DNA of 32,308 nucleotides from Chloroflexota bacterium. GTDB lineage: Bacteria; Chloroflexota; Anaerolineae; Promineifilales; Promineifilaceae. Each line of letters opens with the position of its first letter. Positions within the stretch are counted from its first letter, which is position 1. This document shows positions 1 to 32,308 of this stretch, piece after piece. The position numbers were made by a program, and so were the translations under genes. The DNA is taken from positions 1 through 32,308 of the forward strand of contig RFGV01000230.1 of the NCBI GenBank assembly GCA_003696605.1, read 5' to 3'. The notes under the pieces are model-generated. The model saw only the letters and a list, made by a program, of their open reading frames with translations. It did no database searches and was not told where the DNA came from.

Positions 1-3
1 CAT
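1..3 (-). CDS. Start codon of a minus-strand gene that leaves the window
   Basis: The first three bases read ATG on the minus strand. They are preceded, on that strand, by a good Shine-Dalgarno AAAGGAG (about 11-17) seven bases away. This is the only part of the gene visible, so no product can be named. It lies downstream of, and on the same strand as, the AT-hook gene, with about 180 bp between them. It could be a third gene of the ATPase module or an unrelated gene with its own promoter. A perfect 8-bp palindrome TGTCGACA at 28-35 sits just upstream of the ribosome binding site and could be an operator. Confidence 0.55.
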
Positions 4-111
4 TGTGTCACTCCTTTCAGATGTGTTTGTCGACACCTGAGGATACACAGTGGCCTATCGACCTTCAAATCAAATTTACAGAAACTAATTTACACTACCA
101 GTTGAAGCAGA

Positions 112-143
112 AACGGCCGTTACCCTCGAACATAACGGCCGTT
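112..143. terminator. Hairpin made of two copies of the iterated palindrome
   Basis: Two ACGGCCGT copies (113-120 and 135-142) face each other across a 10-nt loop. They pair as AACGGCCGTTA with TAACGGCCGTT, an 11-bp perfect stem. It lies 40 bp past the stop codon of the AT-hook gene, so it may act as a terminator on the minus strand, although no T-run follows on that strand. On the plus strand it is followed by a T-rich stretch. Confidence 0.4.
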
Positions 144-183
144 CTTTACACTTTTTAAAATACGCCTTTTATTTATTGGTAAC

Positions 184-735
184 TCATAAATAAATATCGA
201 ATATTTTCTTTCGTATCTCCGTCAGGGTTTCGGCTTCCCCCAGGGACTCGGTCTCTAAAAACTGCGCTAGCAGTGCCAATGCCAATACAAATGTCTGACT
301 TTTGTTGGCACCAAAAGCAGCATGCAATGTGCCATGCGCTCGCCCCAGTTCAATGACTTGTTGCGGGGAAACCCTGAGCGAAGTCCATTTTTGTTCAGCT
401 TCCCCTGTGGGCAAAGGTAAATCCCACAATAGATACAATGATTCCAAATCAGTAATACCTTCTGGAATCTCTCGCGTACGATCGGCCACGGCGCGGCGCA
501 ATGCTTCTAAACGTGCTGCCAAAACCGAAATGGCCAGGTCGGGTACATCAGCCCGATTCAACTTACCAGGCAAAAAACCTGCCAGCCGCTTCATTTCCTG
601 CTTTTGGGTATCAGTGAGGGTTACGTAAACATTTTGGCGGCTAACAGGACGAGGTGGTCGGCCTCGTTTTGGCTTCTCTTTCAAAAGGGCAGCCAGGGTG
701 CTTTCCCGTTTCTTATTTTGTTTCTTGCGGCTCAT
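184..735 (-). CDS. Small basic protein with an AT-hook-like segment, function unknown
   Basis: A 183-residue protein. The first 30 residues are strongly basic (KKQNKKRES) and contain KRGRPPRP, which has the GRP core of an AT-hook minor-groove DNA-binding motif. The rest is predicted helical, with a segment rich in Leu and Ala near residues 60-80, and has no motif I recognise. The ATG is only 4 bp beyond the stop of the ATPase gene, and AGGTAG overlapping that stop can serve as the ribosome binding site, so the two are cotranscribed and probably translationally coupled. Together they suggest a DNA-directed partner of the ATPase, as in transposition or DNA-processing modules; this is inference. 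Neither gene contains the ACGGCCGT palindrome that crowds the rest of the window. Confidence 0.75.
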   Translation of the reverse strand: MSRKKQNKKRESTLAALLKEKPKRGRPPRPVSRQNVYVTLTDTQKQEMKRLAGFLPGKLNRADVPDLAISVLAARLEALRRAVADRTREIPEGITDLESLYLLWDLPLPTGEAEQKWTSLRVSPQQVIELGRAHGTLHAAFGANKSQTFVLALALLAQFLETESLGEAETLTEIRKKIFDIYL

Positions 736-739
736 TCAA

Positions 740-1615
740 CTACCTGTCCCCCGCTTGGCGATAATCTGGATGTTCTTCCAGGAATTTTGAAACGAATGCA
801 GCATCAATTTGTAACTTGTCACTTGTCAATAACTCCAGACACAAGTGTAGACACAAGAGGCAAATGCTGCGAGGGTATCCCCGGGTTTCCCGCCAAATAG
901 GCAAAATGGCATCGTCGGTAAAGAGTGGTGGTTGCTTGGCGTCTCTACCAGCGGCGAGCAAGCGGTATTCTATCAAGCTTTTGGTATCGTCAGGGGTGAG
1001 TGGGTCAAGGGAAGAGCGTGTAGCAACCCGGTCGTTGAAATCCGGCACCTGGCGCAAATTAATATCTAGCTCTGGTCGCCCTAGCAAGATTAATTGATAT
1101 GCCTTGCCGCCACGTGGATCGCGAAAGTTTAACAACCGACGCAGTTCGACAAATTGCTCTGGTCCCAGTTCGTGGGCTTCATCAATAATAATGAGGGGCA
1201 AAACACCTTGTTCGCTTTGTTCTATCAGGAAGGCCCGAAATTCGTTTAGCTGGTCTTCTGTAGCCCGACGCGTCCGCAATCCAAATTCTGCGGCAATGCG
1301 TCGCAATAAGAGCAGACCGCTTTTTTTGGGTGCTTCATCAATTTTGGCGGCTACGAAGTCGGGACGTCGATCGTAGCGACTGTGGAACCAGGAGGCGAGG
1401 GTTGTTTTGCCGGTACCAATTTCCCCCACGATAACGGATGCACCCTGACCAGCTTCCACCATATAGCTTACTTTGGAAAGCGCCCGCCGGGTTTCCGTAG
1501 AAAGGTACATGAATCGGGGATCGGCTTCGATGGTAAATGGCGGGACTACAACGCCCAGCCGTTCCCAATCAGGACGATATTTTTCAAGATCGAGTTCCAG
1601 TTGCATATTGTTCAT
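740..1615 (-). CDS. ExeA/TniB-like AAA+ ATPase
   Basis: A P-loop ATPase of 291 residues. The N-terminal block PPFTIEADPRFMYLS around residues 25-39 is the typical entry of ExeA-type ATPases. Walker A is GEIGTGKT (64-71) and Walker B is LIIIDEAHEL (141-150, D145 E146). A sensor-like segment with LGRPEL follows, then a helical lid domain. ExeA homologues occur in secretion systems and, as TniB/MuB-like helpers, in transposons. No transposase or secretion gene is visible here, so the exact role is open. An in-frame TTG at 1642 would add nine residues; I prefer the ATG at 1615 (or 1606) because the conserved part begins just after it, but no clear ribosome binding site decides it. It heads an operon with the AT-hook gene. 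Confidence 0.85.
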   Translation of the reverse strand: MNNMQLELDLEKYRPDWERLGVVVPPFTIEADPRFMYLSTETRRALSKVSYMVEAGQGASVIVGEIGTGKTTLASWFHSRYDRRPDFVAAKIDEAPKKSGLLLLRRIAAEFGLRTRRATEDQLNEFRAFLIEQSEQGVLPLIIIDEAHELGPEQFVELRRLLNFRDPRGGKAYQLILLGRPELDINLRQVPDFNDRVATRSSLDPLTPDDTKSLIEYRLLAAGRDAKQPPLFTDDAILPIWRETRGYPRSICLLCLHLCLELLTSDKLQIDAAFVSKFLEEHPDYRQAGDR

Positions 1616-2157
1616 GGCTGTATCGTATATAAGTATGCTCAAAATGTCAAGCTTTTAGGGTCTAAAGGGTAATTGTTTTCGCTTTTTTCTATATACATTC
1701 ATGTTTATTGCAATCTATAGCATATAGATTTGTTGACATAGCGTTGCAAATTTGATAGACTGTTTCAAGTTATTGGGATATAGGGGTTTTTAAGCTCAAA
1801 ATAATGTATTTTGGTTTATTTTGTTTATGATTTTTGTTTGAATTGGGTATATCGGGGAGGAAAGGGCATGTTGTAAGTTAAGCGGTTTGTGTGAGAAAGA
1901 CAAAGGCCAGGGCTTATTGCGCCTGGCCTTGGGTGGTATAAGTAAGCTACCTTTATCTGTTTCGGTGCCGCCAACACCGTTATCAGTGCCCCTTTAGTGG
2001 GGAGGGGGTTTTTTTGCCCCCAGGTAGCTCACCAGGTCCGGTAAGAGCATAACATAGGCGCGGTTGCCTGTCAATGGGGTAATTTTCTGTTGACTGGGTA
2101 GGTGTTTGTTTGCCTGTGGTTGGTTTGTGCTGCTTGCCGGACAAAGTCGAGTAGGCT
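1616..2157. other. AT-rich divergent intergenic region
   Basis: No credible gene lies in this 540-bp gap between the divergent ATPase and the 438-residue protein. A plus-strand TTGACA (1733-1738) is followed after 17 bp by TAGACT (1756-1761), a plausible promoter. A perfect 9-bp inverted repeat AAGGCCAGG/CCTGGCCTT (1903-1911 with 1922-1930) can form a hairpin. A second one, GGGGG-T7-G-CCCCC (2004-2021), lies closer to the gene. None of these is followed by a clean T-run, so they may be leader structures rather than terminators. The first 150 bp are clearly more AT-rich than the surroundings. Confidence 0.5.
1903..1930. repeat. 9-bp inverted repeat (hairpin)
   Basis: AAGGCCAGG and CCTGGCCTT are perfect complements around a 10-nt loop. 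The hairpin stands between two divergent genes, where a terminator is not needed for either, so a leader or operator role is as likely. Confidence 0.5.
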
Positions 2158-3474
2158 TTGGCTGGGCAAAGTGAATTGGTTTCGCCAGCTTTGCTGGCAG
2201 CACAAGAGAGGTTGTTGTCGCTGCGACGAAGGCAGCGGGCAGCGCGTCGGGCGATGGGGTTGCCGGTTTTGACGGCTGAGGACGGCCGTTTCCCGGATTA
2301 CGTCGTATTGCCCCATTCTCAATCCCCAACTACAAATTCAGACAGAGAAATTACTGCTGTAATTCAGCAACTGCCAACTCATATGGGTTGGGAAAGTGCC
2401 TCTTTAACGGCCGTTTTGCGTCGCTCCGCCTGTTCTCAATCTAAACCTGCCCATCATTCTTCTCATCTTCCGCAAAAAAATATTTCCAATACATCCTGCC
2501 TCAATTCCAAATTGGCTAAAGGGGAAACCATCTCTCCTCTCCCCTCCCCCTCTACTGTCACTGTGCGGGTATATGCGCCTCTGGCTTTGGCCATGCTTCG
2601 AACTGGTCAGGCTACGACTGGTCGCATTTGGTTATTGTTACGGTATTTAGATACAGACGGGCGTGGCTGGGTGACTGTGGAACAAGCTCGTAACTGGCTT
2701 ACGGACAAAACATCTATCTGGCGTGTTTGTGGATGGCGGCAGTTGCGAAATTTGTTGCGCCAGGGTGAGGGGGTTTTTTGGCATCGGGGAAACGGCCGTC
2801 TTTGGCTCTGTGCTATCCCCAAAGTGGCGGCGGCGCTAGGCGTTACCCAATTGACAGGCCGTCCAATTGCACTACCTGTATCTGTGTTAACGGCCGGTAT
2901 TGGCACAGTGCGTGCCCATTTCTATGCCACATTTCACAGTAGCCGAACAGCCAGTCAACAAACCCGCCACAAGCCAATTGCCAGGGAAACGATTGCGGCT
3001 ATCACTCATTTGCCGGAACGAACACAACGCCATTATGAACACAAAGCGGGTGTGCGCACGCAGCGCAACTTCGCTATTGGCAAAAAGGTTAATTCTGTTT
3101 CGGCGCATGAAATTGCCTGGGAAAGAGGCACGGCCGTTTTTGAACTGAAGGACTTTTTGGGCAAGCATGGCCAGCAAGGAAGTACCTACTGGGCATGGCA
3201 ATTGCCAAACAGTTATGTTGGCCCCCATAAACAAACGGGACGGGGGCGGCAAAAGCGTATGAATCGGGAACTGGCAGACCTGTTTATGCAAGGGATGACG
3301 GGGAACGGCCGTTCCGCCCATACGCCACCACCGCCCTATACGACTCGTCGTTATTACGCCAACGGCCGTTTGGCAGCCAAAGCCTGTACTCGCCGGGCAG
3401 CCAATGAACTATACTGGACAGTCCCCTACAAAAACGGCCGTTTACGCTTGTGGTATTTTCTTGAAACGAAATAA
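2158..3474 (+). CDS. Basic protein of unknown function, possible DNA-binding or replication-type protein
   Basis: A 438-residue, Arg-rich protein that I cannot assign. The frame opens with TTG directly after a TAG stop and has no obvious ribosome binding site, so the true start may be the ATG for Met33 (2254) or elsewhere. Residues about 55-135 are low-complexity and Ser/Thr/Gln-rich, like a linker. Residues about 140-220 (RIWLLLRYLDTDGRGWVT onward) look like a compact helical domain. Residues about 275-300 (RETIAAITHLPERTQRHYE) have the look of a helix-turn-helix, as in phage or plasmid replication organisers. The C-terminal part has several Tyr/Trp/Arg-rich strands. It carries seven exact ACGGCCGT copies, the densest cluster in the window, so the palindrome has added Asn-Gly-Arg and Thr-Ala-Val tripeptides to its coding sequence. 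Function is unknown; the DNA-binding reading is a weak inference. Confidence 0.65.
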   Translation: MAGQSELVSPALLAAQERLLSLRRRQRAARRAMGLPVLTAEDGRFPDYVVLPHSQSPTTNSDREITAVIQQLPTHMGWESASLTAVLRRSACSQSKPAHHSSHLPQKNISNTSCLNSKLAKGETISPLPSPSTVTVRVYAPLALAMLRTGQATTGRIWLLLRYLDTDGRGWVTVEQARNWLTDKTSIWRVCGWRQLRNLLRQGEGVFWHRGNGRLWLCAIPKVAAALGVTQLTGRPIALPVSVLTAGIGTVRAHFYATFHSSRTASQQTRHKPIARETIAAITHLPERTQRHYEHKAGVRTQRNFAIGKKVNSVSAHEIAWERGTAVFELKDFLGKHGQQGSTYWAWQLPNSYVGPHKQTGRGRQKRMNRELADLFMQGMTGNGRSAHTPPPPYTTRRYYANGRLAAKACTRRAANELYWTVPYKNGRLRLWYFLETK

Positions 3475-3540
3475 AAGTCGCCTTATGATTAAGTTGGAAA
3501 AAACTTGCCACCGTTCTAGGGATAAAGAAGGATTTAACTC

Positions 3541-4449
3541 ATGAAAATACAGGCATTGGATTTACACTTTCAAGGCATACCCGAAACAATTGCCTCATAC
3601 CTGGTCATAGGCAGCGAAGGACCTGTACTTGTCGAAACAGGTCCGGGGTCAACCCTGACTATGCTTAAAACCCAACTGGCTCAAGCCGGTTACCACCCAA
3701 CAGACATTAAACATGTTTTGGTGACCCACATTCACCTTGACCATGCTGGTGCGGCCGGGTGGTGGGCACAAAACGGCGCCCAAATTTACGTCCATGAATT
3801 TGGGGCGCGCCACCTGATCCACCCTGAAAAACTTTGGGCAAGCGCATCCCGGATTTATGGGGATAAAATGCAAACACTTTGGGGGGAAATGTTACCCGCT
3901 CCACCAGAACGGGTAACGGCCGTTCGTGACGGTGACATCATCGAAATAGGCGATTTACGCTTTGAAGCCATTGAAACACCCGGACACGCACGCCATCATC
4001 ACGTTTTCCGGTTAGGCAACATCGCTTTCACAGGTGATGCTGCCGGTATCCGCTTGCCTGGTTTCAACTTTCTGGATATTCCCGCACCACCACCAGAGTT
4101 TGACCTGGAAACATGGCTAACCACCTTGGACAAATTAAACCAGGCCCAATTTTCCGTCATTTATCCAACACATTACGGACAAGTGAAAAACGTTTCCGAA
4201 CATTTGGCACAGATTCGAGCGCGTTTACAAGCAGTTGCCGAGTTTGTCCGTGTACGTATGGAAAATGGCATGTCGCGAGATGATCTGGTTGTGGCTTATA
4301 CTGAATGGAACCATGAACTGGCGCGGGCAGCTGGTGTTTCCGAGTCTGGTATTGTCCACTTTGACACGGTAAACCCACTGTATATGTCTGTGGATGGCAT
4401 TATGCGCTACTGGCGGAAGCGGGCAGAGGCGGCGCAGTCTGCAACGTGA
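3541..4449 (+). CDS. Metallo-beta-lactamase-fold hydrolase
   Basis: A complete 302-residue MBL-fold protein of the glyoxalase-II-like branch. The zinc motif HxHxDH is THIHLDH with H63, H65, D67 and H68. Further ligands are the His in ETPGHARHHH (about 145-153), the Asp in FTGDAAG (about 165) and the His in YPTHYGQ (about 215). This set predicts a di-metal hydrolase acting on a thioester, phosphodiester or lactone in the cytoplasm; the substrate cannot be told. The C-terminal 80 residues are helical and may be a lid or dimerisation region. A Shine-Dalgarno AAGAAGGA precedes the ATG. The last 50 bp overlap, tail to tail, the 3' end of the histidine kinase gene on the other strand. Confidence 0.9.
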   Translation: MKIQALDLHFQGIPETIASYLVIGSEGPVLVETGPGSTLTMLKTQLAQAGYHPTDIKHVLVTHIHLDHAGAAGWWAQNGAQIYVHEFGARHLIHPEKLWASASRIYGDKMQTLWGEMLPAPPERVTAVRDGDIIEIGDLRFEAIETPGHARHHHVFRLGNIAFTGDAAGIRLPGFNFLDIPAPPPEFDLETWLTTLDKLNQAQFSVIYPTHYGQVKNVSEHLAQIRARLQAVAEFVRVRMENGMSRDDLVVAYTEWNHELARAAGVSESGIVHFDTVNPLYMSVDGIMRYWRKRAEAAQSAT

Positions 4450-6580
4450 CACGTGTCCATTGTCCGGGATGGCTGTCAATGGTCAGTGCCCCGCCAACAA
4501 CAGCCATGAGTGTGCTGTGTAAGGCCAATCCCTGACCACTGCCCCGATTGATTGGCTGTGCCCGAAAGCCTACACCATTATCTTCGATGCATAAGATCAG
4601 GCCGTTTTGCCAATGAGCGGAGATGTGCAGGCGAAACGGCCGTTTTGTACCATTGGCATCATTGCCCGAACCACGCCCATAACGAGCTGCATTTCTCACA
4701 ACTTCCCGTGCAGCATAATAGACCACTTCCGCTGTCAGTGGTGACAATTGGCGGGTTCGTTCTGACACTTCTGCCGGAATATCCCATACCACTTCATCAA
4801 ATGAAGCTGCGAATTCCTGGGATACAGCTTTTTTTAGGGCAGTAATCAGACCTAGCCGATTTACTTCTGGCACAACTGTGGTGGGCATGTGGTGCAGCAG
4901 ATCGGAAATTTGCCGATGTGCATCTGTGAGCAAGCGTACGGCCTGAGCAAGACGGCCGTTTTCCCCTGCTTCTGACTGCGTGAGGGCGATCATCACCGTT
5001 TGCAATGTGGGCAAAATTTCATCATGCAACACACGCCGTGTCTGTTGGTCTATAACCTGTGTTTGCGCCATGCGTTCCCGTTGCAAGGTCATCAAGCGAC
5101 GACTAATTTCTGTACTGGCCTGAGTATCAATCAGCCGTTCGCCAGATACCCGCGCAATCTCTATCTCCTCTTGAGTATATAACCCCCCATCTGCTTTTTC
5201 TCCTAACAAGAAGAAACCTATCAATCCTCGTTCACTCCACAAAGGTACAGCCCAGATTGCACCGCCATATTCTGTTGCATTCAGCGGTAATGGCTGACCG
5301 GGCGTGTTGGATGTTGCTGACAGGTTGGCTAATTCTGTTAATGGAGGGAGTGAAGCTGTGTTGTGAGGAGGATAGCGTAGGGGCTGGTTGATAAGTGGGG
5401 CAAGAGGGCCAATGGGGACAAGGTAAGCGAGTTTTGCCCCCAGGATGTCTCGACAAAGTACAGTAAATGGAGGGAGTAAGTCTAGAGTGGTTGGCGTGGT
5501 AACGGCCGTAAGTAATTGCTCGTAGAGACGATTGCTGGTCATAAACGGCCGTAAATTGGCTATATAACGTTCTCGTTCCAGGTAAGATTGCCAGCTAAAC
5601 AGCGCGTAAAACACGGCTATCAGCAGCGCAGTAAGCAGCAAACTGTAAACAGGACGCCACTCAAAGGCAATAATTCCCCCAATGACAACCCCCATACCCG
5701 CAGCCAGAAAGACAGCCCGTCGCCAATGGCGAGCCAGCCCACGACGGGGGAGCGTTTTACCAGTAAAGATTTCGTAGGAGACGACAGCCTGACCAATGAG
5801 AAAAACGGCCAAAGCAACGAGAGCAGAGATAATCAGGTCGAAAAGGGTGATGGTGTTGGTGAGGCTGAGATAGACATCGGTAAACGGCCGTTCTCGGGCA
5901 GCCTGCACAACCCACAGAACCACACTGGCTACCAATAAACTCACAGCCAGCAGCACAATTGTTGCTGTTACCATCCACGGACGAGCCCGTTGTCGGGCCA
6001 ACTGCCCCATGATACGGCGTGATGGGCCTGGCCGTTGTAGTGCGTCCAGCGATAACACCAAACACAGAATGACATAAAAGGAATAACTCATCCCCAACAG
6101 AGGAATACCAACAATAGACCAGCGCAAAAATTGGCGCAAAGCGAATAGCTGGGGTGAAGGAACAGCCAGGGTTAACGTTCCCAAAGCCAGCATAACCAAT
6201 CCGCCGATGACCAGGCCAGTAACAAAAAAGAGCCAGCGTTTTTGGCGGGTGTACAATGGTGATGGGGAGCTGTTCCAGAAGCCAGCGTACCACAGCACAA
6301 CCACATACCAGGCATAGGGCAAGATAATGGCTGGTACAAGTCCTACAATCCACCAAAAAATAAGACTGGTGCGGTTCAGGCGAGCCAGGCCCAGGCCTAA
6401 AACGGCCGTATGGCTGGTGAAAAATGCGCCCCCCAGCAATAATGCGCCACTGGCCAGCCAGATTCCCCATGTGCGCCGATCTGAATTGAGCAAAACGGTG
6501 AGGCCAAGCCAGGTAAGCAAAATGGTGTTGAAGAGTGAGAAGCTCAGGATAAACCAATCGGCAAGTTGACTGGTATTCAT
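4400..6580 (-). CDS. Membrane-bound sensor histidine kinase (HisKA_3 type)
   Basis: A 726-residue sensor kinase of the NarX/LiaS/DesK class, partner of the adjacent NarL-type regulator. The first 330 residues hold about eight to ten membrane segments in two blocks, the sensor. A GAF-like domain follows (about 365-480). The dimerisation and phosphoacceptor helix contains RRVLHDEILPTLQ with the phosphorylated His at about 519. The ATPase domain shows an N-box REVVRNAARYG, then EDNGVGF and a glycine-rich GSGQGLAL. The ATG at 6580 is chosen because it overlaps the regulator stop as ATGA and has AAAAGGA upstream; an extension to 6619 would intrude on the regulator. The regulator gene comes first, so the two are coupled. 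The signal sensed is unknown. Confidence 0.92.
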   Translation of the reverse strand: MNTSQLADWFILSFSLFNTILLTWLGLTVLLNSDRRTWGIWLASGALLLGGAFFTSHTAVLGLGLARLNRTSLIFWWIVGLVPAIILPYAWYVVVLWYAGFWNSSPSPLYTRQKRWLFFVTGLVIGGLVMLALGTLTLAVPSPQLFALRQFLRWSIVGIPLLGMSYSFYVILCLVLSLDALQRPGPSRRIMGQLARQRARPWMVTATIVLLAVSLLVASVVLWVVQAARERPFTDVYLSLTNTITLFDLIISALVALAVFLIGQAVVSYEIFTGKTLPRRGLARHWRRAVFLAAGMGVVIGGIIAFEWRPVYSLLLTALLIAVFYALFSWQSYLERERYIANLRPFMTSNRLYEQLLTAVTTPTTLDLLPPFTVLCRDILGAKLAYLVPIGPLAPLINQPLRYPPHNTASLPPLTELANLSATSNTPGQPLPLNATEYGGAIWAVPLWSERGLIGFFLLGEKADGGLYTQEEIEIARVSGERLIDTQASTEISRRLMTLQRERMAQTQVIDQQTRRVLHDEILPTLQTVMIALTQSEAGENGRLAQAVRLLTDAHRQISDLLHHMPTTVVPEVNRLGLITALKKAVSQEFAASFDEVVWDIPAEVSERTRQLSPLTAEVVYYAAREVVRNAARYGRGSGNDANGTKRPFRLHISAHWQNGLILCIEDNGVGFRAQPINRGSGQGLALHSTLMAVVGGALTIDSHPGQWTRVTLQTAPPLPASASSA

Positions 6581-7335
6581 GTGAGATTGTCCTTTTGGGC
6601 AGGTGACCAGGGAATCCATTCGCCCTGACTATTCATTACGCGAGGTGTGCCGTCCTCATCCCAACAAATAAGCTGACCACTTTGGACAATGAGCGCGGCT
6701 CTGGTACGGGCGACTTTCTCGTCGGTGGTGGTTTTGTTGAGTCCCCAGGTTGTATAGATTTGGCCGTTGATACGGCTGATGGTGCGTTTGTCACGGAAGC
6801 CCATACGGGCAGCAATTTGCTCGTTGCTCATGCCCAAGGCCAGCATTTGGGCGACTTCTTTTTCATTTGGTTCGAGTAAGGCCAGAGGGTCTTGTTCGTC
6901 TTTGTGGCGTACTTCTTGCACGCGGGTTTCGATGTCTGGGTCAATGAAAGAACGGCCGTTTATGGCATCGCGCAACAGGGGAATAATCATTTCTGGTAGT
7001 AGATAGTTTGACTTACGAACGTAGGCATAGTGGCTGAGGATACCGGCACGACGAAATGCGCGGTAGTAAGCGTCATCGTCCTGGATGGAATAGAAGACGA
7101 CGGGCAGGCGAGGAAATTCGCGGCGAATGGCAACGGCCGTTTCGATGCCGTTCATCTCACCAGCCAATTGCACATCCATCAAAATAGCATCCGGTTTTTG
7201 GTGCAAGCAAAACGAGAGCGCATCTTCCCCCTTGCCACAGGCAAAAAGCACCCGCACGGCCTTTGTGGCTTCCAACCCTTCTTGCAGCGCGGGGCGTAAC
7301 TTTTCGTTATCTTCTACAAGCAAAATTTCCATCAT
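6577..7335 (-). CDS. NarL/LuxR-like response regulator
   Basis: A 252-residue two-component regulator. Residues 3-125 form a receiver domain: acidic pocket E8-D9, phosphoacceptor D54 in DAILMDVQ, and the conserved Lys in YVRKSNY near residue 110. Residues about 150-205 (LLEPNEKEVAQMLALGMSNE onward) form a helix-turn-helix of the general LuxR/sigma-region-4 type but divergent, and a 50-residue tail follows that could be an added module. The frame stays open far upstream, but the receiver fold starts at the tandem ATG ATG at 7335/7332, so I start there; no strong Shine-Dalgarno is visible. Its stop overlaps the kinase start by 4 bp. The gene is divergent from the DUF1361 gene. Confidence 0.9.
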   Translation of the reverse strand: MMEILLVEDNEKLRPALQEGLEATKAVRVLFACGKGEDALSFCLHQKPDAILMDVQLAGEMNGIETAVAIRREFPRLPVVFYSIQDDDAYYRAFRRAGILSHYAYVRKSNYLLPEMIIPLLRDAINGRSFIDPDIETRVQEVRHKDEQDPLALLEPNEKEVAQMLALGMSNEQIAARMGFRDKRTISRINGQIYTTWGLNKTTTDEKVARTRAALIVQSGQLICWDEDGTPRVMNSQGEWIPWSPAQKDNLT

Positions 7336-7371
7336 TACTATTTTACAATGCAAGTTGAGAGAACGGTTGTC

Positions 7372-7387
7372 AAGCACTTGAGTGCTT
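7372..7387. promoter_or_regulatory. 16-bp inverted repeat, possible operator
   Basis: AAGCACT-TG-AGTGCTT is a perfect 7+7 inverted repeat. It lies 37 bp upstream of the regulator start, in the 225-bp divergent region shared with the DUF1361 gene. The size fits a dimer-binding site, perhaps for the regulator itself (autoregulation). This is inferred only from position and symmetry. Confidence 0.4.
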
Positions 7388-7560
7388 AAAACCGAGCAAT
7401 CAGGCGGTCGTAATCCGACGGTTGATTCCCTATTATGAAACCAGATGAACACAAAACAGATTGCAACTTGTGACGATGGTACTACAAACAGGATGTCGCA
7501 AACAGGGTCAACAATGGTGTTAATAACTATAAAAAACAACGCACAAAGGAGTTTGGCACA

Positions 7561-8241
7561 ATGAAGAAAGATGTATCGGCAGGTGTTGATTTGAGTTTGC
7601 TGTTTGTATTGATGAGTGTGGCTTCTGTATTTTCTGTGGGACTGGAAGTGATGCGCGTGATGTACACGGGTGCCCCCCATTATTTGTTTTTGATTTGGAA
7701 TTTGATTTTGGCCTGGATGCCATTTGTGTTTGCTGTGGGCGCATTTGTGGTGCGGCAAAAACGGCCGTTTTCCTTATTGTTGGCTGGATATTGGTTGCTC
7801 TTTTTCCCAAACGCACCGTATATCGTCACTGATCTGATCCATTTGCGCCCCACAGCAGTAGCGCCCATTTGGTACGATGCCATCCTTCTCTTTTCGTTTG
7901 CCTTGACGGGTTTGTTGTTGGGATTGGTCTCACTGTATCTGATGCAGTTGGTTATAGAGTCATGGTTTGGCCGAATGGCTGGCTGGTTGTTTGTGAGCGG
8001 TTCGTTGTTGTTGGGTGGCTTTGGGGTATATATCGGCCGTTTCTTGCGCTGGAACAGTTGGGATATTTTCACCGATCCCATGAGATTGGTGCAAGACATT
8101 TTGTTGAATATCACCACGCCTCATTTGGGCTTAAAAACGGCCGTTGTCACCGGTTCGCTAGCTGTAGTATTTGCCCTGGCCTACTTTACCATGCTTGCCC
8201 TCACACGCCTTGCGCCCAGACCAGAGCTCCAGCAATCCTGA
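7561..8241 (+). CDS. DUF1361 family integral membrane protein
   Basis: A 226-residue protein with about six membrane segments. It carries the blocks I associate with DUF1361: WNLILAWMPF (about 46-55), FFPNAPYIVTDLIHL (about 81-95), IWYDAILLFSF (about 102-112) and GRFLRWNSWDIF (about 158-170). The biochemical role of the family is unknown to me. The ATG follows AAAGGAG at a normal distance. It is the first gene of a plus-strand pair and is divergent from the two-component operon, so it might be a target of that regulator. Two iterated palindromes encode KRPF and KTAV in it. Confidence 0.85.
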   Translation: MKKDVSAGVDLSLLFVLMSVASVFSVGLEVMRVMYTGAPHYLFLIWNLILAWMPFVFAVGAFVVRQKRPFSLLLAGYWLLFFPNAPYIVTDLIHLRPTAVAPIWYDAILLFSFALTGLLLGLVSLYLMQLVIESWFGRMAGWLFVSGSLLLGGFGVYIGRFLRWNSWDIFTDPMRLVQDILLNITTPHLGLKTAVVTGSLAVVFALAYFTMLALTRLAPRPELQQS

Positions 8242-8289
8242 CTGGTTAGCTGGCGAATGCCCGGGTACAGATTGTAACAGAGGTAAGTT

Positions 8290-8913
8290 ATGAATGAGTT
8301 GAAAGTAGAGAAAAACTATCTGCCAGAGTTTCCGGCGTTGGGTAGTTTTTCAGCCTGGTTTGGATTGGTGGTAGTGGGAATAACGGCCGTTGTCAGTCTG
8401 GCCACACCGGTTAACCGGCAAACCACCCTCATCCAAAGCCTGAAGTTCATACACATTGCCCTCGTTTTTGCCTCCGTGCTGTACCTGGCCCTGCGCGGTC
8501 AACAGAGTGTGCGGTTAGCTGCCGTGCCCCTGGCCATCAACTTGCTCACTCTGTTGGCTGTCGAATTTGTCCCCTTCTCTTCCCTATGGGAGCAAGCCCG
8601 CTTCCGATGGTATCTGGCCGGTTACAATCAGATAATTGAATTGGTTGAATCTGGTCAACTTGTCCCCAATGAAAGCGGGTTTGCTTCCCTCCCCGCTGGT
8701 TGGCACTATCTTTCGGAAAATGGACAGGTAATGATTGATACCCATGATAGCGTTACACGTGTTTTCTTTTTTACCGAGTGGCATTCCCGACAACAGTTTA
8801 GCGGTTATCTGTATCGTTCGGATAACCGACCACCAGCCAACGAGTTCGGGGGGCGCTGGCGAGTGATCATCCCCAAACGGCCGTACTGGTTCTACTGTGC
8901 AGCCGGCAGATAG
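8290..8913 (+). CDS. Small membrane protein of unknown function
   Basis: A 207-residue protein I do not recognise. Three to four hydrophobic segments occupy about residues 15-100 (AWFGLVVVGITAVVSLATPV, then LVFASVLYLAL and AINLLTLLAVEFV). The remaining 100 residues are soluble and end with the aromatic block RPYWFYCAAGR. The conserved-looking part DTHDSVTRVFFFTEWHS suggests a folded extracytoplasmic or cytoplasmic domain. It starts 48 bp after the DUF1361 gene with AGAGGT upstream, so the two form an operon. Palindromes supply ITAVVS and PKRPYW. Confidence 0.75.
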   Translation: MNELKVEKNYLPEFPALGSFSAWFGLVVVGITAVVSLATPVNRQTTLIQSLKFIHIALVFASVLYLALRGQQSVRLAAVPLAINLLTLLAVEFVPFSSLWEQARFRWYLAGYNQIIELVESGQLVPNESGFASLPAGWHYLSENGQVMIDTHDSVTRVFFFTEWHSRQQFSGYLYRSDNRPPANEFGGRWRVIIPKRPYWFYCAAGR

Positions 8914-8963
8914 GTAGCGCGAAACAGTAAGCCGCCTCCCCTCGTCACATTCCTCTCATGCGT

Positions 8964-9000
8964 TATAATTCTCCCATTCCTTGTTAGATATACATCTAAC
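8964..9000 (+). promoter_or_regulatory. -10 box and palindromic operator upstream of the EamA gene
   Basis: A perfect TATAAT stands at 8964-8969, without a recognisable -35. It is followed 13 bp later by a perfect inverted repeat GTTAGAT-ATAC-ATCTAAC (8983-9000), which would cover the transcription start and early leader, the usual place for a repressor site. The ribosome binding site GGGAGA of the EamA gene comes 12 bp after the repeat. Confidence 0.5.
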
Positions 9001-9021
9001 TGTTGTTAATTGGGAGAATTC

Positions 9022-9942
9022 ATGAGCATACAAGCCTTGCCCTATATCACGCTGTTGGCATTTTTGTTTGGTTCTACCTTAATAGCTTCTCGCTTTAGCG
9101 TTGGCCAATATCATCCTACTACTTATATAGGGTTACGGTTGGTGCTGGCCAGTTTGGGGCATCTGGCTGTGTACGCATTGTGGCGGCGGGCATGGCCGCG
9201 AGATAAACGGTTATGGTGGCACGCAACGGTATTGGGCGTGTTGGGAACGGCCGTTCCCATGACCGGCATCGTCTCTTCCTTGCAATATCTTTCCAGCGGT
9301 CTGGCCTCTGTGCTAATAACAACCAATCCGGCTATCACTGTTGTCATGGCACATTTCTTTCTGGCCGACGAAAAGCTAAATCGCCGTAAAACAGCAGGTG
9401 TGTTGCTGGCATTAGGTGGTGCGTTTCTGTTAGCTGTGCGTGGTGAAAGTGGGTTGCCAGATGTCTCCCAGGCCAATCCACTGGGGTATGTGTTAGTTCT
9501 GACCGCCATGTTGTTTGGTAGTGGGGCTACTATCTATGCCCGCAAATACATGCAGCACATGGACTCGTTTGACGTAGCCAGTGTACGTATGTTTGCTGCG
9601 GCGTTGGTGGTCATGCCGTTGTCAGTTCTCTTTTTTGGGTTTGATATGACGGCCGTTACACCGACTGGTTACTTTGCTTTAGGCTATGCTTCTTTGGTAG
9701 GGACATTTTTAGGCATGTTGCTAGCCTTCTATAACATCAAGCGGTTTGGAGCGACCGCTTCTGCCATGACAGCATATATCATTCCAATTGTAGCCGGTTT
9801 AGGTGGCGTGTTATTTTTGGGCGAGCGCGTTACAGCTGGGATGTTGCTGGGCGTGGGGTTAATTGTGGCTGGTATCTGGCTGATCAACCGGCGGGAAACG
9901 GCCGTTGTGCCCGTGCCCGAAAATCCCACTGCTGGCGACTAA
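9022..9942 (+). CDS. EamA/DMT-family transporter
   Basis: A 306-residue inner-membrane permease of the drug/metabolite superfamily with about ten membrane helices in two EamA repeats. The first repeat (about 1-140) contains GLRLVLASLGHLAVYALW and the motif LITTNPAITVVMAHFFLADEKLN cut at residues 94-116. The second (about 150-295) contains YIIPIVAGLGGVLFLGERVT. Such proteins export metabolites or drugs by proton exchange; the substrate cannot be predicted. The ATG at 9022 is chosen over an in-frame TTG at 9010 because GGGAGA lies 6 bp upstream. It appears to be a single-gene unit under its own promoter and palindromic operator. Confidence 0.9.
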   Translation: MSIQALPYITLLAFLFGSTLIASRFSVGQYHPTTYIGLRLVLASLGHLAVYALWRRAWPRDKRLWWHATVLGVLGTAVPMTGIVSSLQYLSSGLASVLITTNPAITVVMAHFFLADEKLNRRKTAGVLLALGGAFLLAVRGESGLPDVSQANPLGYVLVLTAMLFGSGATIYARKYMQHMDSFDVASVRMFAAALVVMPLSVLFFGFDMTAVTPTGYFALGYASLVGTFLGMLLAFYNIKRFGATASAMTAYIIPIVAGLGGVLFLGERVTAGMLLGVGLIVAGIWLINRRETAVVPVPENPTAGD

Positions 9943-10291
9943 AGCAAACACGACCAAATAGCTTCGTATAGAACACATGATCGATTTTTGATACAAAATT
10001 TTGTAAAAAAACGGATAAAAAATACCCATTTACCAGAGAAAACAACCATTTTCACAGAAAATTTTGTGCCAATGCTTACCAGGCAAAAACAAGCCTTTTC
10101 TCTTGTTATACTATACGAAAATTCATCCTCAAAAAGATTTTTTATGAGTACACAATAAAAAATGATGTGACTTTCATCAGTAGCAAAGGTGTATTCTGTC
10201 ACTAAAAAACTACGCCTCCAAAGCCGTAAAATACCTGTAGTTTTCAATTTTTATGGGCTTTCTGTGCTATGGTGCTCAAGGAGGCAATTCG
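9943..10291 (+). other. AT-rich leader region of ppdK
   Basis: A 349-bp gap that is much more AT-rich than the genes around it. A minus-strand frame across it has no family resemblance and I do not call it. A possible -10 TATACT lies at 10107-10112 without a good -35. An 8-bp inverted repeat AAAACTAC/GTAGTTTT (10206-10213 with 10237-10244) can form a leader hairpin about 50 bp before the ppdK start. No iterated palindrome occurs here. Confidence 0.45.
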
Positions 10292-13078
10292 ATGAGTACA
10301 CTTTCCCCTACCCCACTGTCCGGCATCCGTGATTCCGCTACGGATGGAGATTCTCAGGAAAAAACAACACACAAATATGTGTATCTGTTTAGTGAACTAG
10401 ACGCTGCCGAAGCATATGTAGGTGGCAACTGGGAAGACGTGCGCGGTTTGCTTGGTGGTAAAGGCGCAAATCTGGCTGATATGACTCGATTGGGAATCCC
10501 GGTGCCACCAGGATTTACAATAACAACCGAAGCCTGCAATGCTTATCTGGCTGCTGGGGGAAAATTTCCACCTGGTTTGTGGGAACAGATAATGACGGCA
10601 ATGGCGGCTCTGTCAGAAGCAACGGGCAAGGAGTTTGGTAATCCAGATAATCCGTTGCTGGTCTCTTGTCGTTCTGGGGCCAAATTTTCCATGCCAGGTA
10701 TGATGGATACCGTCTTGAATATTGGGTTGAATGATGAAGTGGTGGCGGGATTGATAGCGCGGACGGGAAACGGCCGTTTTGCCTGGGATCTCTACCGTCG
10801 CCTCATTCAAATGTTTGGCAATGTCGTGCTAGGGGTTCCCGATGAAGCCTTTGAAGAAGTCATCACCAACCAGCGGCAAAAAGCCAAAGTTACGTCTGAT
10901 GCAGAACTTTCTGCCACTGACTGGCAAACAATTACACACGAATTCAAGGCCATCATCCAAAGACATACCGGCACCACCTTCCCCACCGATCCATACGAAC
11001 AATTACGGCAAGCCACAGAAGCAGTATTCAACTCATGGAACGGCAAACGAGCCGTTGATTATCGCAACGCTGCCGGAATCCCCCACGATTTGGGAACGGC
11101 CGTAAACATCCAGACAATGGTATTCGGCAACCTGGACGACCGTTCTGCCACCGGTGTCGCCATGTCACGCAACGCCTCTACCGGCGAACCCGAACTCGAA
11201 GGCGACTTCCTCCTCAACGCCCAAGGCGAAGACGTTGTCGCCGGCATTCGCCTCACTCGTCCCCTGCGCGACCTGCAAACCCTCATGCCCGACATCTACG
11301 CCGAATTCCAGAAAATCGCCCGCAAACTGGAACACCATTACCGCAACATGCAAGACATGGAATTCACCATCGAAAGCGGCAAACTCTGGATATTACAAAC
11401 ACGCGACGGCAAACGCACCGCCCAGGCCGAAGTACGCATCGCCGTAGATATGGCCGAAGAAGGTCTCATCACCCGCGAAGAAGCAGTTCGCCGTGTTAAA
11501 CCAGCCCAGGTAGATTTCTTCCTCCACCCCCAACTAGACCTTGCTGCCCGGCAACAAAACAAACCCATCGCCAAAGGGCTCAACGTCTCCCCAGGAGCCG
11601 CCGTCGGTATGGTGGCCTTTGACGCCGATACCGCCGAAAAATGGGTCCGCGAAATGAGCCGCCAGGTCATTATGGTTCGCCCCGAAACCAAACCAGATGA
11701 CGTTCATGGCATGTTGGCCGCACAAGGGATTCTCACCAGTCGCGGCGGCCGTACCAGCCACGCCGCTCTGGTCGCCCGCCAATTTGGTAAACCGGCCGTT
11801 GTGGGCGTCAGCGAACTGGAAATTGACCTGGACAGCCGCTTAATGACCATTGGCGATTTGGTCATCAAGGAAGGTGACTGGCTATCCATCGACGGCACAG
11901 AAGGATTGATCTATCTGGGCAAACTGCCAACCATTGTGCCCGATCTGGAAAACCCCTGGCTCAGCAAACTGCTATCGTGGGCAGATGAATTTCGCACACT
12001 GGCAGTATGGGCCAATGCTGATTACCCCCGCGACGCTGAGCGTGCCCGCAGGTATGGCGCCGAAGGCATTGGACTGTGTCGTACTGAGCACATGTTCTTT
12101 GAAACAGATCGCCTGCCCATTGTGCAAAGCATGATCATGGCCCGTACCCCAGCCGAAAGACAAGAAGCATTGGCCCGCTTGCTCCCTATGCAGCGCCAGG
12201 ATTTTGAAGGATTGTTCCGGGTAATGGATGGATTACCGGTCATTATTCGTTTGCTGGATCCCCCATTACATGAATTTTTGCCTGCCTATGACCAACTGGT
12301 GCAAGACCTGGCCGATTTAAAGGTTCGATTACAGCATTATCACACCTTGAGCGAAATTGATGCGGCTTTGGCTGAAATTCGGCTCAAACAAAATTTTTTG
12401 GAGCGGCTGGAGTCGTTGCGAGAGGCCAACCCGATGTTAGGAACGCGGGGAGTACGACTGGGGATTCTCATTCCGGATCTCACACGAATGCAGGTGCGGG
12501 CAATTTTTGAGGCTGCTTGCAAATGTGCCAAAGATGGGGTGGATGTGCATCCTGAAGTGATGATTCCACTCACGGCCCATGTGAATGAGTTGCGTGTGCA
12601 ACAAAGTGAACTGGAGGCGGAGGCCAGGGCTGTGATGGCGGAGCAGGGAATTACGATAGATTACAAATTTGGCACAATGATCGAAATTCCGCGAGCCGCA
12701 CTCACGGCCGATGAGATTGCAGAAGTGGCTCAATTTTTCTCGTTTGGCACAAATGACCTTACCCAGACAACTTTTGGTGTTTCGCGCGATGATGCAGAGG
12801 CCGGTTTTCTGATGGCGTATTTGCAACAAGGTATTTTGCCGCACAATCCGTTTGCCACGATTGATGTGGCTGGTGTGGGTAAGCTGATGGAGATGGCGGT
12901 GACGCTGGGGCGGAAAACCCGGCCGAATATGGAAATTGGTATTTGTGGTGAGCATGGTGGTGATCCGGAGAGTATCGCGTTTTGCCATCGCCTGGGCCTG
13001 AATTATGTCTCCTGTTCTCCTTTCCGGGTGCCGGTTGCCAGACTGGCGGCTGCTCATGCGGCGTTGTCGGAAAGGTAG
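10292..13078 (+). CDS. ppdK: Pyruvate, phosphate dikinase
   Basis: Cytoplasmic enzyme interconverting pyruvate + ATP + phosphate and PEP + AMP + diphosphate, 928 residues. The ATP-grasp domain opens with GGKGANLADMTRLGIPVPPG (about 51-70). The swivelling phosphohistidine domain has SRGGRTSHAALVAR with the catalytic His at 490. The PEP/pyruvate barrel shows EGIGLCRTEHMF, GTMIEIPRAAL, FSFGTNDLTQTTFG and CGEHGGDP with the proton-donor Cys at 885. An extra N-terminal tail of about 30 residues is Ser/Thr-rich. The ATG at 10292 is fixed by AAGGAGG 7 bp before it; an upstream frame to 10253 lacks one. The stretch 11050-11660 uses mainly C-ending codons, whereas the last 700 bp use G- and T-ending ones, a visible switch of base skew within one gene. 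The C-terminal half has no iterated palindrome. Confidence 0.96.
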   Translation: MSTLSPTPLSGIRDSATDGDSQEKTTHKYVYLFSELDAAEAYVGGNWEDVRGLLGGKGANLADMTRLGIPVPPGFTITTEACNAYLAAGGKFPPGLWEQIMTAMAALSEATGKEFGNPDNPLLVSCRSGAKFSMPGMMDTVLNIGLNDEVVAGLIARTGNGRFAWDLYRRLIQMFGNVVLGVPDEAFEEVITNQRQKAKVTSDAELSATDWQTITHEFKAIIQRHTGTTFPTDPYEQLRQATEAVFNSWNGKRAVDYRNAAGIPHDLGTAVNIQTMVFGNLDDRSATGVAMSRNASTGEPELEGDFLLNAQGEDVVAGIRLTRPLRDLQTLMPDIYAEFQKIARKLEHHYRNMQDMEFTIESGKLWILQTRDGKRTAQAEVRIAVDMAEEGLITREEAVRRVKPAQVDFFLHPQLDLAARQQNKPIAKGLNVSPGAAVGMVAFDADTAEKWVREMSRQVIMVRPETKPDDVHGMLAAQGILTSRGGRTSHAALVARQFGKPAVVGVSELEIDLDSRLMTIGDLVIKEGDWLSIDGTEGLIYLGKLPTIVPDLENPWLSKLLSWADEFRTLAVWANADYPRDAERARRYGAEGIGLCRTEHMFFETDRLPIVQSMIMARTPAERQEALARLLPMQRQDFEGLFRVMDGLPVIIRLLDPPLHEFLPAYDQLVQDLADLKVRLQHYHTLSEIDAALAEIRLKQNFLERLESLREANPMLGTRGVRLGILIPDLTRMQVRAIFEAACKCAKDGVDVHPEVMIPLTAHVNELRVQQSELEAEARAVMAEQGITIDYKFGTMIEIPRAALTADEIAEVAQFFSFGTNDLTQTTFGVSRDDAEAGFLMAYLQQGILPHNPFATIDVAGVGKLMEMAVTLGRKTRPNMEIGICGEHGGDPESIAFCHRLGLNYVSCSPFRVPVARLAAAHAALSER

Positions 13079-13109
13079 TCTGTACGTACGTTTTGCTCCT
13101 CCTCGTTTG

Positions 13110-13151
13110 GAAGCCGGTTCTGGTTTCCCCTACCGGGACTGGCTTCTTTTT
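13110..13151 (+). terminator. Rho-independent terminator of ppdK
   Basis: GAAGCCGGTTC (13110-13120) pairs with GGACTGGCTTC (13136-13146), allowing one mismatch and a G-U pair, and is followed at once by five Ts. It lies 30 bp after the ppdK stop and separates it from the formate dehydrogenase gene. Confidence 0.75.
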
Positions 13152-13277
13152 CATTGGTTTGGGCAAGGTGTGATGTTTGTCTGGTGCAATTGTGAAAAAT
13201 GTCACTATTAGATGTGGCAGAGGTTTTTGTATGCTGCAGGTGAGTTTTGAATGGATTGGTGTAGGTAAGGAGGCGAG

Positions 13278-15359
13278 ATGATAGAGCCAGATCGTGTGGT
13301 GCAGACGACATGTCCGTATTGTGGTGTGGGGTGTCAGGTGGATTTGTTTGTGCGGGAGGGGATGATTTATCGGGTAAACGGCCGTTTTGATAATGATGTC
13401 AATCGGGGTAATTTGTGTGTCAAGGGGCGATTTGGGTACGACTATGTGCATGCGCCTGACAGGTTGCAAACGCCCCTGTTGCGTACCGATCGACAGGCAA
13501 ACTGGCAGGCTGTTTCCTGGGAGGTGGCGCTTGATTTTGTGGCGGAACATTTGGCCCATATACGCCAGCGATGGGGTGCTGATAGTATTGCGTTTTTGAC
13601 GTCGGCCAAGTGTACCAATGAGGAAAATTATTTGTTGCAAAAGTTGGCACGGGGGGTAATTGGCACGAATCATGTCGATCATTGTGCCCGCCTCTGACAC
13701 AGCAGTAGTGTGGCCGGTCTGGCCACAACGGTTGGGTCGGGTGCCATGACTAATTCTATTCGGGATATTGAGCGGGCGCAGGTGTTGCTGGTGACCGGTT
13801 CGAATACGACTGAGGCGCACCCGGTGTTGAGCTTGCAGATGAAGAAGGCGGTGCGGAAGCATGGTGCGAAGCTGATTTTGGTGGATCCGCGTCGAATAGA
13901 ACTGGCAGATTTTGCCTGGTTGCATTTGCGGCAGAGGCCAGGGACGGATGTGGCGATTTTTAATGCGATGGCGCATGTGATTATTGCGGAGGGGTGGCTG
14001 AATCGGCCGTTTATTGAGACGCGGACGGAGGGATTTGCGGCGCTGGAGACGGCCGTTAAGCCCTGGACGCCAGCTCGTGCAGAGGCGATCTCTGGTGTGC
14101 CGGCAGAACAGATTGTTGCTGCGGCACGGGCATATGCGCAGGCGGAGCGATCAGCTATTTTCTGGGCAATGGGAATTACGCAGCACACTACTGGCACAGA
14201 TAATGTCAAGGCTTTGTCCAATCTTGCGCTCCTTACAGGGCATATTGGCCGGCCTGGAACAGGCTTGAATCCGCTGCGGGGTCAAAATAATGTGCAGGGG
14301 GCATGTGATATGGGGGGACTGCCCAATGTATTTCCGGGCTATCAGCCAGTGGTGGATGAAGCGGTGCGCCGCAAGTTTGCTGCTGGTTGGGGAGTTCCAT
14401 ATGAGCGGTTGAATGAACATCCAGGCTTGACTGTTACGGAGATAATGAATGGTGTGGAAAACGGCCGTATTCGGGCTATTTTCATTATGGGTGAAAACCC
14501 AATGCTTTCCGATCCGAACCTGAATCATGTGCGGGAGGCATTATCACAGGTAGAATTTCTGGTTATCCAAGACATCTTCCTCAACGAAACGGCCGAACTA
14601 GCCGACGTTATTCTGCCTGCGGCCAGTTTTGCCGAAAAATCAGGCACATTCACCAACACCGAGCGCCGCGTTCAACTCATTCGACCCGCCCTTTCTCCAC
14701 CCGGCATCGCTAAACCCGATTGGCAAATCATCACCGAGTTGGCAAACCGGTTGGGTGCCAACTGGCATTATACGCATCCCCGCGAAATATTTGCTGAATT
14801 GGCTGCCCTCACCCCTCAATATGCTGGAATGTCCTACGAACGTCTGGAAAAAGGCGGTTTACAATGGCCCTGCCCCACTCCAGACCATCCAGGCACGCCC
14901 ATTTTGCATGTAGAAAAATTTGCTCGTGGTAAAGGACTATTCTGCCCGGTTGATTATCGTCCGCCAGTTGAAGAAACGGACGAAACGTATCCCTTTATTC
15001 TCTCCACCGGCCGAATTTTATTCCATTGGCATGGCGGCACGCTTTCCCGGCGTTCGCCCGGACTGGATGAGATTGCACCAGTGGCAGAAGTGGAGATTCA
15101 TCCACAAGATGCCCATCGGTTAGGCTTGCAAGATGGTGAACTGGTACGAGTTTCTTCGCGACGGGGGCAGGTGGTGGCCACAGTCAAGTGTACTGGCCGC
15201 TCACCAGTAGGGACGGTATTTATGACGTTCCATTTTGCTGAAGCAGCTGCTAATTTGCTGACAATCGATGCGGTGGATCCAACCGCCAAGATACCGGAGT
15301 ATAAAGTCTGTGCAGTGAAAGTGGAAAAGGTGAAAGTTGGGGAGTCTGTTGCAAAATGA
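13278..15359 (+). CDS. fdhF: Selenocysteine-containing formate dehydrogenase, catalytic subunit
   Basis: Molybdenum/tungsten bis-MGD enzyme oxidising formate to CO2, 693 residues if the in-frame TGA at 13695-13697 is read as selenocysteine. The 4Fe-4S cluster ligands are C12, C15, C19 and C47 (CPYCGVGC and NLCVKG). Codon 140 is TGA in the context NHVDHCARL-U-HSSSVAGLA, the active-site context of formate dehydrogenases, where Sec140 and His141 are the known catalytic residues of E. coli FDH-H. The frame continues to the molybdopterin dinucleotide-binding domain (about 560-690, from STGRILFHWHGG). A SECIS hairpin follows the TGA. AAGGAGG lies 4 bp before the ATG. The formate channel gene follows 45 bp downstream. 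A naive annotation would split the gene into pieces of 139 and 549 residues. Confidence 0.93.
13695..13727 (+). promoter_or_regulatory. UGA selenocysteine codon with bacterial SECIS element
   Basis: The TGA (13695-13697) is followed after 11 nt by a perfect 7-bp hairpin, TGTGGCC (13709-13715) with GGCCACA (13721-13727), and an apical loop GGTCT. The E. coli fdhF SECIS has the same GGUCU in its loop, and the first loop G is at about +19 from the UGA in both. This is what the elongation factor SelB would bind to insert selenocysteine. Confidence 0.9.
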
Positions 15360-15404
15360 GTTTTTTTGAAGGTTGTTTGTTTGGCACAAAAGCAGGAGGA
15401 TGCC

Positions 15405-16304
15405 ATGACAGTACCGAATGGAATGTTTACGTTGGATGCTTTGTTGCCGCCGGAGATGGCGCGCAAGGCGGAGAATGTAGGGGTCTCTAAGGCGCGTTTG
15501 CCTGTTTCCAAGATGTTTGTTTTGGGCGTATTGGCTGGTGCGTTTATTGCGCTGGGGGCGGTGTTTGCCACCACGGTAACGGCTGGTGGGGGTGGGATGT
15601 TGCCATTTGGTGTGGTGAAGTTGCTGGGGGGTGTGGTGTTTAGTTTGGGGCTGATTTTGGTGGTGATTGCCGGTGCGGAGTTGTTTACAGGGAATAACTT
15701 GATTGTGATGGCATGGGCAAGTGGCAAGGTGAGTACGGCCGAATTGTTGCGTAATTGGCTGGTTGTTTACGTGGGGAATTTCGTGGGGTCGGTATTAACG
15801 GCCGTTCTCATGTTCGGCAGCAAGCAGTACACCTTTGGTGGAGGGCTGATTGGTCAAAATGCGCTACAAATTGCTAACGCCAAAGTTCAGTTGGAATTTG
15901 TGCAGGCTGTGATTTTGGGCATTTTTTGTAACGCGCTTGTTTGTCTTGCTGTCTGGTTATGTATGAGTGCCCGTTCTACAGTGGACAAAATTCTGGCGAT
16001 TGTTTTTCCCATCACGGCGTTTGTGGCAGCAGGTTTTGAGCACAGTATTGCCAATATGTATTTTGTGCCAATTGGCTTGCTCATTAAGGGGGGGGCAGAT
16101 GCCAGTTTTTGGCAAATGACTGGTCTTGTGGCCACAGATTTTACCCGGCTGACCTGGGGGAATTTTCTGTTTAGAAACCTCTTGCCGGTGACAATTGGCA
16201 ATATCATTGGTGGCTCGTTGATGGTGGGTTTGGTGTATTGGTTTGTGTATTTGCGGCAAGATGTGCGCTCGGTTGGCCAGGTGGATGTGGCGCCGGGTGA
16301 TTGA
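15405..16304 (+). CDS. Formate/nitrite transporter family channel
   Basis: A 299-residue membrane channel of the FNT family (FocA/FdhC/NirC). It has six membrane segments. The signature blocks are GAFIALGAVF (about 45-54), GAELFTGNN (about 101-109, loop before the pore helix), and FEHSIANMYFVP (about 209-220), with the central His of the pore region. FNT channels pass formate, nitrite or hydrosulfide. Its position directly after the formate dehydrogenase makes formate the likely substrate. The ATG at 15405 has AGGAGGA 4 bp upstream; the frame opens 13 codons earlier without a ribosome binding site. A strong terminator closes the operon. Confidence 0.93.
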   Translation: MTVPNGMFTLDALLPPEMARKAENVGVSKARLPVSKMFVLGVLAGAFIALGAVFATTVTAGGGGMLPFGVVKLLGGVVFSLGLILVVIAGAELFTGNNLIVMAWASGKVSTAELLRNWLVVYVGNFVGSVLTAVLMFGSKQYTFGGGLIGQNALQIANAKVQLEFVQAVILGIFCNALVCLAVWLCMSARSTVDKILAIVFPITAFVAAGFEHSIANMYFVPIGLLIKGGADASFWQMTGLVATDFTRLTWGNFLFRNLLPVTIGNIIGGSLMVGLVYWFVYLRQDVRSVGQVDVAPGD

Positions 16305-16339
16305 TGGTTCATTTGGTTTGTTGTTTGGTTATGTGAGTT

Positions 16340-16371
16340 CCTGCCGATTGGTGTATCGGCAGGTTTTTTTT
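16340..16371 (+). terminator. Rho-independent terminator of the fdhF-FNT operon
   Basis: A perfect 9-bp stem CCTGCCGAT (16340-16348) and ATCGGCAGG (16355-16363) with a 6-nt loop is followed directly by eight Ts. It lies 36 bp after the channel stop. Confidence 0.93.
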
Positions 16372-16376
16372 GCCTC

Positions 16377-16437
16377 TTGACAAAGTGTATTTTTTACACT
16401 ATACTGTGTGCAGATTATTAAGTGTAAAAATTACACT
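16377..16437 (+). promoter_or_regulatory. Consensus sigma-70 promoter with twin AGTGTA/TACACT operators
   Basis: TTGACA (16377-16382) and TATACT (16400-16405) are separated by exactly 17 bp. One inverted repeat, AGTGTA-N5-TACACT (16384-16400), fills the spacer between them. A second, AGTGTAA-AAA-TTACACT (16421-16437), lies just past the expected transcription start. The two centres are 37 bp apart. This is the layout of a tightly repressed promoter; the size of the boxes fits a GntR- or BlaI-like dimer, but no regulator gene of that kind is in the window. The target is the SPFH gene. Confidence 0.8.
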
Positions 16438-16497
16438 AATTATTTGTGAGTGAAACGGCCGTTGGCGGCGGCTTTGAATTAACAAGAGGAGCACATC

Positions 16498-17376
16498 ATG
16501 TTTTGGACATTTTTATTTGTCGGAGTGGTTATTCTGATTAGTGGTTTGATTTTGGGGGTGGCGGGAATGGTCGGAATGGCTGTTCTTTTGGTCTTGTTGG
16601 TCATGGTCGGTGCTTTGGTGCAATGGGCTTTTGTGCGCGTGCCGGAGCTGAATGTGGCGGTTGTGTACAATCGGGAACGGGAGGCTTTTAGCCGATTTTT
16701 ACCAGCTGGCCGCCACTGGATTGTGCCATTTTTAGAGCGTGTGGAAGCGGTAATTTCTACAGAACCGGCGACTGTGCGAGACAAAAGTATGGGGATACAG
16801 ACAAGTGGTGGCATTTCGCTAACTGTACACTGGTCGGTTTCTTATAACCTGAATCCAATGAAAGTGTCACCTGCGTATCAGGCCAAGGCGGCTCGTGTTT
16901 TGCCCCGAAAAACGGCCGTTTTGCTCAAAAAGCATATGCACAATTGCTTGCAGCATATCATTGGTGAATATACGGTGATGGATCTGGTAGCCCCCGGTGC
17001 GCACAAGCGATTGGAACGGGCGGTGCGACAACTTTTGGCGGAGCGTGTTGGTAACCTGGGGATTGAAATCTCGCGGGTCATGATGGGCGAAATTGAGATG
17101 CCAGCCCATGTGCGGGCGGCTCTGGAGGCGGCACATGAGCGGCAAGTGCAAGCCGAGCAGGAAGCACGGGCACTGGCACATTTGCAACGAGTCATTAGTC
17201 AGTTTTCGGCGGAGGATATGCAACGGCTGATGGAGCTGGAGCGGATTCAGGCATTGGGGCGGAATGGGGTAACGTTGGTTTATCCGCCGGGTGGTTGGGG
17301 AACGGCTCCAACCGGAAACGGCCGTTCTGCACCCACTTACGCGCCAGAACATGTGTACACACCAGTTGAATGGTAA
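16498..17376 (+). CDS. SPFH/band-7 (stomatin-like) membrane protein
   Basis: A 292-residue protein. The first 48 residues form two hydrophobic segments (FWTFLFVGVVILISGLILGV and VGMAVLLVLLVMVGALVQWAF, residues about 2-48). The SPFH domain follows (about 50-215): VRVPELNVAVVYNRE, the typical PAGRHWIVPFLERV, and GISLTVHWSVSYN. Then comes an Ala/Glu/Gln-rich helix (about 210-245), as in the coiled-coil part of stomatins and flotillins, and a Gly/Pro/Thr-rich tail. Such proteins oligomerise at the membrane and organise microdomains or proteases; no NfeD-type partner gene is adjacent. Its promoter carries two operators, so expression is probably induced by a specific signal. An iterated palindrome sits in the leader (16455-16462). 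Confidence 0.85.
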   Translation: MFWTFLFVGVVILISGLILGVAGMVGMAVLLVLLVMVGALVQWAFVRVPELNVAVVYNREREAFSRFLPAGRHWIVPFLERVEAVISTEPATVRDKSMGIQTSGGISLTVHWSVSYNLNPMKVSPAYQAKAARVLPRKTAVLLKKHMHNCLQHIIGEYTVMDLVAPGAHKRLERAVRQLLAERVGNLGIEISRVMMGEIEMPAHVRAALEAAHERQVQAEQEARALAHLQRVISQFSAEDMQRLMELERIQALGRNGVTLVYPPGGWGTAPTGNGRSAPTYAPEHVYTPVEW

Positions 17377-17427
17377 AGAAGTAAAATTTACCAGACAAGC
17401 AATACAAAAAAAATTTACCGTTACGGC

Positions 17428-17464
17428 ATTCAGGGAGAGGTTCGGCGAGGACTTCTCCCTGAAT
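17428..17464 (+). terminator. 11-bp perfect hairpin after the SPFH gene
   Basis: ATTCAGGGAGA (17428-17438) pairs perfectly with TCTCCCTGAAT (17454-17464). Only a short GGTTTC follows, not a T-run, so this may be a weak or factor-dependent terminator or an mRNA-stabilising hairpin. Confidence 0.55.
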
Positions 17465-17492
17465 GGTTTCAACACATCCTTCCCACCACTGC

Positions 17493-17514
17493 TATAATTA
17501 ATTTCAGGAGGTGT
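17493..17514 (+). promoter_or_regulatory. -10 box and ribosome binding site of the isomerase gene
   Basis: TATAAT at 17493-17498 precedes CAGGAGG (about 17505-17511) and the ATG at 17517. If the -10 is used, the leader is very short. No good -35 is visible. Confidence 0.4.
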
Positions 17515-17516
17515 GT

Positions 17517-17984
17517 ATGAAACTGGCAGTTGGTTCTGACGAAAAGACCCATTTAACCGATGTGGTAATTGCCGAATTGGAAAAACGGGGACACGAGGTG
17601 ACCCTGTTTGGCCCCCTGGCTGATAGGCAAGAATACTGGCCTGATGTAGCCCGCCAGGTAGCCGAGCAAGTAATCAGTGGCCAGGCGGATGAGGGAATTT
17701 TATTTTGCTGGACGGGCACAGGGGTGAGTATTGCGGCCAATAAAGTGCCGGGTATTCGGGCTGCTTTGTGCGATGATGCCGAAACGGCACGGGGGGCAAG
17801 GTTGTGGAACAAGGCCAATATTTTGTGCTTGTCCCTGCGACGCACGTCTGAAGTGGAGGCCAAAGAAATTCTGGATGCCTGGTTTGGTACGGCGTATCAG
17901 CCCAATGAGGTTGATGATACCTGTCTGGCACAAGTAGCAGAAATTGAGGCCATTTACGGCCGTTCTTTACCCCAGCCCAAATGA
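17517..17984 (+). CDS. RpiB/LacA/LacB-family sugar-phosphate isomerase
   Basis: A 155-residue protein of the ribose-5-phosphate isomerase B / galactose-6-phosphate isomerase fold, which interconverts aldose and ketose phosphates. The N-terminus MKLAVGSDEK is the Rossmann-like opening strand. The active-site block is CWTGTGVSIAANKVPGIRA (64-82), with C64 at the place of the catalytic Cys of RpiB. In RpiB a conserved RxHN block follows near residue 100; here it reads GARLWNKANIL, so the His is replaced by Trp. The enzyme may therefore act on another sugar phosphate or by a changed mechanism. The ATG at 17517 is set by CAGGAGG. It is convergent with the aldo/keto reductase gene, with 32 bp between the stops. 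Confidence 0.88.
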   Translation: MKLAVGSDEKTHLTDVVIAELEKRGHEVTLFGPLADRQEYWPDVARQVAEQVISGQADEGILFCWTGTGVSIAANKVPGIRAALCDDAETARGARLWNKANILCLSLRRTSEVEAKEILDAWFGTAYQPNEVDDTCLAQVAEIEAIYGRSLPQPK

Positions 17985-18016
17985 AAGATCAGTTTATTGG
18001 CGAGCCGTTGTCAGCA

Positions 18017-19531
18017 TCAGGGAGTTGCCTGGGTAATTTTGCTCCAGGATTCGGTGCGGGGGTGACGGGAGACCGGGTTTTTGAGGTCAGCCAGGATGTC
18101 GTTGACATAGTCTTTGTGGCGCATTCCTACCAGAACGGCCGTAATGCCGGTTGTGCTGCGTAATGCTCTGACAGCGATTTGGCTCAACGTGGCGGCTTGC
18201 CAGTCTGTATCGGCAGAAACGGCCGTTTCCCGTAACCGACGTGCCCGATTTGCTGCCATTTCCTGATAAAATGCGCTCACAGCGGAAAAAGTGTCATTGA
18301 CCGCATCAACATACTCATGTAGCCACGAAATCACCTCAGCGGGCAAATTTGGCCGCTTTGAGAGGAATTGAACGGCCGTTTGTGCACGTGGCAACAAAAA
18401 CTGGTCTTTTACATCCCGCCAGTTATGATATGTGCCAAAACCACCCCAGTTTCCTTCCAGCATGATGCCCACTGCCAAATACTCCAATAATTGTTGCTTT
18501 GTTTCTTCGTCAAACGGCAAGATGGGCAAAATTTTGTGCCGAAATTCTGACTCAATTCGCACAGAAGTGTCAACCGCGGTTGACACTTCTTCTGGGGTGG
18601 CCGGATAGCTGGGGGTGAGTACGTCGGCCAGGCGAATGAGGGATTCATGCTGAATGGCGTTTAGAGGGCGGTTAATTAGTACACCCAGTTCCAGTTTGTG
18701 TGCCAGCTCCAATACACTTTGTTGTCCGGATTGATTTTTTACGGTCAGCCCACCGGTTTCCAGCAGATTCATGGGGAATTGAATAACGCGAAAATGATGG
18801 TTGGCAGAGATGGTGGTGGCAATTTGCCACACTTTTTCCAGGGAGACAAAGGCAGGGTTTTCGGGGGATTGGGGGAAAGTGTTGGCACTAATGCCGTACC
18901 ACTGAATACGGCCGTTTTTCACCGCTTCTTCCAGATGTTGAAAAGCCATTTCTATCCGACGATAAAATTCTGCCCGTGCTTCAGCCAATGGAATGCCAAC
19001 GCGATTGGCCCATGTCAGATAATATTCAGGGTTATGGAGCAGGTAGCAATCTATCGTTTCCAGTCCAAGACGATTCAGGCTGCGGTCAAGTTGGTCGGCC
19101 AGGAATTCGGGGTGGATGCAATGATCGAGTCCTTGGGCGTATTTGACCACGTTGGGAAACGGCCGTCCTTCTTGCTTGCGTGCCTGCACCATGTTGTAAT
19201 TTTCTCCCTGGATATAACCAGCCTTGGAGACAACGACAATCGCTTCTCGCGTCACTTCGCCGCGGGCGATCAATTCGGCCAACACTTGCCCCACCAGTTT
19301 TTCTGAGCCACCATCAGCATAGTTGGTGCTTGTATCCAGCAGATTGATACCCTGCTGGATGGCGAGTAACATGGCGTCTCGATGATGGGGGAAACGGCCG
19401 TCAACCCGGTAGCAGCCAAACCCGGCCTCACTAACCAGCAGACCAGTTTTATCAAGTGGGTTATAAGTCAGGTGTGGGTGGCTCTTGGCCCATTCGGCCG
19501 TCCCCTTGGCTGTTGCTTTACCAGGTATCAT
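18017..19531 (-). CDS. Aldo/keto reductase with a long C-terminal extension
   Basis: A 504-residue protein. Residues 25-310 are an AKR barrel with the full catalytic tetrad: D66 (LLDTSTNY), Y71 (NYADGGSE), K103 (VVVSKAGY) and H166 (YLLHNPEY). AKRs reduce carbonyls using NAD(P)H in the cytoplasm. Typical members have 300-350 residues; here about 150 further helical residues follow the barrel (from about 330), interrupted by the end-of-barrel-like segment GITAVLVGMRHKDYVNDIL near 470. So the extra helices look inserted before the last cofactor-binding part. The substrate is unknown. The ATG at 19531 has GGGAGA upstream. The gene appears to stand alone. Confidence 0.88.
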   Translation of the reverse strand: MIPGKATAKGTAEWAKSHPHLTYNPLDKTGLLVSEAGFGCYRVDGRFPHHRDAMLLAIQQGINLLDTSTNYADGGSEKLVGQVLAELIARGEVTREAIVVVSKAGYIQGENYNMVQARKQEGRPFPNVVKYAQGLDHCIHPEFLADQLDRSLNRLGLETIDCYLLHNPEYYLTWANRVGIPLAEARAEFYRRIEMAFQHLEEAVKNGRIQWYGISANTFPQSPENPAFVSLEKVWQIATTISANHHFRVIQFPMNLLETGGLTVKNQSGQQSVLELAHKLELGVLINRPLNAIQHESLIRLADVLTPSYPATPEEVSTAVDTSVRIESEFRHKILPILPFDEETKQQLLEYLAVGIMLEGNWGGFGTYHNWRDVKDQFLLPRAQTAVQFLSKRPNLPAEVISWLHEYVDAVNDTFSAVSAFYQEMAANRARRLRETAVSADTDWQAATLSQIAVRALRSTTGITAVLVGMRHKDYVNDILADLKNPVSRHPRTESWSKITQATP

Positions 19532-19616
19532 ACCCCTGTTCTCCCTGTGGCCGTTAGATGGGAAACGGCCGTTTTTCCCATTGTACCATTATCCAGCAGG
19601 GCAGGGGAAGCATTGC

Positions 19617-19652
19617 CAACAAAAAGACCGACTACTCACAAGTAGCCGGTCT
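19617..19652 (-). terminator. Rho-independent terminator of folE
   Basis: On the minus strand AGACCGGCTACT pairs with AGTAGTCGGTCT (19625-19636 with 19641-19652), with one mismatch and a 4-nt loop. It is followed by TTTTTG. It lies about 27 bp past the folE stop. Confidence 0.85.
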
Positions 19653-19678
19653 GAATCGGGTGGCGCAACCAGGCCAGA

Positions 19679-20305
19679 TTAACCCAGCTGTTGCAGCAAT
19701 GCATCTCGCCATACACGCTCTGTTTCAAAGACACCGTTCAAATACCGGGTGGCCATTTTCGTATTGGGCTTTTTCACCCCGCGCATGGCTGCACACATAT
19801 GTGTACCTTCCACAAAAACAGCAACACCCTGTGGCTGCAATACTTCGATAATTGCCTCTGCAATTTGGCGAGTCATTCTTTCTTGTACTTGTAAGCGGCG
19901 GGCAAACATTTCCACAATGCGTGGAATTTTGGAGAGGCCAATGACCTTGTCTGATGGCACATAAGCCACATGTGCACGCCCCCAGAATGGCAACATATGA
20001 TGTTCACACATGCTATAAAAATCAATATCTTTCACCAGAACAATATCGGCATAGGCCACATCGAATAGCGCACCATTTACAATAGTGGCCAGATCGGCTG
20101 AGTAGCCAGACAAAATTTCCTCATACATGCGAGCAATACGATCAGGAGTGCCTTGTAAGCCTTGTCTGTCCGGGTCTTCTCCCACGGCAGCGAGGATTGC
20201 CCGAACGGCCGTTTCTACTTGTTGTTTGCGGGTGAATAATTGTCCATTTTGTTTGCCGTTTATCTGATGATTGTTCGTTTCCGTAATTGGTAAAATTTCC
20301 AACAT
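19679..20305 (-). CDS. folE: GTP cyclohydrolase I
   Basis: First enzyme of tetrahydrofolate and pterin biosynthesis, making dihydroneopterin triphosphate from GTP; 208 residues, a normal length. The zinc ligands are C100 and H103 ([10 protein letters not shown]) and C171 ([12 protein letters not shown]). Other family blocks are [14 protein letters not shown] (43-56), [20 protein letters not shown] (121-140) and TRQIAEAI. The frame runs much further upstream (to 20503), but the fold begins here, so I take the ATG at 20305 with AAAGGG upstream. A promoter with two direct repeats precedes it, and a clear terminator ends it, so it is a single-gene unit. Confidence 0.96.
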
Positions 20306-20345
20306 GTTGTTTCCCTTTTTGGCGCGCACCGGCCATTTTGTAAAG

Positions 20346-20402
20346 ATTTTGTCAATTATTGTGTATACATTTAACCATATTGCACATATTTTGTCAATAA
20401 TT
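20346..20402 (-). promoter_or_regulatory. folE promoter with two direct repeats
   Basis: On the minus strand TTGACA (20397-20392) is followed after 17 bp by TTAAAT (20374-20369), a fair -10. A 15-bp box, ATTTTGTCAATWATT on the plus strand, occurs at 20388-20402 over the -35 and again at 20346-20360 downstream, 42 bp apart, about four helical turns. This looks like a paired regulator site. Confidence 0.55.
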
Positions 20403-20651
20403 TGTCTGGCCTTGTTGATTTTTTTGCGCCAGATGATGACTGGATAGTTTGATTTTACGCAAGGGGAGCGTCTGTGTTGGTGGGGAAGATTACAGGAGAA
20501 CACAGAGGGAAAAGTGCACTTTCCTGAGTCTGTTTTGTTTTCATAGGGGGGTAAGTGGGGTAGGGGGAAAACGGCCGTTTTTCAGCCGCGCCACACATTT
20601 ACCAAACACGCAACAATAACCCACAAAATACTGGACGATTACCAGGCTGCC
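20403..20651. other. Gap between antirepressor and folE
   Basis: Together with the folE promoter this is a 346-bp region without a gene. It contains one iterated palindrome (20571-20578) flanked on its left by a G-rich run. I see no hairpin terminator for the antirepressor gene. Confidence 0.4.
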
Positions 20652-21458
20652 TCAGAAAAGCGTTTTGCCAGAAAGTGACTGATACCATTCATTCAAAAAC
20701 GCCATCGCTTCCTCAAATTTGCTGGCTGGTAGCAACTTGTAAGACGTAATTTCAAATTTGCGATACAGCTCCCCATACACACCACCATACTCATTTCGGC
20801 CACTTCGCTTAGACATTTCCATGGCAATCGCCTTGACAGCCTGACTGATTTGCATCGCTTGCGATGGGGTAATATGCCGTCCTGGATCGCCCAATTGCTC
20901 TTCAATCTGTTCCAGCCGTTTTTCATGGTCAACCAGTTGAGCTGTGTGGGTTTCCAGTTGCGCTTCCAGCAACATTTGTTGATGGGCCATTTTCATAATG
21001 GCTGCGGCCATGCGGTAGGCTTGTGCCGCCGGAGAATCTGTAGCCAGCAATTCATCAATGTTCATGCTTCCCGTCAGTCGTCCTTCCTGGAATGCTTCCC
21101 ACAATACTTTGGCCGCTTCTTCCTGAAAATGGAGCAGCTTGGGGCGAACATCGGGATTAACCGCCTTGGCACTAATGCCAGAGAGGAACAGCGGCACAAG
21201 ATCGACCCGGAGCATATAGGCTTGTTGCTCTCCACGATTGGGGGTCATGATGGGAACCTGGTGCAGCCCCTTGTCGAGGATTGTGTGTCGTCGGCAACGT
21301 CTGGTTTGTGCCTGTACGTCAATGCCCAGGGCCTGGCAAAGGTGGCGTAATGAGACGTAAATATGGTTGTCGTTGGCGCGTACTGCTACCAGTTCGTCCC
21401 CATAAAATTCAACGATTTTTTGTTCTACCGGCTGGAGTGAGCGACTTTCTTCAGACAT
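20652..21458 (-). CDS. Phage-type antirepressor (P22_AR_N plus ORF6C domains)
   Basis: A 268-residue protein of the type found in prophages. Residues about 15-125 match the P22 antirepressor N-terminal style: DELVAVRANDNHIYVSLRHL (cut at 20), CQALGIDVQAQTRR, and LVPLFLSGISAKAVNPDVR. A helical linker with a coiled-coil look follows (about 150-195, rich in Gln, Glu and His). The C-terminus (about 195-265) resembles ORF6C: SQAMQISQAVKAIAMEM and YGGVYGELYRKFEITSYKLL. Antirepressors bind and inactivate phage repressors. No other phage gene is present, so it is a lone or domesticated copy. The ATG at 21458 has GGGAGA upstream; a TTG at 21470 is less likely. No palindrome lies inside it. Confidence 0.88.
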   Translation of the reverse strand: MSEESRSLQPVEQKIVEFYGDELVAVRANDNHIYVSLRHLCQALGIDVQAQTRRCRRHTILDKGLHQVPIMTPNRGEQQAYMLRVDLVPLFLSGISAKAVNPDVRPKLLHFQEEAAKVLWEAFQEGRLTGSMNIDELLATDSPAAQAYRMAAAIMKMAHQQMLLEAQLETHTAQLVDHEKRLEQIEEQLGDPGRHITPSQAMQISQAVKAIAMEMSKRSGRNEYGGVYGELYRKFEITSYKLLPASKFEEAMAFLNEWYQSLSGKTLF

Positions 21459-21487
21459 GATCTCCCTCAATCGGGTGTTTGGTAAGC

Positions 21488-21557
21488 AATGGGTAGCTAT
21501 TTTGGCTACCCGTTGTTTGGTTGGTTATGGTAATGGGTAGCTATTTTGGCTACCCGT
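21488..21557. repeat. Two tandem copies of a 26-bp hairpin repeat
   Basis: A 26-bp unit occurs at 21488-21513 and, identically, at 21532-21557, 44 bp apart. Each holds the perfect inverted repeat GGGTAGC-N7-GCTACCC. They lie 30-100 bp upstream of the antirepressor start and downstream of nothing on that strand except the glycoside hydrolase stop. They are good candidates for twin operators of the antirepressor gene or for a double hairpin terminator of the upstream operon. Confidence 0.8.
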
Positions 21558-21661
21558 CTGGCTGAATTGTATCTGATTTTAGGGGGAGTGCACAAATCAT
21601 TTTCGCGTAGTGGTGATTGTTCCCCAGGAAACAATTGGTTTGAGGCTGACGGCCGTTTTGT

Positions 21662-23362
21662 TTATTGGCGCTGCCGGTATATTCGCCCAGCTTGCCAGAC
21701 TATGCTGATAAAGATTCCCATAACAAGAACGGCCGTTATCCAGAAGGGCTTGAAGCGGGCCTGCCAGGAAGGGGAAGTGGCGGGTGTGGCAGAAAGAAGT
21801 ATCTCACCGGCTGGTTTCATGGAGCCATCTGGACGCAAAAGACCGTATCGTCTTTGTGGTCCACTGCGCCAGGGTAGTTGTCCGGCTACACCCCCGGGTA
21901 CGTGCTCGAAATCGTACAATGTCCAGGCCAGCCACCCCATTTCGGCCGTTTCGGCAAAGCTAAGAACCTGAGCATAATAGGCTGCCTGTTCCGCTTCTGT
22001 GTGTCCGCCAGGAAAAAAGGGACTGTTCCATGTGCTCAGGCCAAACTCGGTGAGTATGATGGGACGATCGGAAACGGCCGTTTTTAGGGTGGCATATACT
22101 TCTCCCAGCATCTCTGCTTCCCGATAGTAATGGAACGACACAAAATCCACTACATCTGCCAGCGTTTGGGCTGCCTCTGGTGTAGACCAGCCAATGGTAA
22201 CAAGATGATTGGGATCAAGCTCTCGTGCCAGTCGTGCCGTATGTGCCAGCCACTCATTTACCCACACGGGATCGGCCGTGTCGTAATCCAGGTCTGGCTC
22301 ATTTTTCAGGTCCCAGGCCAAAATAGCAGGGTGTTCAGCCAGAGCAGGCAAGATACCTTCCAGGTGTCGGTCGGTGTGTGGCCAGAGTAACAAATCATAT
22401 TTGGTGCGAAAGTCGAACAAAGTCACAATGACCTTCAAATCATGCGCCTGGGCACGATCCAGCAAGTCGGTGAGGCGGGCAACCATTTCCGGGTTGACAT
22501 CAGCGCCACCGAACTGGTCGAATGGGACAAAAATGCGAATGGTGTTCAGCCCTAGTTGTTGAATGCGTGTCAAATCCTGGTCAATCAGCTCGCCGTTGTA
22601 ATTGGGCCAGAAAAGGTCCCAGGGTGTGGCTTGTGGGTAATAATTGATACCGCGTACCTGGAAGGAACGGCCGTTTACGACCAGGTGAGTGCCTTCTTGC
22701 TGAACGAATGAGGGTAGGGGAGAAACGGCCGTTTTCCCGGCAACATCCACCAGATCACCATCTACGCGCACCCAATGCCGCACCCGCCAATTCCCATCTT
22801 CCAGAAACATCATCACATCAAACGTCGCCGTCGTTTCGGCCGTAGCTACCAATTGCCCTGTCTCATTCCTTACCAGTTGTACCACCCGCGCATTATGGTC
22901 AGTAAATGAGACGATAGAGCCATCTGCCGAATACAGATGCAACTGCAATTCATGCGACAGGTCAGTTTGTTCCACCCGCCAGCCTTGTGCAGCCACTGAA
23001 GTCACGGATTCGTTCACTGCTTCCAGAGCTGGCCCCACAAAATAAGTTGTCAGCCCATACGGTTCACCTCGCAAATAGGAGATATTCCATTGCAGCCACG
23101 CTCGCAAATAGGCTGACTGGATTTGGGTGCGGGTAAATGGTTCCATTTCACGTCCAGTGTCCGGATCATCTGGTAGCCAGGTGAGGCGCACTTTCAGGTC
23201 AGGTGGTACGTTGGGCACAATGTTGAGCGCACTGGCCGGGTCTGCGCCTTCCTGAAAGTAAGCGACCAGACGGGCAACTTGCTGGATGGCGAAGAAAACG
23301 CCGCCAAAGGCCAGAATGGTGAGTATAAACCAAATGATGAGTTTGAGTCGTGTTTTTGACAT
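21662..23362 (-). CDS. Membrane-anchored clan-A glycoside hydrolase (GH5-like)
   Basis: A 566-residue protein anchored at both ends: an N-terminal membrane segment (about 7-30) and a C-terminal one (about 538-557, WITAVLVMGIFISIVWQ). Residues about 75-210 form a small domain with an NTF2-like look (AYLRAWLQWNISYLRGEPYG and DGNWRVRHWVRVDG). The catalytic TIM barrel (about 225-520) begins with FQVRGINYYPQATPWDLFW. It has the acid/base Glu at 355 in DLKNEPDLD and the nucleophile Glu at 439 in ILTEFGLST, the clan GH-A pattern. It should cleave or remodel a beta-glycan on the outside of the membrane. It is the last gene of a three-gene operon, starting 9 bp after the lipoprotein stop. Confidence 0.85.
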   Translation of the reverse strand: MSKTRLKLIIWFILTILAFGGVFFAIQQVARLVAYFQEGADPASALNIVPNVPPDLKVRLTWLPDDPDTGREMEPFTRTQIQSAYLRAWLQWNISYLRGEPYGLTTYFVGPALEAVNESVTSVAAQGWRVEQTDLSHELQLHLYSADGSIVSFTDHNARVVQLVRNETGQLVATAETTATFDVMMFLEDGNWRVRHWVRVDGDLVDVAGKTAVSPLPSFVQQEGTHLVVNGRSFQVRGINYYPQATPWDLFWPNYNGELIDQDLTRIQQLGLNTIRIFVPFDQFGGADVNPEMVARLTDLLDRAQAHDLKVIVTLFDFRTKYDLLLWPHTDRHLEGILPALAEHPAILAWDLKNEPDLDYDTADPVWVNEWLAHTARLARELDPNHLVTIGWSTPEAAQTLADVVDFVSFHYYREAEMLGEVYATLKTAVSDRPIILTEFGLSTWNSPFFPGGHTEAEQAAYYAQVLSFAETAEMGWLAWTLYDFEHVPGGVAGQLPWRSGPQRRYGLLRPDGSMKPAGEILLSATPATSPSWQARFKPFWITAVLVMGIFISIVWQAGRIYRQRQ

Positions 23363-23371
23363 GGCACTGCC

Positions 23372-24679
23372 TTATGGAATAGTAAATTTGACCTGTCCTT
23401 GTCCACTGCCGGCAGAAACTCGTGCCTGATAGTGGCCGGAAGCCAATCTAAAGAGGCGGAGTTCGGCGGTGGCATATCCGGCGTCGGAAACGGCCGTTTT
23501 TTCCGCTACCAGTTGGCCGTTTGTTCCATACACCTGAAATCGCACGGGCGTCCCATCTGGCACATATGCACCCAGTGCGCCCAGTAATGGGCCTGCTTCC
23601 AGATAAACCGCACCAGATGCTTCATCCAATCGAATATGTACCGGAAAATCATTCACAGCAGGGCCATCCGTAAACGTGAGAGTAAGAGGTGGACTTTCCA
23701 CGCCATACACTGAACCACGCACGACAACCGTGCCCGGTTCCAGTGGCGATTGCAAAGGTGCTTCAGCAATGCCATCCAGTGTATAAGCCGGAATCAGGCG
23801 CGGCTGGCCGTCTGGTTCTGTTACAACAAACATGACTTGTGTGCCGTCTGGCATGATGTTACCAAAGGCGTCCTGAATGGTGCTGGTACGGAGTGTGACG
23901 AGGTGGAAGCCGTCTGCTGGAATCTGGTCTTCTTCGGTTGTGACGGTAAAGGGTACAGGCCAACCGGGAATTTCACGCAGTTCTTTGGCCGGGCCATTGA
24001 CAGTAGGCCAGTTTTCGTTGCCTTTTATTTGGGCTGTAATAGTGGTGATGCCTGCTTTGGTGCCGCTGTAAATGCGTACCCATGCCAGCAAGTGTTCGAT
24101 GGGTATGTTTTTTTCTTCCAGCCATTTGCCGGGGTGTTGGGCGCGGATGGTAACGGGAGTTCCTTCGGCAACGGGATTGCCGAAGCGGTCGAAGGGAACG
24201 GTGACGGTCATGCTCCAGTGGCTGCCGTCGGCGATGATGGTGTGGGCGCCCACGAGGGGGGTGATTGGTTCGACGGGATGATCGGGCTGGATATGTAGCT
24301 GGCTGTGGGTGCGGGTGGTGTTGGCGATGGCGATGAGTGTGGTGAGGCCGGAGCGAGTGGTGGCCTGGCCGGGTATGTGGAAAACGGCCGTTTCGTCAAT
24401 TGCCTCACTTTGAAACAGTTGCGTGCCGTAGCTGCCGATGAGCATGAGGGAAACGGCCGTGTTGTCAGCCAGCCCGTCGCTGCGTACCACAACTTCTACC
24501 GGTTCGCCGGCTGTGATAGTATCGGGAGCGAGAATGGTGAGTGAGGTTGGAGAAGCGGTGGGAGAAACGGCCGTTTCGGCTACAACGTTGGCCGTTCGGC
24601 AGCCGGTCAACCCAAGCAGACTCCACAGCACAATCCACAATGTCCCAAATAATTGCCAACGCTTCATATGCACATTCAT
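23372..24679 (-). CDS. Lipoprotein with Ig-like (invasin-type) repeats
   Basis: A 435-residue exported protein. The signal peptide (residues 5-26) ends in the lipobox LTGC with the lipidated C27. After a Thr/Pro/Ser linker come about three to four beta-rich Ig-like domains. The phrases FDRFGNPVAEGTPVTIRAQ, IQDAFGNIMPDGTQVMFVV and GALGAYVPDGTPVRFQVYG are typical of bacterial Ig-like/invasin repeats. The protein ends in LASGHYQARVSAGSGQGQ. It probably lies on the outer face of the membrane as a scaffold or polymer-binding partner. The start at 24679 is chosen because its ATGA overlaps the stop of the upstream gene; a Met four codons later is also possible. Confidence 0.83.
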   Translation of the reverse strand: MNVHMKRWQLFGTLWIVLWSLLGLTGCRTANVVAETAVSPTASPTSLTILAPDTITAGEPVEVVVRSDGLADNTAVSLMLIGSYGTQLFQSEAIDETAVFHIPGQATTRSGLTTLIAIANTTRTHSQLHIQPDHPVEPITPLVGAHTIIADGSHWSMTVTVPFDRFGNPVAEGTPVTIRAQHPGKWLEEKNIPIEHLLAWVRIYSGTKAGITTITAQIKGNENWPTVNGPAKELREIPGWPVPFTVTTEEDQIPADGFHLVTLRTSTIQDAFGNIMPDGTQVMFVVTEPDGQPRLIPAYTLDGIAEAPLQSPLEPGTVVVRGSVYGVESPPLTLTFTDGPAVNDFPVHIRLDEASGAVYLEAGPLLGALGAYVPDGTPVRFQVYGTNGQLVAEKTAVSDAGYATAELRLFRLASGHYQARVSAGSGQGQVKFTIP

Positions 24680-27600
24680 TGTGTATTACCAATAAAATAA
24701 TGTACCGATACCCTTAGGGCAGCATATCCCATGCCTGGCGGTGCGGGTAATCGTTCCAGCCAGGGCTGGTTTGGCCGCACTTCTGTTTCCAGGATGTTGG
24801 CAAACAGGTCTCCCTTTTCCAGTAATGTTTCTACTTCCTCGTAAGGCGTGAGGGGGAAGCTGAACAGTTGCTCCCGTTGTGGTCGAATGGCATCTGGTAC
24901 GTAGTAATGATCTACCCAAACGACCTGATTGTTTTCGTCGTAAAAGGTGACGAGGATGTGGGGGATGGTGGCTTCACGGGGGCCGTTGTTGAGCAAACGG
25001 CCGTTGAGATAGAAACGGCCGTTTGCCTCTTGTGTTACAGCAAGGTCTTGAACGGCCACATCACGATACAGGTCTTTGTCGGTTACAACCGCCTTCGCAT
25101 AGACTTCAAAATAATCAATCGGACTGTCGAGCTGGATGGGTGAAAAAGCGTCTGGTTTGAAATCACCGGCAGTTTCCAGGTCTTCCAGCACAGCTCCGGC
25201 TACACCCTCAAAGTCCACCCGGAAGGGGGTGACTTCTTTGGGAAGCAGTTTGTGGATCATGCCTGCCTGAGCGTTGTACCAGGTAAGCGGGTTGTTTTGG
25301 GCGTCAAACAGAAAGGCGGTTACGGTAACATCGGCCGGATCGGCGTCGGTGTTGATGAGTTCGCCAACGACACTGTAACGGCCGTTTACCTTTACCAGTC
25401 GCGCCGAAAGGATTTGCAACTCTGGCCGATCCAAAATGTCGCTGAATTCGGTTGTTTTGGTGGCTACCCGCCGTCTCCCGGCCGAGTGCCAGGCCACTTC
25501 TGCCCGACGGAAGAATTCATCGGGCGGAATTTTGACTTCTGGCTGGTCCGGAACGATATACCAACGGCCGTTTCGCTGCACCAACACATGCCGCTGAATC
25601 GTGGTGTATGCTTGCAAGGCGGTCACCAGTTCGGTTTTGGCTTCTACAACCATCCGATTAGGTTCTTGTGAAATTACGGAAACATAAATGGAGTCCAGCT
25701 TGCCATAAGAAGCTACCAGACCATTTGTAACCGACAATTCCAGCCGGTACTGGTCAAAAGACGGCCGTGTTTCCGGGTCTAACCGTTCATATGCCTCACG
25801 GAATCGGCGAAAATCCAGATCATCATAATAGGCTTCCACCAACCGAATTGGGTCGCGGATTTGACGACGGTAATGCACCACACCACTCAGCACCACAACA
25901 CCCGCAATACAAAACAACAAGACTGTACGTACCTGGCGTGCTGTTGGCGGTGCTGGTTTGGGGCGGGGCAGTGCCTGGAACCAATCTAGCCAAATTTGCC
26001 AGCGTACCACAGGCGAGGCATCAAATGCAGGCACATCTGACCAGCGCCAGAGCAGATCATCCAGCCAATACCACAGGCGGTAGAAAAGAGCACGCGGAGT
26101 AGGAAAAGGAAGACGGGAAACAATGAAATATTCCAGCCGCTTAATTGTTTTCCAGATGCCAAGAAAGTGTTGCAATCGCCAGAAATAAGGTCCCCAGAAA
26201 GTGGCACTCATGACCAGCATACCGGCTATCAGGGCTGACATCGGGACAATGCCCCACATGAGACGTTGGTAAACCGGAATATCTTTTCGGGGCAAAACTT
26301 CGGGCAATGGCGGAATATCTGCCCGTTCCCAAACCATGATTCCGTTTTCCAGTCGTTGCAACCGATGCCAGCCGGAAAAGTAGAGCAAGGGATCGTAAAA
26401 TTGGTCGTTGGAGAAGACAAACTTGAGATTGTATTTATCAGGAACGGCCAGGAATTGCTGGAGTGAGCCGATACCAGGGATGCCGCGAAATTTTGCACCT
26501 TCCAGTCGTTCGACGGGGGTGGTTGTCAGTTCTGGCAGGCGGCGAGCAGAATGGTAGTTGCCGTCAACGGATGTGGCGGTAGTTTGGGCGCCAAGCCAGG
26601 CTACCTGATCGCCAAAGCCGAGGGTGAGGTAGCGCCAGCGCCAGTGTTGGTCTTTTTCGATGAAGTTGACGATGGGTTTCATGTCGATGGGATCGGGCTG
26701 AAAGCGGCGCAGGCGGGTCAGGTTGGCAGTGAAGAGGGAGAAGGCGATGTAGGCGATGATGAGGGTGACTTGAGTGGTGCGCCAGGTGAAACGGCCGAAT
26801 TGCTCGCGCAGGTAACGAGCGAAACGGCCGTGTCGCAAACTGACTACCATTTCCCCCAACAAAGGCAACACCGTAATCGTAGCCCAGAACGTAAACCGGT
26901 CTAACGTCAGAATATCAAACGCCCCCCGCAACAACAGGCGCGGAATTGGCGTTGTCCCGCCAGTTCCCAACACAAACAGCAACCCCAGCGAAAGCGTCAT
27001 AGGCCATGCTTTTGTTGTCAGACCTTTGTAGAAGGCATAAGGAAGGCCAATGAGCGTGACCCCATAAGGAACCAACCAGAAAACCAGCCCCGCAGCCGTG
27101 TTTTCAATAAATGAATCACGCGAGGCATGAGGAATGGGGACCTGGGCAATCGGGTCATTTTTGCTCCATAGCCAGTAGGGCAAAACCACGATGACTAATA
27201 CGACAATCAAACCCACGCCATAGAGACCACAACGGAATACCACCGGTACAATACGGCGTACACGACGCATAATAAGCGGTTTCAGGTTCTTGCGGGTTAC
27301 TTTGGCCGGATGATGAGGTGGCTCATCGGGCAATGGTGTACGAAATTTTTCCAAAATGGCGAGCGCCATCACCGGTGCAACGAAAAAGACAGCCCCAAAC
27401 AAGGTAGTGACGTGATGTCCGGCTGTGGTAGCCGCGTTCATAATCCAGGCGGCAATGAGAATGCGCCAATCCCCCTCAGAAAGCCAGCGGTAGGCGTAAG
27501 GCAGGGCATTGAGCAAGAAACCGAGGGAGAAGGTGGTGGGTAGCTGGCCGAAAACGTGGATGGTTTCGGTGATGCTGGAGGAAAAAACCATGAGCAAGGC

Positions 27601-28035
27601 GGCGTATCCGGCGGCTTCCTCACTCACCCAGATTTTGGAGAAGCGGTAAATGCCGAGAACGCACATGAGGATGGCGAAGGTTTGGACAAATACAAACCCG
27701 TGTTGCAGGCCTACGATTTTTGAGAGCAGGGCGATGGATTGCTGGGAGCCGGGTGGGTAGCTGGTGAGGGTGAAGCCAGTGTACCAGCGGTAGTCCCAGG
27801 GATCGAACCACCAGCGGGCGTAATGGTCGGCGAAGAAGATGTGGACGTAGGCGTCGTAGGTTCGGCCGAATGTGTAGAAGGCAAGCCCGCCGTGGTAGGC
27901 AAGTGCCATGACCAGGGCCAGCAGCAAGTGTGGATTTTGCCGGGCGATGAAAATACGGGCACGTTCTTGTTGCCGTGCCAGTCGTCCGGTTTTGGTGTGT
28001 CCGTTACTGATGGTTGAGACGCTAACTTGCCCCAT
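24676..28035 (-). CDS. Large multi-membrane protein with C-terminal FxLYD-like domains
   Basis: An 1119-residue protein. About 12 membrane segments occupy residues 35-445. The first extracytoplasmic loop contains FGRTYDAYVHIFFADHYARW, a pattern of large GT-C-like or PTPS-related membrane proteins; I cannot decide between them. Two more membrane segments lie near 605-625 and 730-750. A soluble tail follows: an NTF2-like domain (about 760-870, LVEAYYDDLDFRRFREAYE), then two beta-sandwich units (about 905-985 and 1025-1095) of the FxLYD kind, with VVGELINTDADPADVTVTAF and LNGRLLNNGPREATIPHILV. It may transfer or export sugars for a surface polymer. It leads an operon with the lipoprotein and the glycoside hydrolase. 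The ribosome binding site is weak. Confidence 0.8.
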   Translation of the reverse strand: MGQVSVSTISNGHTKTGRLARQQERARIFIARQNPHLLLALVMALAYHGGLAFYTFGRTYDAYVHIFFADHYARWWFDPWDYRWYTGFTLTSYPPGSQQSIALLSKIVGLQHGFVFVQTFAILMCVLGIYRFSKIWVSEEAAGYAALLMVFSSSITETIHVFGQLPTTFSLGFLLNALPYAYRWLSEGDWRILIAAWIMNAATTAGHHVTTLFGAVFFVAPVMALAILEKFRTPLPDEPPHHPAKVTRKNLKPLIMRRVRRIVPVVFRCGLYGVGLIVVLVIVVLPYWLWSKNDPIAQVPIPHASRDSFIENTAAGLVFWLVPYGVTLIGLPYAFYKGLTTKAWPMTLSLGLLFVLGTGGTTPIPRLLLRGAFDILTLDRFTFWATITVLPLLGEMVVSLRHGRFARYLREQFGRFTWRTTQVTLIIAYIAFSLFTANLTRLRRFQPDPIDMKPIVNFIEKDQHWRWRYLTLGFGDQVAWLGAQTTATSVDGNYHSARRLPELTTTPVERLEGAKFRGIPGIGSLQQFLAVPDKYNLKFVFSNDQFYDPLLYFSGWHRLQRLENGIMVWERADIPPLPEVLPRKDIPVYQRLMWGIVPMSALIAGMLVMSATFWGPYFWRLQHFLGIWKTIKRLEYFIVSRLPFPTPRALFYRLWYWLDDLLWRWSDVPAFDASPVVRWQIWLDWFQALPRPKPAPPTARQVRTVLLFCIAGVVVLSGVVHYRRQIRDPIRLVEAYYDDLDFRRFREAYERLDPETRPSFDQYRLELSVTNGLVASYGKLDSIYVSVISQEPNRMVVEAKTELVTALQAYTTIQRHVLVQRNGRWYIVPDQPEVKIPPDEFFRRAEVAWHSAGRRRVATKTTEFSDILDRPELQILSARLVKVNGRYSVVGELINTDADPADVTVTAFLFDAQNNPLTWYNAQAGMIHKLLPKEVTPFRVDFEGVAGAVLEDLETAGDFKPDAFSPIQLDSPIDYFEVYAKAVVTDKDLYRDVAVQDLAVTQEANGRFYLNGRLLNNGPREATIPHILVTFYDENNQVVWVDHYYVPDAIRPQREQLFSFPLTPYEEVETLLEKGDLFANILETEVRPNQPWLERLPAPPGMGYAALRVSVHYFIGNTQ

Positions 28036-28268
28036 GCCTGCTTTTGGTTGTGTTTCTGCTGTTATGGTTTTTGCGACTTGACGTGTGTGTGTTGTGTGCT
28101 GGTGTCAATGTCTTGCTTTCCAGCTTAATAAGCGGAAGGGTATTGTGCCGTAAAAGGGGCGTGAAGCCTTGTGGGAGGAGGCAGGGGAAATTTGTACCAG
28201 TTCGGGGTGTGTATTATTTGTGTGCCTGGTGATTTTTGTGGTTAGAAAGGTTAAAACGGTGGCGGAAT

Positions 28269-29489
28269 TTAAAGTTGTTGGCGAAATTGCTGGTAAAGAC
28301 GGCGAGCGTGTGTGAGTGGGGCAGCATAATATTCTTCTGGGGTGATGTCTAATGTGATCTGGTGACGGGCGGGTTGAACGACGGGGTTGCTGGCTGCAAA
28401 TTGGCGCAAGCGGCTTGCGTGGGGTTTGAGTGTGCCGTCTGGGCGCACCAGGCCAAAGTGTCGTTCGTGGCGGGACTGGTCGCAGGGGGGGCGATGGTGT
28501 AGGGTGGGGGTGTAGTCGGCAAAGCACCACAGGACGGCGCCCAGGGCACCGACGTTGACCAGGCGGGGCAGGACTTGGGTGAGGTAGTCGGCCAGATCTT
28601 CTTCGGCGGCCATGAATTGTTGGTGGGAACGGCCGTAATAGTTGTGCCAGTGCCATGTGTGGGATGGCTGGCCGGGGGTATTGGTGCAGCCACCAAATTC
28701 TTCCATCAGGGTTGGCTTGCCGCTGAGGGCGGTGGTGAGGGCACACAGGTAGGGGACGAAATCGGGATCGAGGGGAGATGTTGCCCAGTCGGCATACATG
28801 GGGTAACCGTGCATAACGGCCGTGTCCACTTCGGCGAATATATCGTGCACGCGCAAATGGTTATCTGTAACCAGGCTATCTACGTGTAACCCAAAGGTGA
28901 TAGGGTGGTGCGGATCGTGGGTGCGAATCCGGTTAACCATGCGTCGTGTCCAGGCGCGACCAGTGGCCGGATTGGGAGGGATGGCTACGAGATCTGGTTC
29001 GTTGCCCAGATTCCACATGGCGATGGCTGGATGGGTGTGGAAATTGGCAACAACGGTGTCTAGCAGGTGTTCGGCAGCATCCAGAACGAGGGGGTCGGTA
29101 AAGGGGTTGCGATAGCCGCAGTACACGGGCTTTTGTTGGCTGATGATTTGGCGGACGTGGGGGGGAAACGGCCGTTTTTCGTCCAACATCCATGCCGGAA
29201 TCCAGTTTGGGCCGCTCATGTGGCCGGTAAAGAAAGTGACATCCAATCCCAAACCATATGCTGCGGCAATATCACACACTGTTGCCAGGTTTTCCATTGC
29301 CCGGGGGCTTACTGTATCTGGTGCTGGTTGCCAGTCTTCCCACAGCAAAAAAATACGCACAAGTGTCAGCCCCAAATCGCGGATAATGGCAAATTCTTCC
29401 TGTACTTCGGTCGCATCGAACTGGGACCACCAGTACATGGCTTTGCGGCGAGGCCAGTAATTGACACCAAGTACAAATGGTTGAGACAT
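28269..29489 (-). CDS. Clan-A glycoside hydrolase (GH5/mannanase-like), cytoplasmic
   Basis: A 406-residue TIM-barrel enzyme with no signal peptide. It begins with FVLGVNYWPRRKAMYWW. The acid/base Glu is E164 in MWNLGNEPDLV. The nucleophile is E264 in LMEEFGGCTN, between a preceding beta strand and a Gly-rich loop, as in GH5-type enzymes. HGYPMY near 227-232 supplies the usual His/Tyr of the active site. The sugar acted on is unknown; resemblance is to beta-mannanase-like proteins. AAGGGG precedes the ATG at a normal distance. It is followed downstream (minus strand) by a 233-bp gap and the large membrane-protein operon, and preceded by the YdcF-like gene, so it likely belongs to the same polysaccharide locus. 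Confidence 0.87.
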   Translation of the reverse strand: MSQPFVLGVNYWPRRKAMYWWSQFDATEVQEEFAIIRDLGLTLVRIFLLWEDWQPAPDTVSPRAMENLATVCDIAAAYGLGLDVTFFTGHMSGPNWIPAWMLDEKRPFPPHVRQIISQQKPVYCGYRNPFTDPLVLDAAEHLLDTVVANFHTHPAIAMWNLGNEPDLVAIPPNPATGRAWTRRMVNRIRTHDPHHPITFGLHVDSLVTDNHLRVHDIFAEVDTAVMHGYPMYADWATSPLDPDFVPYLCALTTALSGKPTLMEEFGGCTNTPGQPSHTWHWHNYYGRSHQQFMAAEEDLADYLTQVLPRLVNVGALGAVLWCFADYTPTLHHRPPCDQSRHERHFGLVRPDGTLKPHASRLRQFAASNPVVQPARHQITLDITPEEYYAAPLTHARRLYQQFRQQL

Positions 29490-29519
29490 TATTCATTCCC
29501 CTTGCCTGAATTGGCTTGC

Positions 29520-30086
29520 TTATAACCACCCAAACAGATGTCCAATGGGGCGTGCCATGCACAGCTCAAAAAACAGGTAGTGCAAACGTCCGCGTGTCCA
29601 TCGCTGAATGGATTGGGGGTCAAATGGGATATGTATTTGAGTGTAATCGGGAATGATGAGCTCGTCCAGTGGCAATTTGCTGAAGATGCGGCGGGCACGT
29701 TCTGATTGCCAGGGATGGGTGACAAGGCAGAGTCGGCGGATGTGGTGTTGCTGGGCCAGTAACCAGATTTGCAGGGCTGCGCCATGAGTATCTACGTGGA
29801 CGCGGTCATCGTGGGGCAGGTTGATAACCCAGTTGTCCAGGGACAGGTGGGGTTGTTGGGTGGCGAGGGTTTTGAGGGCGAGGTAGGTGCCTTGTTGGGT
29901 GATGGTGGGGTGTTTGTGAGGGTTGTGCTGGATGAGCCAACGGGCAAGGGCGAGGTTGCTGTCACCGGGGGTAAGACGGCCGTTTTCTCGCCGCAGCCCA
30001 AAGCCAAGCAGGGCAAAGCCGTCGGCCGCGTTGATATTTCCTTGGGGTTTGGCAATGAGTTGTAAGTAAGAGGGTGTCCATCCCAT
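29520..30086 (-). CDS. YdcF/SanA-like (DUF218) protein
   Basis: A 188-residue protein resembling the DUF218 family. Residues about 24-50 (FALLGFGLRRENGRLTPGDS) correspond to the opening strand and Gly-rich turn followed by the R-xx-AL helix. The block DDRVHVDTHGAALQIWLLAQ (92-111) stands where the family has its conserved STxENA helix, and RRLCLVTHPWQSERARRIF (116-134) matches the VTSxxHxxRA strand-helix. DUF218 proteins are linked to envelope polymers (ElyC, SanA), with unknown chemistry. No membrane segment is obvious. The start is ATG 30086 with GGAG upstream; 30 bp separate its stop from the next ATG, so it probably heads an operon with the glycoside hydrolase. Confidence 0.7.
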   Translation of the reverse strand: MGWTPSYLQLIAKPQGNINAADGFALLGFGLRRENGRLTPGDSNLALARWLIQHNPHKHPTITQQGTYLALKTLATQQPHLSLDNWVINLPHDDRVHVDTHGAALQIWLLAQQHHIRRLCLVTHPWQSERARRIFSKLPLDELIIPDYTQIHIPFDPQSIQRWTRGRLHYLFFELCMARPIGHLFGWL

Positions 30087-30256
30087 TGGTGTTGCTCCAC
30101 TATGTGCAGTTTAGGCCTGTAAAACGGCCGTTTTTGAATGATAACCCAACTGGAAGAAGGGGAAAGCGGAAGAAAGTACCAGAAAAACGGCCGTGGGCAA
30201 CCCGTTAACACGGCGTGAAAAAATCTGCACACAGCCGCTTTTTAGTACCTTTCGCT

Positions 30257-30291
30257 TAGGACATGGGTACCAATTTGGGACGTGTGTCCTA
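30257..30291. promoter_or_regulatory. Spaced inverted repeat upstream of the glycosyltransferase pair
   Basis: TAGGACA (30257-30263) and TGTCCTA (30285-30291) are perfect complements, with centres about 28 bp apart. They lie in the 273-bp divergent region between the YdcF-like gene and the GT2 gene. Two iterated palindromes (30124-30131, 30187-30194) lie in the same region. Confidence 0.4.
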
Positions 30292-30359
30292 GTGAAAAGT
30301 CCACCCTTTTCCAAAATCATATTTGCAGCAAAACGGCGTACTGGCAAAAGGAGGAAGCC

Positions 30360-31130
30360 ATGAGCTACGCAAACTACGAAAAATGGAAGAAAACGCCCAT
30401 AGAGGGGGAACCTTATTTATCGATTATCATTCCTACCTACAACGAGGAAGAGCGCATTATTCCTACCATTGGCGCAATTGCTTCCTATGTTTCCGACAAG
30501 GAATTTCCCTGGGAACTCATTATTTCAGATGATGGCTCCACAGATAATACCGTTTCGCTGGTGGAAGAACTGGGGTTTGCCAACTTGCGGATTGTACGTG
30601 CCCCCAAAAATGAAGGAAAGGGGAGTGCAGTACGTCGCGGGGTGTTGGCTGCGCGTGGGCAGTACATTCTGTTTGCCGATGCCGACAATTCTACCCCCAT
30701 TGAAGAGTTGGATAAGTTGTTGCAGCGAGTAACGAAAGAAGGGTATGACATTGCTGTGGGGTCGCGGGCAGTGGCTGGGGCAGCAGAGGCTTATCGCTCG
30801 CCGTTGCGACGGTTGTTGAGTGGCGGGTTGCGCTGGCTGGTGCGGTATGTGTTCCGCATTGGGGTACGGGATACGCAGTGTGGTTTCAAGTTGTACACAC
30901 GGGAGGCGGCGCATCGCCTGCATGGACAGCAAACGTTGATGGGTTTTTCGTTTGATCTGGAGATTTTGTATCTGGCGACGAAATTTGGCTATCGGGTAGC
31001 TGAAGTGCCGGTGATGTGGATTGATGCACCAGGCTCTAAAGTGGATTCGGCTCGTGAAGTACGCCGGTTTTTGCGTGATTTGTTGAAGATTAAGCTGAAT
31101 GATTGGAGAGGGGCTTATGTCCGTGCCTGA
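30360..31130 (+). CDS. GT2-family glycosyltransferase (dolichol-phosphate-glucosyltransferase-like)
   Basis: A 256-residue GT-A fold enzyme transferring a sugar from a nucleotide donor, probably to a lipid phosphate carrier at the inner face of the membrane. The family blocks are YLSIIIPTYNEEERI (about 20-34), DDGSTDNT (about 60-67), the metal-binding FADADNSTPIEELDKLL (about 104-120) and GSRAVAGAA. The acceptor-side block DTQCGFKLYTREAA (about 175-188) is typical of the dolichyl/undecaprenyl-phosphate transferase branch. No C-terminal membrane helix is present. The ATG at 30360 has an ideal AAAAGGAGG 5 bp upstream; an earlier in-frame start at 30282 lacks one. It overlaps the next gene by 14 bp. 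It contains no iterated palindrome. Confidence 0.92.
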   Translation: MSYANYEKWKKTPIEGEPYLSIIIPTYNEEERIIPTIGAIASYVSDKEFPWELIISDDGSTDNTVSLVEELGFANLRIVRAPKNEGKGSAVRRGVLAARGQYILFADADNSTPIEELDKLLQRVTKEGYDIAVGSRAVAGAAEAYRSPLRRLLSGGLRWLVRYVFRIGVRDTQCGFKLYTREAAHRLHGQQTLMGFSFDLEILYLATKFGYRVAEVPVMWIDAPGSKVDSAREVRRFLRDLLKIKLNDWRGAYVRA

Positions 31131-32308
31131 GTTTCGTATTGCAATGGTTACGACGCACCCCCCAGGGAAGGGGTCGCTTAATGAGTATGCGTATCATTTT
31201 GTGCGGTATTTGCGGCAGAAGCCGGAAGTGGCAGAGGTGGTTTTGCTGGTGGATGAGTTGCCGGAAGGAGAGGTGTATGGAGAAACGGCCGTTTCTGCTT
31301 CCGGTGCTCCCGTTCAGTTTCTGCCCTGTTGGCGGTTCAACGACTGGCGCAATCCGTGGCGCATTGTGCGGGCAGTTCGCACTGTCAGGCCAGATGTTGT
31401 GTTATTCAATATCCAATTTGCTTCATTTGGTGATGCCAAAGTGCCCGCTGCCCTGGGATTGACCACGCCTGCCTGGCTAAAACTATTGGGTGTTCCCACA
31501 GTTGTCTTGTTGCATAACATTATGGAGACAGTTGATCTGAAGAGTGCTGGTTTTGCTCGCAATGGCCTGGTAGAGAAACTGATTCGCCTGTTTGGCACAA
31601 TAACCACACGCATTATCCTCATGGCCGACATGGTCGCCCTGACCATTCCCAAATATGTGGAAATTTTGGAAAGCAAATATAAGGCAAAAAACGTCTTCCT
31701 GGCGCCACATGGTTCTTTTGAAGATGATGTCGCTTTGCCTCCATTGGATTTACCACCTGGCCCCATGCAGATTATGACTTTTGGCAAGTTTGGCACGTAT
31801 AAGCGGGTGGAAACGTTGATTGAGGCGTTTGAGTTGTTGCTTGCCCGGCCAGATGTGCCACCAATGGAGCTGGTAATTGCGGGTGGAAATAGCCCTAATG
31901 CTCCTGGTTATCTGGAGGAGATGAAGGCGCAATATGCGCATGTGCCACATGTGCGATTTACAGGATATGTCCCGGAAGAAGATGTGCCCAGGTTGTTTCG
32001 GGAAGCGGCCGTTGTGGTCTTTCCTTATACAAGTACAACGGGTAGTTCAGGCGTATTGCATCAAGCAGGCTCGTATGGAAAAGCGGCCGTTTTGCCCCGA
32101 ATTGGTGATTTTGCCGAAGTCATTGCCGAAGAAGGGTATGCCGGAGAATTTTTCCAGCCCGGTGATGCCCAAAGCATGGCCGAAGCGATCGCTCGTGTCC
32201 TCCAGAACCCCGAACGACGTCGTCAGTTAGGTTTACAAAACTTCTATGCCTCTCAAGGACTTCCTATTGCTAACGTAGTGGACTGGTATCTTTTACACAT
32301 TGAGCATC
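31117..32308 (+). CDS. GT4-family glycosyltransferase, 3' end outside the window
   Basis: The first 397 codons of a GT-B fold enzyme, in a frame distinct from the GT2 gene, with no stop before the window end. The start ATG (31117) lies within the last 14 bp of the GT2 gene, with GGAGAGGGG upstream, so they are coupled. The N-terminal Rossmann domain opens with FRIAMVTTHPPGKGSLNEYA and has VLLHNIMETVDL. The C-terminal domain has IMTFGKFGTYKRVETLIEAF (residues about 223-242), VRFTGYVPEEDVPRLF, and SSGVLHQAGSYGKAAV with the donor-binding motif region; the family's usual E-x7-E appears altered. It probably extends a glycan begun by GT2. Palindromes give ETAVSA, and the variant GCGGCCGT at 32005 and 32083 gives EAAV and KAAV. 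Confidence 0.92.
   Translation, partial: MSVPEFRIAMVTTHPPGKGSLNEYAYHFVRYLRQKPEVAEVVLLVDELPEGEVYGETAVSASGAPVQFLPCWRFNDWRNPWRIVRAVRTVRPDVVLFNIQFASFGDAKVPAALGLTTPAWLKLLGVPTVVLLHNIMETVDLKSAGFARNGLVEKLIRLFGTITTRIILMADMVALTIPKYVEILESKYKAKNVFLAPHGSFEDDVALPPLDLPPGPMQIMTFGKFGTYKRVETLIEAFELLLARPDVPPMELVIAGGNSPNAPGYLEEMKAQYAHVPHVRFTGYVPEEDVPRLFREAAVVVFPYTSTTGSSGVLHQAGSYGKAAVLPRIGDFAEVIAEEGYAGEFFQPGDAQSMAEAIARVLQNPERRRQLGLQNFYASQGLPIANVVDWYLLHIEH

Follow-up and report, generated by a model that had tools for sequence, protein, structure and literature searches.

The window (the whole stretch of 32,308 nucleotides that was analyzed) begins at a contig end, and the following features were assigned near this end:

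1..105, minus strand: terminal part of an IS256-type insertion sequence, in which the transposase start codon is located at 3..1; outside the system
184..735, minus strand: p183, with an AT-hook-like motif KPKRGRPP (identified by eye) and two predicted ribbon-helix-helix (RHH) units
740..1615, minus strand: AAA+ ATPase of the ExeA/TniB/TnsC type, with AAA_22, PHROG 296 and ShTnsC matches
1622..1650, minus strand: promoter-like site of the ATPase gene (TTGACA, 17 bp, TACGAT)
1712..1730, no strand: inverted repeat AATCTATA-N3-TATAGATT of 19 bp, a candidate operator between two divergent promoters
1733..1761, plus strand: promoter-like site towards p438 (TTGACA, 17 bp, TAGACT)
1897..2045, minus strand: structured RNA gene, a P1 stem enclosing three hairpins and then a terminator (covariance model core 1936-2035)
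2046..2074, minus strand: promoter-like site of the RNA gene (TTGACA, 17 bp, TATGCT)
2158..3474, plus strand: p438, predicted tandem winged-helix protein, initiator-like; start codon uncertain (TTG)
3541..4449, plus strand: MBL, a metallo-beta-lactamase-like gene named by eye from its HXHXDH motif; a neighbor conserved in synteny

The region picked out by the initial annotation consists of a conserved operon of two genes and an insertion sequence. What makes the locus interesting is an undescribed RNA with its protein partner p438, both located next to the ATPase side of this operon. New are a covarying RNA family, which has its own promoter and terminator and no match in Rfam at curated thresholds, and the firmly linked p438, for which no match was accepted in Pfam, PHROGs or NCBIfam.

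The ATPase-p183 Operon and the Adjoining Insertion Sequence

The ATPase gene (1615..740) and the p183 gene (735..184) are both read from the minus strand with 4 bp between them, forming the two-gene operon that had been proposed. The similarity of the ATPase to TniB and ExeA was likewise supported, as the protein matches AAA_22 (1e-22), PHROG 296, annotated as 'DNA transposition protein' (7e-22), and ShTnsC (1e-3); the match to TniB (4.6e-3) is under the cut-off of that family. In these searches, the ATPase is closest to the ExeA and TnsC types. Members of this family load partner proteins onto DNA. While it belongs to the same ATPase family as TnsC, TniB and ExeA by Pfam, PHROGs and the PDB sequence search, it differs from these proteins in being encoded by a single-copy gene at a fixed position, with an RHH partner and with no transposase seen.

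The second protein of the operon had been described as an AT-hook protein of DNA-binding appearance, and this description can be sharpened to an AT-hook-like motif, recognized by eye, together with a predicted tandem RHH fold. In the AlphaFold2 model of p183 (pLDDT 85), strands 34-40 and 116-122 are each followed by two helices. The best Foldseek matches of this model are chains of the F-plasmid relaxosome (E 8e-3, approximately 11% identity), which we take to be TraY. The tandem RHH fold would be common to both proteins, while p183 differs from TraY in its AT-hook-like N-terminus and in the low sequence identity. A search of the p183 profile against PDB sequences returned nothing credible, and no p183 homologue was found in the plasmid and phage collections searched.

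The initial annotation had also proposed a third gene of the module starting at position 3. The start codon is real; however, it is that of an IS256-type transposase in a separate element and not of an operon member. Positions 1-105 of the window are 90% identical to positions 1324-1429 of another locus (L003, contig C529), which form the end of an insertion sequence, and the open reading frame beyond the matched end of that element matches Transposase_mut (E 3.9e-68). Accordingly, the three do not form a unit that moves jointly, as an unrelated insertion sequence contains the third. As in the window, the contig ends within approximately 1-2 kb after p183 in many assemblies of relatives (L024-L063), which suggests repeats or insertion hot spots at this place.

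Conservation and Position of the Locus

Of 148 genomes searched, 39 contain p183 and 56 the ATPase when distant matches are counted. The locus is characteristic of one family of Chloroflexota. Among the 52 genomes of this family, 34 contain p183, 35 an ATPase orthologue, 33 both and 36 either of the two, where distant ATPase matches of approximately 30% identity (G018, G031) are left out of the family-level counts. In the three family genomes that hold only one of the genes, this gene is close to a contig edge. As a rule, p183 and the ATPase are present in a single copy per genome, and their position is nearly always the same. In the 28 family loci that were fetched, p438 was found in 27, the MBL gene in 24 and a histidine-kinase-like (HK) gene in 15, with part of the missing neighbors being due to short contigs. 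Moreover, p438 is present in all 36 family genomes that carry one or both genes of the pair. The sister family also has the pair in a more diverged form. The pair is absent from six family genomes that are at least 94% complete and is thus not essential in all members. That the locus is old and conserved, and that it is not a transposon, is far surer than any functional reading given below.

Scarcity of the Palindromic Octamer

This genome has a frequent palindrome, the octamer ACGGCCGT, with 66 copies in the window, where AACGGCCGTT has 41. The reported absence of palindromes between positions 143 and 2281, where about four would be expected, was reproduced for ACGGCCGT: no copy starts within 136-2281, with approximately 4.4 expected at the mean density of the window. 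However, this gap ranks only second in the window after the one from 11096 to 13378 (2282 bp). When 66 sites were placed at random in 20,000 trials, the longest gap reached at least 2147 bp in 55% of the trials and the second longest in 14%. Taken alone in the window, the gap is therefore not unusual.

The scarcity is real once relatives are compared. In the p183-ATPase-RNA stretches of 19 loci, the window included, 16 copies of ACGGCCGT were counted against 77.3 expected from the flanks, although several of these loci come from one genus and the sites are accordingly not independent. Across 16 loci, the octamer density per kb rises from 0.22 (ATPase) through 0.89 (p183), 1.20 (MBL) and 2.14 (HK) to 4.35 (p438), while the protein identity to the window in the family loci is approximately 73-90, 48-70, 46-63, 52-61 and 35-50%, respectively, the ATPase being the most conserved of the five. 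Since the density falls as protein conservation rises, constraint rather than recent arrival would be the best account of the gap. As ACGGCCGT is densest in p438 and least dense in the ATPase, the density of palindromes could give a rough measure of constraint.

A Structured RNA Linked to p438

Alignment of the region upstream of the ATPase gene, between this gene and p438, revealed a structured stretch together with a conserved promoter and a terminator. For the copy in the window, the folding z-score is -5.0 on the minus strand and -3.4 on the plus strand. Six divergent loci were left out of the first alignment, made before the RNA model R1, and all were later recovered by the RNA model except L057, which scored only 0.03. 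In an alignment of 44 sequences, which was fitted to the covariance model and hence favors the structure, 89.4% of the cells are paired compared with 72.7% after shuffling and 44-52% with slid partners, and the covariation score is 0.394 compared with 0.119 after shuffling. Stem P1 shows changes on both sides in all of its 10 pairs, while P2 and P3 are nearly invariant and are supported by sequence conservation.

With the refined covariance model, 86 copies of the RNA were detected in 40 of the 148 genomes, all 40 belonging to the family, with up to 11 copies per genome. Among family genomes, the RNA is found in 35 of the 36 that carry the ATPase pair and in 5 of the 16 that do not, an association that is inflated by shared ancestry and incomplete genomes. 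Among 400 genomes of the phylum, four gave matches, three of which are family members; the fourth (G266) was judged to be a chance finding, with two weak matches in repeat-like stretches with shared flanks and p438 not nearby.

The linkage of the RNA to p438 is strict. Homologues of p438 number 108 in 44 of the 148 genomes, and 83 of the 86 RNAs are located within 2 kb of one of them, all 83 in divergent orientation. No nearby RNA was found for 38 of the 108 p438 matches, many of which are fragments or contig-edge pieces. In addition to the main locus, there are paralogue modules that consist of p438 and the RNA with neither ATPase nor p183, and tandem copies occur in G014, G011, G026 and G008. 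The genomes G031 and G014 have approximately ten modules each; in G031 the ATPase has no close orthologue, and a protein of 29% identity is encoded on another contig instead. A TTGACN motif is found within 75 nt upstream of 30 of 32 paralogue RNAs (1.7 expected) and a T run downstream of 29 of 32. Among the 31 paralogue RNAs included in a loop comparison, from which the main-locus RNAs were left out, ten have a 6-mer common to the P4 loop and the terminator loop (1.8 expected; none of 2000 permutations gave as high a count), and one partner may thus read both loops. Inspection of P4 by eye suggested that neither kissing-loop (U-turn) motifs nor tRNA-anticodon-like loops (CUNNNAA) are general.

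Rfam contains no family match to the RNA in window positions 1-3600 up to E 1, with a single sub-threshold match elsewhere in this interval, nor any match at gathering scores to ten paralogue loci. No earlier description of the RNA was found in a literature search; another RNA, Chloroflexi-1, is given in PMC2864571. The RNA resembles 6S RNA in its similar size and in having its own promoter and terminator, but it forms a four-way junction and not a rod. Its identity with 6S RNA was rejected, as the 6S RNA of this genome lies elsewhere: the sole match to RF00013, over the cut-off, is C144:6513-6693 (72 bits). A small open reading frame on the p438 strand, encoding a common stretch KKPLVT..LLP....WGWRCE.NY, ends just beyond the RNA at several loci (L101, L104, L106, L107, L110), and the two examples scanned gave no Pfam match.

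Predicted Structure of p438

The p438 protein is large and fast evolving, and its alignment (A6) contains 36 of 47 sequences after 11 truncated or near-identical sequences or sequences with unknown residues were left out. In the AlphaFold2 model (pLDDT 82), the two winged helices are accompanied by further helices at the N-terminus and by a C-terminal domain. The top Foldseek matches are RepE54 entries, with weak E-values of approximately 0.1. Among the 50 matches listed, the RepE54 entries are the ones that span both winged helices of p438 (residues 132-356), with Z-scores of 5.4-5.8, which are below the reliable range, while single-domain matches (for example MCM, MarR and Cdc6) reach Z-scores of 6.0 to 7.3. 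In the fold listings, RepE does not stand clearly above unrelated winged-helix entries. The model would share with RepE of plasmid F two winged helices in the same order, and it differs from RepE in its weak score, an identity of 8-10%, the lack of a Pfam match and the additional N-terminal and C-terminal parts. This predicted likeness to an initiator is suggestive but weak and is not a proof.

Neither a toxin family match to p438 nor a credible hit of its profile among PDB sequences was obtained, and homologues were absent from the plasmid and phage collections searched. Near p438 in the window, the search for iterons showed only repeats of the genome-wide palindrome. A distant p438 relative is encoded on a viral contig (L183:1571-2452; profile E 7.5e-26), the only one from the scan of a viral collection.

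Promoters and a Candidate Operator

The promoter-like site at 1622..1650 is so close to the ATG at 1615 that the ATPase mRNA could be leaderless. Upstream of it, the inverted repeat AATCTATA-N3-TATAGATT has a match with at most one mismatch in 22 of 59 genomes; most of these have a single match, usually at the main locus. The p438-directed promoter was found at all 26 main loci (0.5 expected), and the predicted transcript runs antisense through the RNA gene. Only 1 of 20 other loci (L109) has this promoter, and since L109 itself adjoins an MBL gene, it probably represents the main module in that genome. As the promoter is missing elsewhere, those modules must express p438 by other means.

Replication Context

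ParA-like genes lie within 4 kb of p438 on either side at 6 of the 66 named loci (raw count), and ParB was confirmed by Pfam at three p438 loci. By raw count, 13 of 34 paralogue modules (including L096, L097, L099, L100, L112 and L114) adjoin an ATPase_2/DUF234 gene, a second kind of AAA+ ATPase beside p438.

The GC skew was analyzed in one genome, G023, picked for its long contigs. On its 1.0-Mb contig, of which 800 kb were covered in full, the minimum of the cumulative skew is at 871.0 kb and hence inside the main locus (870.4-874.5 kb), with a 5-95% range of the change point of 780-920 kb and a plateau up to approximately 940 kb. The other large contig of this genome, which was sampled, also switches skew sign. 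The dnaA gene is located at 670 kb of the same contig as the main locus, at a distance of 200 kb. A replacement of DnaA by p438 was rejected, as DnaA is present.

Discussion

The best-supported function, to which we assign a probability of roughly 0.4, is that of a plasmid-type initiator with a control RNA and a repressor that has settled on the chromosome. The locus would then work like the control region of a plasmid-type replicon, in which p438 would bind DNA as the initiator and the RNA would limit the amount of p438 made. Transcription from the promoter at 1733 of the main locus would produce a p438 mRNA whose leader is antisense to the RNA over its full length. p183 would bind the palindrome at 1712-1730 and repress the two adjoining promoters, as CopG does for repB, and the ATPase may act with p438 or p183 at the same site, either as a helicase loader or as a DNA-remodelling partner. 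Repression by p183, the function of the RNA and the role of the ATPase are what we infer here. This reading is favored by the conserved synteny and single copy, the covariation of the RNA, its divergent linkage to p438 (83 of 86), the p438-directed promoter (26 of 26), the RepE54 match, the tandem RHH units of p183, a palindrome that occurs almost only beside p183, the ParA-like and ParB genes, and the skew of G023. It is weakened by a RepE likeness that is faint and finds no support from sequence profiles, by the chromosomal location, the presence of DnaA, the lack of plasmid or phage homologues of p438, the broad skew range, the sign change on the other large contig and the six near-complete genomes without the pair. 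Likewise, with the p438-directed promoter missing at 19 of 20 paralogue loci, antisense control may not be a general feature. The earlier proposal of an unrecognized DNA-processing system still names the likeliest class, but the other parts of this system lie beyond the other side of the ATPase, outside the stretch that had been delimited.

In the copG-repB-RNAII system of plasmid pMV158 (PMC4485353), the control of a single initiator involves its gene, an RHH repressor and a small antisense RNA. The layout of the present locus would be analogous, with a candidate operator and promoters between divergent units. It differs from pMV158 in that the RNA is a four-way junction and not one hairpin, the locus is chromosomal, p438 is a predicted winged-helix protein and not of the rolling-circle type, p183 has two RHH units and an AAA+ ATPase is added. 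If p438 is indeed an initiator, a bacterial chromosome that has DnaA would also use RNA control of initiation in the manner of plasmids. We regard as improbable the wider proposal of an origin-linked second initiation system alongside DnaA, in which a winged-helix initiator would be checked by a new class of structured RNA, with a TnsC-like ATPase and a tandem RHH organizer, and in which the extra initiator-RNA pairs would each have an individual loop code and represent independent replicons or incompatibility groups that came to share one genome.

Alternatively, the operon could be a domesticated helper of the Tn7/Mu type, whose ATPase once chose targets for a transposase that was lost and now serves the host jointly with p183, for instance in DNA looping or site marking, the p438-RNA module being an independent neighbor. 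A TniB/TnsC-type AAA+ ATPase is present, its resemblance to TnsC, TniB and the transposition protein of PHROGs points in this direction, and the pair is separable from the p438-RNA module, given the paralogue modules that lack both genes. However, no DDE transposase was seen next to the ATPase, whose neighbors in the family loci are p183, p438 and MBL, and a Pfam scan of eight neighbor proteins at the G023 locus revealed no transposase. Nor does the position vary, the same neighbors being found in most family loci with one copy per genome, and every one of the 36 family genomes with the pair also carries p438. We therefore consider a transposition helper unlikely, albeit worth keeping in mind. 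Similarly doubtful is a reading in which p438 and the RNA form a regulatory or toxin-antitoxin-like pair with no role in replication, the RNA binding the protein and the copies coexisting by means of their own loops. The 6-mer shared by the P4 and terminator loops, the strict RNA-p438 linkage and the tandem copies would fit such a pair, whereas the size and fast evolution of p438, its predicted initiator-like double winged helix and the lack of a toxin family match would not.

A recent horizontal arrival of the ATPase operon, as the initial annotation had suggested, has a negligible probability. It was brought up by the palindrome gap and the contig break beside the transposase start, but both genes are at the same place in most relatives beside the same p438 and MBL genes, and some of the copies contain the palindrome, which refutes it. 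The synteny and single copy conserved in the family, the explanation of the low octamer density by constraint and the absence of p183 from the plasmid and phage collections searched argue in the same direction. As for the ATPase itself, this TnsC-like protein, the most conserved of the five compared, would show that a fixed chromosomal role is possible for its family.

Occurrence of the Palindrome in Other Genomes

No report of the palindrome in Chloroflexi was found in a literature search; AACGGCCGTT resembles HIP1 of cyanobacteria. A connection between the palindrome and the ATPase pair was rejected, as the numbers of AACGGCCGTT copies in the family genomes with the pair (median 625) and without it (135.5) are not clearly different (p 0.50), and palindrome-rich genomes such as G012, G018 and G032 do not contain the pair. 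In its own genome AACGGCCGTT is hugely over-represented, with 3085 copies compared with 25 of the reversed control. It is close to the control level in several other genera and in every other family among the 148 genomes, while it exceeds 500 copies in 27 of the 52 family genomes (G000-G051).
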